The notes beneath the pieces were generated by a model that was not told where the DNA came from, ran no database searches, and worked only from the letters and a program-made list of their open reading frames with translations. A program made the translations under genes and the position numbers. Shown here piece by piece: positions 1 through 46,062 of a DNA stretch of 46,062 bases; position 1 is the stretch's first letter, and every line of letters begins with the position of its first letter. The stretch is from Nitrospirota bacterium (GTDB lineage: Bacteria; Nitrospirota; Nitrospiria; Nitrospirales; Nitrospiraceae): contig JAUXQT010000071.1 of assembly GCA_030682135.1 (NCBI GenBank), forward strand, positions 1 to 46,062, written 5' to 3'.

Positions 1-1
1 G

Positions 2-550
2 GCGATCCTCTTCGACCTCGGCCAAACCACCCTCACCCTGACCGCCTTGTATGCCATGGCCCTCTGGCATGGCAGCACTACACCATCCACTCGCTCGTCG
101 CTGACGCGCCTGCTCAAGTCGCCCCCCTTCTGGGCCATGACCACCGTGCTGGCCATGAAAGCAGGCGGGCTCCATCTGCCCTCCTGGCTCCAGACGATCT
201 TGACGCCGGTCCATCTCACGACGACTCCCCTCGCGAGCCTGGTCCTCGGCCTCTCGATCAGTTTCGAGGCGGTACGGAGAACCTGGTCCCTGACCCTGCT
301 GGGCGTGGCGCTGCGGATGGGAGGCGGCCTGTTGTTGGGATGGACGGTCGCTTGGCTGCTGAATCTCACCGGTCTGGAACGGGCGGTCGTGATCCTGATT
401 GCCGCGATGCCCTCGGCGGTGACGGCGGTGATCTTCGCGACGGAAACCGGCCTGGACGAAGATCTGGTCGCCTCGATCGTAGCCCTGTCGATCTGTCTCG
501 GTGTGGCCTTGCTTCCCTGGCTCCCCCAGCTCGCCGCCCTGCTGGGCTAA
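2..550 (+). CDS. AEC-family (auxin efflux carrier type) permease, C-terminal part
   Basis: The reading frame is open from base 2, so the gene begins before the window; 182 residues are visible. The protein is very hydrophobic, with about five membrane segments and the small-residue, proline-containing stretch (AAMPSAVTAVIFATETGLDE) typical of the last helices of AEC/Mem_trans carriers. These carriers export or import small organic anions; the substrate cannot be told from sequence. A TTG and an ATG occur inside the visible part, but the upstream translation (AILFDLGQTTLTL) reads as the same membrane protein, so neither is the true start. It ends 96 bases before the converging ORF6N gene. Family call fairly sure, substrate unknown. 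Confidence 0.75.
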   Translation, partial: AILFDLGQTTLTLTALYAMALWHGSTTPSTRSSLTRLLKSPPFWAMTTVLAMKAGGLHLPSWLQTILTPVHLTTTPLASLVLGLSISFEAVRRTWSLTLLGVALRMGGGLLLGWTVAWLLNLTGLERAVVILIAAMPSAVTAVIFATETGLDEDLVASIVALSICLGVALLPWLPQLAALLG

Positions 551-556
551 GATAGA

Positions 557-589
557 GTGCTGAGTCCTGGGTGCTGAGTGCTGAGTGTG
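557..589. repeat. Short GTGCTGAGT-type simple repeat
   Basis: The gap between the converging permease and ORF6N genes holds tandem variants of GTGCTGAGT/GAGTCCTGGGT. The same kind of sequence recurs at 17610-17640, inside the coding region of an MFS transporter. It is a low-complexity dispersed repeat; I see no protein or RNA function for it. Confidence 0.6.
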
Positions 590-646
590 GATGACCAGCG
601 CTTACTTAGAGGTGGAGAAAAATGGTGGTTCGTGCCTTCTTGCCAC

Positions 647-1165
647 TCAGGCCTTGAATCCGATGCGGCGTGATTTCGAAGTCGGCGGCTCCATGAGCTG
701 GCGAATGGCATCGAAGAGCGATCGAATCTGACCGTCATGCCCTCCCACTTTCCGCTCCAGTTGCTCCAACTTCGTCGCCAAGGCCTTATGGCCAACGGCA
801 AACTCCCACAGCGTGACGAAGGCTCTCATAATCGCGATATTCACCTGAATGGCCCGCTTGCTGCGCAACACACTGGAGAGCATAGCCACGCCCTGCTCGG
901 TGAAGGCATAAGGCGCGCTTCGACGGCCGCCCCTTCCCTTAGGCTTTGATATTCCAGATTGGAATGTCAAAGCCGCCGTTTCCTGCGCAGACAATCGGAA
1001 CATAAAATCTTCGGGAAACCGATCGCCATTCCTCTTAACGGCCTTATTCAGATTGAACGTCGTCACGCCATACAGCTTCGCCAGATCCGTATCCAGCATG
1101 ACGCGATGACCACGGATCACGAGAATGGTCTGTTCAATTCGTTCGCGAGGGACCAGGACGCTCAT
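647..1165 (-). CDS. ORF6N (KilA-N-like) domain DNA-binding protein
   Basis: 172 residues. The N-terminal 100 residues fit the ORF6N domain: the opening IEQTILVIRGHRVMLDTDLA, then LYGVTT, LNKAVKRN, RFPEDFMF and YAFTEQGVAMLSSVL. This domain is found in phage antirepressor-like and chromosomal proteins and is thought to bind DNA. The C-terminal part (LATKLEQLERKVGGHDGQI) looks like a coiled coil. The ATG at 1165 was chosen because ORF6N similarity begins at once; a longer frame reaches 1384 but its extra residues look non-coding and run into the repeat region. Single gene, no clear operon. Such genes are often mobile or phage-derived. Precise role unknown. Confidence 0.8.
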   Translation of the reverse strand: MSVLVPRERIEQTILVIRGHRVMLDTDLAKLYGVTTFNLNKAVKRNGDRFPEDFMFRLSAQETAALTFQSGISKPKGRGGRRSAPYAFTEQGVAMLSSVLRSKRAIQVNIAIMRAFVTLWEFAVGHKALATKLEQLERKVGGHDGQIRSLFDAIRQLMEPPTSKSRRIGFKA

Positions 1166-1270
1166 GCATGTGCTCGCAAATGGAAAGCTGCTGTAATGCG
1201 GGCATGACATACCGTTTCCATTAGGGAAAATCAAGGCGGCACGGCTTGAAATGGAAGCAATATAAGGCCA

Positions 1271-1579
1271 CCAAGCTCGCTCGTTTCTCCCCCTCTCAAT
1301 ATCCCGATTGTGTTCTTTGCGGGTGGCACTCACCGGGGATGCCTTCACGGGTTGCGCACCTGACCGGAGGACCGAGGTATCCACCGAGGCGGAGCCGTCA
1401 TGATATGAATGCTCCTTCCAAGCTTGCTCGTTACCCTCTCCCTTTCATGGGGACCAAGGCTTCGAAGTGCCTGAATCGGTCCCATCGTGCGCGCGTCCAA
1501 CGATATAACAATGCTCCTTCCAAGCTCGCTCGTTTCCCTCTCCCCCACTGATACGATGACTTTCTTTGCGGGTGGCACT
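1271..1579. repeat. Repeat-filled gap with three copies of a CCAAGCTCGCTCG unit
   Basis: The 540-base gap between 1166 and 1708 has no convincing gene but is full of repeats. CCAAGCTCGCTCG starts at 1271 and 1520, and the 18-mer TTCTTTGCGGGTGGCACT at 1313-1330 and 1562-1579; both pairs are exactly 249 bases apart, so this is an imperfect direct duplication. A third variant (ATGCTCCTTCCAAGCTTGCTCG) lies at 1409-1442 and matches the copy at 1511-1544. The 15-mer GCGCGCGTCCAACGA at 1489-1503 recurs at 8797-8811, and a related CTCCAAGCTCACTCG unit sits near 8741. It is a dispersed intergenic family. Confidence 0.75.
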
Positions 1580-1708
1580 GACCTGGGCGCCCAACCGCCT
1601 GCAGCGGGGTCCCTACACCGGGCGGGGTGCGAAGCCGGTTGGGCTGGTCAGTGACAGGACCCGCATCCGATCTCCGTCTCCGCATCGTAATCAGTTATAT
1701 TGTCCCCC

Positions 1709-2602
1709 ATGTCCTCTCGCCCCAATCGCCACTCCCCCAAACGTTCCCGCCGACGAACGACGCGCAGGCGTCGCGGACCGTTCAGCGCCTTCTGGCGGTT
1801 TCTGCTCGCACGGTGGAAGAATTTCCGCCGCGTGATGAAGGCCGTGCTCAAGTCGCCGCCAACGATGCGGGCCGTCTTGATCGCCGTCTTCCTGCTCCTC
1901 ATGTGGCTCGGCCTCAACTGGGCCTATCACGCGTTCAACAAGCCGAGCGAAGTCCTCTTTCCCCTGGACCGGGCCCTCAACAAGCGCCCCATCGAAACCT
2001 GGAAGGAATACGGCCCGCTCTTCCGCGAACATGCGACCCCGGTCATCACAGCTGATCTGCTGGCGGCGTTGGCACAGACGGAGGGGGCGGGCAATCCGGT
2101 GGCGCGCACCTATTGGCGCTGGCATCTCTCCTGGAATCCATTCGAGTGGTACCAGCCTGCGTCGAGCGCGGTCGGCATGTACCAGATCACAGACGGGACC
2201 TTCCGGGAGGCAACCCGCTATTGCATCCACGACCACGTGGTGGCCGAGGACGGCCCCTGGAACGATCTGAATTCCTGTTGGTTCAACAGCCTCTACACCC
2301 GCGTCCTGCCGAGCCATGCGATCGAAGTGACTTCGGCCTCGCTCGATCGCGCGGTCGCCAAGGCCATCGGCACCAAACTGGGCGGCAAGATCACGCTCAG
2401 GCAGAAGCAGGATCTCGCAGCCTTGATCCACCTCTGCGGAGCTGGAGCCGGTCATGCCTATGCGTCACGCGGGTTCCGGCTGACTCCTGGCCAACGGTGC
2501 GGCGACCACGACGTGGGCAGCTACCTGGCCAGGGTCAATGCCTTGAAATTCGAATTCGCGAAACCAGCGGCGGGGGACAAGACGATCCGACGAGAGCGGT
2601 AG
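1709..2602 (+). CDS. Membrane-anchored lytic transglycosylase-like (SLT) protein
   Basis: 297 residues. Order: a very basic cytoplasmic N-terminus (RRRTTRRRRG), one membrane helix at about residues 55-72 (AVLIAVFLLLMWLGL), then a periplasmic domain. ALAQTEGAGNP around residue 125 resembles the catalytic-glutamate motif of SLT transglycosylases (ES-x-GNP), and SSAVGMYQIT resembles their GLMQ/GxYQ motif. The family cleaves peptidoglycan glycan strands; here the enzyme would be tethered to the inner membrane. The ATG at 1709 is used; an in-frame TTG at 1700 would add three residues. No good Shine-Dalgarno sequence precedes either. Stands alone. Activity is inferred from the motifs. Confidence 0.72.
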   Translation: MSSRPNRHSPKRSRRRTTRRRRGPFSAFWRFLLARWKNFRRVMKAVLKSPPTMRAVLIAVFLLLMWLGLNWAYHAFNKPSEVLFPLDRALNKRPIETWKEYGPLFREHATPVITADLLAALAQTEGAGNPVARTYWRWHLSWNPFEWYQPASSAVGMYQITDGTFREATRYCIHDHVVAEDGPWNDLNSCWFNSLYTRVLPSHAIEVTSASLDRAVAKAIGTKLGGKITLRQKQDLAALIHLCGAGAGHAYASRGFRLTPGQRCGDHDVGSYLARVNALKFEFAKPAAGDKTIRRER

Positions 2603-2603
2603 C

Positions 2604-2628
2604 TCGTGAAGCGTCGTTCGTGAAGCGT
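2604..2628. repeat. TCGTGAAGCGT direct repeat
   Basis: TCGTGAAGCGT occurs at 2604-2614 and again at 2618-2628, immediately after the transglycosylase-like gene, followed by a degenerate third unit (ATCTCGTGG). This is another simple intergenic repeat; no function can be assigned. Confidence 0.5.
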
Positions 2629-2750
2629 ATCTCGTGGTCGGAACAAGAGCTGATGGCAAGCAACAAAAGCAGACGGCAGGAGTAGAAAGAGGGACGCTGG
2701 AAGCGAGAACAACGAGCTACGATAGACGAATGACGGAGGGGCAGTTGAGG

Positions 2751-3203
2751 CTAGATCAGATCATCCACGAGGATACACTCGATCTCTTTTACTCGCCGCA
2801 GAGCGCGATCATTTCCGTAGAAGCGCGTCGCCTTGTGGCCGATGGCCGTGGCGAGTTGAATGGCATCCGGTGTACTGAGGCGATAGCGCGCCCGTAGTTC
2901 AGCTGCGCGATCGGCCACATTCAGCGTCACCGGCACCCACTCGATCTTTGGATACGTGGTGGTGAGGGCAAAGATCTTCTGCGCTAACTCTTCCTTCTGA
3001 TCACGATAAGGCTGAACCAACAGTTCAAGAAGCGTCACGGTGGAAGTGACCGCGTGATTATGGCCCCGTTCGATTCGGTCGAACAAGGACGCGCACCACG
3101 TCCCGTATCGCGGATGATCTTCAAGGAAATAGATAAACAGGTTGGTATCGATACCGATTCGCTCACGTTCCGGTGGAAGTCCTTGCAAGGAAACGCCTAC
3201 CAC
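2751..3203 (-). CDS. PIN-domain ribonuclease toxin (VapC-like)
   Basis: 150 residues with the acidic residues expected of a PIN nuclease: D19 in GIDTNLFIYF, E60 in TLLELL, D113 in STPDAIQLATA and ND at 131-132 (FYGNDRAL). PIN toxins cut RNA using metal ions held by these acids. The frame begins with GTG at 3203, seven bases inside the upstream antitoxin gene, which indicates translational coupling. Order antitoxin-toxin, with an AbrB-type antitoxin, is standard for VapBC-like modules. The target RNA is unknown. Confidence 0.85.
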   Translation of the reverse strand: MVGVSLQGLPPERERIGIDTNLFIYFLEDHPRYGTWCASLFDRIERGHNHAVTSTVTLLELLVQPYRDQKEELAQKIFALTTTYPKIEWVPVTLNVADRAAELRARYRLSTPDAIQLATAIGHKATRFYGNDRALRRVKEIECILVDDLI

Positions 3204-3415
3204 GACCGGCGCTCTCGCTTCAGATAGCCGGCAGGATAGATATCCTTGGCCATCCCCTGCAGCGTCTTCACGTAGCGTTTGGGCTTTGGCATCACCAGCG
3301 TGAGATCGTCTTTCACGACGACCAGCAACTCATCGCCGCCCTTGACACCCATCGCCTGTCGGGCTTCCTTCGGGATGACAATCTGATTCTTGCTGCTGAG
3401 CTTCTGAACGGCCAT
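3197..3415 (-). CDS. AbrB/SpoVT-type antitoxin
   Basis: 72 residues. SSKNQIVIPKEARQAMGVKGGDELLVVV is the classic swapped-hairpin AbrB/MazE/SpoVT DNA-binding fold; the C-terminal half (KPKRYVKTLQGMAKDIYPAG) would wrap the toxin. It neutralises the PIN toxin encoded just downstream and, as in related modules, probably represses its own promoter. A strong Shine-Dalgarno sequence (AAGGAGGTGCATC) precedes the ATG at 3415. The stop codon overlaps the toxin start by seven bases. Confidence 0.88.
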   Translation of the reverse strand: MAVQKLSSKNQIVIPKEARQAMGVKGGDELLVVVKDDLTLVMPKPKRYVKTLQGMAKDIYPAGYLKRERRSW

Positions 3416-3520
3416 GATGCACCTCCTTCACAGGGCTTTACTTTATCATAGCAACGTAAAGCGCATCAATCTTCCGACTCCCTCCTCTTGCCCCATATCC
3501 AGCAGGCGGGGAATGTTGCT

Positions 3521-3628
3521 CTGGTTCATCTGGTCTATCTTGTCTGTCTCGTTTGTCTGGTTGGGCGGACCTGAAATTCATCTGGAAGAACCAGATAGAC
3601 CAGACAGACCATTCAACCAGACAGACAA
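3521..3628. repeat. Heptamer-rich inverted repeat (TGGTCTATCT / AGATAGACCA), copy 1
   Basis: The left arm is built of TCTGGT/TCTATCT/TGTCTGT-type units and the right arm (3590-3628) is roughly its reverse complement, so the segment can fold into a long imperfect hairpin. A 21-base block at 3584-3604 is identical to 19635-19655 in the second copy. It lies between the antitoxin gene and the end of the large peroxidase gene. Dispersed intergenic element, function unknown. Confidence 0.7.
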
Positions 3629-3672
3629 TCCCGGATGCGTTCCGTGAGCACGGGGGACCAACCAGGCTGCCC

Positions 3673-6561
3673 TCACTCCTTCTTGGCGAAGGCTCCGTCT
3701 TGTTCCGCCCCGGCCCTGGGCTTCCAATCCAGGCTGTAATAGTCCCCGCGGTCCCTGGCCCAGGGATCGAATACGTTCACCACCCCCTGCAGCTCGACCG
3801 CCAGTTCCGGCATCGTGCGCAAGAGCACACGTTTCAGGGGAGAGACCGGCTGTGTGTGCCCGTTGATCCTCCCCTGCTCCATCTGCTCCGGGCCAGGTCC
3901 ATTGTGCATGACCCAATCGACGCCAAGCGTCGTGTAGAACTCCGGACGGAAACTGGAGGTGAAGAACCGGTCGCTGAAGAGACGGCGCGAGGCGTTGAGG
4001 ATGAACACGACAAACTGGGTTTCGGAAATGGCGAAGCCATGCGGCCGCCGGAACTCCGCCAGCCATCCCACCACCGTATCGACGTCCTCGATGTTGTCGA
4101 TCATGGCGCCGTTCGGATGGCCCAGACAATCGTCGATGGGTGAGCCGTCGTCATTCACCCGCGCGTCGGTGATGGTCTTGGAGGCATCGCACCGGTGCTG
4201 TCCGTAGACCTCGCGCAAGGTCTTCACAAGCTGCTCCTGCTCACTCCGCTGCTTCGCATCCTTCTCGCGCCGGTCCACGAAATCGTCGAAGCTGGTCAAC
4301 TGCATGAGACCATATTGCCGGCGGAACTCGTTGTAGCGAGGGACGCCCCGCTCCCGATCCCTGATGAGATCGAGGGCTGCCACGTCGATCTGCTTGGTGG
4401 GAGACTGCAGGCGATTCATGGTGAGGTTCTGCAGAAACTGCGGATGGTTCTGCAGGGTCAAGGCCCCCAGCCTCTGGCGGCCCATGCTGAGCGCCCAATT
4501 GGAGAGGCCCTTCTCGCGCATCGCCCCGGTGGCCTTGCCCCGGAAGGTCTCGATCACCGGCACCTTCTGCCGGATGACGTTCGGCTCCCTGTTCCACTCC
4601 CGGTAGTCGATCAGGTCCGGCAACAGCGGATGCAGCCGGTACACGGTGATGAACTCCTCGGGAAAATTGAAGGGAGAGCCGAAATGATTCACGCCCCCGT
4701 TGATGTGGTCGTCGTTCTTCAGGTCCCAGCGGTCGACTTTGCCGGAATCGATCAGGCCCACGAGCGGCAGGCCCTCATAGACCCGGTTGCCCAGGCCGAA
4801 GATGCCGGGACCCGCTGCCAGCGCCGCATAGAGGCTGTTCGCCTTTTTGGCATCCTCCGAATCGCCGAGGCGGCGCACGACTTCCTGCAGCGCATCTGCC
4901 ACCAGCTCCTGCGTCTCAAAGATCCCGCTCCAGTTGGCATGCATGCCCCGATTCATCGGCTCGTTGTAGAGCAACTGCGTGGTCCATTCGATGGTGTGGA
5001 TCTTGGCAATCTCCGCCGCAATCACCAGCCGGGCCACTTCGAACAACTCGGTCGGAGTGACGTCTCTGTAGCGAATGACGCGGTCCGGCTCGGCAGGATG
5101 TCGCAAGCCGCTGTCGCTCTCGGGCGTGAGCTCAGCCTGCTTGCGGAAGGCATCGACGAAGGCGTTGTGCTCGCGGGCAAAAACGTTGTGGTAGAAGCTC
5201 AGCCCGATGGACCAGTTGTCGGGAAAGGCCGTGGCCTCCTGGCCGGACCATTCCTGGTTGATCGGATCGCCCGCTTCAAAGATCGGCAGATATCCTGGTT
5301 TGTCTCCCGCTTCAACCGGCAGGAGCAACAACTTGGCTGAGTCGTTGGGATCGCGCTTTACACGTTTACCGGACCGCTCGTCGTAGCCATAGAGTTGCGA
5401 GGCATCCCACCAGGCAGTGACGTGATTGGCGGTCGTCTTCGGCGCTCTCGTGAGATAGGTCTTGCCGCCCTTCGTAAATGTCCGTGGCTCCGTGCTGTCG
5501 GCAATCAAGGCCGCATCGATCTTGTCATCAGGACGGCAGCCCAACTGCGTGATGTCGTCACCGGTCAGTGGCTGCTCGACGTTCTTGACCAGTTGCGTGG
5601 TACAACCGACTGGCATCCACTCGGCCCGATTGTGGCCCTCTTCCACATGGGCGAACCAATCGTGGGTCATGAACTGGATCCAGAAGGCGGCCAGCACATT
5701 GAAGAAGGGCGCCTGCTTGTACTCGCACTCGGCTTCCTTGGCGCCATCTGCCAGCCCATGGCCCTCGCGGCACCGATCGGGCTGCGATTGCCGGCGCGTG
5801 AAGAGTGTCCGGCTGATGACTTGGGGGTCCGGCTTGAGGAGCCCCACACGATCTGCATGGCGATTCCTGGTGAGCTCGTTCAGACCCAGATCGGGAAACG
5901 TTGCGTCGAACGGCACGTTTCGCGCGAACAATTGCCGAGTCGACCCCATCAAGGGATTGCGGATGTCGTTGCAGATGCCGCTCAGATTGCGAAAGCGAAT
6001 CAGCTCACCCCGGCAGACTTGCGGCTGGTCGCCGCCGACGGCTGTATAGTCTGGATGGCTCTGCGGCAACCGCAGCTCCGGCCAGGTCTTGAGCACCGGC
6101 CCTGCCGCGCCATCGCGCCCTGTGACGTAGGACTCGTAGGTCTTGTTATTGTCGAAGAGGTTGAACTTGATGAGTTCGATCCGCTGCACCTCCAGATCGT
6201 AGAGCGCACCGTTGATCCCATGGGCGTTGGGGCCCAACACCTTGGCATGCGCAAACAGGCGTGCAGGGGCTCGTGAGGAGATATCGCCGGCAGACCAATA
6301 GTTGGGCCAATCCAGCCAAGGCCCTTCACGGAGACTCTCGGCATGGGTCCCTCCAAGACAACGCGCCGTGGTATCCGGAACCTTTCCGAGGAATCGCCTC
6401 TCTCGTATCGTCGCAACTTTCTGCATGTCCCGTTGCACGAGCATCTCCGCACAATCTTTTGTGGAGTCCACATAGGTCGCAAACGGACTCTGCCCGGCGC
6501 AGCCCTCGAGCAAGCCAAGTGCCGCTGCTATCATCAGCCCTGACCAGTTCCGCATCCGCAT
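3673..6561 (-). CDS. Large animal-type heme peroxidase, probable lipoprotein
   Basis: 962 residues, much longer than most bacterial members. The N-terminus is hydrophobic and ends in LLEGC, a possible lipobox (glutamate at -2 is unusual), so it may be anchored in the outer membrane or periplasm. Family features in order: an An_peroxidase-like opening (LSGICNDIRNPLMGS), the distal-histidine segment FWIQFMTHDWF near residue 300, SFYHNVFAREHNAF near 460, and the proximal-histidine segment TVYRLHPLLPDLIDY near 644. This last motif resembles the cyclooxygenase/dioxygenase branch. The family uses heme and peroxide, or oxygenates fatty acids. The ATG at 6561 was chosen over 6603 because AAAGGGG lies just upstream. 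About 250 N-terminal residues are of unclear role. Substrate unknown. Confidence 0.85.
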   Translation of the reverse strand: MRMRNWSGLMIAAALGLLEGCAGQSPFATYVDSTKDCAEMLVQRDMQKVATIRERRFLGKVPDTTARCLGGTHAESLREGPWLDWPNYWSAGDISSRAPARLFAHAKVLGPNAHGINGALYDLEVQRIELIKFNLFDNNKTYESYVTGRDGAAGPVLKTWPELRLPQSHPDYTAVGGDQPQVCRGELIRFRNLSGICNDIRNPLMGSTRQLFARNVPFDATFPDLGLNELTRNRHADRVGLLKPDPQVISRTLFTRRQSQPDRCREGHGLADGAKEAECEYKQAPFFNVLAAFWIQFMTHDWFAHVEEGHNRAEWMPVGCTTQLVKNVEQPLTGDDITQLGCRPDDKIDAALIADSTEPRTFTKGGKTYLTRAPKTTANHVTAWWDASQLYGYDERSGKRVKRDPNDSAKLLLLPVEAGDKPGYLPIFEAGDPINQEWSGQEATAFPDNWSIGLSFYHNVFAREHNAFVDAFRKQAELTPESDSGLRHPAEPDRVIRYRDVTPTELFEVARLVIAAEIAKIHTIEWTTQLLYNEPMNRGMHANWSGIFETQELVADALQEVVRRLGDSEDAKKANSLYAALAAGPGIFGLGNRVYEGLPLVGLIDSGKVDRWDLKNDDHINGGVNHFGSPFNFPEEFITVYRLHPLLPDLIDYREWNREPNVIRQKVPVIETFRGKATGAMREKGLSNWALSMGRQRLGALTLQNHPQFLQNLTMNRLQSPTKQIDVAALDLIRDRERGVPRYNEFRRQYGLMQLTSFDDFVDRREKDAKQRSEQEQLVKTLREVYGQHRCDASKTITDARVNDDGSPIDDCLGHPNGAMIDNIEDVDTVVGWLAEFRRPHGFAISETQFVVFILNASRRLFSDRFFTSSFRPEFYTTLGVDWVMHNGPGPEQMEQGRINGHTQPVSPLKRVLLRTMPELAVELQGVVNVFDPWARDRGDYYSLDWKPRAGAEQDGAFAKKE

Positions 6562-6666
6562 CTCAGCCCCTTTCTCAAACACAGACCACCACACGCCCCC
6601 CATCGCGGCCCTACGCTACTTCTGACGCAGAAAAGAATCAACAGCCTTGTCCTGCGCCGTCACCTC

Positions 6667-6695
6667 TTGACCGGTCTATGACCGGGGCGTAGAGT
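6667..6695 (+). promoter_or_regulatory. Candidate sigma-70 promoter
   Basis: TTGACC at 6667-6672 and TAGAGT at 6690-6695 are separated by exactly 17 bases. They sit in the 460-base gap between the divergent peroxidase and two-TM protein genes and point toward the latter, about 325 bases before its start codon. No other structure is evident in this gap. Prediction by eye only. Confidence 0.3.
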
Positions 6696-7021
6696 GAATG
6701 CAGATCGTCGAATCGCCTCGGTCTATGAGGCCTATATCATGGTCCTCCGTGGAACACAGATCCATCGGTGCGGGCCTGCTGGGTATACCCTCCATCGCGG
6801 TTTCATACCTCCCAACGACAGAGCCCGGTTACCGCACGACGGGACTCTTGCGCGGACTCAGTCCATCCCTCACATCGGGCCCGCCTCTCGACCAATCAAT
6901 CAACGGACCGTGCCCATCGATTTTCCCGCGAATCGCCTCACTCGGTCATACGTCACTCGAGCCGGACGGCCTGCGGAAGTTGACCGCTCATCGAATGGCC
7001 CGAGATAAGAAGGAGGTTGTT

Positions 7022-7975
7022 ATGTCGCACCGATATACCACCATCGACGTCATCGTGGGTGTGGGCCTCTGCGCCATCGTGTTCGGCGCGCTTCTGTTTT
7101 TCGTGGCGGCAACTGGCACCTTCCAGGTCGCGCCGGTTGCCTATGCTCCCCTCGATCAACCGACAGGACTCGCGGCTGGAATGGCCATGCTCCAGCCAGC
7201 TCTTGGCCAGGCCATCGTCGAGCGCGCGATCCTGGCACGACGCAGCAACCAGGGCATGGCAGAGGCCATCACCGAGTGGAACAAGGCAACCATGGCCGAG
7301 CACGATCTGCAATCCATTCCCGGCGGGCCCTTCGGCTCAATCCAGCATGATGCCGCCACCGTGCCCGGTCGCCATGCCGCCCGCGTCCAAACCGTCATGG
7401 GGCGCGAGATCGTCAACTTCACGAAGCGCGGCGTTCGAAGCGAGGTATTGTCTGCAGATCAATACGTCTCCCAGTACAACGACCGTATGATCCGGACGAC
7501 CGAAGCCAGAGGGGAGTTGCTCGACCGGGAGTTCACCTCGACCTGGCAAGCGACACTCGGGCACAGGATCGTTGCAGCCGCGCAGGACTATCGCGGCTTG
7601 AGCCTATCGATTCAGGAGCAACTGGGCCGGGCGATTCTGCGGATGACCCATCTGCAGGCGACGTTGGAAGAAAGCTGGGCCAAGAATGAATATCAATTGG
7701 CCAGCTTGATCGTCGCAGCCGTGCGCACCGGTGCCTTGACAGACCGGCTCACGCAACTTGCGATCGCCGAATCCACGCCGATGCCCGCAGTCGTCGCCTC
7801 CCAGGACGAGGCCTCGTTGCCGCACATCCCGGCAGCGGTCCTGGCTGCAGCCACACTCGGCTTAGTGGCGATCTTTTTCGCAGGGCTCACCATGGCCGCA
7901 ACGATCCGGGAACGAAAAGCGATGGCAGAGATGAACCGCAACAATGGCCGGTGGGTCTATCGAATCGCCGCATAG
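7022..7975 (+). CDS. Unknown two-TM membrane protein with a large extracytoplasmic domain
   Basis: 317 residues; not recognised. One membrane helix lies near the N-terminus (IDVIVGVGLCAIVFGALLFF) and another near the C-terminus (AAVLAAATLGLVAIFFAGL), with about 230 residues between them that are mostly helical and rich in alanine, glutamine and arginine. The topology therefore resembles a periplasmic sensor-like loop, but no kinase, HAMP or chemotaxis domain follows the second helix, only a short basic tail (RERKAMAEMNRNNGRW). The ATG at 7022 is set by AAGAAGGAGG upstream; the frame extends further back without plausible coding character. It converges on the LPP20-like lipoprotein gene, with a hairpin between. 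Confidence 0.65.
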   Translation: MSHRYTTIDVIVGVGLCAIVFGALLFFVAATGTFQVAPVAYAPLDQPTGLAAGMAMLQPALGQAIVERAILARRSNQGMAEAITEWNKATMAEHDLQSIPGGPFGSIQHDAATVPGRHAARVQTVMGREIVNFTKRGVRSEVLSADQYVSQYNDRMIRTTEARGELLDREFTSTWQATLGHRIVAAAQDYRGLSLSIQEQLGRAILRMTHLQATLEESWAKNEYQLASLIVAAVRTGALTDRLTQLAIAESTPMPAVVASQDEASLPHIPAAVLAAATLGLVAIFFAGLTMAATIRERKAMAEMNRNNGRWVYRIAA

Positions 7976-7992
7976 TCCAGCAGGGAAAGAGA

Positions 7993-8018
7993 TGCGGGAC
8001 CGGAAAGCCGGTCCCGCA
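7993..8018. terminator. Bidirectional hairpin terminator
   Basis: TGCGGGACCGG (7993-8003) and CCGGTCCCGCA (8008-8018) form a perfect 11-bp stem closed by a four-base loop, AAAG. It lies between the converging genes ending at 7975 and 8080. There is no strong T run on either side, so termination is probable but unproven. Confidence 0.6.
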
Positions 8019-8079
8019 CGAGGACGTACAGGACATCCTGAATACGGCAAACCTGTCCTGTTGCACAAAAAGCAGATCG

Positions 8080-8721
8080 TTACGGCAGTGTCTTGACGTT
8101 GGCGCTGCTACCGAAGGCCGGCGTGGGGCTCAGATTTTTCTTGGGAATGACCGCGGTGCTCGCACAGGTGCCGGCTTCCTTCTGTAGGGTGCGGTCCACG
8201 ATCCGTACTTCGGACAGGACTTCGTTGACCAGTCCTTCGCGGATGATTTCGACATCCTGCTCCGCTTCCTTCCCCGTACGCTCACGGATGCGATCGGTCG
8301 ACCGCTCCGTGACTTTCACCCGGATGAGTTTCGAAAGTTCCACCCGTGCTGCCAGATCGGCGGAATGTTGGCAGAGCGAGAGCCCTTTCGAAAGGTTCCC
8401 GTATCCGATTGCACGGACATAGCCATCGTCGGATGGTTGGACTTCGGCTAAGGGAACCTGAATACCGGCCTTGTTTGATGGGGCCTGCCCGGACGACTGG
8501 TCCACCGCGGCAGAAGGCTGAGACTGTGAGGAGGTTTCAGTTTGAGTCTGCGGCAGCTCCTGCGCATGGAGCTGTTGAACGGCTTTGTCCGCATGCTGGC
8601 GCACGACGTCGGGGTTGGGAGGCGGCGCTTGCGGCGTCGAACAGCCGAAAGACACCAGCAAACTGCCCCATAACAATACGATGCCTTGTGATCGTGTAAA
8701 CCAGAAGCTCTGTACGCGCAT
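8080..8721 (-). CDS. LPP20-like lipoprotein
   Basis: 213 residues. A signal sequence ends in LLVSFGC, a plausible lipobox, followed by a proline/glutamine/serine-rich linker to about residue 90. The C-terminal half (VRAIGYGNLSKGLSLCQHSA, ARVELSKLIRVKV) resembles the LPP20 family of outer-membrane lipoproteins, in which conserved alanine-rich helices follow an AxGxG start. Role in the envelope not known. The ATG at 8721 was chosen because the signal peptide begins there; a longer frame to 8850 would translate a dispersed repeat. A GGAGGG lies upstream but rather far off. Confidence 0.65.
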   Translation of the reverse strand: MRVQSFWFTRSQGIVLLWGSLLVSFGCSTPQAPPPNPDVVRQHADKAVQQLHAQELPQTQTETSSQSQPSAAVDQSSGQAPSNKAGIQVPLAEVQPSDDGYVRAIGYGNLSKGLSLCQHSADLAARVELSKLIRVKVTERSTDRIRERTGKEAEQDVEIIREGLVNEVLSEVRIVDRTLQKEAGTCASTAVIPKKNLSPTPAFGSSANVKTLP

Positions 8722-8769
8722 CGAACAAAAAATAAGTGCGCCCTCCAAGCTCACTCGCTTCTCTTCTTC

Positions 8770-8867
8770 GGGGGACTGCCTGGTTGGTGGCCCATTGCGC
8801 GCGTCCAACGAGGGCCTGCTAAGGCCGCGCGTTGCGCGAGCACAGGACACTGACCAGGCAGTCCCCC
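8770..8867. repeat. Intergenic element bounded by 15-bp inverted repeats
   Basis: GGGGGACTGCCTGGT at 8770-8784 is perfectly complementary to 8853-8867. Inside are GCGCGCGTCCAACGA (8797-8811, also at 1489-1503), a small GGCC hairpin, and GCGTTGCGCGAGCACAG (8829-8845), which is identical to 19688-19704. It sits between the LPP20-like and zinc-ribbon genes. It looks like a small non-autonomous repeat or an attenuator/terminator hairpin; no transposase is linked. Confidence 0.65.
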
Positions 8868-8869
8868 TC

Positions 8870-9229
8870 CTACGTCTCCATCATCTCCAGCCGCGCATCG
8901 AACTCATGCCCGCAGGCCGTGCAACGAATGCAATCCGACTCGACTGTAAATTCGTCCGATCTGATCCCCATGCCACCGCAGTCCGGGCAGCGCGCGAGCT
9001 GAATCTTTTGATCGTTCACCGTTTCGTATTGCGAGCCACGGAGACAATAGACTGGCTTCCCATCGAGCAGCCATGGCTTGCCCGCATTATCGACCACCGG
9101 CAGCGTCAGATAATGATGGTCCACATAATCTTCGAGTTCATGCCGGTTGGCGAACCCGTCCTTGATCAACTTCTCCCCGACCACCTCGTAGAGCCTGTTG
9201 TCTTTCACGATTGCCTTGGTCGGACCCAT
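8870..9229 (-). CDS. Small zinc-ribbon protein of unknown function
   Basis: 119 residues; no named family recognised. Two cysteine pairs, CPDC and CTAC, about 19 residues apart in the C-terminal half (ARCPDCGGMGIRSDE and DCIRCTACGHEFDARLE), form a typical zinc ribbon. The N-terminal part (KAIVKDNRLYEVVGEKLIKDG) is of unknown fold. Cytoplasmic. The ATG at 9229 has a good Shine-Dalgarno sequence (GGGAGGTGCGAC). It lies between the LPP20-like gene and the CBS gene on the same strand. It could bind nucleic acid or a partner protein; nothing indicates which. Confidence 0.65.
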   Translation of the reverse strand: MGPTKAIVKDNRLYEVVGEKLIKDGFANRHELEDYVDHHYLTLPVVDNAGKPWLLDGKPVYCLRGSQYETVNDQKIQLARCPDCGGMGIRSDEFTVESDCIRCTACGHEFDARLEMMET

Positions 9230-9337
9230 GTCGCACCTCCCGTTCTGATAAGAGGAAATGGCTGATCGCTGATGACATGAACAAGAACGGCCTCTCGCAA
9301 GATGAACTGCATGGCACGAACGACGAACAACCTGTCG

Positions 9338-10111
9338 TTACACGACTCCTGAATAGTAGCGAAGAATATTGCTCACAGAAATCACGCCGATGATCGCGCC
9401 ATCCTGGGTGACGGCCAGATGCCGCGTGGCCTGGTCCTTCATCAGCCGGACCGCATCAAGAATGGACTGCTCGCCATCGATCGCCACCAGCGGATTCCGC
9501 ATACAGGATTTAACGAGCGTCGTATTGGGATCCAGCCCCTTGGCGACCACCTCGCGGGCCAGGATCGAATCGGTGATGAAACCCACGTAGGACTGGCGAT
9601 CCGTCACGAGGAGCGAGCCCAGCTTCCATTGCTGCATCAGCTGCCCCGCGTCTCGCAGGCTGGCATCTTGCGACACATTCCTGATTTCGAAGGACATGTG
9701 TTCGGCCACCTGAGGGCCGGTGAGGACCTGCCGGCCCGTCTTGTGTTTCTTGGGTTCGTCGGATCGGCGCGCTTCCAGCTCGGAGATACAGGTCTCCAAG
9801 ACCCGGCTCCGCTGCAAAAGGCTTTGCCGCAGGCTGTCCATACCCGTGCCTTCAGGCGCCTCATCCGTCATATTCACCAATCCACCGGCCTCGCCCACCT
9901 CTGCATATTCGTAGGCCTCCAACGACTCGGAGGTCTCCCCCAGCAGATCGGCAATCAACCGCTCTGTTTCCAGATCGAATTCATCCAGGCTGCGCGTTGG
10001 TATGCCCTTCCCCAGATAGGGCGCGAAATCGGCGAGTTGCTTGCGCAATCGCTCGATGCTGCGATCAAGAGAAACCCGTGGCTTTTTGGGAGTGGTGCGC
10101 GTCCGGTCCAT
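9338..10111 (-). CDS. Tandem CBS-domain protein
   Basis: 257 residues. The C-terminal 125 residues form a CBS pair: first domain from EHMSFEIRNVSQDASLRDAG to SYVGFITDSIL, second from SCMRNPLVAIDGEQSILDA to IIGVISVSNILRYY. CBS pairs bind adenine nucleotides and act as energy or redox sensors. The N-terminal 130 residues are acidic and helical (RSLDEFDLETERLIADLLGE) and of unknown function; no enzyme or channel domain is attached, so it probably regulates another protein. AAGGAGGTGCC precedes the ATG at 10111. Same strand as its neighbours but separated by more than 100 bases. Confidence 0.85.
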   Translation of the reverse strand: MDRTRTTPKKPRVSLDRSIERLRKQLADFAPYLGKGIPTRSLDEFDLETERLIADLLGETSESLEAYEYAEVGEAGGLVNMTDEAPEGTGMDSLRQSLLQRSRVLETCISELEARRSDEPKKHKTGRQVLTGPQVAEHMSFEIRNVSQDASLRDAGQLMQQWKLGSLLVTDRQSYVGFITDSILAREVVAKGLDPNTTLVKSCMRNPLVAIDGEQSILDAVRLMKDQATRHLAVTQDGAIIGVISVSNILRYYSGVV

Positions 10112-10243
10112 GGCACCTCCTTATGATGATGACACTGGCGAGAATGGCCGATCTTACCCCCGCTGGATCAGCAAGGGCAAGCGGCCGACATCATAGGAGG
10201 GGCATTTCGTGAGGAGAGAGCGAGTCTCAGCCGTGGAAGAATG

Positions 10244-10693
10244 TCAAAACGCGAGGTAGTGACAGGGGCCGAATGTCCGGCGGCATCCAACCAGGTACAG
10301 ATATCCCAGTGACTCCACCTGAACGGGTTTGCTCCATCGGACCTCAAACACGTTCACCGTCTTGCCCCATCCAAAGCGGGAGGTATGGACTTCGATCGAT
10401 TGTTTGTCCTGAGGAGCCTTGCCCATGACCAGCAGGATTCCCTCCGTGCTCCGGTTCAAGGCAAAGGCCTCTCCCTGCTCGATGACGACAGACTGGTCAT
10501 CATTGGCTTCGAGGACCTCATAGGTACACATCGACCGATACTCGACACGCGCCTCACCACGCCGAGCCGGCAGAGCCGTCGTCGCCGACATCACCGCTGA
10601 GGCCTGCTGGAGATCGAGATCTTGCACATGTTGCTCTTGCGCGATGATCGCCGCACTGAGAGAATACATTGCGTCGAGAGTCTGCGTCGCCAT
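10244..10693 (-). CDS. PilZ-domain protein (probable c-di-GMP receptor)
   Basis: 149 residues. After a helical N-terminus (LDAMYSLSAAIIAQEQHVQD) comes RRGEAR, giving the RxxxR motif, and NRSTEG, giving the (D/N)xSxxG motif; together these bind cyclic di-GMP in PilZ domains. The C-terminus (SLGYLYLVGCRRTFG) is shared with the protein encoded at 22938-23375, so the two are paralogues of one subfamily. The ATG at 10693 has GGAGG nine bases upstream. Stand-alone PilZ proteins usually act by contacting a partner; which one is unknown. Confidence 0.75.
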   Translation of the reverse strand: MATQTLDAMYSLSAAIIAQEQHVQDLDLQQASAVMSATTALPARRGEARVEYRSMCTYEVLEANDDQSVVIEQGEAFALNRSTEGILLVMGKAPQDKQSIEVHTSRFGWGKTVNVFEVRWSKPVQVESLGYLYLVGCRRTFGPCHYLAF

Positions 10694-11020
10694 CTTCAGG
10701 CCTCCAGTCTTGTTGAGCGGGGTGGATGTCCTCTGATTTTTGAAGAGAGAGCAAACACCGTACCGCACAGCAGAGAAAGTCGACCGCCTGATTATCAGGC
10801 CTTTCGATGTCTCGCCCCTGGTTCTGACTGGAGAGGCCAATCCCTACGAAGGGATGTGACTGCACCGTTCGGGAGCGGAACCACTCTATCCCATCGATTT
10901 CACAGAGGTCTTCCTGCTGTAGTCATCGTCCTACAACTCCAAGGAGATTCCTTCACCGTAGGATTCGTGATCACGAAAAGGGGGAAATGGGTAAGCGCGC
11001 CAATCAGATTAGAAGAATGG

Positions 11021-11401
11021 CTAGACGGAAGGGATGGCGTGAAGCGCGATGAATCGCTTGAGCTGCAAGGCACCGGTAAACGTCAGATGCATGAACTCCA
11101 ATCCGAATGTCTGTTCCTTCGCCCACCGGACTGTGGCACGCTCAACGGCGACCGGTGCGAGCTGTTTGGGTAGCTGCAAGGTCACCATCACCTGATCGCC
11201 CGGTTTGATGGAGGCTTCGCTCGACACGCGGGCTCCCTTCATCGAGACGTCGTAGACCACGCCGATACCAAGGCTGTCCTTGCTGAACCAGCGTGTCACG
11301 CCTTTTCGAGCGATGGAACAGGTAAAGGGGACGGGGATGCGGAGCCTGGCATGCTCGCGAAAGTTGATGAACTTGTCTTTACCTGCGCTGTCGTTTCCCA
11401 T
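11021..11401 (-). CDS. PilZ-domain protein
   Basis: 126 residues, essentially one PilZ domain. REHAR supplies the RxxxR motif and DVSMKG the DxSxxG motif; the pattern ARVSSEASIKPGDQVMVTL and FGLEFMHL completes the six-stranded barrel. It should bind cyclic di-GMP. The ATG at 11401 is preceded by AGGAAGGTGAGG. The 327-base gap between this gene and the PilZ gene at 10244-10693 contains no gene or clear hairpin that I can see. Sequence is only distantly like the neighbouring PilZ protein. Confidence 0.85.
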   Translation of the reverse strand: MGNDSAGKDKFINFREHARLRIPVPFTCSIARKGVTRWFSKDSLGIGVVYDVSMKGARVSSEASIKPGDQVMVTLQLPKQLAPVAVERATVRWAKEQTFGLEFMHLTFTGALQLKRFIALHAIPSV

Positions 11402-11497
11402 ACGTTCCCTCACCTTCCTGAGGCACACTGTACACAAGGTCCCACCGAACGAGAAACAATTTGTGGATTTCAGGACAACTCTCGCGCGATGATTCCG

Positions 11498-13165
11498 CTA
11501 GCGCACGGAGGCGAGATGCGGTTGTTCGGGAGTCGATGCGGCCAGTTGCGCCGCATGCCGGAGCGCATCGAGCCGTCTGGCATGGTGGTGATCCGGCGGC
11601 AACAGCTGCAACACACCGAGCCCCGCCAGCACCTTGGTCACGACTGGCTGCATCCCGACGAGCACCAGATGCTGGTGATAGGCCTGGGCCATGCGGATCA
11701 TATCCTCCACCGCCAGAGCCGCCGTGCCATCGATGGCCGGGACGTCTGAAAGGTCCAGCACGACGACCCGGAAACTGCTCCACCGCGAGACGCCTTCAAG
11801 CCGGCGAACCATATCCTTGGCTGAGCCAAAGCTCATCGGACCGTCGATATGGATGAGAATGATCTGGCCTTCGTGGAGACCGAGTACGGCGGCCTCCTCT
11901 TCGGTGAGCGAGGATTCCCCTGTCCGGTCAGTGATCACCCGGAGGTTCATCAATTCAAGATCGGCCATCCGCTTCACAAACAGCACACTGGCCAACACCA
12001 GGCCGACCGCCACGGCCATAATCAAGTCCGCTAAGACGGTCATGCCGCAGACCACCACCATGATCGTCACATCCGCGCGTGGCGCTTGGACGACATGTTT
12101 GAGGAAACGCCAGTCGATGATGTCGACGCCGACTTTGACAAGGATGCCGGCCAATACGGCGAGTGGAATCCGCTCTGCTAAGGGCCCGAGGCCGAGGAGC
12201 ACCGCCAGCAGGATCAGCGCATGGAACGATCCCGAGATGGGCGTCCGCCCGCCGGTGCGAATATTCACGACGGAGCGCATCGTGGCGCCGGCGCCGGGCA
12301 ACCCCCCGAAGAAACCTGCCACGGCGTTGCCGATCCCCTGCCCGATCAACTCACGATTGGAATCGTGGCGGGTGCGGGTCATATTATCGCAGACCAACGA
12401 TGTCAGCAGACTGTCGATACTGCCAAGGACTGCCAGCACAATGGCTTGGCCGATCACCACCTTGACCGCATCAAGATGCAGACTGGGAAGGACCGGCAGA
12501 GGAAAATTGGTAGGGATCGATCCGATGACGGGCGCGTCTGGAAAGGCGGCAACACCCAGGATCGTGCCTGCGAGCAACGCGAGCAACGGTGGCGGGACCA
12601 TCTTCCCGATCCGCTCCGGTGTGCCATAGACACAGGCCAACGAGACCAGACCGAGCACCAGTGCATCCACGATAGGATGGGCCACAAACGACGGCAGCAT
12701 AACCAGCGTGGTGAGCACTCCCCCCGATTGAGCCGCATGACCGACAAGCGGGCCTACTTGAAGGATGATGATGATCATCCCGATCCCGCTCATGAATCCT
12801 GAAATCACGGGATAGGGCATCAGGGTGATGTATTGGCCGACGCCGCTCAGGCCGAGGAGGACCTGCAAGCCTCCCCCCAAGATCACGGCGGTGAAGGCCA
12901 GCGACGGCTCCTGCCCGAATTGCGCAATGAGCCCGGCCATGACGACGGTCATCGGGCCGGTGGGACCGGACACCTGGGCCGGAGTCCCGCCGAACAGCGC
13001 GGCGAAGAGCCCGACGAAGATCGCACCATAGAGTCCGGCGGTGGCGCCGGCTCCGGATGCCACCCCGAAGGCCAGCGCCAACGGCAACGCGACCACCGCC
13101 GCCACGAGACCGCCATAGAGGTCACCGCGAAGATGCTTGAAGGACAGGCCGTGGATCAGAGACAC
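11498..13165 (-). CDS. SulP-family anion transporter with STAS domain
   Basis: 555 residues. The N-terminal 400 residues are polytopic and start with the SulP signature region (DLYGGLVAAVVALPLALAFG, GLYGAIFVGLFAALFGGTPA, QVSGPTGPMTVV). The C-terminal STAS domain runs from about 430 and includes VVVLDLSDVPAIDGTAALA, whose serine/threonine loop normally senses nucleotides. SulP proteins carry sulfate, bicarbonate or other anions; the substrate is not clear. Translation begins at GTG 13165 with only a weak ribosome site. The DUF2892 gene lies 125 bases upstream on the same strand, so they may form an operon. Sulfate uptake or bicarbonate uptake are both possible. Confidence 0.9.
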   Translation of the reverse strand: MSLIHGLSFKHLRGDLYGGLVAAVVALPLALAFGVASGAGATAGLYGAIFVGLFAALFGGTPAQVSGPTGPMTVVMAGLIAQFGQEPSLAFTAVILGGGLQVLLGLSGVGQYITLMPYPVISGFMSGIGMIIIILQVGPLVGHAAQSGGVLTTLVMLPSFVAHPIVDALVLGLVSLACVYGTPERIGKMVPPPLLALLAGTILGVAAFPDAPVIGSIPTNFPLPVLPSLHLDAVKVVIGQAIVLAVLGSIDSLLTSLVCDNMTRTRHDSNRELIGQGIGNAVAGFFGGLPGAGATMRSVVNIRTGGRTPISGSFHALILLAVLLGLGPLAERIPLAVLAGILVKVGVDIIDWRFLKHVVQAPRADVTIMVVVCGMTVLADLIMAVAVGLVLASVLFVKRMADLELMNLRVITDRTGESSLTEEEAAVLGLHEGQIILIHIDGPMSFGSAKDMVRRLEGVSRWSSFRVVVLDLSDVPAIDGTAALAVEDMIRMAQAYHQHLVLVGMQPVVTKVLAGLGVLQLLPPDHHHARRLDALRHAAQLAASTPEQPHLASVR

Positions 13166-13289
13166 AGTGCGTCGGTTCCAGAGGTGTTATAACCTGTCGT
13201 AACAAACTCGGTGGTGAGAGTCCATGAAAACCGCGCATCCCCGTCCCTGCGCTGAGCCGGGAACAGACGGACGGTACGAACGGCTTCGC

Positions 13290-13514
13290 TTACTTGGCGC
13301 AGCAGCTGGACGAGCCGGGTGCGTCCTCGGAGGGAAGGAGACGGTCGAGCAGGAAATAGACAGGGCAAAATCCTGTGAGGCCGCTCTGTATCAGCGTGAT
13401 ACCGATCACCGCCGGCAGAATCAGCCAATGGGCGCTGACGTAATGTCCCAACGCGACTCCAGCCGTGACCACAATTCCCACGACTGCATCGTGAATGCGT
13501 CTCTTCTGGTTCAT
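13290..13514 (-). CDS. DUF2892 (YgaP-like) small membrane protein
   Basis: 74 residues with two membrane helices (AVVGIVVTAGVALGHYV and LILPAVIGITLIQSGLTGFCPVYFLL). LTGFCPVY is the DUF2892 signature, with its conserved cysteine. In YgaP this domain anchors a rhodanese; here it is alone, ending in a SSCC tail that might bind metal or thiols. GAGGAGGGCCAAGC precedes the ATG. It lies just upstream of the SulP transporter, and similar pairs are seen in sulfur-related settings, so a sulfur role is possible but not shown. Confidence 0.75.
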   Translation of the reverse strand: MNQKRRIHDAVVGIVVTAGVALGHYVSAHWLILPAVIGITLIQSGLTGFCPVYFLLDRLLPSEDAPGSSSCCAK

Positions 13515-13938
13515 GCTTGGCCCTCCTCGGTGGAAGATACTCCGGCGCCTCTTCGAACGATACCTGGCCGATCAGGCTAGACCTGACACATGAACCTGTC
13601 AAGATTGCATCGGCCAGTGATTGCCACGTATGGATCCGCCAGAACGACGTAGCGCGTCCATGCCTTGATTCACTGATACAAGGCAATGGTTACGGGACGT
13701 GAGATCGATCTGTATGATTTTGTCGAACAGGGGACACCGTTGCATACAGTTCTCCATTAGCCCTTATTCTGAAAATTACTTTTTCTAACGCTTTTCGCTC
13801 GGGAAATAGACGATCCGCCGTACACATACTCCGTGGTTTACTTTTTGCCTTCACCTCTCTTTGACCGCGTTTCTCCCTGGGAGGCAATGGTCACATCCAG
13901 GATCGTCGTGCGAGGAAAACAACAGGAGGGAGGCCAGA
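13515..13938. other. Divergent intergenic region, no gene seen
   Basis: 424 bases between the minus-strand DUF2892/SulP genes and the plus-strand peroxidase gene. It contains an AT-rich stretch (about 13740-13800) that probably holds promoters, but I could not place convincing -35/-10 pairs, hairpins or palindromes. Confidence 0.4.
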
Positions 13939-15525
13939 ATGCCGCATTATCGTCAGACATTTCTATTCGTCGGGCTAGCAGGAGCGCTCTGTTCTGCCGC
14001 GCTCATTGGCATCGCTGTGGCGGACGATGGAGAAAGAGATCGGGGAAGAGACCGAGAGATGTCCTTTACGCGGATGTTTCCTGAGTTGCCTCCCTTTGCG
14101 CCGCCAACCGATGCGGCACGTGACCAGGCCAAGAAGCTCGGAGAAAAAGGCGGCCTCATCGATGCCCTGGATATCCTCAGCGATCCGGTGTTGTCGATTA
14201 CGAATCCTGCCCAGTTCAGTCCGAATAATCCCGACAATCTCAATATGACGGCCGGCATGACGTTCCTCGGCCAATTTCTCGACCACGATATTACCTTCGA
14301 TCCGAACTCTCCCTTGCTCGAAAAAACCAATCCCAAAAAGACCACCAACTTTCGGACGCCGAAATTCGATCTGGATAGTGTGTATGGCGGTGGGCCGGAA
14401 CGGTCCCCGGAGTTGTACGACCTCAGCTCCGGCGTCATCAAGTTGCGCGTCGAAGCCATCCCAGGATCTGAACAGTTTTCGCGCAACGGAGCAATCCGGT
14501 TCGATCTCCCGCGCGATCCGAATACCCTCACGGCGTTTCTGGGGGACAGACGCAACGACGAGAACGTGATCCTCTCGCAGCTCCATGTGGCGATGCTCCG
14601 GTTTCACAATGCGGTGACAGACCGGCTCCATGCCGACCCAACGAACGCCGGAGAGTCAGCTGAGAAACTGTTCAGGGAGGCTCGACGCCAGGTCCGCTGG
14701 CACTATCAATGGATCATCCTGCACGATTTTCTGCCGCTGACCATCGGGCAAGCGCGCGTCGATGACATCTTGAATCATGGAATCCGCTTCTATCGGTTCG
14801 ATCGAGACAATCCACAGATGCCGATCGAGTTTTCAGTGGCGGCCTATCGCTTCGGCCATTCACAAATCCGTCCCAGCTACCGCCTCAACTTCGGACATCC
14901 CGACATGGGGCACAATCCATTCTTCGTGTTTCTCTTCGACGATGCCCAAGACCCCAACGATCCGGATCCGAACGACCTGCGTGGCGCAAAACGCGCGCCT
15001 CGCCGGTTTGTGGATTGGCAAACGTTCTTCAACTTTGGCGATGGAAACGTCCGCCCCAATAAGCAAATCGACGGCAAACTCTCCACGGTCGTCATGCTGC
15101 TCCCCGGCTCACGTGGACCGGCTCCGGGCCTGCCGGCCGACGGGGTGCAGTCCTTGGCCTCGCGCAATCTGATGCGCCACGTCAATTTCGGAATTCCGTC
15201 CGGTCAGGCGATTGCGCAACGGATGGGACTTCCGGTGTTAACGCCGACGCAACTGAATGCGCTCACGCCCTTCGGAATGGAACGGAGCACACCGCTCTGG
15301 TTCTATATTTTGAAAGAAGCGGAGCTGATGGAACAGGGTCTTCGCTTAGGACCTGTAGGAGGCCGCATCGTCGGTGAAGTGTTTATCGGTCTCTTGAAGG
15401 CCGATGACACGTCCTATCTGTCTGCCAGGCCACATTGGACACCCCTATTGCCCTCTGCGACGCCGGGCGAGTTTCATATGACCGACCTGCTGACGTTTGC
15501 CGAGGTGGTTCCCCCGTTGAACTAA
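13939..15525 (+). CDS. Secreted animal-type heme peroxidase
   Basis: 528 residues. A signal peptide (FLFVGLAGALCSAALIGIAVA) is followed by a mature domain with all family landmarks: FLGQFLDHDITFDP with the distal histidine near residue 116, LHVAMLRFHNAVTDRL near 215-230, and the proximal-histidine motif YRFGHSQI near 307. This is the peroxidasin/XPO-like branch, different from the larger peroxidase at 3673-6561. It probably oxidises halides or organic substrates with peroxide in the periplasm or outside. AGGAGGGAGGCCAG precedes the ATG at 13939, which fixes the start. A strong hairpin follows the gene. Two such peroxidases within 8 kb is unusual for a bacterium. Confidence 0.88.
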   Translation: MPHYRQTFLFVGLAGALCSAALIGIAVADDGERDRGRDREMSFTRMFPELPPFAPPTDAARDQAKKLGEKGGLIDALDILSDPVLSITNPAQFSPNNPDNLNMTAGMTFLGQFLDHDITFDPNSPLLEKTNPKKTTNFRTPKFDLDSVYGGGPERSPELYDLSSGVIKLRVEAIPGSEQFSRNGAIRFDLPRDPNTLTAFLGDRRNDENVILSQLHVAMLRFHNAVTDRLHADPTNAGESAEKLFREARRQVRWHYQWIILHDFLPLTIGQARVDDILNHGIRFYRFDRDNPQMPIEFSVAAYRFGHSQIRPSYRLNFGHPDMGHNPFFVFLFDDAQDPNDPDPNDLRGAKRAPRRFVDWQTFFNFGDGNVRPNKQIDGKLSTVVMLLPGSRGPAPGLPADGVQSLASRNLMRHVNFGIPSGQAIAQRMGLPVLTPTQLNALTPFGMERSTPLWFYILKEAELMEQGLRLGPVGGRIVGEVFIGLLKADDTSYLSARPHWTPLLPSATPGEFHMTDLLTFAEVVPPLN

Positions 15526-15543
15526 CGACTGAAACACAGAAAC

Positions 15544-15591
15544 GGTCGGGAGTCTTCATGGCCCAGTGCTGGCGAGAAAAGACTCCCGACC
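15544..15591 (+). terminator. Hairpin terminator after the peroxidase gene
   Basis: GGTCGGGAGTCTT (15544-15556) pairs perfectly with AAGACTCCCGACC (15579-15591), a 13-bp stem with a 22-base loop, starting 18 bases after the peroxidase stop codon. No T run follows. It lies between converging genes and could serve both. Confidence 0.55.
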
Positions 15592-15670
15592 ACTGTGCCA
15601 TGCTCGCACAGTCCACGCCTCACCACTCACCATCGTTCAGCCAATTCTCCGGAGGCCCTTGTATCGCCCG

Positions 15671-16465
15671 TCAGGGCTTTCGACCGCTCACCGCGACTGT
15701 GGCATAGTAGATCGCCCAGGCGTGAGGATCGTCGGCGAAGCGGCAATACAGGTCGAGGTCCTCCTCCGTCACGACGCCGGTTGCCAGATATTTTTCGCGT
15801 AACTGCCGCGCCGACATCTTCATGATCGTCGCCATACCGGACCCGCCTGGGGAGAGGGGCGCGTCATTCTCCACCACCAGTCCGGTCACGCCTCTGTGTT
15901 GCAAGAGCGAGGGCAACGTGAGGCCCAACGCATGGTCCATCCCCAATGCATCATACATCGCCTTGATGGCCTGGTTGACTCTCTGCACCGCCCCCAGCTG
16001 CGTGACCTCGCCCGTCACGCCTCGCGAGGCAGAAAAATCAGGCTCTTCCAATATCAGCCATCCGCCCGGTTTGAGGGATGCGAGCATCCGCGATAATGCC
16101 ACATGAAAGTCAGGCAGATGGATGAGCACGTACCGGGCATGGACGAGATCGAATGACGCGTCGTCCAGCGGTACCGTACGAATGTCGCCTTGCCGCACCG
16201 CCACATTCGACGGCCATGCACCTGGCAGGAACTTGGTGGAGAGATCGACTGCTTCCACTCGTCCCGCCGGCCCAACCACGTCGCTCATCCAACTGAGAAC
16301 CGACCCGGCTCCTGGCCCCACCTCCAAACATCTCCAGCCTGATTGTACGCCAGCGGCCAGCAACCGCCGCCGACTCGCCGGATCGAACACCCGCTCGATG
16401 GCGCGAAGCCGCTCCAGTTCCCGTTGATCTTCTACTCGATGAAAGACGTACTCCGGTTCTGCCAT
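15671..16465 (-). CDS. Class I SAM-dependent methyltransferase
   Basis: 264 residues. Motif I is CLEVGPGAGSVLSWM with the acidic motif II VEAVDLS, then QGDIRTVPLDDASFDLVHAR and LKPGGWLILEEPDF, the standard Rossmann-type methyltransferase order. The C-terminal third is helical (AIKAMYDALGMDHALG) and would define the acceptor. Many such genes are annotated as UbiE/Methyltransf_25-like; the substrate is unknown. The ATG at 16465 follows GCGGGGG; a longer frame upstream is implausible. It converges on the peroxidase gene. Confidence 0.85.
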   Translation of the reverse strand: MAEPEYVFHRVEDQRELERLRAIERVFDPASRRRLLAAGVQSGWRCLEVGPGAGSVLSWMSDVVGPAGRVEAVDLSTKFLPGAWPSNVAVRQGDIRTVPLDDASFDLVHARYVLIHLPDFHVALSRMLASLKPGGWLILEEPDFSASRGVTGEVTQLGAVQRVNQAIKAMYDALGMDHALGLTLPSLLQHRGVTGLVVENDAPLSPGGSGMATIMKMSARQLREKYLATGVVTEEDLDLYCRFADDPHAWAIYYATVAVSGRKP

Positions 16466-16828
16466 ACAACCCCCGCGATATCGGTGACTGGCAGGAGCAT
16501 TCAACCCCTGCACCAAAAAAGAGCATACGCAACAGATGGACAAACAGAAAGTCACAAAAACAATCTGCGACACCGACAGGCGAGCTATTGTTTGAGAAGC
16601 CAGATCCCTGCCGAAACCGAGGGTCAATCGTTGGAGCGCAAACCACACCCGTGACCCCGTTCATGAGCTCGGCTAGGTTCCCAACCTCCGACCTCGAAAC
16701 ACCTGAGCACTGGCGCTTTTCTGCAGATCGACCATCACCCTGATACAATCGATTTCGCACACTGACGCACTCTCCGTTTCTGCGATACTATCGCGGGCCA
16801 GCGCTTGGCACACAATGGAATCATCGGC
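16466..16828. other. Divergent intergenic region, no gene seen
   Basis: 363 bases between the methyltransferase gene and the GIY-YIG gene, which are transcribed in opposite directions away from it. I see no palindrome, hairpin or family repeat here. Promoters for both genes are expected but could not be placed with confidence. Confidence 0.35.
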
Positions 16829-17122
16829 ATGACGTGGGTCGTCTATATCGTGGAATGCTCGGACGGCAGTCTCTATACCGGCATCACGAACGATCTCGCG
16901 CGGCGAGTGGAAGAACATGGGACAGGCAAAGGCGCCAAATACACGAAGCACCGCGGTCCGGTCACCGTACGATATACCGAGCATCAGGACAGCAAAAGCG
17001 CCGCGCTGACACGCGAGGCCGCGATCAAATCACTCCGGAGAGGAGACAAGCTAGCACTGATCGCCGCTCAGCCCACGGCCGAACCATGCCGCAGTAACCC
17101 TCAGCCAAAAACGATTCGATAA
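16829..17122 (+). CDS. GIY-YIG nuclease superfamily protein (YhbQ/UPF0213-like)
   Basis: 97 residues. The compact GIY-YIG core is plain: VVYIVECSDGSLYTGIT carries the paired motifs, followed by ARRVEEH with the catalytic arginine, and GAKYTKHRGPVTVRYTE. Small stand-alone members resemble E. coli YhbQ, reported to act on DNA ends or damaged DNA. The ATG at 16829 gives the usual family start (MTWVVYIVEC); a TTG at 16805 would add eight residues. Single gene. Fold assignment secure, role uncertain. Confidence 0.9.
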   Translation: MTWVVYIVECSDGSLYTGITNDLARRVEEHGTGKGAKYTKHRGPVTVRYTEHQDSKSAALTREAAIKSLRRGDKLALIAAQPTAEPCRSNPQPKTIR

Positions 17123-17150
17123 CCCGGCTGACACATCGACAGACGACCGG

Positions 17151-17465
17151 TCAGCGTGACCCGGGGACCATCCCGCCGTCTGGAATCTGTACCGCAATCG
17201 AAAGGGCATGCCCGTCGGACGCAACCTGTGCCGCGACTTTGTCGCCGGTTTTCAATCGTCCGCCCGCAACACCCGTGATTTTCGTCTCGGCAGTCACCCT
17301 CAAGCGCAGTTCCCGACCGGAAACCTCTTTCACAATGACTTCATCGCCTTCCCAATACATCACATCGGCCTTCACCGCGGAAATGGCAGTCGACTGAGTG
17401 TCTTCCGCAGCTTGTGATGGAGTGACGACTGCCAGGATGAGAAACAGAGCAAGAAGAATGGGCAT
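17151..17465 (-). CDS. Small periplasmic protein of unknown function
   Basis: 104 residues. Signal peptide MPILLALFLILAVVTPSQA, then a small beta-rich domain (GDEVIVKEVSGRELRLRVTA, LKTGDKVAAQVASDGHALSI) reminiscent of DUF5666/OB-like domains that occur as short secreted proteins. No catalytic residues stand out. GAAGGAGGATTTATC precedes the ATG at 17465. It is the last gene of a same-strand run after the MFS exporter, with 47 bases between them. Function unknown. Confidence 0.6.
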   Translation of the reverse strand: MPILLALFLILAVVTPSQAAEDTQSTAISAVKADVMYWEGDEVIVKEVSGRELRLRVTAETKITGVAGGRLKTGDKVAAQVASDGHALSIAVQIPDGGMVPGSR

Positions 17466-17512
17466 GATAAATCCTCCTTCTGTTCTTAGACTACTGGCCG
17501 CTCGAATCTCTG

Positions 17513-18781
17513 TCAATTGGCTGGCCTCGTGGCCCTCCAGGCCAGTGCCATGGCAAGTAGCAATAGAGCTGACGCAAGCAGAAACGGCGCGCCGGGGAAA
17601 TGCAGAGACGTGCTGAGCGTTGAGTCCTGAGTACTGAGAGAGGAGTCTGAACGGATGAAGAAAGCGAAGGTTTGCGTGAAAAGACTTGGTCCGATGAGAC
17701 CGGCGATACCGGAAAGGCTCGCGATGGCCCCTTGGAGCTGGCCCTGTTCAGAGGCGCTCACGCGGCGGGTCATGAAGAACTGCGCGGACGGACCGGCCAT
17801 GCCCCAGAAGGCCATGACCGGGATACCGGCGCAATAGATCCACCCGTTGGGAGCGAAACCATAGACCGAAAACCCGATGGCGCCGAAGCCCAATCCCATC
17901 AGCAGGGTCCTGCGTTCCCCGAACCGCCTAGTCAGAGGCTTGATCAGGACACCCTGCACCAGCATCGTGCTGACACCGGACCCGGCCAGCATGAAACCGA
18001 CCGCTGTCGCATCCCAACCATAACGATAGCCCACATAGAGCACGGCGACACTGGGCAAGATCGCATGCGCGAGATAGCCGAGGAACACGACGGTAGCCAG
18101 GCTGAAGAGCTCGCGGTGCGAACGAAGCAGCACGAGCGAGCCGACCGGGTTGGCCCGCTTCCACGCAAAAGCTGTACGCTTCTCGCGCGGAAGCGATTCT
18201 GGCAGGACGAAAAACCCGTAACAGGCATTCACCAAACTCGTTGCAGCTGCGCCCCAAAACGGGAGACGCGGATCGATTACCCCGAGCAATCCGCCGACCG
18301 CAGGGCCGAGGATGAAACCTAAGCCGAAAGCCGCACCGATCATCCCGAAACCGGCGGCTCGTTTTTCTGGCGGCGTCACATCGGTGATATAGGCGCCGGC
18401 GGTGCTGAAACTGGATGAGGCGATGCCGGAAATGGCCCGCCCCACGAAGAGCCAGGTCACGTTCGGCGCGAGCGCCATGAAGATGTAGTCGAGGCCGAGG
18501 CCGAGGTTCGACAGCAGCACGACCGGCCGCCGCCCGAAACGATCCGAGAGCGCGCCTTGAATCGGCGAACAGACGAACTGCATAAGCGCCCAGGCCGTGC
18601 CCATCAGGCCGTACATCACGGCGGCCTGCGCCGTATCGCCCCCCATGAAGTCCTCAACGAGCTTCGGCAAGACGGGAATGATGATCCCGAAGGAGAGCAC
18701 GTCGAGCATGACGGTGATGAGGATGAAGAGGATCGCGGCTTGCCGCGGCTGAGTCGGTGTCGCAGATGGAGCGATCGTCAC
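17513..18781 (-). CDS. MFS exporter, TetA-like (TCR/Tet family)
   Basis: 422 residues, twelve predicted membrane segments. The motif-A region SPIQGALSDRFGRRPVVLLS and the motif-C-like GAAFGLGFILGPAVGGLLG are typical of the drug/H+ antiporter branch that includes TetA. Export of a drug or metabolite is likely; tetracycline resistance itself cannot be claimed. Near residues 380-392, in the loop before the last helix, the protein contains SDSSLSTQDSTLSTS, which is encoded by a dispersed simple repeat (17610-17640) and looks like an in-frame insertion. Translation starts with GTG at 18781, overlapping the SDR stop codon by four bases (GTGA), so the two are coupled. Confidence 0.88.
   Translation of the reverse strand: MTIAPSATPTQPRQAAILFILITVMLDVLSFGIIIPVLPKLVEDFMGGDTAQAAVMYGLMGTAWALMQFVCSPIQGALSDRFGRRPVVLLSNLGLGLDYIFMALAPNVTWLFVGRAISGIASSSFSTAGAYITDVTPPEKRAAGFGMIGAAFGLGFILGPAVGGLLGVIDPRLPFWGAAATSLVNACYGFFVLPESLPREKRTAFAWKRANPVGSLVLLRSHRELFSLATVVFLGYLAHAILPSVAVLYVGYRYGWDATAVGFMLAGSGVSTMLVQGVLIKPLTRRFGERRTLLMGLGFGAIGFSVYGFAPNGWIYCAGIPVMAFWGMAGPSAQFFMTRRVSASEQGQLQGAIASLSGIAGLIGPSLFTQTFAFFIRSDSSLSTQDSTLSTSLHFPGAPFLLASALLLLAMALAWRATRPAN
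17610..17640. repeat. GTGCTGAG/GAGTCCTGAG simple repeat inside the MFS gene
   Basis: The bases here are the same type of repeat as 557-589 (GTGCTGAGT, GAGTCCTG). In this place it lies within the coding frame of the MFS exporter and keeps the frame, adding a serine/threonine-rich stretch to an outer loop. Confidence 0.65.
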
Positions 18782-19497
18782 CAGTCGGCGCCCAGTCGAT
18801 CGATGACGATCTGATGCACCACGGAATATTTCCCCAGGGTCGCCAGATAGACAGCGGTTTCCGCCACATCGAAGGGATCGATCTTCTCGCTCCGGAGAAT
18901 CTCTTCCGGAGAGGCATCCACGAGTTCGTCGGCCACGCCACCAGGACAGATCGCACTGACTTTAATGTGATGGGGGCGGCCTTCGTCGGCCAGCGATTTC
19001 GTCAAAGCCAGGATGCCGTGCTTGGAGGCGCTGTAGGTACCGGTGCCGGCCCAGGCTTGCAGGCCGGCGACGCTCGACATATTGATGATGGTGCCTCCGC
19101 CCTGCTGCTTCATCTGTGTGAATCCCGCCCGGCAACAGAAAAACGTGCCGCGCAGATTCACGTTCAAGACTTCGTCAAACGCCTTGGTCGTCGTTTCGGC
19201 GAGCCGCCCGCCCGCGATAACCCCTGCATTGTTCACGAGAATGTCGAGCTGCCCGTACCGCGTGACCGTCTCCTGGATCAGCCGTTCCACCTGACCTTCA
19301 TCGGCCACGTCGGTCTGAATGGCCCAAGCCTCGCCGCCTTCTCTCACAATCTGTGCGACGGTCTGTTCACAGAGCGCTATCCGCCTGGCCGTCACGACGA
19401 CGTTGGCCCCTTCGGCGCCAAACCGCAATGCGATCGCCTTGCCGATCCCGCTGCTGCTGCCGGTCACAATCGCGACTTTATTTGTTAACCGCTTCAT
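18778..19497 (-). CDS. Short-chain dehydrogenase/reductase (SDR)
   Basis: 239 residues. The nucleotide-binding motif TGSSSGIG is at residues 12-19, NNAG follows at about 88, and the catalytic serine (INMSSVAG) and YSASK (tyrosine, lysine) complete a classical SDR active site. It reduces or oxidises an alcohol/ketone group with NAD(P)H. The closest look is to 3-oxoacyl-ACP reductase-like (FabG-like) enzymes, but the substrate is unknown. ATG at 19497 with a weak ribosome site. The stop codon overlaps the GTG of the MFS gene, suggesting that the enzyme and exporter work on the same pathway. Confidence 0.9.
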   Translation of the reverse strand: MKRLTNKVAIVTGSSSGIGKAIALRFGAEGANVVVTARRIALCEQTVAQIVREGGEAWAIQTDVADEGQVERLIQETVTRYGQLDILVNNAGVIAGGRLAETTTKAFDEVLNVNLRGTFFCCRAGFTQMKQQGGGTIINMSSVAGLQAWAGTGTYSASKHGILALTKSLADEGRPHHIKVSAICPGGVADELVDASPEEILRSEKIDPFDVAETAVYLATLGKYSVVHQIVIDRLGADW

Positions 19498-19580
19498 GGA
19501 ATCACCGTTTCCTACACCTCTCGTTAAGGGAGTGGTCGAGGCTGCCCTTTACTGCGCGCGTCCAGCAAATGCTGGTCGCA

Positions 19581-19680
19581 CTGGTCTATCTCGTCTATCT
19601 GGTTTGTCTGGTTGATCGGACTGAAAATGTACCCGGAAGAACCAGATAGACCAGAAACACCTACCAACCAGACAGACAAG
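19581..19680. repeat. Heptamer-rich inverted repeat, copy 2, nested in another repeat
   Basis: The left arm CTGGTCTATCTCGTCTATCT and a right arm starting ACCAGATAGACCAGA form the same hairpin as 3521-3628, with a shared 21-base block (19635-19655). The flanks, TGCGCGCGTCCA at about 19553 and GCGTTGCGCGAGCACAG at 19688-19704, match the two halves of the element at 8797-8845, so the hairpin appears inserted into a copy of that other family. Confidence 0.7.
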
Positions 19681-19712
19681 CTGGTCCGCGTTGCGCGAGC
19701 ACAGAAGATCAA

Positions 19713-20444
19713 TCAGTCTCCATCCCCTCCTCCGTCATAGTACTTTTCTCGGTAGATGGGGCAGAGGCCTTTTTGCTGCAGCAATGCCTTGGCCTCGTCG
19801 ATCATGGCGCTATTCCCGCAGAGATAGACGGCCAGATCCTTGACTGACGCGATTCGCTCTTCGATCAATCGGAGGACGCGGCCTGAGGGACCCGGCCAGC
19901 CAGGTTCGGGACGGGACAATGTCGTGACGACGGTAAGAGTCCGAATCCGCTGAGCCAATTCGGTCAACTCATGCTGATAATACAGGTCTCGCTGGCTCCG
20001 CAGACCCCAGAACAGGGTGGCCGGTCTCGGGTCGGGCCGTTCCGCATTCGCCAGCAACATAGACCGGATCGGCGTGATCCCGGTGCCGTTGGCGATGAAT
20101 AGGAGATCGCGCCCCGGATCCTCTCGCAAATAGAAACTCCCCGCCGGTCCCTTGAAAGATGTCTTATCCCCCACCTTGAGGTCGAACAGAAAGCCGGAGC
20201 CGGCTCCGCCCGGCACGAGGTTGAACAATAGCGTGATGACGTCGGCGCGACTGGGCTGCGAGGCGATAGAATAGGCCCGCGTCATGAGACGACCGGTCTG
20301 CGGATGCGGCAGCTCGAAGGAGATGAACTGACCGGGCTTGAACGTGATGGACCGTGGTTCGATTAACCGCAGATCGAGCTCGCACACGTCCTGCGTGAGA
20401 TGCGTGACCGACTCAACTTTCGCGGTAAAGGTTTCGACCGACAT
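19713..20444 (-). CDS. FAD-binding oxidoreductase of the ferredoxin-NADP reductase family
   Basis: 243 residues. RAYSIAS binds the flavin, GNGTGITPIRSML (written here as IANGTGITPI) binds the pyrophosphate of NAD(P)H, and VYLCGNSAMIDEA is the conserved C-terminal nicotinamide motif. There is no 2Fe-2S domain, so it passes electrons between NAD(P)H and a separate partner. Cytoplasmic. The ATG at 20444 opens directly into the family's first strand. Same strand as the barrel/lipoprotein genes upstream, 57 bases apart. The redox partner is not evident. Confidence 0.88.
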   Translation of the reverse strand: MSVETFTAKVESVTHLTQDVCELDLRLIEPRSITFKPGQFISFELPHPQTGRLMTRAYSIASQPSRADVITLLFNLVPGGAGSGFLFDLKVGDKTSFKGPAGSFYLREDPGRDLLFIANGTGITPIRSMLLANAERPDPRPATLFWGLRSQRDLYYQHELTELAQRIRTLTVVTTLSRPEPGWPGPSGRVLRLIEERIASVKDLAVYLCGNSAMIDEAKALLQQKGLCPIYREKYYDGGGDGD

Positions 20445-20501
20445 GGCGGCAGATTCTAGCAGGATGAGGAAAAGATCCGCCAGATGGTCATCCTGCGAGG
20501 A

Positions 20502-21287
20502 TCAGAATCCGACCGAAACGCCCACCGTTCCCAGCAACGCGGCCCGATCGGTCGGTCCATAGAATTCGGTGCCGAGCCCCGCGTCGAGCACGACGCGCGA
20601 GGTGAGCTGATGGCGCAGGCCGATTTCACAGCCCGTGTTGTTACGTTGGCCGCGCTGGTCCGACTGCCTCGTGTAGACGCTGGCGATCAGCGTGTCGCGA
20701 AAACTGTCGGGGTAGCCCAAGGGATAACTCACGGCCGCCACGGCCCGATAGGCCCCCGGCCGCTCCTGCCCCTGTGGTGAACCCAGAATCGTGTACCCCG
20801 CATTGAGGTGCGCACGAAGCCTCCCGAACGAGCGCGTCAGGATACCGGTGACCTGGGTATCCACCCCTTTGGAGTTCACGCCGGTGGGGAGATCCGCCTC
20901 GACGCGCAGGGCCATGGCCGGCAGCTGCAACGTTTCCGTATTGAAGTTGTAGAGCAGGCCCAGATGCAGATCTCCGGACTTGGTGGCGCCGACGAGCGTA
21001 TTCGGCTCGGTCATGAGGTCGCCCTGGATTTCGATCTGCGCGTTGTCGAAGGCACCATAGATGATCTGCGGTTGGAACGTGACGCGCGTGCGGCCCTCCC
21101 GCCGATCGTTGAAACGCACGCCGCTCTCTATCCCGATTTCCCCCTTCGGAATCGCATAGGCGTCTTCCATCCCGATCGGCCTGTTCGGATCAAGATTGTC
21201 GTGGTCGAGCGCGAAGCTCGGCAGAGGCCATAACCCGAGCATGAGCACGACGAATGGTCTGATGGCGCGTAGGACCAGCTGATTCAA
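20502..21287 (-). CDS. Outer-membrane beta-barrel (transporter-like) protein
   Basis: 261 residues. Signal peptide (AIRPFVVLMLGLWPLPSFA) then a barrel of alternating strands with a C-terminal phenylalanine (VGTVGVSVGF-type end) expected of outer-membrane proteins. The opening GMEDAYAIPKGEIGIESGVRF resembles the phenol-degradation MetA-type porin family. No ATG fits: the best start is TTG at 21287, which overlaps the TGA of the lipoprotein gene (TTGA) and has AGGAG at a proper distance. It is therefore translated by coupling with the lipoprotein, and the two products likely work together in the outer membrane. Cargo unknown. Confidence 0.75.
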   Translation of the reverse strand: MNQLVLRAIRPFVVLMLGLWPLPSFALDHDNLDPNRPIGMEDAYAIPKGEIGIESGVRFNDRREGRTRVTFQPQIIYGAFDNAQIEIQGDLMTEPNTLVGATKSGDLHLGLLYNFNTETLQLPAMALRVEADLPTGVNSKGVDTQVTGILTRSFGRLRAHLNAGYTILGSPQGQERPGAYRAVAAVSYPLGYPDSFRDTLIASVYTRQSDQRGQRNNTGCEIGLRHQLTSRVVLDAGLGTEFYGPTDRAALLGTVGVSVGF

Positions 21288-22228
21288 TGGTGGTGCTCCT
21301 GGTCTTTCAGAATCATGGGATTGGCCGCGTCGGCGCTCGCCAGGTAATAGGCATTCAGCAGGCGGTAGATCTCTGTCCGCTTCGCGTCCCAGGTCGGCAC
21401 CTGTTCGCTCGCGAGGATGTCGCTGATATTGTCGTGCAACATATGGAGGTTGTCGAAGATGTTGGCGATCTCCGGATAACGGGCGGCAAACGCAGGACTC
21501 AATTCCGCCGTGAGCGGCATAAAGGTCCATGCCACGGGCGGCTGCGCAAGATAGCGGCGATAGGTCGTGAGAATAGGCCGCACGGCCTGCGTCTTGGCTA
21601 CGAGATCTGGCGCGGCCTGCAGGGGATCGTACACGGCGACTTGTAGATAGTGGTACGACCAGATCGTGGCATTGAAGAGCGGAAACCGGCTACGGAATGT
21701 CTTGGAAAAGGGAAACTGATCGAGCCGGTGATGGTCCAGCCGCTTGGCCGTGATGGCATAGGCACTCTCCTGATAATAGGCCAGCACGTTTCGGATGGCG
21801 CGGTCTTTGTCTGGCTCGTCCGAGGCCATGATGTCGTAGGTGGCGCGATGCAGGGCATGGGCTTCGTCGAAGGTATTCTGCGCGCGCCAGGCCAGCTTCA
21901 TGTAGGTTGGAGCAATGGCCTCCTCGTTGGGATTGATGCGGGGTTTGGTGGCAATGAAGGCCAGCGTTTCTTTACGGGCCCGCTCTTCGAGAGCCGGGAT
22001 ATCTGTGCCGCCGGTCAGGAGGAGATTTTCGTACAAATTGGAGTGGCCAAAATCGACACCATTGAACTCGCTGTCGAGTTCGGCCAGATCCTCTCGTAGC
22101 GAGAAGTTCCACAGGGCCCGATAGTAGAACCGCTTGTCTCGCGGCTCGAACTGGCTGCAGGCGACCAGCACGAGAATCGTTGCCGCAATCAACAGGAACG
22201 TGGCGCTGCTTGCCCATTTATCGCTCAC
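21284..22228 (-). CDS. Lipoprotein of unknown family, coupled to a beta-barrel
   Basis: 314 residues. Signal sequence ends in LVLVAC, a textbook lipobox, so it should be lipidated. The mature part is helical ([53 protein letters not shown]) and ends in EHHH; it is rich in histidine and aromatic residues. I do not recognise the family. Start at GTG 22228, overlapping the TGA of the methyltransferase fragment (GTGA), with GGGG a few bases upstream. The downstream barrel begins on the same stop codon, so these genes form a tight operon. Confidence 0.75.
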
Positions 22229-22644
22229 TTGAACCCCACGACCATACCGTCCGGTCCGGCCAAACGGGCAACCTGCGTCCGCTTGAACCCGGCTTCTTTC
22301 ATCCACTTCCGGCAGTCCGCGCCGGTGAAGTCGAATCCACCAGGGGTTTCGATCAGCATATTGAGGCTCATGAGCAGCCCGAACGCATTCTGTTTCCGCG
22401 CGTCGTCGATGAGGGCTTCGTGGACGATGATCGCACCCTTCGGAGACAGCGCCTCATAAGCCTTGCGGAGGAGCAGCCTCTTCTCGTCCAGATTCCAGTC
22501 GTAAAGAATGTGTCCCATGATGATCACGTCACATGTCGGCAAGGAGTCTTTGAAGAAATCTCCGGAGTGAAAACGCAGCCGTTTCGCGACTCCCCGCTCC
22601 CGCGCATAAGCCTCGAACACCGGCTGCACCACCGGCAGATCCAT
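22225..22644 (-). pseudogene. 5'-truncated O-methyltransferase
   Basis: 139 residues remain of a protein that in this family (acetylserotonin O-methyltransferase-like) is usually about 330-350 long. The fragment starts exactly at the DLPVV segment that normally follows the glycine-rich SAM-binding motif I, then has [20 protein letters not shown] and the catalytic-region [12 protein letters not shown]. The dimerisation domain and motif I are missing; the frame upstream closes after 12 codons without them. It therefore cannot bind SAM normally. The reading frame is intact and overlaps the lipoprotein GTG, so it may survive as a leader for the operon. A deletion or rearrangement just upstream of 22644 is the likely cause. 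Confidence 0.7.
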
Positions 22645-22937
22645 GAGATGCCGCCCGACAGCTCTTCCCTTCGCGCTTCACATACAGCCTTTTCTCGGGA
22701 AGACTATCTGAACAGAACAGAAGGAGGCAAGATCATGCCGCGACAGGAGACCCGCGAATGAACACGCACAAACGTAAGACGCACCAGGTTTCTGCGTGAC
22801 AGCGCCACGAGGCCCTGCCACGCCTGAAATCAGAACGGGTGCAGGTCAACCGCCTGTATGATTGCAGGGATAGAAAGCGGACGAACCAGAAGGAGAAGAC
22901 GACTATTCACGTGTACGAGCGGCAGACCAAGATGGCC

Positions 22938-23375
22938 TCACACGTGCGTGCTGCCGAAATTCACACGACAGCCGACGAGGTAGAGCGCGCCCTGCGATTC
23001 TTGTCTCAGGGGTTTCGTCCAACAGACTTCTGCCAAACAGACGGTGTTCTTGATCGCTGAATCACCGGTTTGAATCTCCAAGAGCTGCCCTTTGGACGGA
23101 GCGACGCCGAGCAGGAGCCGCAGTCCGGTCGGACTGTCGCTCACTGCCGTGCCATGCCCCTCTTCGAGTACCACACCATCGCGATCTACCGAACGCATCA
23201 AACCATAGGTGCAGGGACTCACTCTCTGGTTGCGAGTTTCCCGTCGACGTTCAACCCGAAGAGCAGGTCTGCCCTGCCACGAGATATCATGCGTCGGATG
23301 CTCGGCTACAGGCACGCCTGCCTTCCGCAGCAACGATTTCCCAAACGACCGTACGTACTCCAAGATCTGCTTCAT
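22938..23375 (-). CDS. PilZ-like protein, paralogue of the one at 10244-10693
   Basis: 145 residues. RRETR gives an RxxxR motif, while SDSPTG stands where (D/N)xSxxG is expected, so the first residue of that motif is changed and cyclic di-GMP binding may be weaker. The C-terminus QESQGALYLVGCRVNFG matches ESLGYLYLVGCRRTFG of the other protein. Start at ATG 23375 with AGGTGGAG upstream; the extra residues of the longer frame look non-coding. It stands alone, facing away from the TetR gene. Role unknown beyond likely second-messenger signalling. Confidence 0.65.
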   Translation of the reverse strand: MKQILEYVRSFGKSLLRKAGVPVAEHPTHDISWQGRPALRVERRRETRNQRVSPCTYGLMRSVDRDGVVLEEGHGTAVSDSPTGLRLLLGVAPSKGQLLEIQTGDSAIKNTVCLAEVCWTKPLRQESQGALYLVGCRVNFGSTHV

Positions 23376-23611
23376 GCGCGGACTCCACCTAAGACAACAA
23401 ATGACATCGCCCCTGCCCGGCATTCTCCCATCCGGATTGTCGGCTTTCGGCAACTGTGACGTTGTAATACACCGCGAGCTTGATTGTATAGAAAACAAAA
23501 GGGTTCCCTAAAACTACGTAGGCCATTACGCCTTGCACATTGCGAACATTACCCACACGCGCAAGCCTCCCGCTGACAACAGCATGCCGCGATCTTCACG
23601 TATCAATTATT

Positions 23612-23623
23612 GACCGATCGTTC
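23612..23623 (+). promoter_or_regulatory. Candidate TetR-family operator over a -35 box
   Basis: GACCGATCGTTC is a near-perfect 12-bp palindrome (one mismatched pair) of the type read by TetR/AcrR repressors. It overlaps TTGACC (23610-23615), which could be a -35 box with TACGGT 18 bases further as a poor -10. The regulator gene starts at 23670, so autorepression is plausible. Confidence 0.4.
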
Positions 23624-23669
23624 CAATATGTGATACGGTCCTTTTTCGTTAGAAGAGGATGGACGCCGC

Positions 23670-24254
23670 ATGTCTCGCCCGAAAGCATTCAATCCGGATG
23701 AGGCGCTTGAGAAGGCCATGCAGGTCTTTTGGCACAAGGGTTACGAAACCACCTCGATGGAAGATCTCCTCAACGCGATGGACATCAATCGCGGCAGCCT
23801 CTACGCCACCTTCGGCGACAAACGCGAACTATTCTTGAAAGCCATGGACCTCTACTGCACCGGCGGTGGTGTCGGCAACAGGCTCTCCATCCTGAGCCAG
23901 CCGGGCCCGGCACTTCCTCTTATTCGCCAGTTCATCGGCGCCATGCTGGAATTCGGCCTCTCCGATCCGTTACGCCGCGGCTGCATGATGACCAACACCC
24001 TGGTGGAACTGGCCCCGCACGAAAAAGATATCGCACTGAAAGTGTCGGGACGGCTACAGATGGCGGAAGAGGGCTTCTTCCAGCTGCTTTTGCGCGCGAA
24101 GCACGAGGGAGAACTTGCGACACACAAAGACCCGCGCGCACTGGCCCGGGTCCTGGTCACGATGATGCAAGGGACCATCGTCATGATCAAAGCCGGCACG
24201 CCGGCCGACGTCGTGCGACAGACCGCGGAGACCGCGCTTTCGATCCTCGACTAA
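23670..24254 (+). CDS. TetR/AcrR-family transcriptional regulator
   Basis: 194 residues. The N-terminal helix-turn-helix is clear: ALEKAMQVFWHKGYETTSME, then MDINRGSLYATFGDKRELF. The C-terminal ligand domain has the segment RRGCMMTNTLVELAPHE, similar to regulators that sense electrophiles or small aromatic compounds through that region (NemR-like); the cysteine may matter but this is inference. ATG at 23670 follows a weak ribosome site. It heads a plus-strand run (SRPBCC, DUF1579, lipoprotein, BNR protein) and a palindrome lies just upstream, so it may control itself and these genes. Confidence 0.9.
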   Translation: MSRPKAFNPDEALEKAMQVFWHKGYETTSMEDLLNAMDINRGSLYATFGDKRELFLKAMDLYCTGGGVGNRLSILSQPGPALPLIRQFIGAMLEFGLSDPLRRGCMMTNTLVELAPHEKDIALKVSGRLQMAEEGFFQLLLRAKHEGELATHKDPRALARVLVTMMQGTIVMIKAGTPADVVRQTAETALSILD

Positions 24255-24386
24255 CGCGTGCGCTACTATTGGGGATACTTCCTGAATGACTACTCGACTC
24301 ACGCAAACTCTATCCGTGCCCCCAACAGGGCGGTGCTCGTCATCGCCAATTCAGTAGCAGATCCGTCATATAGAGGAGGTCTCACC

Positions 24387-24914
24387 ATGCTCAAGAAGAT
24401 CGGCATCATCGGGGCCCTGCTAGTCGTCAGTCTTCTCGCCTACGCTGCGACCAAGCCCGATACGTTTCGAGTTCAACGGACGGCAACTATCGCGGCTCCG
24501 CCGGAGAAAGTGTTCGGACTCATCCAAGATCTGCATCAGTGGGCCTTCTGGTCGCCCTGGGAAAAGATGGACCCGGCGATGAAGAAATCCTACAGCGGCG
24601 CGCCCCAGGGGGCGGGCGCCGCGCTCGAATGGGACGGCAATACCGATGTCGGCACGGGACGCATGGAGATCGTCAGCACAGTTCCTTCATCGCGGGTCGT
24701 GATCAAGCTCGACTTCCTGAAACCGTTTGAAGCCCACAACCAAGCGGAATTCATCGTGGAAGGCAGCGAGTCCTCGACAAGCGTGACCTGGGCCATGCAT
24801 GGCCCTCAGCCCTTCATCATGAAGGTCATGGATCTGGTGATGGGCATGGACAAGATGGTCGGAAAAGACTTTGAAACCGGCTTGGCCAATCTGAAACAAT
24901 TGGCTGAGCGATAA
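24387..24914 (+). CDS. SRPBCC (START/polyketide-cyclase-like) domain protein with membrane anchor
   Basis: 175 residues. An N-terminal membrane segment or uncleaved signal (IGIIGALLVVSLLAYAA) precedes an SRPBCC domain: RTATIAAPPEKVFGLIQDLH, AFWSPWEKMDPAM, SSTSVTWAMHGPQPF and KDFETGLANLKQLAE match the family's start and end. The fold binds hydrophobic ligands in a cavity; no enzyme activity can be assigned. GAGGAGGTCTCACC precedes the ATG. DUF1579 follows 15 bases later, and this pair commonly occurs beside TetR-type or ArsR-type regulators, here a TetR gene. Confidence 0.85.
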   Translation: MLKKIGIIGALLVVSLLAYAATKPDTFRVQRTATIAAPPEKVFGLIQDLHQWAFWSPWEKMDPAMKKSYSGAPQGAGAALEWDGNTDVGTGRMEIVSTVPSSRVVIKLDFLKPFEAHNQAEFIVEGSESSTSVTWAMHGPQPFIMKVMDLVMGMDKMVGKDFETGLANLKQLAER

Positions 24915-24929
24915 ACCAAGGAGGCCGCC

Positions 24930-25532
24930 ATGCGTTTCGTCCAATTCGCAGTTGCAACACTGAGCGTTGTGCTGACCCTTTCGCCGGCCCTTGCCAAAGA
25001 GAAGAAACACGAGAAGCCGATGGACCAGCAAGCGATGATGGAGCTCTGGAAGAAGCTGGCCCAGCCCGGTGAGCCGCACAAGTTGTTTGCCAGTCTGGCC
25101 GGAAGCTGGACGACGCAGACTAAAGAATGGATGGAACCGGGCAAGCCACCGATGGAATCCGCTGGAACCGCGGAAACCAAAATGCTGCTGGACGGACGAT
25201 TCCTCTACCAGGAATACAACGCCCAGATGATGGGGCAGCCTTTCTCCGGTATCGGGATCGACGGATACGACAACGTGACCAAGAAATATGTCACCGCCTG
25301 GATCGACACCATGGGAACCGGGATCTTCTTCATGGAGGGCACGGCCAGCGCCGACGGCAAGACCATCACGTTAAAAGGGTCGCACCCTGAGCCGGGCGGC
25401 GGCAAGATGTCCCATCGTGCGGTCTGGAAGATCCAAGACTCCAACAACCAAACGTTCGAGATGTACGGGACGCATGGCCATGGTGGCAAGGAAATGAAGT
25501 TCCTGGAGATCGTCTATACCAGAAAGCCGTGA
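24930..25532 (+). CDS. DUF1579 secreted protein
   Basis: 200 residues. Signal peptide (FAVATLSVVLTLSPALA), then the DUF1579 pattern: LASLAGSWTTQTKEWMEPGK, LLDGRFLYQEYNAQMMGQPF, GIGIDGYDNVTKKYVTAWID. The family is lipocalin-like in predicted fold and of unknown function. AAGGAGGCCGCC precedes the ATG. It is 15 bases after the SRPBCC gene, so they are almost certainly cotranscribed. A ligand-binding role in the periplasm is a guess from fold. Confidence 0.85.
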   Translation: MRFVQFAVATLSVVLTLSPALAKEKKHEKPMDQQAMMELWKKLAQPGEPHKLFASLAGSWTTQTKEWMEPGKPPMESAGTAETKMLLDGRFLYQEYNAQMMGQPFSGIGIDGYDNVTKKYVTAWIDTMGTGIFFMEGTASADGKTITLKGSHPEPGGGKMSHRAVWKIQDSNNQTFEMYGTHGHGGKEMKFLEIVYTRKP

Positions 25533-25605
25533 TGCCGCGGCATTGACCTGGATAGACCGACATGCTTGACTAGAGACCTTACACGTTTACCGAAGGAGGC
25601 TTCTT

Positions 25606-26040
25606 ATGCAACGGACGATTGGGATGTTGGCATTGGCCCTGATGCTGACCGGGCTCAGTGGCTGTAGTTACCTGTTCTATCCCCGTGCGGGCGACTATGC
25701 GACGCAGGCCAAAGGCGCCAGCGGCGTCGAGACGATGATCAATCTGACACAGATGATGGAAGCCACAGCGGCGAAAGCTAAAGGCGGCAAGGGCGTCGAT
25801 ACCGCGTTCGACGACCTTCACAACCAGCTCCATGCCCTCATGGATTCGTTTTGCGGCGTGACGGATGCGCAGGCCAAAACCCCGGCCTACGACCTGGCCA
25901 AAACGCACAAAAAAGAGCTTGGCGCCGTATTCGGTCGACTGTGGAAATTCAAAGACGAGCAACCGCAGCGGGACCAGCATCTGGATCTCTTGATGACCGA
26001 GTTGAAGGAATTGCGAGAGACCTTACAAACCTTGAAGTAG
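25606..26040 (+). CDS. Small helical lipoprotein of unknown function
   Basis: 144 residues. Signal sequence ends in LSGC (LMLTGLSGCSYLF), a good lipobox. The mature part is helical and charged (AKAKGGKGVDTAFDDLHNQL, HLDLLMTELKELRETLQTLK) with coiled-coil tendency. I do not recognise the family. GAAGGAGGCTTCTT precedes the ATG. It lies between DUF1579 and the BNR-repeat gene on the same strand, with 73 and 20 bases on either side. Confidence 0.7.
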   Translation: MQRTIGMLALALMLTGLSGCSYLFYPRAGDYATQAKGASGVETMINLTQMMEATAAKAKGGKGVDTAFDDLHNQLHALMDSFCGVTDAQAKTPAYDLAKTHKKELGAVFGRLWKFKDEQPQRDQHLDLLMTELKELRETLQTLK

Positions 26041-26060
26041 CCGCACATCGGAGGCCGGTT

Positions 26061-27218
26061 ATGAAACCCTCGATCGCAACTGCGAGTCACGGGGCCGTCA
26101 CCCTGCTGATCGGCACCAGGAAAGGCGCGTTCACCGTCACGAGCGACCGGACGAGACGGACGTGGAAGCTTTCTGCGCCCATGTTCCTCGGTCACATCAT
26201 CCATCACATCGTCGCCGACCCGCGGGACCGTCGCACGATGTTGATGGCGGCCAGCACAGGGCATCTAGGACCGACGCTGTATCGTTCCACCAATGCCGGG
26301 AGAACCTGGAAGGAATCGCCGGCTCCGCCGGCCTTTCCCAAACTTCCCGAAAGCGAGAAGGGCCGCTCGGTCGGTCACACCTTCTGGCTGACACCCTGCC
26401 ACGCGAACGAACCGAATGCCTGGTACGCCGGAACGTCCCCGCAGGGCCTCTTCCGCTCCGATGACGGAGGGATCACGTGGAAGCCGTTTTCCTCGATCAA
26501 CGACGATCCCCAGTACCGCGAGTGGATGGGCACGGTGCAGGACGGGACGCCGGACGGCCCGAAGCTGCATTCGATCCTCGTCGATCCACGCGACCCCGCA
26601 CATCTCTACTTCGCCATGTCCGGCGGCGGGGTGCATGAATCCATCGATGGCGGGAGAACGTTTGTGCCGCTCATCAAGGGTCTGAACGTCGTCGAAGGTT
26701 TTGAGGCTTCGACGGTCACCTTCCACGATCCCCATTGCGTCCGGCTCTGTCCCAGCAATCCGGACCGGCTCTATCAACAGAACCATTGCGGCATCTACCG
26801 GCTCGATCGTCCGTCCGACACCTGGGTACGGATCGGCAAGAACATGCCGAAGACAATCGGTGACATCGGATTTCCCATGGTCGTGCACCCGCGCAATGCA
26901 GACCAGGCCTGGGTCTTTCCCATGGACGGGTCGACGGTCTGGCCGCGTGTCAGTCCCGGCGGCAAACCCGCCGCGTTCACGACCAAGAACGCCGGCAAGA
27001 GTTGGACGCGCCAAGACAAAGGCTTCCCGAAGTCGAGCGCCTGGTGGACGGTGAAACGTCAGGCCATGACCAACGATACACATGATCCCGTCGGGCTCTA
27101 TGTGGGCACGACGCAGGGTGAGATCTGGGCGAGCCGGAACGAGGGGTCAACCTGGACCTGCATCGCCAGGCATCTGCCTGAAATCTATTCGGTCGAAGCG
27201 GTCGCACTCGGACGATGA
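26061..27218 (+). CDS. BNR/Asp-box repeat (sialidase-fold) protein
   Basis: 385 residues. Five Asp-box motifs are visible: STNAGRTW, SDDGGITW, SIDGGRTF, TKNAGKSW and SRNEGSTW. They mark a beta-propeller like that of sialidases and Vps10/photosystem assembly proteins. Such proteins are often annotated exo-alpha-sialidase, but sialidase activity is not indicated here: no arginine triad could be recognised. No signal peptide, so probably cytoplasmic. GGAGGCCGGTT precedes the ATG at 26061; the frame upstream overlaps the lipoprotein gene and is spurious. It overlaps the MoaD-like gene by four bases (ATGA). Confidence 0.8.
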   Translation: MKPSIATASHGAVTLLIGTRKGAFTVTSDRTRRTWKLSAPMFLGHIIHHIVADPRDRRTMLMAASTGHLGPTLYRSTNAGRTWKESPAPPAFPKLPESEKGRSVGHTFWLTPCHANEPNAWYAGTSPQGLFRSDDGGITWKPFSSINDDPQYREWMGTVQDGTPDGPKLHSILVDPRDPAHLYFAMSGGGVHESIDGGRTFVPLIKGLNVVEGFEASTVTFHDPHCVRLCPSNPDRLYQQNHCGIYRLDRPSDTWVRIGKNMPKTIGDIGFPMVVHPRNADQAWVFPMDGSTVWPRVSPGGKPAAFTTKNAGKSWTRQDKGFPKSSAWWTVKRQAMTNDTHDPVGLYVGTTQGEIWASRNEGSTWTCIARHLPEIYSVEAVALGR

Positions 27219-27475
27219 CGATCCATATCCCCAGCGCCTTGCGGTCCTATACAAAGCAGCAGGGTGAGGTGGAGGCTGAAGGCCGGACATTGGCGGATAT
27301 GCTGTCGGCATTGGATCAGCGCTATCCTGGCATTCGATTCCGCATCATCACGGAACAGGATGTGATCAGGCCGCACATCAGAATTTTCGTGAACGACCAA
27401 CAGCTCTCGCACCTAACGACACAGCTTCAGCCTGAGGATCGGATCTACATCGTCTGCGCACTCAGCGGGGGATAA
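27215..27475 (+). CDS. MoaD/ThiS-family ubiquitin-like sulfur carrier
   Basis: 86 residues ending in SGG, the diglycine tail that is thiocarboxylated in sulfur carriers. The opening (IHIPSALRSYTKQQGEVEAE) and ILRPHIRIFVNDQ-type middle (written IRPHIRIFVND) match MoaD-like proteins. It could supply sulfur for molybdopterin or another cofactor; no MoaE or ThiG gene is nearby. The start codon overlaps the stop of the BNR-repeat gene (ATGA), so the two are translated together, a pairing that suggests a shared but unknown job. Confidence 0.85.
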   Translation: MTIHIPSALRSYTKQQGEVEAEGRTLADMLSALDQRYPGIRFRIITEQDVIRPHIRIFVNDQQLSHLTTQLQPEDRIYIVCALSGG

Positions 27476-27513
27476 GCCGGACTCGTCATTCGTCACACGG
27501 AGAGAGGTCACCC

Positions 27514-28374
27514 ATGGCTCCACAACCGACCGCGCAGCAACTCATCGAGGGTCAACGTCAGGATTGGAACCGTGTCGCCGGTGGCTGGGAGAAATGGGAC
27601 CGGTTCTTTGACGAGCAGTTAGCCTGTCTGAACCATCGGCTGGTGGCCGATGCCCGCCTTCGCTCGGGCATGAAGGCCCTCGACCTGGGTTCCGGCACCG
27701 GCTATCCCGCAATCCTTGGCGCACACACCGTTGGACCAACCGGCCAGGTCATCGGAATGGATCTCGCCGAACAAATGCTCGCTGCTGCAAGGCGAAAAGC
27801 CACGTCGCTTGGGTTGGCGAATATGGTCTTTCAAACCGGCGACGTGACCAGCCTGCCGTTCGACGCCAATTCCTTTGATGCAATCACCAGCCGTTTTTGC
27901 CTGATGTTCTTGCCGGAAATTCCGAAGGCCGCAGCCGAAATCGCCCGGGTGCTCAAACCGGGAGGCTGGGTGGCAGCCGCTGTCTGGTCTGCTCCGGAGA
28001 AAAACCCCTCCATCGGCCTCTCGATGATGGCCATCAAGCAGGTCATCGAGCTGCCGCCGCCGGACCCCACTGCGCCGGGCATCTTCCGGCTCGCGAAACC
28101 TGGCGATCTGGCTGGCATGCTCCAACAGGCCGGATTGATCGATGTGACAGACCAGGAATTCCTCGCGGAATGGTCCTATGCGTCGGCCGACGAGTACTAT
28201 ACGAGCCTCATGGACATCGCCGCGCCGATTCAGAATCTCATGGCACGACTCTCGACGGCACAGACCCAAGAAGTGAGACGCCTCATCGCCCAGGCCGTGA
28301 CTCAATACCAACACGGTGCGCGCATCGTATTCCCCTTTGCCGTGCGGATCGTCGCAGCACGGAAACCCCACTGA
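27514..28374 (+). CDS. Class I SAM-dependent methyltransferase (UbiE-like)
   Basis: 286 residues. KALDLGSGTGYPAILGAHTV is motif I, VIGMDLAEQML motif II, GDVTSLPFDANSFDAITSRF motif III and VLKPGGWVAAAVW the post-motif strand. The C-terminal region (IELPPPDPTAPGIFRLAKPG) resembles methyltransferases acting on quinones or small aromatics, but the substrate is not determined. GAGAGAGGTCACCC lies before the ATG at 27514. The TfoX-N gene follows after eight bases. Confidence 0.87.
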   Translation: MAPQPTAQQLIEGQRQDWNRVAGGWEKWDRFFDEQLACLNHRLVADARLRSGMKALDLGSGTGYPAILGAHTVGPTGQVIGMDLAEQMLAAARRKATSLGLANMVFQTGDVTSLPFDANSFDAITSRFCLMFLPEIPKAAAEIARVLKPGGWVAAAVWSAPEKNPSIGLSMMAIKQVIELPPPDPTAPGIFRLAKPGDLAGMLQQAGLIDVTDQEFLAEWSYASADEYYTSLMDIAAPIQNLMARLSTAQTQEVRRLIAQAVTQYQHGARIVFPFAVRIVAARKPH

Positions 28375-28382
28375 CCAACACC

Positions 28383-28694
28383 ATGGCACCGAAACACGAC
28401 GGTTTTCGAGACTTTGTCCTGGATCAACTCACCGAACTACCAGGCCTGACCTCCCGTGCCATGTTCGGCGGATACGGACTCTACCAAGGAGACCGGTTCT
28501 TCGGAATCATCCACAAGGGCCGGCTCTACTTTAAAACCGATCGGCTGACCGCGCCTCACTATCGCGACCGGGGCATGAAGCCCTTCACACCCACGTCCAC
28601 TCAGACGCTCAAGAATTACTACGAAGTTCCGGTCGATATCTTAGAAGCGCCCGACGACCTCCTCACCTGGGCCTCTCAAGCCGCACAGGGATAA
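28383..28694 (+). CDS. TfoX N-terminal domain protein
   Basis: 103 residues, a single TfoX-N domain: FVLDQLTELPGLTSRAMFGGYGLYQ, FFGIIHKGRLYFKTD, YYEVPVDILEAPDDLLTWA. In gamma-proteobacteria the N-terminal domain is part of the competence regulator Sxy/TfoX; free-standing versions are widespread and their role is unclear. The ATG at 28383 is chosen because the domain starts right away; it is eight bases after the methyltransferase stop and likely cotranscribed. Confidence 0.88.
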   Translation: MAPKHDGFRDFVLDQLTELPGLTSRAMFGGYGLYQGDRFFGIIHKGRLYFKTDRLTAPHYRDRGMKPFTPTSTQTLKNYYEVPVDILEAPDDLLTWASQAAQG

Positions 28695-28798
28695 CAATCC
28701 GCCGCATTCCTGACTCCAGCGGCTTCCCGTGGCCGGAATGGCTCAGACAACAATGGAGTGGCTCCCACTATTCATGGTCGCGCCGAGCCGAATCCCTC

Positions 28799-28804
28799 TA
28801 TAAT
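28799..28804 (+). promoter_or_regulatory. Candidate -10 box (TATAAT)
   Basis: A perfect TATAAT lies 45 bases before the GTG start of the secreted protein at 28849. No convincing -35 box is found at the right distance, so it is only a suggestion. Confidence 0.25.
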
Positions 28805-28848
28805 AATGAAATGAATCGACAGGACCGCTTTCACGAGGAAACAACGCT

Positions 28849-29337
28849 GTGATCCACCCATTCAGGTCTCTTCTCCTCATGGCAATGCTGAGCGCGGTCT
28901 TCTGTCAGATCGCCTGGGCCGATGGACGTCCGGCTCCGAAGAGTTTATGGCAGACGGTCCTGACTCCTCCCACGACCGATCAGCCGGCACCGCGGAGGCC
29001 CTGGGTCCTCCGCGATCGGGAAATTGCGCTCGATCTTCCCCTACTCCAAGTCTTAAAGGATGCCGGAGCCAGGCCCCATCCCAGAATCATTATCGAACTG
29101 TTCGATGGGACCAGCCAGGAACTGGATATCAGCTCCACGATCTCCCGCAACAACGATACCGCTGTGATCCGCGGCACCTTCAAATCGCCCTCGAAGGGAG
29201 ACTTTACCTTTGTCGTCAACGGGTCGCTGCTGGTCGGCACCATGCAGGTGGGCGACCGCCTCTACAAGACCGAACACATCACCAACGGCCGACTGCGGCT
29301 CCTCGAAATCGACCCCGATACATTGCCGCCGGATTGA
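28849..29337 (+). CDS. Secreted protein, resembles a metalloprotease pro-region-like domain
   Basis: 162 residues, starting with GTG after GAGGAAA. A signal peptide (LLLMAMLSAVFCQIAWA) is followed by a small beta-rich domain. The end (GDRLYKTEHITNGRLRLLEI, then DPDTLPPD) resembles the segment before the catalytic domain in bacterial reprolysin-like metalloproteases (pattern ..G..y.i....g.h.l.eid...lPp), but no protease domain or HExxH follows. It may be an orphan inhibitor-like domain, or the likeness may be chance. Stands between TfoX-N and DUF488. Confidence 0.5.
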   Translation: MIHPFRSLLLMAMLSAVFCQIAWADGRPAPKSLWQTVLTPPTTDQPAPRRPWVLRDREIALDLPLLQVLKDAGARPHPRIIIELFDGTSQELDISSTISRNNDTAVIRGTFKSPSKGDFTFVVNGSLLVGTMQVGDRLYKTEHITNGRLRLLEIDPDTLPPD

Positions 29338-29391
29338 GCCTCGTCTGATTCGGCTGATGGCGATTCCTCATGTGCTGTGCCACACTGAACG

Positions 29392-29949
29392 ATGCCTGCC
29401 CCACCGACCATCTGGACCATCGGCCATTCGACCAGACCGATTGGTGAGTTCACCGATCTCCTCCGTGCCCACTCCATCAATCTCCTCGTCGACGTGCGAA
29501 CCGTTCCACGGTCACGGCACAACCCGCAATTCAACTCAGACACTCTCGCCAAAATCCTGAGGGAGGCCGGCCTCACCTATCTCCACATGCCGGCACTTGG
29601 AGGCCTGCGAAAGGCCCGACTAGATTCGATCAACGATGGATGGAGAAATAGCAGCTTTCGAGGCTATGCCGACTATATGCAGACAGACGAATTCTCCAGC
29701 GCGTTAGAAGAGCTGATGGCAGATAGCCGATTGCAGCCGACAGCGATCATGTGCGCCGAAGCCGTCCCCTGGCGCTGTCACCGATCCTTAATTGCCGATG
29801 CGCTGTCGAGCAGAGGCTGGACCGTCAGACACATCCTCTCGCCGGTCAAGGCAGACGAACATCGGCTGACGCCCTTCGCGGTCGTCGATGGAGACAGAAT
29901 CGTCTATCCTCAGCCGGACGATCCTCTTGCTCCACGACGGCTCTTCTGA
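29392..29949 (+). CDS. DUF488 family protein
   Basis: 185 residues. TIWTIGHSTRPIGEFTDLLR, LLVDVRTVPRSRHNPQFN and the CAEAVPWRCHRSLIADAL motif are diagnostic of DUF488. The conserved cysteines and arginines suggest a catalytic or nucleic-acid role, but the biochemical function is unknown. The ATG at 29392 opens at the usual family start. The DUF2784 gene begins only four bases after the stop codon, so they share a transcript. Confidence 0.92.
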   Translation: MPAPPTIWTIGHSTRPIGEFTDLLRAHSINLLVDVRTVPRSRHNPQFNSDTLAKILREAGLTYLHMPALGGLRKARLDSINDGWRNSSFRGYADYMQTDEFSSALEELMADSRLQPTAIMCAEAVPWRCHRSLIADALSSRGWTVRHILSPVKADEHRLTPFAVVDGDRIVYPQPDDPLAPRRLF

Positions 29950-29953
29950 CGCG

Positions 29954-30316
29954 ATGTGGTATGGATGGCTCGCAGATCTGACCCTCTGCCTCCACGCAGG
30001 CTTTGTCCTCTTCGTCATCGCCGGAGGGTTCTTGACGGTGAAATGGCCTCGTACAGCCTGGCTGCATCTGCCAGCGGTGTTATGGGGTGCGACTATCGAA
30101 TTCACCGGCTGGATCTGCCCGCTCACACCGCTGGAAATTTGGCTGCGCGAACAGGCCGGCCAACAGGGCTATCACGAGGACTTTCTCTCCCACTACCTGC
30201 TGCCGACCTTGTATCCCGACGGCCTGACTCGCGATACACAACTCCTGCTCGGCCTCATCGTCCTGACCATCAATCTCTCGGTGTACGGATGGTTGTGGCG
30301 TAGATCCCGACGATAG
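29954..30316 (+). CDS. DUF2784 membrane protein
   Basis: 120 residues with four membrane helices. The family's pattern of LHAGFVLFVIAGGFL, WLHLPAVLWGATIEFTGWIC and CPLTPLEIWLREQAGQQGY is clear. The protein sits in the inner membrane; function unknown. The ATG at 29954 follows the DUF488 stop by four bases. A hairpin follows at 30321-30337. Confidence 0.85.
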   Translation: MWYGWLADLTLCLHAGFVLFVIAGGFLTVKWPRTAWLHLPAVLWGATIEFTGWICPLTPLEIWLREQAGQQGYHEDFLSHYLLPTLYPDGLTRDTQLLLGLIVLTINLSVYGWLWRRSRR

Positions 30317-30320
30317 CGGC

Positions 30321-30337
30321 CTTGCCGGTACGGCAAG
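30321..30337 (+). terminator. Short GC hairpin
   Basis: CTTGCCG and CGGCAAG form a seven-bp stem with a three-base loop, four bases after the DUF2784 gene. There is no T tract. Weak terminator candidate. Confidence 0.35.
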
Positions 30338-30495
30338 CTGGTGAAAGGGAACCTCGTCGAGTGACGAGAAGCGCGGCCGGATGTAGCAGCACGTTCCCTC
30401 TTTCACTCGCTCAATGGAAAGAGACTGCAGGCTAGCGCAATACACCGACAAGCCGATCCATCGTTCAATCGCCACAGCACCGCGCTTACTCTCTC

Positions 30496-30511
30496 TGTAA
30501 GCCAGCTCACA
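30496..30511. promoter_or_regulatory. CRP-like palindrome upstream of the thioredoxin/AhpD/DUF3179 operon
   Basis: TGTAAGCCAGCTCACA fits TGTrA-N6-TCACA. It lies 33 bases before the first start codon of the operon. Related sites precede other operons in the window; see 35248-35263, 36992-37007 and 44988-45003. Candidate binding site for the Crp-family protein at 34442-35143. Confidence 0.55.
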
Positions 30512-30544
30512 GATCATCCCCGCGCAATCGGCTACTGTGCTGTC

Positions 30545-30802
30545 ATGAGGCGGATGGATTTCTACTTTCACGATAGCTGCTTGTCGCGGCAGTCCGTCCT
30601 CTTGCTCGCGAGGGATATTCAACAAGACTGTCCTGCCTGGCATATCGGAATCCATCCCTTGCGGGAGTACGAGGCCACGGCTCTGGGCTTCCACGTCCTT
30701 CCGACCATAGTGATGAATGGCAGCACGGTGGCCGCCGGGATACCGAGGAAAGACTGGCTCCTGAGGAAAATGAAAGAATGCGAAGAGGTTGATCGGCGAT
30801 GA
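30545..30802 (+). CDS. Small thioredoxin-fold protein with one active-site cysteine
   Basis: 85 residues. DFYFHDSCLSRQSVLLLARD and GFHVLPTIVMNGSTV match a minimal thioredoxin/glutaredoxin-like fold with the cis-proline (LPT). Where CxxC is expected it has C12-L-S-R, so only the first cysteine is kept; monothiol chemistry or a binding role is more likely than dithiol exchange. An alternative ATG at 30554 would remove three residues. Cytoplasmic. The stop overlaps the start of the AhpD-like gene (ATGA), and a CRP-like palindrome lies just upstream. Confidence 0.65.
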   Translation: MRRMDFYFHDSCLSRQSVLLLARDIQQDCPAWHIGIHPLREYEATALGFHVLPTIVMNGSTVAAGIPRKDWLLRKMKECEEVDRR

Positions 30803-31422
30803 GGACCGTCACGTATCCGCTTCGAGCTTCGGTCCTGCCACCGCCGATAGAACACTCGGCCGCAGCACGAAACCATGCCGAACTCTTACGCCATGCCGCA
30901 ACTCAAGCCCTCTTCGCCGATATCACCCGGACGTTCGGCGTCTCGTTCGTGCCAGACCTGTTTGTGGGAATGCGCGATCGACCGGCGTATCTTGAAGCGG
31001 CCTGGGAGCTCTTCAAGGAAGACTTTAGACTCGACAGTCTGGATTTCAGAACAAAACGAATCATGGCCTTGGCCATCACGACCAACGAAGACGAAACGTA
31101 TTACATCGCCTCGTACCCCCATGCGTTCCGGCTAAATGCGCTTGACCATGCCATCTGCGACAAGCTCCTCTGTACGATTCGGTTCGTCAACGCCTTCGAC
31201 CCGCATCTATCCGGGGTGAACCCGGAACACCTGCCGAAGGCCACCAGAGTGGTGTGCGATTGTTTGCGGGAGGAATATCTGAACTCCGGGGCGACGAGCC
31301 CGAGTCTGGGCTCGTCGTGCCGGGCAGACACTGTACCCGTTGCGTCTTGGATCGGCGGCATAGTTACGATCAGTTTCCTGCTATTACTGATCGCGGCAGG
31401 AGCATATCTCGTTTCCCCATGA
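30799..31422 (+). CDS. AhpD-like (carboxymuconolactone decarboxylase fold) protein with C-terminal membrane anchor
   Basis: 207 residues. LDFRTKRIMALAITTNEDET and the following helices match the AhpD/CMD fold. In AhpD proteins the active site reads E-x3-C-x2-C-x3-H; here E97 and H108 are present at the exact spacing but both cysteines are replaced, by Y101 and A104. Peroxidase or disulfide activity by the usual route is thus unlikely. After the domain come a linker, encoded partly by a perfect hairpin, and a membrane helix (IGGIVTISFLLLLIAAGAYL) that ties it to the inner membrane. It overlaps both neighbours by four bases (ATGA), indicating translational coupling in a three-gene operon. Confidence 0.7.
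   Translation: MRTVTYPLRASVLPPPIEHSAAARNHAELLRHAATQALFADITRTFGVSFVPDLFVGMRDRPAYLEAAWELFKEDFRLDSLDFRTKRIMALAITTNEDETYYIASYPHAFRLNALDHAICDKLLCTIRFVNAFDPHLSGVNPEHLPKATRVVCDCLREEYLNSGATSPSLGSSCRADTVPVASWIGGIVTISFLLLLIAAGAYLVSP
31292..31317. repeat. Perfect hairpin inside the AhpD-like gene
   Basis: CGACGAGCCC (31292-31301) and GGGCTCGTCG (31308-31317) form a 10-bp perfect stem with a six-base loop, at the junction between the AhpD-like domain and its membrane tail. It may be a small inserted palindrome or act on the mRNA. Confidence 0.5.
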
Positions 31423-32432
31423 ATGAGACCCAGCCATCGCTGTTTCCCGCGGCACCCTCCAGAAACACACTCTGGATCCATATCACGTCGCCCAGATGGC
31501 GTTGGATTCTCTTCGTCGGCGTCGGCGCCGTCCTCATTCTCGCAGTCTGGCTCGGATTCGGGAGAAGTGCGAAAACACAGTTCGATCTCACGCGTTACAA
31601 TATCCCTCTCGACCAGATCGTCGAGGGAGGGCCAGCTAAAGATGGGATTCCGGCCATTCTCGCGCCTCGCTTCGTGACGGCGAATGACGCAACCTATCTC
31701 GCAAACAAAGATCGGGTGTTGGGCCTGAGTCTGGGAACCGAGGCGAAGGCTTACCCCATCAAGATTCTTAACTGGCATGAAGTGGTCAACGACAGGGTCG
31801 GAGGGAAAGACGTATTCATAAGCTATTGCCCGCTGTGCGGGACCGGAATGGCATTTGATTCCACGATTAATGGGCGCCCGCATACTTTCGGCGTATCCGG
31901 ACTTGTCTATCAAAGCAACGTGCTCATCTACGACCACCAGACGGAAAGCCTGTGGTCGCAGATCGGCATGCAGGCGGTGACCGGTCCGTTGACCGGGGAA
32001 AAGCTCACGCCGATCTTCCTCGAACATACGACTTGGTCGGAATGGCACACGGCCCATCCTACAACGCTCGTCCTCTCTACGAAGACCGGATCGTTTCGAA
32101 ACTACGATCGAGACCCCTACATAGGGTACGCTGAGAACAGAGAACTATTTTTCGACACCGCCCATTTCGATCCCCGCTATCATCCCAAAGAATGGGTGGT
32201 AGGAATTGAGCTCAACGGCGTCACGAAAGCCTATGCCTTCTCGGAGATCAAGAAGGTCCGTTCCCCCATTCACGATCAGCTTGGAGGGCAAGCCATCACG
32301 ATACACGCCGACCTGCAAGCCCGCAGTGTCTCTGTCACCGATGCTACGGGGAGGCCACTGCCCTCTGTGATGGCCTATTGGTTCGCCTGGTATACCTTCC
32401 ACCCAAAGACGGAGATCTTCACCGCGCACTGA
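31419..32432 (+). CDS. DUF3179 protein with N-terminal membrane anchor
   Basis: 337 residues. One membrane helix (about 29-46, ILFVGVGAVLILAVWLGFG) then a periplasmic DUF3179 domain: IPAILAPRFVTANDATYL, AYPIKILNWHEVVNDRVGG, and SYCPLCGTGMAFD with the family's CxxC (C137, C140). Later conserved parts are SGLVYQSNVLIYDHQTESLW and GPLTGEKL. Known only as a domain of unknown function; the CxxC could bind metal or act in redox chemistry. ATG 31419 overlaps the AhpD-like stop codon. It ends the three-gene operon. Placement in the periplasm follows from the single N-terminal helix. Confidence 0.9.
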   Translation: MNETQPSLFPAAPSRNTLWIHITSPRWRWILFVGVGAVLILAVWLGFGRSAKTQFDLTRYNIPLDQIVEGGPAKDGIPAILAPRFVTANDATYLANKDRVLGLSLGTEAKAYPIKILNWHEVVNDRVGGKDVFISYCPLCGTGMAFDSTINGRPHTFGVSGLVYQSNVLIYDHQTESLWSQIGMQAVTGPLTGEKLTPIFLEHTTWSEWHTAHPTTLVLSTKTGSFRNYDRDPYIGYAENRELFFDTAHFDPRYHPKEWVVGIELNGVTKAYAFSEIKKVRSPIHDQLGGQAITIHADLQARSVSVTDATGRPLPSVMAYWFAWYTFHPKTEIFTAH

Positions 32433-32496
32433 TTGCGTGGAACGTTCACGCGAGTTCACCGCGTTCGATCCCTCGCCGACGTATTTCTTCACCGTT

Positions 32497-32512
32497 TGTA
32501 AGATACGCCACA
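32497..32512. promoter_or_regulatory. Weak CRP-like palindrome upstream of the PagL-like gene
   Basis: TGTAAGATACGCCACA has a good left half (TGTAAG) but two mismatches in the right half (GCCACA against CTCACA). It lies 70 bases before the PagL-like gene. Listed because of the stronger sites nearby. Confidence 0.3.
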
Positions 32513-32582
32513 GACCCGCGGCATGAACGTGCCGTAGCATGGCATCATCCAATGATGGAGAGAAAGGTGGGGCTGCAAGGCC

Positions 32583-33299
32583 ATGCGAACTATGGAAGAG
32601 CGAGACGGTCGACGTGACGGACTAGCCGCACAGGAAAATCCAAAACGAGTGGCCGACGGGCGGCCACATCGAAGTCGTGCCTTTCTATTCGCATCAATGG
32701 TCATAGGTGCGATGATCTGGATCAATGGCAGTGCGGCGGTGGCGGAATCGTCCTTTGCGGCGCGCGACGTCGTGACGCGGGGCGCCATCGAACTCGGAGG
32801 GGCCGTGGGATACGCCCAGGCCACAACGGCAGTCGGCGCTGGTACATCGGCCAACCGGGCTGCGGTCTTTGTGCTGCCGCGCATCGGAATAATACTGACC
32901 GACCCCCTGGGATCCGGGTGGTACCAGGGCAATGTCGAGCTGTTGGTGGAACCGGTGTATGCCCGATTTATCAAACCGTTTGCGGCCGATGCAGCGGGAG
33001 GTTCGTTCGTGGTGAAATATAACTTCCTCTCGTTCGGTCGATGGATGCCCTTCTGGGATGCCGGCGCCGGCATCTTCTGGACCAACTTGGCGCCACGGAT
33101 CTCAGAACAGAGCACCCAGTTCGAATTTGGCCTGCAAACAGGTCCTGGAGTGCAGTATTTTGTGACGGACCGGATCTCCTGGACCATGGGCGTGCGGCTC
33201 CACCATATCTCCAATGCCAACCTCGGCGAACGGAATACCGGAATCAATGGGGTGTTGCCCTATGTCGGCGTTTCATTCTTCACGCCTCGCTTATTTTGA
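32583..33299 (+). CDS. pagL: PagL-like acyloxyacyl hydrolase (lipid A 3-O-deacylase)
   Basis: 238 residues. After a hydrophobic signal segment (AFLFASMVIGAMIWINGSAAVA), preceded by a rather long basic leader, comes an eight-stranded barrel. The C-terminal signature GVRLHHISNANLGERNTGIN contains the catalytic histidine and serine of PagL, which removes the 3-O acyl chain from lipid A in the outer membrane. A later ATG at 32697 would give a shorter leader. The gene follows the DUF3179 operon by 150 bases and precedes a TVP38 gene by 19 bases. Family call is firm; the substrate in this organism is inferred. Confidence 0.82.
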   Translation: MRTMEERDGRRDGLAAQENPKRVADGRPHRSRAFLFASMVIGAMIWINGSAAVAESSFAARDVVTRGAIELGGAVGYAQATTAVGAGTSANRAAVFVLPRIGIILTDPLGSGWYQGNVELLVEPVYARFIKPFAADAAGGSFVVKYNFLSFGRWMPFWDAGAGIFWTNLAPRISEQSTQFEFGLQTGPGVQYFVTDRISWTMGVRLHHISNANLGERNTGINGVLPYVGVSFFTPRLF

Positions 33300-33318
33300 C
33301 ACAGCGGGAGACGAGACC

Positions 33319-34071
33319 GTGACGTTCAGAACTCATTGGCTCAAGCTCGGAGGTCTTCTGGTCTTGGTTGCGGGCGCATTCGCTGTAGTATCCTGGCTAG
33401 ATATAGGGGAACTGCTGAAGCCTGATCGAGTAGCCGATCAGCTGCGCGCAGCCGGCCCCTTCGGGCCGATCCTGTTTATGGTGCTCATGGCCACCGCCGT
33501 CGTCATCAGTCCCATTCCAAGCCTGCCTCTGGATTTGGCGGCAGGAGCGACATTCGGCGTGACGTTGGGAACCACCTATGCCGTCATCGGCGCGGAAATC
33601 GGAGCCGTCCTCAGCTTTCTGATAGGCCGGTCTCTGGGGCGAGCCGCTCTGACCCGAATTCTCCGGACAGACATCTCTTTTTGCGAACGTTGCTCAGACC
33701 GGCACTTGGCTATCTTTGTCTTCGTGTCTCGCCTGCTCCCTATCTTTTCCTTCGACCTCGTTAGTTATGGAGCAGGACTGACCAACATGTCCCTTCGAGC
33801 GTTCGCTGGGGCGACATTGCTGGGGATGATCGGCCCCACCTTTCTGCTCACCTACGCTGGGAGCCAAGTGGTATCAGGAGAATGGGTGTTGATCGTCCTT
33901 GGCTTCGCCATGGTGGCCTTGTTACTTCTCCTTCCGAAATTGGTGGTCCGATATCCGACAGCACGTTGGGTCCAGCTCATTCGAGGAGGAACTCCGGTCG
34001 CCCTTCCACCGAGAGCCATGGGGACAACGTCCGCCGTCCCTTGTTCCTCCTGTGGAGGACCGTTGCCATGA
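33319..34071 (+). CDS. TVP38/TMEM64 (DedA-like, VTT domain) membrane protein
   Basis: 250 residues, about six membrane segments. SPIPSLPLDLAAGATFG, GAEIGAVLSFLIGRSLGR and FVSRLLPIFSFDLVSYGAGL are the VTT-domain landmarks. Related proteins move or flip phospholipids or support membrane homeostasis. It starts with GTG at 33319 after GGGAG. The extra C-terminus ends PCSSCGGPLP, a CxxC-containing tail not typical of the family that might bind metal. Likely in one operon with the PagL-like gene. A second TVP38 gene occurs at 37125. Confidence 0.85.
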   Translation: MTFRTHWLKLGGLLVLVAGAFAVVSWLDIGELLKPDRVADQLRAAGPFGPILFMVLMATAVVISPIPSLPLDLAAGATFGVTLGTTYAVIGAEIGAVLSFLIGRSLGRAALTRILRTDISFCERCSDRHLAIFVFVSRLLPIFSFDLVSYGAGLTNMSLRAFAGATLLGMIGPTFLLTYAGSQVVSGEWVLIVLGFAMVALLLLLPKLVVRYPTARWVQLIRGGTPVALPPRAMGTTSAVPCSSCGGPLP

Positions 34072-34116
34072 GATGCGCAGAATCCCTGAATCTCTGTTGA
34101 CACAAAGGAGGGTGCC

Positions 34117-34326
34117 ATGACGCAGAAACATCACAACAAACGCGGGGCCCAACCAGCCGAGCCGGAGCAGTCGCCCCCGGAACAGTTGCGAGCGGAAATC
34201 CAGCAGCTGGCCTATCAGCTCTATTGCGAGTGTGGCTATGAACATGGCCACGACCTCAAGCACTGGGCCGAGGCAGAACGGTTGGTGCTCGAACGGCATC
34301 AAGGAAGGCGCTCGACAGCCGGATAG
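34117..34326 (+). CDS. DUF2934 protein
   Basis: 69 residues. LRAEIQQLAYQLYCECGYEH and GHDLKHWAEAERLVLE match DUF2934, a short cytoplasmic domain of unknown function common in many environmental bacteria. CAAAGGAGGGTGCC precedes the ATG, an excellent ribosome site. It lies 45 bases after the TVP38 gene. Confidence 0.85.
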   Translation: MTQKHHNKRGAQPAEPEQSPPEQLRAEIQQLAYQLYCECGYEHGHDLKHWAEAERLVLERHQGRRSTAG

Positions 34327-34441
34327 CCTCATGGCATCCGTAGCAAATACTGCATGACTGACTGGGCACTGATGACGAAAGCATGGTGCTCTAAAAGCAG
34401 GGGAAGAAGGACTAGGAAACAGCGCGCCTGTGAACTCGACA

Positions 34442-35143
34442 TCAACCGAGCAGCTTGGATAACCCCTTCTCGTTCACGATGGTGATCGTCCTGCCATCCA
34501 TCTGAATGAGGCCGTCGTCCCGGAATTGCCCCATGGTGGTGCTCACGGTTTCACGGCTGCAGCCGATCAGGTTAGCCATTTCCTGGTGGGTCAATTTCAC
34601 TTTAAGTCGAATCCCCTGTTTCTCTGTGACCCCCTCGGTCTTGCTCAACTCTGAGAGCAAGTGAGCCAGGCGGGCCGGCACCTCGCGAAAAACGAGATCT
34701 TCGACACGGCTCTGGATTTTCTTGAGCCGCAGGCCGATCAACTTGGTCAGTTTGAACATCACGCTGGGATGCATGGCCAAATACTGATCGAAATCCTTCC
34801 GTGGAATCACGCAAATGAGCGCGTCATCAAGGGTCTCGGCCGAGGTTGATCGAGGGGCATCTTCCAGCACGTCGAGTTCTCCGAAGACGTCTCCCGCCTC
34901 TAAGATATCGAAGGTGACTTCCTTCCCGCTCGCCGCCGTGTTGGCGATCTTCACGCGCCCTCGTTTGAGGAGGTACACACTGCTGCTCGGGTCTCCAGGC
35001 AGATATAAGGGCTGACGCTTCTTGACCTCCTCCATGCGAGTGATCTTCTCCATCTCCTGCATTTCAGAAGGAGAAATTCCGTCAAACAAGCGAATGTGCT
35101 TGAGGAACCAAAGTTTGTTGGGAGCGGTTTGTGGTTGGTTCAT
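34442..35143 (-). CDS. Crp/Fnr-family transcriptional regulator
   Basis: 233 residues. N-terminal cyclic-nucleotide-binding-type barrel with GELDVLEDAPRSTSAET; the glutamate, arginine and serine that bind cAMP in CRP appear kept (E89, R98, S99), but cAMP binding is not proven. There is no N-terminal cysteine cluster, so it is not an oxygen-sensing FNR; C111 and C195 are the only cysteines. The C-terminal winged helix has LTHQEMANLIGCSRETVSTTMGQF; R197 and E198 match CRP R180/E181, while CRP R185 is replaced by threonine. CRP-like palindromes of TGTGA-N6-TCACA type surround the gene and a partial one touches its start codon, suggesting autoregulation. Confidence 0.9.
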   Translation of the reverse strand: MNQPQTAPNKLWFLKHIRLFDGISPSEMQEMEKITRMEEVKKRQPLYLPGDPSSSVYLLKRGRVKIANTAASGKEVTFDILEAGDVFGELDVLEDAPRSTSAETLDDALICVIPRKDFDQYLAMHPSVMFKLTKLIGLRLKKIQSRVEDLVFREVPARLAHLLSELSKTEGVTEKQGIRLKVKLTHQEMANLIGCSRETVSTTMGQFRDDGLIQMDGRTITIVNEKGLSKLLG

Positions 35144-35145
35144 AA

Positions 35146-35157
35146 GAATTGGCTCAC
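35146..35157. promoter_or_regulatory. Partial CRP-like site next to the Crp-family start codon
   Basis: GAATTGGCTCAC is identical to 12 bases (36995-37006) of the palindrome before the TVP38/reductase pair. It begins three bases upstream of the Crp-family ATG (minus strand). One half-site is good, the other weak. Position would suit autorepression. Confidence 0.4.
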
Positions 35158-35247
35158 TGAGATGGTATCAACCTACTCGGTTGCCTGCATGAAGGCAACC
35201 GCAGCATCTTTCACCCCGGATTGTCTTCGCTCTGGCCTAGAACAAAC

Positions 35248-35263
35248 TGTGAGGTAGCTTACA
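35248..35263. promoter_or_regulatory. CRP-like palindrome between the divergent crp-like and unknown periplasmic genes
   Basis: TGTGAGGTAGCTTACA fits TGTGA-N6-TyACA and is identical, base for base, to 44988-45003 before the bufferin operon. It lies 105 bases from the regulator start and 160 from the start of the other gene, so it could serve either. Confidence 0.6.
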
Positions 35264-35422
35264 GTTCCAGCCGACCGGCAACGTTAGGGCTCCAGGCCAT
35301 CTGTTACTCTGAACGGCCCGTTGCCTCCACGGTCACAACTCGCAACCGAGGCTTCAATCCCGCTATAGTCAGCCACTCCGTCCGTAGGTGCTCTATTCGA
35401 CCTCAACTTGGAGTATAAGGCC

Positions 35423-36784
35423 ATGGCCTCACCAGCCTCTCGCGGCAAGAGACGAGCGACGGTTGCGTCGCTGGCCTGCCTCACGATCCTCGCAATTGCG
35501 GGCTCTGCCTGGTTCGCCCATCGCTATGACGACCGGCCTCAGCAAACTGTCGCCCTTACGGCATTCTCGAAAGACGCCTATCCCGACAATCCGGAAAAGA
35601 CGAGCCAGGTCTTCGGCACGTATTCTCACCGGCAATTGATTGTCGAACAACTCGACGGCACCCGTTTCCGCTTCCTCCTCGAACCCGCTTCGCCGAAATC
35701 CGCAGCCATCGAACTGACCGATGTCGATCTCACGCATGTCGTTGCAGCAGTTCCCCCTTGGGCCAAAAGCGACCGGGATTTGACGAAAATCGGGTTGATC
35801 GACCGGGAATGGAACCGTCAGCAGGTCCGATTCACTCGACCCTCAACCCATCTTGACGTACGCGACGGCGGAGACGGGTTCGAGCAACGAGCTCTGACCC
35901 GTGTGGATCTCGCGCGTAACTGTCTGAACGCGGGATTGTGGGAACTTTTGCTGTTCACTACGGAAAATGGCGAAGAGCGCGTGTACGAACACCTCTGGTT
36001 CACGTTTCCGCTCGGACTCTACAAGCAGGTGTTCGAACGGGTGAACGACCTGTCCTATTGGTCCTACTGGTGGTCGCTGGAACATTGGATCGATCCGTCA
36101 GGCACGCCAATTCGACTGGATCAGCTCAGGACGGTTGAGCGGGAGTGGCCGGTCCAGGCCACGGCACGGTGGGATGAACCAGTGGCTACGAATGGCGAAC
36201 AACGTCGGAAGCGAACAAACATTCTCACGCCAGTCGCCGCCACCTATCGTGATTGGTACAGCGGACCGGTGCGGTTCGCGAGTTTTATTCCGCCTGGGCG
36301 CTACTCCCGCGCCCATCCACGAGAGACCCAATTGCATTATCTTGTCGAGTTGACTGGGACCCTGATGCGGCAGGTGAAACTATCTGGAGGAATTAAGTCG
36401 CTCTTCGAGATTGAACTCGCCTTTCGCAACTCACAGACCGGCGAACCGACGCGCCTGATTCTCGGCGGGCTCGATTGGGCCGCGATTCCGGTCGCGTCTC
36501 CGGAACAGTACGACCGCGGCTGGCAGGTTCCTCTTGGCATCGGCAACCCCAGCTTCTTTGAGTCGTATGAGCAGGTCGTGGCAAGTCCTCCGATCCAACG
36601 CACGTTCTATGGATTCCATCTCGACGCACAAAACCGCTGGCTCGACCATCACGCCATCGGTGTGGATGGCCCTCTCTTGCACTGGGATCATGACGATCCA
36701 TCCCTCCTTCACCTCTATCTCTTAAGCTACGAACGCCACGCGCTTCTGAACCATATCATCCTCACGATTCCCCCGCGATCATGA
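35423..36784 (+). CDS. Membrane-anchored periplasmic protein of unknown family
   Basis: 453 residues; family not recognised. One N-terminal helix (VASLACLTILAIAGSAWFA) leaves almost the whole protein in the periplasm. The body is rich in tryptophan and tyrosine (DLSYWSYWWSLEHWIDPSG, YRDWYSGPVRFASFIPPGRY) and mostly beta, with a C-terminal segment rich in histidine (WLDHHAIGVDGPLLHWDHDD) that could bind metal. No cysteine-based motif. ATG 35423 was chosen with GGAG nine bases upstream; a TTG at 35408 would add five residues. It is divergent from the Crp-family gene with a CRP-like palindrome between, so it is a probable target. Confidence 0.6.
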   Translation: MASPASRGKRRATVASLACLTILAIAGSAWFAHRYDDRPQQTVALTAFSKDAYPDNPEKTSQVFGTYSHRQLIVEQLDGTRFRFLLEPASPKSAAIELTDVDLTHVVAAVPPWAKSDRDLTKIGLIDREWNRQQVRFTRPSTHLDVRDGGDGFEQRALTRVDLARNCLNAGLWELLLFTTENGEERVYEHLWFTFPLGLYKQVFERVNDLSYWSYWWSLEHWIDPSGTPIRLDQLRTVEREWPVQATARWDEPVATNGEQRRKRTNILTPVAATYRDWYSGPVRFASFIPPGRYSRAHPRETQLHYLVELTGTLMRQVKLSGGIKSLFEIELAFRNSQTGEPTRLILGGLDWAAIPVASPEQYDRGWQVPLGIGNPSFFESYEQVVASPPIQRTFYGFHLDAQNRWLDHHAIGVDGPLLHWDHDDPSLLHLYLLSYERHALLNHIILTIPPRS

Positions 36785-37124
36785 GGCCCATCGATGCTCT
36801 TCTAACTCAAACGGATTGCGTTGAACTCAGTCTCACCCCCTTCTGCAGGCTCCTTACTGCATCATGAGTCAAGACAAGTGTGCCCCAGTAAATGCTCAGT
36901 TTGTACGACAACTTAGGAGACTCTGGTTGAGTAGTGGGAATCCTGCTCCATAAAAAACGCCGCCCTTCCCGGTCTTCCTCCCGTTGTGCTTTGTGAATTG
37001 GCTCACAGATTCAAATTGGGAATTGAGTTACCGTGAAGCCACGACGAGAGAACATTCCCCACTCACAGACCGAGCGAAGACGGACCAGGTGCCTGGCCTC
37101 AATCTGCCGATCGAAGGGAGCCTC
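36785..37124. other. Intergenic region with regulatory palindrome, no gene seen
   Basis: 340 bases between the large unknown periplasmic protein and the second TVP38 gene. Apart from the CRP-like site at 36992-37007 I see no hairpin, repeat or small gene. Confidence 0.4.
36992..37007. promoter_or_regulatory. CRP-like palindrome upstream of the TVP38/reductase pair
   Basis: TGTGAATTGGCTCACA is a full TGTGA-N6-TCACA match, the best in the window. It lies 117 bases before the TVP38 start codon. Confidence 0.6.
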
Positions 37125-37943
37125 ATGAAGGAAATACCTTGTGCCGTAGAACACCCGTGCACGTGCGAGACGGCACATCCGACACAACCGTCTCATCAAG
37201 GCTCTTTGCCCTCCGAATCGGCGAACGGGCCGCGCTCCGGCAAATTCATCATCGCCGCAGTGATCGGACTCGGCATCGGCGCATTCTTCTGGTTTGACCT
37301 GGATGCGTATCTCACGCTGGAAACTGTAAAGGCGAACCGCGACCGGCTCCTGGCCTTCACTGACGAGCATCGCGCCGCTGCCGTGGTGAGCTTCATCGTG
37401 ACCTATAGTCTGGTGACCGGCTTGTCTCTTCCCGGTGCCACGATTCTGACTCTTGTTGGAGGCTTTCTGTTCGGGAGTGTCATGGGAACCGCCTTCGTCA
37501 ATCTTGGGGCGACCAGCGGAGCCACACTGGCGTTCCTGACGGCACGCTATCTCTTACGCGAGTGGGTCGAGCAGAAGTTCGGCCCGAAACTGGGTCCGAT
37601 TCAAGACGGGTTTGCGAAGAACGCGTTCAGCTACCTCGTGACGCTCCGGCTTGTTCCGTTGTTTCCCTTCTTCCTAGTCAATCTGGTGTCGGGCTTGACC
37701 CGAGTCCGCCTCGGCACCTATGTGCTCGCGACGGCTCTGGGCATTGTGCCCGGCAGCTTTGTCTATGCCTACGCTGGGCGTCAGTTGGGCACGATCAATT
37801 CACTCAAGGAAATTGCCTCGCCCAACGTAATCCTGGCGTTCACCTTGCTGGGACTGCTCGCCCTGGTGCCGATGCTGTATCGGCGATTCGCCGGCAAACC
37901 GGCAGAACCGGTGACTCACACAGAGGCTCCCTCTCACTCGTGA
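37125..37943 (+). CDS. TVP38/TMEM64 (VTT domain) membrane protein
   Basis: 272 residues. A soluble N-terminus with CAVEHPCTCE (three cysteines in nine residues, possibly metal binding) is followed by about six helices. SLPGATILTLVGGFLFGSVM, ATSGATLAFLTARYLLREWV and LRLVPLFPFFLVNLVSGLT are diagnostic of the VTT domain. Start at ATG 37125 after GAAGGGAG; the frame to 36984 would cross the regulatory site. The flavin disulfide reductase gene starts 41 bases later. In other bacteria these two domains can occur as one fused protein, so a functional link is likely. Confidence 0.88.
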   Translation: MKEIPCAVEHPCTCETAHPTQPSHQGSLPSESANGPRSGKFIIAAVIGLGIGAFFWFDLDAYLTLETVKANRDRLLAFTDEHRAAAVVSFIVTYSLVTGLSLPGATILTLVGGFLFGSVMGTAFVNLGATSGATLAFLTARYLLREWVEQKFGPKLGPIQDGFAKNAFSYLVTLRLVPLFPFFLVNLVSGLTRVRLGTYVLATALGIVPGSFVYAYAGRQLGTINSLKEIASPNVILAFTLLGLLALVPMLYRRFAGKPAEPVTHTEAPSHS

Positions 37944-37984
37944 ACGAGACTCGATGCCCCTCATCAACCGAAAGGACCCCGCTC

Positions 37985-39538
37985 ATGAACGCGCCTGAAA
38001 AGCCTGGAGTCTCCCATGTGATGCTTCCCGATGACGAACACAATCAACGCTTGATCAACTATGTTCATCCACCGCATTGGGTGAACCCGACTCCGACCGG
38101 TCGATATAACCTGGTGGTCGTTGGTGGAGGAACGGCCGGGCTCGTGACTGCTGCCATCGCGGCCGGCCTAGGCGCAAAGGTCGCACTGATCGAACGGCAC
38201 CTCATGGGCGGCGATTGCTTGAACGTCGGCTGTGTGCCCTCCAAAGCCTTGATCCGGGCCTCGCGTGCCTGGGCGGACATGTGGCGAGGTGAAGAGTTCG
38301 GCATCCACTTCTCCGGCGGGCCGAAGGAGGATTTCCCCGCCGTCATGACGCGCATGCGGACATTGCGCGCCCAACTCAGCCGGACGGATTCGGCCCAGCG
38401 GTTTACCGGCATGGGTGTCGATGTGTATTTGGGCCAGGCGCAATTCACCAGCGCGCAGACGGTTCAGGTGGACGACGTCACGTTAGACTTTGCCAAGGCC
38501 GCCATCTGCACCGGCGCACGCGCCTCTGCGCCCCCCATCCCAGGATTGCAGGAAGCAGGCTATCTAACTAATGAGACCATCTTCTCGCTGATCGAATTGC
38601 CGCGGCACCTGGCGATCATCGGAGCAGGCCCCATAGGCTGTGAACTGGCGCAGGCTTTTGCCCGGTTTGGCAGCCAGGTGTATCTCATTGAGGCGATGCA
38701 CGGGATCATGCCGAACGAAGACCGCGATGCGGCAGAAATTGTCGAGCAGGCCATGATTCGCGAGGGCGTGACTTTGTTCTGTTGCGGCAAGGAGTTGACC
38801 ATCCAAAAGACGGAGGCCGGCAAGCGGCTGACAGGTGGATCGCATGGACGGGCCTACGATATCACGGTCGATGCCATCTTGGTGGGCACTGGTCGTAAGC
38901 CGAATGTCGACGATCTTGGCTTAGAGGCTGCTGGGGTGGACTATGACAAGGCTGGCGTCACAGTCAACGACCAACTCCGCACAACCAATCCGAATATCTA
39001 TGCGGCCGGCGATATTTGTTCCCGCTACAAGTTTACGCATGCGGCCGACGCCATGGCCCAGATCGTGATTCAGAACGCCCTCTTTCCCCATCCCTTCGGA
39101 CTCGGGACCGCACAGGTCAGTTCGCTCGTCATCCCGTGGGCGACCTATACAGATCCGGAGATCGCCCATGTGGGCCTGTACGAAACCGAGGCGAAGGACA
39201 AGGGGTACAAGGTGGAGACCTTCACGCATCGCTTGGACGAGGTGGATCGGGCGGTGCTCGACGGTGAAGCAGAGGGCTTTGCGAAAGTCCATGTGGAGAC
39301 AGGGACGGATCGCATTTTGGGGGCCACGATTGTTGCGGCCCATGCCGGCGATTTGATCAATGAGTTCACGCTTGCCATGAAAGCCGGACTGGGCTTGAAG
39401 ACCCTGGCGTCGACGATTCATCCGTATCCCACGCAAGGCGAAGTCGTGAAGAAAGTCGCCAACGCCTGGCGGAAGACCACCTTCACCTCACGACAAAAAA
39501 ACATCCTCAGTAAGTGGTTTTCGTGGACGAGAAAATAG
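37985..39538 (+). CDS. FAD-dependent pyridine nucleotide-disulfide oxidoreductase (MerA-like)
   Basis: 517 residues. FAD site VVVGGGTAGLV (44-54), redox-active disulfide GGDCLNVGCVPSKAL (C78 and C83), NAD site AIIGAGPIGCELAQAF, second FAD motif NIYAAGDIC, and the interface HPYPTQGE with the catalytic histidine-glutamate pair. This is the class I family of mercuric, lipoamide and glutathione reductases. Paired mercury-binding cysteines at the C-terminus, needed for MerA activity, are absent, so mercury reduction is not supported. AAGGA precedes ATG 37985. Together with TVP38 it probably forms a membrane-linked redox pair. Confidence 0.9.
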   Translation: MNAPEKPGVSHVMLPDDEHNQRLINYVHPPHWVNPTPTGRYNLVVVGGGTAGLVTAAIAAGLGAKVALIERHLMGGDCLNVGCVPSKALIRASRAWADMWRGEEFGIHFSGGPKEDFPAVMTRMRTLRAQLSRTDSAQRFTGMGVDVYLGQAQFTSAQTVQVDDVTLDFAKAAICTGARASAPPIPGLQEAGYLTNETIFSLIELPRHLAIIGAGPIGCELAQAFARFGSQVYLIEAMHGIMPNEDRDAAEIVEQAMIREGVTLFCCGKELTIQKTEAGKRLTGGSHGRAYDITVDAILVGTGRKPNVDDLGLEAAGVDYDKAGVTVNDQLRTTNPNIYAAGDICSRYKFTHAADAMAQIVIQNALFPHPFGLGTAQVSSLVIPWATYTDPEIAHVGLYETEAKDKGYKVETFTHRLDEVDRAVLDGEAEGFAKVHVETGTDRILGATIVAAHAGDLINEFTLAMKAGLGLKTLASTIHPYPTQGEVVKKVANAWRKTTFTSRQKNILSKWFSWTRK

Positions 39539-39591
39539 AAGTGGGGGCTATTCCGGGACTTCTCACACCGTTGGACTAGAGGACACAACAT

Positions 39592-40359
39592 ATGACACTC
39601 CGTATTTCGATCTTCATGATCAGCATCGTGTTTCTGGTTGTAGTGGTGATGACTCTCAGCGAGCCGAATTGGCTGCAAGCTGAATCTCCAGCGAGAATAG
39701 AGATCGGCACGTTTTCTGCGGCGGCTCCCGACGGCCCCTGGCCCGACGGCTGGAAGCCGCTTACCTTTCCGAAGATTCCCCAGCACACGACGTACCGCCT
39801 CGTGAAAGACGGCGACCGCGTCGCCGTCAAAGCAGCCAGTCAGGCGTCCTCATCCGGGCTGACGCGAGAAGTCTTGATCGATCCGAAGGAATATCCGATC
39901 ATTCGATGGCAATGGAAAGTCGCCAATGTGCTCAAGGCCGGCGACGTGGCCAAGAAAGAAGGGGATGATTATCCCGCCCGCATCTATGTCACCTTCCAAT
40001 ACGACAGCCAGAAAGTCGGCCTCTTCGGGAAGGCGAAGTACGAAGTGGCCAAACTGATCTATGGCCAATATCCGCCGCTGGGCGCCATCAACTATATCTG
40101 GGAGAGTCGGGCGCCGGTGGGGACTACCGTGCCGAATCCCTATACGGATCAGGTGCATATGATCGTGGTCAATAGTGGCTCGACCAAGCTCAATACCTGG
40201 ATCACCGAGGAGCGCAATGTCTACGAAGACTACAAGCGGGCCTTCGGCCAGGAGCCGCCCATGATTTCCGGCGTCGCCATCATGACGGATACGGACAATA
40301 CCGGTGAGTCCGCCGAGGCCTACTATGGGGATATTGTGTTCAAGAAGAGGTTGGAGTAG
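39592..40359 (+). CDS. DUF3047 secreted protein
   Basis: 255 residues. Signal or anchor segment (ISIFMISIVFLVVVVMTLS), then the DUF3047 pattern: IIRWQWKVANVLKAGDVAKK, DDYPARIYVTFQYD, LGAINYIWESRAPVGT, VVNSGSTKLNTWITEERNVY and SAEAYYGDIVFKK. The domain is predicted to be a beta-sandwich, perhaps sugar- or ligand-binding. Function unknown. 53 bases after the reductase gene and probably the last gene of that run. It converges on the cytochrome gene. Confidence 0.9.
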   Translation: MTLRISIFMISIVFLVVVVMTLSEPNWLQAESPARIEIGTFSAAAPDGPWPDGWKPLTFPKIPQHTTYRLVKDGDRVAVKAASQASSSGLTREVLIDPKEYPIIRWQWKVANVLKAGDVAKKEGDDYPARIYVTFQYDSQKVGLFGKAKYEVAKLIYGQYPPLGAINYIWESRAPVGTTVPNPYTDQVHMIVVNSGSTKLNTWITEERNVYEDYKRAFGQEPPMISGVAIMTDTDNTGESAEAYYGDIVFKKRLE

Positions 40360-40391
40360 TTGGCGCAGAGACCGATTGGACGTTTGAGCCA

Positions 40392-40949
40392 TCAGCGAGA
40401 CAGCACATCCGGCCTCGGGTCCGAGACGAATCCCTCTCGATTGGGCATCTTCACAGCAGGAAGGGTCTGCGCATCGATCGCGGCGTCGGCGGGGATGATG
40501 CCGTTTTGGTGCAGGAGCCAGGCAACGACAGCATAGACCTCATCGGGCATCAGGGATTGCGGCGCGTTCAACGGCATGGCACGATGGACATAATCATACA
40601 ACGTCGTAGCATAGGGCCAGAAGCTGCCGATGGTTTTGATCGGTTTGTCAGTGGTCAGCGAGCCCTGGCCGCCGACCAGTTGACTCTGTGGCCCTTCGAC
40701 CCCGGTCGGCCCATGACAGGCGCTGCACTTATTCGAGTAGATGGCTGCCCCTTGCTGCACGGTCCCTCGACCAGGCGGCAGCCCAATGCCCGTCGGGCCG
40801 ATGTCGATGTTCCAAGCCGCAATCTCCGCGTCGGTAGCGGGATGACCGAAGCCGTAGGGCGACGTCTCTTCCGCGACAGCGACTCCACTGAGAAGCAAGG
40901 ACAATCCCATAGCTGGCAGCACGAAAGAGGCTGTCCTACACCTGGACAT
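40392..40949 (-). CDS. soxD: Mono-heme cytochrome c, SoxD-like
   Basis: 185 residues. Signal peptide (VLPAMGLSLLLSGVAVA), one heme c motif (CSACH), and the SoxD-type context: YGFGHPATDAEIAAWNIDI, GLPPGRGTVQQGAAIY, and AMPLNAPQSLMPDEVYAVVA with the likely methionine ligand. Classical SoxD is about twice as long with two hemes; this version lacks the second domain. It should take electrons from the molybdenum protein encoded upstream and pass them to the respiratory chain. The ATG at 40949 overlaps the end of that gene by 14 bases. Confidence 0.8.
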   Translation of the reverse strand: MSRCRTASFVLPAMGLSLLLSGVAVAEETSPYGFGHPATDAEIAAWNIDIGPTGIGLPPGRGTVQQGAAIYSNKCSACHGPTGVEGPQSQLVGGQGSLTTDKPIKTIGSFWPYATTLYDYVHRAMPLNAPQSLMPDEVYAVVAWLLHQNGIIPADAAIDAQTLPAVKMPNREGFVSDPRPDVLSR

Positions 40950-42198
40950 TCGCCACCCTCCCGTCTGAGGTCACTTTCCAACTCTGAATCGCATTGTAGT
41001 GGTATGAGGAATGAACCCCTCTGGCTGCCACGAGGGCGGCTCTGGCCGGCTGCACATAGCCGGTCTCATCGGTACAGCGGCTTTGCAGGATTGTTTCCTT
41101 CCCGTTCCAGCGCCAATCGAACCGGAAACGTGTGTGGCACTGCGGGAGCACCGGCTCCTGGAGGCGTGCTGGTTGCCACGTCCGCCCGTTGTCGATACTC
41201 ACCTCAACCGCTGTCACCACACCGCGTCCGCTCCAGGCGAGCCCGCGAATCTCAACGAAGCCTGGTTCGATCTGGTGGCCACCCGATGGACTTGTAATCA
41301 CTGATTTGGCCTCCATGGCAAAGCTAAATTGCCGGGCGGTGCCGTCCGGCATCAGATCGGTATAGCGCGATGTTTCCTCGCGGGTCATGAAGGGCGCCGT
41401 GCCGAGTTTGAGCCGCCTGAGCCACTTGATGCAGGTATTGCCTTCCCAGCCTGGAATCACCAGGCGCAGCGGGTAGCCTTGTTCCGGCCTGAGGGCCTCG
41501 CCATTTTGTCCATAGCAGAGGAGCGCATCCTTCAGCACCTCCGCCAGCGGCAGGCTGCGGGTCATGGCGGCGGCATCGCTGCCTTCGGCCAGGACCCAGG
41601 CCGCGTCCGGATTGACACCGGCCTCGGTCAACACCGTCGCCAGCGGCACGCCCGTCCACTCGCTGGTGCTCATGAGCCCATGCGTGTCTTGAACGGTCTT
41701 CCCATGGGGGCCTTCCCATTCCTTCCCGGAATTGCCGGAGCATTCGATGAACAGCATGCGTGTCACGGAGGGAAAGCGCGTGAGATCCGCCATCGAAAAG
41801 ACAAGCGGTCGTTCGACCAGTCCATGAATCAACAGCCGGTGGCGATCGGGATCGATGGCCGGCACGCCGTTGTGATGGCGCTCGAAGTGCAGCGCGGACG
41901 GGGTGATGATGCCATGCAAGGATTGGTGAGGCGTCAACGAATGGGTGGCCGTGGTCAGGCGTCGTGCGGTTTCTGTCGATGCGCGTGCGCCATAGGGACT
42001 GGGGCCGTGACCTGGCACGCGGGTGGGATCGGTGTCGTTCTGTTCTGCTGCCGGCAGCAGTGATGGGGCGATCAATCCGGAAGCGGTCGCCGCCACCGCC
42101 GAGACCGCGCTGACCAGCCATGCGCGGCGATCGACGCGTTCCTGCTCAGGAGCTTCCGCCTCCGGTGAAACAGGCTTCTCTTGATCCGGTGAGCGCAT
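40936..42198 (-). CDS. soxC: Sulfite/sulfur dehydrogenase molybdenum subunit, SoxC-like
   Basis: 420 residues. A twin-arginine-type signal (DRRAWLVSAVSAVAATASG) indicates export in folded form. The molybdopterin domain has the cysteine ligand in FIECSGNS (C153), followed by GYPLRLVIPGWEGNTCIKWL and the C-terminal dimerisation domain (VEIRGLAWSGRG, VEVSIDNGRTW). SoxC/SorA enzymes oxidise sulfite or protein-bound sulfane sulfur in the periplasm. Start at ATG 42198. It forms an operon with the cytochrome gene. The other sox genes are not in the window, so sulfite oxidation is more likely than complete Sox chemistry. Confidence 0.88.
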   Translation of the reverse strand: MRSPDQEKPVSPEAEAPEQERVDRRAWLVSAVSAVAATASGLIAPSLLPAAEQNDTDPTRVPGHGPSPYGARASTETARRLTTATHSLTPHQSLHGIITPSALHFERHHNGVPAIDPDRHRLLIHGLVERPLVFSMADLTRFPSVTRMLFIECSGNSGKEWEGPHGKTVQDTHGLMSTSEWTGVPLATVLTEAGVNPDAAWVLAEGSDAAAMTRSLPLAEVLKDALLCYGQNGEALRPEQGYPLRLVIPGWEGNTCIKWLRRLKLGTAPFMTREETSRYTDLMPDGTARQFSFAMEAKSVITSPSGGHQIEPGFVEIRGLAWSGRGVVTAVEVSIDNGRTWQPARLQEPVLPQCHTRFRFDWRWNGKETILQSRCTDETGYVQPARAALVAARGVHSSYHYNAIQSWKVTSDGRVANVQV

Positions 42199-42254
42199 AC
42201 ATCCTCTGTTTACGTCACGGTTGGCGTATCGATCAGTGTGCCCTCATTGGCTGT

Positions 42255-42291
42255 GCTGAGCAAGGGACTCGAAACCAATACCGTGCTCAGC
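42255..42291 (-). terminator. Weak hairpin after the bufferin operon
   Basis: GCTGAGCA (42255-42262) and TGCTCAGC (42284-42291) form an eight-bp stem with a 21-base loop, in the short gap after the DoxX gene. No T run. Confidence 0.3.
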
Positions 42292-42304
42292 CCTATGATT
42301 CATC

Positions 42305-42838
42305 TCATGCGTTGTGAAAAATAGGTTGTTTGGGTATAGCCGCATCGGTCGTGCTCATGGTGTGTCTTCGTCGATAGATGCGATCCAAAAGGGCGTCCAC
42401 TGAGATCAGCCCAGGTCCATGCAGGACGAAATACAGAAACAGCACTCCCCAATAGAACGCCTCTTGCAGCGCGGCTTCAGACAGCTGCCCATACGAGAGC
42501 GCGGCGACGATATTCAGTCCGAAGAGCGAGAGGGCCGCCCATCGTCCGGCCAGACCGATCACCAGCAGAAACGAGCCACCGAGTTCAACGGCCGTCGACA
42601 AATAGGCTGCCACCTCCGGCGGCAAAACCGGCACATCGTAGACCATGGTGAAGAGCATCACCGTGGACATCCAACTGGAGAGCTTGACCATTCCTCCTTT
42701 CCAGAAGATGTTCGCGAGGTACAGGCGCACAGAGAGGTCGAACAAGGGAGTCAGCGCTTCGATTCCACGGACTAGCCGCAGATAGGAGGAGGCTCCGTGA
42801 TCGATCACGCGATTCATGAGACTGTCGCGGTGTGCCAT
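42305..42838 (-). CDS. bufD: DoxX-family membrane protein, BufD-like
   Basis: 177 residues with four membrane helices. FDLSVRLYLANIFWKGGMVKLSSW and VAAYLSTAVELGGSFLLVIGLAGR match DoxX. In bufferin operons a DoxX protein is the fourth gene and is thought to help membrane electron flow or peptide maturation. GGAGGATCT precedes ATG 42838. The start lies 25 bases inside the preceding gene, typical of this operon. Assignment as BufD rests on context; DoxX proteins alone have other roles. Confidence 0.85.
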   Translation of the reverse strand: MAHRDSLMNRVIDHGASSYLRLVRGIEALTPLFDLSVRLYLANIFWKGGMVKLSSWMSTVMLFTMVYDVPVLPPEVAAYLSTAVELGGSFLLVIGLAGRWAALSLFGLNIVAALSYGQLSEAALQEAFYWGVLFLYFVLHGPGLISVDALLDRIYRRRHTMSTTDAAIPKQPIFHNA

Positions 42839-43611
42839 AGATCCTCCTTCACGGAAATTCCGGCTATGGCCTGCACGTTCAGCAGGGTGGTCATCAACCG
42901 GGTGAAATCGAAACCGGATTCAGCATCTCGTGCCAGTCGTTCGATCGATGCGACGGTCGCTCCCCGAGACAGGGCCTCCAGCAACCGGTAATCCAGCCAG
43001 GCCAGCGGTATGACCTGTACCGCTCCGCCGCTTCGCGCCACGATGAGGCCGGTCTGTTCCTCCGGAAGCGGCAAGTCGAGAGCCGCGTCCGGTGATACGT
43101 CCGCTTGGAGTGCCAGCCAGACGCGATGGACCGGAAAGGGAAAGGACAGGAACCGCGCGGTCTGATGGAATTGGAGGGTGATGCGCGAGGGATCTGCCGA
43201 GAGCATCGCGTGAAGCTGGTCAGGGGACAGCGGCGCCGAATCCGCCGCCTGATAGACCTCGTGACAGGCCCATTCGAGCCGTGCCAGCGCGACGAGGAGT
43301 GGCGGTGCATCGAGCCGTTGCAGCAAGGCCGGGAGGTGGCGGCCATACAGAAACAGATCGCCGCTGGTCGAGGGATGGTGCTTAAGGTACCCGCGCGCGA
43401 GCACGCCGAAATAGCCATCGCCGACCAGCCGATGCAACACGGGATAGGTGATCTTTAGCACCTGCACAAAGTTATTCCGAATCAATCGGCGGTAGAGTGC
43501 GATGCTGCGCAGCGCCGACCCATCCGCCGCCATCGCGGCTGTAACCGCAGCGTGATTCCCTTCAATAATGGATTTGGAGAAGGCCTGTTGCAGATCACAC
43601 AGCCTCGGCAT
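42814..43611 (-). CDS. bufC: DUF2063 protein, BufC-like
   Basis: 265 residues. LCDLQQAFSKSIIEGNH, YRRLIRNNFVQVLKITYPVLHRLVGD and ARGYLKHHPSTSGDLFLYGRHLPALL define the DUF2063 putative DNA-binding-like N-domain that in bufferin and methanobactin systems pairs with the DUF692 enzyme as recognition partner. ATG 43611 with GGAGGCTGCC; the frame to 43692 is spurious. The gene overlaps BufB by 17 bases and the DoxX gene by 25, so the products are made in step. It probably presents the precursor to BufB. Confidence 0.88.
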   Translation of the reverse strand: MPRLCDLQQAFSKSIIEGNHAAVTAAMAADGSALRSIALYRRLIRNNFVQVLKITYPVLHRLVGDGYFGVLARGYLKHHPSTSGDLFLYGRHLPALLQRLDAPPLLVALARLEWACHEVYQAADSAPLSPDQLHAMLSADPSRITLQFHQTARFLSFPFPVHRVWLALQADVSPDAALDLPLPEEQTGLIVARSGGAVQVIPLAWLDYRLLEALSRGATVASIERLARDAESGFDFTRLMTTLLNVQAIAGISVKEDLWHTATVS

Positions 43612-44440
43612 GGCAGCCTCCAAGAATGGCGTCAGCCTGTGCGGCTTGTTCGACCAGCACCGACAGCGGCGGGAGATTGGTATCCCATTCAATCAGCGTC
43701 GGGCGCGGGCCGAAGTGGTGGATCGCCCACTCATACAAGCTCCAGACTTCCGGGTACACAGGCTGGCCATGGGTATCGATCAGCATGCTCCCGAAGCGAT
43801 CGAAGCCTGCCAGGTGGATTTCCTGCACAGCCTCGACTGGAATCGCGCCCAGAAACTCAAGCGGATCCAGGCCGAAGTTGACGGCATTGACATAGACATT
43901 GTTCAGATCGAGCAGAATTCCGCAGCCGCTCCTCTTGACGGTCTCGGCCATGAAGGAGCTTTCTGGAATCGGAGAATCTTGCCAGGTCAGATATCGGGTA
44001 ATATTTTCGATGAGCATCGGACGCTTCAAGAATGTCTGGACTTCGTCGATTCTGGCGCAGACATGATCTAAACTCTCTTCGGTGTAGGGAAGGGGCAAGA
44101 GATCGTTGAAGAAGCGGCCGCTGACGGAGCACCAAGAAAGATGCTCGGACACGAAAGCCGGTTCAAATCGATCGAATAAGGCTTTCAGTTTGTGGAGATG
44201 AACCTGGTCGATCGGATCGGTAGAGCCTAACGATAGGCCGACGCCGTGAAAGCTCAGCGGGTAGCAAGCTCTGATGCGCTCAAGGATGCGCAACGGTGCG
44301 CCGCCCTCGCCGAAGTAATTCTCCGGATGGGTTTCCATCCAGGCCACCGGCGGTGGCGCGTCTAGGATCTCACGAAAATGATGTGCCCGCAGTCCGATCC
44401 CGGCCTGTGCCGGGATCGGGGCGGGATGTTGAACAGACAT
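43595..44440 (-). CDS. bufB: DUF692 multinuclear iron enzyme, BufB-like
   Basis: 281 residues. GIGLRAHHFREILDAPPPVAW, ETHPENYFGEGG, YPLSFHGVGLSLG, FVSEHLSW, IENITRY, LLDLNNVYVNAVNFGLDP, IHLAG and IDTHGQPV supply the histidines, glutamates and aspartates that bind iron ions in MbnB/BufB enzymes. These enzymes modify cysteines of a precursor peptide, forming oxazolone- or thiooxazole-type groups. Start at ATG 44440, 11 bases after the precursor gene. Member of a bufABCD operon; the modification in this species is inferred from family. Confidence 0.92.
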   Translation of the reverse strand: MSVQHPAPIPAQAGIGLRAHHFREILDAPPPVAWMETHPENYFGEGGAPLRILERIRACYPLSFHGVGLSLGSTDPIDQVHLHKLKALFDRFEPAFVSEHLSWCSVSGRFFNDLLPLPYTEESLDHVCARIDEVQTFLKRPMLIENITRYLTWQDSPIPESSFMAETVKRSGCGILLDLNNVYVNAVNFGLDPLEFLGAIPVEAVQEIHLAGFDRFGSMLIDTHGQPVYPEVWSLYEWAIHHFGPRPTLIEWDTNLPPLSVLVEQAAQADAILGGCHAEAV

Positions 44441-44451
44441 CGCTCGCCGTC

Positions 44452-44787
44452 CTACATCTTTTTCATCATCATCTCTTTCATCTTCGCCAGATCGTCTTTC
44501 GTAATGGGCAACACGGTGCCCTTGGCGATCTTGATGCACAAACCCTTCGGCAGGAACACATACGAATCGGCCTCATTGTCGGTCTTGGACTGGCCCACAC
44601 AGGAATGGAGACTGGTCTTGACCGCGCAGTCGTTCATGCCCGCCTTGGCGACGCCACCACAGGCCTCCCAGCCGGCAGGCATTTCAGCCATCTTCGGAGC
44701 CGCCGCCGCCGTCTGGGCACCAGCAAGACTGAGTGCAACCAACAATGCGGAATGGATCATGGCATGCTTCTTCGTCGTTGCGTTCAT
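44452..44787 (-). CDS. bufA: Bufferin precursor (DUF2282), BufA1-like
   Basis: 111 residues. Signal peptide of about 30 residues (IHSALLVALSLAGAQTAAAA), then the DUF2282 pattern with four cysteines, C43, C54, C63 and C84 (ACGGVAKAGMNDCA, SLHSCVGQSKTD, LPKGLCIKI). In bufferins two of the cysteines are converted to thiooxazoles and the product holds copper in the periplasm. The tail DDLAKMKEMMMKKM is rich in methionine and lysine and is longer than I expect for the family; methionines could add copper ligands. AAGGAGATTCAC precedes the ATG. First gene of the operon, with a CRP-like palindrome 200 bases upstream. Confidence 0.88.
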   Translation of the reverse strand: MNATTKKHAMIHSALLVALSLAGAQTAAAAPKMAEMPAGWEACGGVAKAGMNDCAVKTSLHSCVGQSKTDNEADSYVFLPKGLCIKIAKGTVLPITKDDLAKMKEMMMKKM

Positions 44788-45166
44788 GTGAATCTCCTTG
44801 AATAGGATGTGTGAGGTTGCGGAATCCGCTCATTGAGTCGCTGAACGTGCGTGTCCCCAATCGCTCGCCTCGATTCCCTCCTTGATGGACCTCCTTTCTC
44901 AACTGCAAGCGCTTCATGTTCCCGCTTGCATATGGATTGAGGGCGTAGCGGCATGGTCACATCCTATCGATTGTGCAGGAGACGCGCTGTGAGGTAGCTT
45001 ACAAAGGTATCCCGTTCGGGACGGCATACTCGCAGGTCCTTGTCCCCCGTCATCGCCTCGTTCCGTACCGAGCCATGTCGTGGAACATGTAGCATCCTGC
45101 TCCGCACAGCGATTCACTGTCGGGGCTGACTTCCGTTGGAGCATGCCTTAGGGACCCGGCATTTCT
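44788..45166. other. Leader region of the bufferin operon, no gene seen
   Basis: About 380 bases between the bufferin precursor and the DUF1348 remnant. It contains the CRP-like site at 44988-45003. No other gene, repeat or strong hairpin was found. Confidence 0.4.
44988..45003. promoter_or_regulatory. CRP-like palindrome upstream of the bufferin operon
   Basis: TGTGAGGTAGCTTACA, identical in all 16 bases to 35248-35263 beside the Crp-family gene nearly 10 kb away. The two sites have different flanks, so this is not part of a longer repeat. Confidence 0.6.
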
Positions 45167-45646
45167 TCATGGGCCGAGTTCAGACAAGGACGGATGATCA
45201 TCGGGGCATCGGCCCAATGCCCAGTGATACTTTCGATCCGATTCCCTGATGGACAGGTCGTTGATGCTTGCAATGCGCCGGCGCATGAGACCGGTTTCGT
45301 CGAACTCCCAGTTTTCGTTGCCGTAGGAACGGAGCCAATTTCCGGAATTGTCGTGCCACTCATAGGCAAAACGTACGGCAATGCGCGTTTCGTGGAAGGC
45401 CCACAGTTCCTTGATCAGCCGGTAGTCCAGCTCCCTAGCCCATTTGCGTCGAAGGAATTCAACGATAGCCTCACGACCGGACAGAAATTCCTCGCGGTTC
45501 CGCCATGAACTGTCGGCGCTGTAGGCCAGCGACACCCTCTCGGGGTCTCGGCTGTTCCAGGCATCCTCGGCCATACGGACTTTCTAGACCGCGGTGTTCC
45601 AGGTGAAGGGAGGAAGAGGAGGACGGCTACTCTGTTTGGACGACAT
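45167..45646 (-). pseudogene. DUF1348 (NTF2-like) gene with an early amber codon
   Basis: Reading from ATG 45646, which has a perfect ribosome site (AGGAGCACATC), gives SSRPPLPPFTWNTAV, then TAG at 45584-45586, then [19 protein letters not shown] and a complete DUF1348 domain to [15 protein letters not shown]. In this family the residue at the stop is normally glutamate (WNTAVEKV), so a single G-to-T change of GAG to TAG explains it. Translation could restart at ATG 45574 and give 135 residues lacking only the N-terminus, so partial function is possible. It adjoins an IS30 remnant. Confidence 0.8.
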
Positions 45647-45655
45647 GATGTGCTC

Positions 45656-46054
45656 CTACAGTGCGCACACGTTCTGGTCTTGCGTGCTTGCGACGAGATC
45701 TCCGGACACAGTTGCCAGCAGTTGATAATGGCCCAGCCCCAGTTCCTTGCCATAGGCCTTGCCCACGAGCACGTCCTGGACGTGCTGATGGTCCCAGGCG
45801 CGAAAGTAAGACCGGCCCTCCTTCAAGCCGTCGAATTCATGTCCCTCCAGTGCCTTGATCACGGCCTGCGTGTCGGTCGTGCCGGCCCGATAGGGTCGGC
45901 CCCTCGTCGCGTTGCGGGCCGACTCGCGGCTCAGGGTGCTGGGCGCCCGCCCCAATACCCTCGCCATCGTTCGCAACGACTGGCCGTGGGCCAGCCCCAG
46001 ACTCAAGGTTTCACGTTCTTCGGCACTCATGTGTTTATAGGATCTCGTGTGCAT
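45656..46054 (-). pseudogene. Chimera: IS30-type transposase N-terminus fused to a solute-binding-protein C-terminus
   Basis: 132 codons. Residues 1 to about 57 are the N-terminal helix-turn-helix of an IS30 transposase (YKHMSAEERETLSLGLAHG, LRTMARVLGRAPSTLSRESA). From about residue 60 the sequence changes to TDTQAVIKALEGHEFDGLKE and AWDHQHVQDVLVGKAYGKEL, which resembles the C-terminal end of periplasmic branched-chain amino acid/amide-binding proteins. The catalytic domain of the transposase and most of the binding protein are missing, so both are remnants joined in frame near 45880. No terminal inverted repeat could be confirmed. Confidence 0.65.
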
Positions 46055-46062
46055 GGCAACAC

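Follow-up and report, generated by a model that had tools for sequence, protein, structure and literature searches.

Several described systems lie close to the locus reported here. Small thioredoxins of the Thioredoxin_3 or MJ0307 type (PF13192; PDB 1fo5, 1nho) and proteins with the AhpD / carboxymuconolactone decarboxylase fold (PF02627; PDB 2ouw; TIGR04169 in arsenosugar loci) are the relatives of its first two products, and the third belongs to the DUF3179 family (PF11376), for which published lists give the motif UxxC/T (PMC9312934, PMC13188914). Two kinds of neighbouring operon also have described counterparts, namely the arsenosugar-type arsM-arsR-arsS loci and the bufferin operons, the latter with a role in copper stress (PMC12452194).

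We analysed a window of 46,062 nucleotides, which lies on contig C71 of a 3.75-Mb draft genome whose relatives are Nitrospira and other Nitrospiraceae. It contains three adjacent genes, trx, ahpD-like and DUF3179, here together referred to as the trio. From sequence comparison we propose, with roughly an even chance of being right, that the trio is the lead operon of a CRP-linked Nitrospiraceae island which handles soft metals or metalloids and disturbed thiol chemistry. An earlier note, made from this DNA alone, knew of no described system with these parts. Our literature search likewise gave no description of the gene set, which is recurrent, and a soft-metal/thiol stress response that includes the trio is probably previously undescribed.

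The three coupled genes and their products

The trio and its promoter elements comprise the following features.

30496..30512, + strand: CRP-type palindrome TGTAAGCCAGCTCACAG, centred 41.5 nt upstream of the trx ATG
30533..30538, + strand: putative -10 box TACTGT, 6 nt upstream of the trx ATG, where the transcript is probably leaderless
30545..30802, + strand: trx, 85 aa, thioredoxin fold, Cys12 as sole active-site Cys (C-L-S-R in place of CxxC), cis-Pro53
30799..31422, + strand: ahpD-like, 207 aa, AhpD fold, CxxCxxxH lost, C-terminal hydrophobic helix at about 187-205
31419..32432, + strand: DUF3179 gene, 337 aa, N-terminal anchor at about 30-48, Cys137-Pro-Leu-Cys140, internally duplicated

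All three genes lie on the same strand, and the ATGA overlaps described in the earlier note were confirmed at both junctions (4 nt each). That note had also described the first product as a small thioredoxin-like protein that keeps one of two cysteines, and here model, structure search and profile agree. The AF2 model has a mean pLDDT of 92 with the order beta-alpha-beta-alpha-beta-beta-alpha, its Foldseek matches are thioredoxins, and the profile matches 1fo5 (MJ0307 thioredoxin) in the PDB at E 4.7e-8. The Pfam family Thioredoxin_3, a thioredoxin fold with cis-Pro, was recognised in 19 of 24 family members. In the alignment of these 24 diverse members, H9, C12, S14, P53, G65, P67, W71 and L72 are invariant. 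The CxxC redox motif itself is absent: every member has C-[LIMP]-S-x with the first Cys only, and the position of the second is occupied by R, E, Q or another residue, never by Cys. The gene is under purifying selection (dN/dS 0.14-0.33). We also considered an ArsD-like metallochaperone and rejected it, as ArsD matched just 2 of the 24 members, at E 0.11 or worse, against 19 for Thioredoxin_3. The protein may be pictured as a cytosolic monothiol partner, for thiol or metal transfer or for control.

For the second gene the AhpD fold proposed earlier was borne out by profile-to-PDB comparison: a profile of AhpD-like proteins, built without any canonical member, matched the AhpD core 2ouw at E 6.3e-14. 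The window protein itself stays below the Pfam CMD gathering score and has no Pfam or NCBIfam match, and a search for a plasmid match found none. A reading as (R)-2-haloacid dehalogenase (DehI) was rejected, since this match is at E 1.7e-5 and is limited to DehI's C-terminal half. Of the catalytic CxxCxxxH motif, the His and the two Cys are all replaced in every copy. The earlier description of the protein as cysteine-less has to be corrected, because it has five Cys (120, 125, 153, 155, 174), none of them in the active site and none conserved. The described anchoring by a C-terminal helix holds for the window copy and for 6 of 11 aligned copies in all, but the helix is missing in the other 5. 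Values of dN/dS are mostly 0.34-0.56, apart from one very close pair that is uninformative, so selection is weaker than on DUF3179 and trx. We suppose that the protein is a non-catalytic AhpD-fold adaptor, which would be tethered to the membrane in some lineages only.

Since both folds are confirmed, trx and ahpD-like could be taken as a peroxide-detoxifying pair, in which Trx reduces an AhpD-like peroxidase; but Trx lacks the resolving Cys and the AhpD-like protein lacks all three catalytic residues of CxxCxxxH in every copy. We rejected the peroxidase reading on the loss of these residues, and regard the pair as very improbable.

The third protein matches PF11376 over its full length at E 4.1e-89 (299 bits against a cut-off of 27). 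It has a hydrophobic N-terminal anchor, looks exported and carries the loop C137-P-L-C140, as the earlier note had read it, and CPLC is indeed the only conserved dithiol among the three proteins. The two halves of the protein are homologous (residues 84-225 and 250-337; hhalign E 1.4e-11), with the loop in an insertion within the first half. The predicted model has a pLDDT of 79.6; searches of the PDB matched neither its sequence nor, with confidence, its fold, and Foldseek gave nothing below E 0.27. Residues 106-206 weakly resemble Rieske ferredoxins (top VIA-align rows, Z 4.5), but profile-profile comparison does not support this and the cluster ligands CxH...CxxH are absent, with CPLC and FGVSG instead; a cluster-bearing Rieske protein was therefore rejected, and a Rieske-like fold is at most tentative. 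Among the Nitrospiraceae, CPLC is intact in all aligned copies, and dN/dS of 0.13-0.20 indicates purifying selection.

Elsewhere in the phylum, an in-frame TGA falls exactly at the position of the first Cys in three DUF3179 genes, each probably encoding a selenoprotein whose fourth motif position is not Cys.

L063, 6482-6643: SW-U-PLA
L065, 6464-6640: GF-U-PLQ
L066, 2868-3044, - strand: GY-U-PLQ

Since these relatives have no Cys at the fourth position, the reactivity probably resides in the first residue of the motif, and the family can do without a CxxC relay. DUF3179 is likely the active member of the trio. In our model it would be the working enzyme, held by its anchor at the outer side of the inner membrane, with Cys137 of the CPLC loop as the one reactive residue (Sec in relatives, where the second Cys of the motif is dispensable), and its substrate would be a thiol in oxidised or metallated form, to be reduced or to hand over a soft metal.

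Some further copies are worth recording. A paralogue at L064 (444-1472) has no Cys at all and keeps the HE..ND and W-S-Q residues, which hints at a Cys-independent role of the fold. At L043 (7025-8053) the gene is split by a TGA at the conserved Trp of ESLWSQ; Sec was rejected there, since TGA replaces a Trp codon and points to a nonsense mutation or a sequencing error. In some copies DUF3179 is directly followed by a conserved gene with an EDCGT[CW] motif (L043, 8050-8601; L097, 4398-4937; L103, 9556-10128), which was rejected as AhpD-like because the CGTC/CGTW motif was seen by eye only and found no database support.

Outside the Nitrospiraceae, the neighbours of DUF3179 include redox and metal(loid) genes: TVP38 with a MerA-like gene (L060, L065), radical SAM with methyltransferase and dihydrolipoyl dehydrogenase (L150), LMW phosphatase with radical SAM (L146), and an azurin-type arsenate reductase subunit (L143). 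These neighbours in unrelated organisms, among which DsrE and TauE also occur, agree with a place in soft-metal/thiol chemistry. So does L061, a mer-like locus, where the genes that come after DUF3179 in the same orientation encode a MerR-like regulator, a Thioredoxin_3 protein of small size whose CAVC is intact, a MerT-like protein and a MerA that ends in a CC tail.

The promoter site and the wider island

Downstream of the trio, the window continues with the following genes.

32583..33299, + strand: PagL-like outer-membrane beta-barrel (PF09411, E 2.6e-16), a conserved downstream neighbour
33235..34071, + strand: VTT/TVP38-type inner-membrane protein 1 (TVP38-1)
34117..34326, + strand: DUF2934 small protein
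34442..35143, - strand: CRP-family regulator (crp), convergent to trx and its conserved partner
35420..36784, + strand: conserved protein of about 454 aa without a Pfam match, repeatedly adjoining crp in Nitrospiraceae and 66-87% identical in several relatives
37083..37943, + strand: TVP38-2
37982..39538, + strand: MerA-like FAD disulfide oxidoreductase without a terminal CC
39592..40359, + strand: DUF3047 protein (PF11249, E 4.2e-83)
40392..44787, - strand: bufA1-bufB-bufC-doxX-soxC-cytochrome c, consecutive genes, with BufB and SoxC above NCBIfam cut-offs

The crp product has both a cNMP-binding domain and a Crp HTH. In relatives the order after DUF3179 is conserved as an optional extra gene, the PagL-like porin, TVP38-1, DUF2934, convergent crp, the unknown gene, TVP38-2, MerA-like and DUF3047; on long contigs the strip goes on with cytochrome c, SoxC, DoxX, BufC, BufB, BufA, MerR, arsM, arsR, arsS and a phosphate-type transporter. 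The collinear island spans about 38 kb in relatives, with some gains and losses. In the genome studied here it is split between C71 and contig C92, which are joined only by synteny with these relatives.

The bufferin operon was identified by the BufB MNIO maturase, which is above its cut-off, together with a DUF2282 precursor and a DUF2063 partner, and its SoxC is above the cut-off of TIGR04555. On C92, ArsS (TIGR04167) is above its cut-off, and the ArsM-type gene falls below the arsenosugar-ArsM cut-off (NF038099), with 162 bits against 400. A second AhpD-fold protein of the island lies beside arsM on the same contig (L214, 508-1065, - strand), an AhpD-family protein with intact CEPC and a weak TIGR04169 match.

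The CRP-like site that the earlier note had placed before the operon is kept in all 41 trx loci examined as TGTAA-N6-T[CT]ACAG, far beyond chance. Its centre lies 41.5 nt upstream of the trx ATG in 27 loci, 42.5 in 13 and 43.5 in 1. Across 32 non-redundant upstream regions the site is near-invariant, the flanks have diverged and a TA-rich -10 box stands right before the ATG; relatives have a TAnnnT-like box (TAGAAT, TATGCT etc.) at the same distance. In E. coli, -41.5 is the class II activator position of CRP. A site at this position would imply that the mRNA has no leader and begins with the trx ATG itself. Further sites of this type occur in the window.

32497..32513, + strand: weaker CRP-type site with 1 mismatch, preceding the PagL-like gene; G250 and G123 have a perfect site at this place
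35247..35264, no strand assigned: CRP-type palindrome between crp and the divergent gene at 35420
36991..37008, + strand: CRP-type palindrome before the TVP38-2, MerA-like and DUF3047 genes
44987..45004, - strand: CRP-type palindrome in front of bufA1, with TAGGAT and ATG after it in the spacing of the trx promoter

In the whole window the site matched 9 times, counted by strand, at 5 places, where 1.2 matches were expected, and the islands of five relatives have 3 to 8 perfect sites each, against 0 to 0.1 in Markov shuffles; these are mostly intergenic and lie before the same operons. Our genome holds 11 palindromes, 5 of them in the island, including one before arsM on C92. Among the six outside it, three are in repeats of one multihaem cytochrome gene and two inside other genes (genes assigned by eye). 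The sixth stands 37 nt before a trigger-factor-like gene (contig C42; L205, 1501-1516) and is the sole intergenic site found outside the island.

These sequences show one promoter class, apparently with a leaderless start, at every trx gene examined, and its site also ahead of the crp region, the TVP38-2/MerA-like/DUF3047 genes, the bufferin operon and arsM-arsS. The island CRP itself would bind the sites and switch the island on. Co-location alone is not specific, because ArsS and DUF3047 are nearly universal in Nitrospiraceae; only the shared site is. Since the trio has this site in common with the copper-chelating bufferin operon and with arsM-arsS, we assign it to a programme of soft-metal/thiol stress.

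The island also has SoxC and DsrE-like genes (the latter partly assigned by eye), which makes sulfur stress a candidate for its actual role. According to this alternative, the island and the trio deal not with metals but with reactive sulfur (sulfite, sulfane, sulfide), through SoxC with cytochrome c, DoxX, the DsrE-like proteins and the disulfide reductase, and Trx and DUF3179 handle persulfides. The SoxC gene within the bufferin operon fits this, as do DsrE and TauE near DUF3179 in haloarchaea, and protection from oxidative or sulfur stress has been described for a DoxX homologue of a different context (PMC12452194). However, it is the bufferin and arsM/arsS operons that have the site in common most consistently, and SoxC could simply serve the bufferin operon, given that small numbers of bufferin-like clusters contain extra molybdopterin-oxidoreductase genes (PMC12452194). 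We consider the sulfur reading unlikely, though deserving of attention, and keep the soft-metal/thiol placement.

Distribution of the three genes

Among 175 Nitrospiraceae genomes, trx was found in 39, ahpD-like in 23 and DUF3179 in 21, with the last two together in 19. Four genomes have ahpD-like only: in G108, DUF3179 has truly been deleted down to a remnant of 37 codons, and in the other three the draft assembly does not allow a check of the adjacent gene. The closest relative (L041/L096, 'Nitrospira sp. CG24E') has kept trx and ahpD-like with DUF3179 cut to a 37-codon remnant, trx adjoins DUF3179 without ahpD-like at L194, and many genomes carry trx with neither. Some genomes have two or more copies of the trio, and N. 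moscoviensis has two.

The neighbourhood comparison proposed in the earlier note gave a divided answer. The three-gene order recurs in other genera, far beyond chance, and ahpD-like is spread over 6 of the 22 genera of Nitrospiraceae; the genes were found together only in this family, and adjacency in one lineage had been named there as evidence against a system. No AhpD-like copy was found outside the Nitrospiraceae, and of the pattern-based contig scans for the trio, which could miss distant relatives, one gave no hits and another only Nitrospira/Nitrospiraceae records. A few of these are labelled 'uncultured Nitrosospira' yet have the same island gene order.

These data bear on the inner-membrane complex on both faces that the earlier note had suggested, taken here to mean that Trx, the AhpD-like protein and DUF3179 would pass reducing equivalents across the membrane to the CxxC of DUF3179. 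Translational coupling by ATGA at both junctions, hydrophobic anchors at the AhpD-like C-terminus and the DUF3179 N-terminus, and a gene order conserved over several genera are all in keeping with it. On the other hand, the missing tail helix in 5 of 11 copies means that such a complex is not a conserved design, the remnant in L041/L096 and the arrangement at L194 show, together with the many solitary trx genes, that the three do not depend on one another's presence, electrons would have no obvious way through the membrane along a single TM anchor, and the Sec relatives do without the second Cys of a relay. We therefore regard the two-faced complex as possible, weakly supported and not favoured, with a low probability. 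Three genes also proved too small a unit, the trio being one operon of the CRP-linked island.

The neighbour of trx is usually a gene of the CRP family, convergent to it, and where ahpD-like and DUF3179 are absent trx as a rule stands beside or near crp, so that trx and crp form the core and the rest is cargo. As an alternative to the main reading, trx would work with CRP, and ahpD-like and DUF3179 would be lineage-specific accessories under weak selection between them. The gene counts, the higher dN/dS of ahpD-like, the deletion in L041, the nonsense codon in the L043 DUF3179 and a C-terminal frameshift in the ahpD-like gene of L048 speak for it, but DUF3179 is under clear purifying selection with its CPLC intact, and the same order has been retained repeatedly, in several copies in some genomes. 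We find passenger status improbable, and return to the trio as lead operon of the island.

Comparison with described systems

A bolder version of the soft-metal reading, which we offer tentatively and would not expect to hold in full, is that in nitrite-oxidising Nitrospiraceae a CRP-type regulator runs a soft-metal(loid) island joining bufferins, arsenic methylation and a new extracytoplasmic class of thiol/selenol enzymes (DUF3179), partnered by a Trx with one thiol and by an AhpD-fold adaptor that is catalytically dead; in that case thiols modified by metals or oxidants would be the substrates of DUF3179, and its fold would be new among enzymes. To our knowledge, few regulons are known in Nitrospira, and the island offers a testable one for these key nitrifiers. 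Through the promoter sites in common with copper and arsenic genes, the DUF3179 selenoproteins are also for the first time placed in a concrete context of regulation. Of interest as well are the link of a one-thiol thioredoxin with a CRP-family regulator, and an AhpD-fold protein that is tethered to the membrane and stripped of its catalytic residues.

The trx product resembles the Thioredoxin_3 / MJ0307-type proteins in size, fold, cis-Pro, first active-site Cys and a conserved G-x-P near the C-terminus; it differs in that the second active-site Cys is never there, in the C-x-S signature, in the invariant H9 and W71, and in the position of its gene beside a CRP gene. The AhpD-like protein shares with AhpD / carboxymuconolactone decarboxylase a profile match across the AhpD core, and a canonical relative with CEYC occupies the same gene order at L052; by contrast, its CxxCxxxH is wholly replaced and some copies have a C-terminal membrane helix. 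DUF3179 of the window is like the other (seleno)proteins of PF11376 in its match well above the cut-off, in CPLC and in the Sec variants, both known and seen here, but it has an N-terminal anchor in place of a short signal-like N-terminus. Within Nitrospiraceae it accompanies the monothiol Trx wherever the contig allowed a check, with the exception of the fragmentary G384, in which the two are on different contigs.

At the level of operons, the arsenic genes resemble arsenosugar-type arsM-arsR-arsS loci in ArsS, an ArsM-like protein, ArsR and a peroxidase-like AhpD with CEPC, with a CRP-type site before arsM; they differ in lying on the neighbouring contig and in an ArsM under the arsenosugar-specific cut-off. 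The neighbouring bufferin operon is a copper-storage operon of the bufA1-bufB-bufC-doxX kind, with BufB, DUF2282, DUF2063 and DoxX. The published survey lists sigma factors around bufferin clusters and does not mention Crp (PMC12452194), whereas the island copy has soxC-cytochrome c in addition and a CRP-type site in common with the trio.
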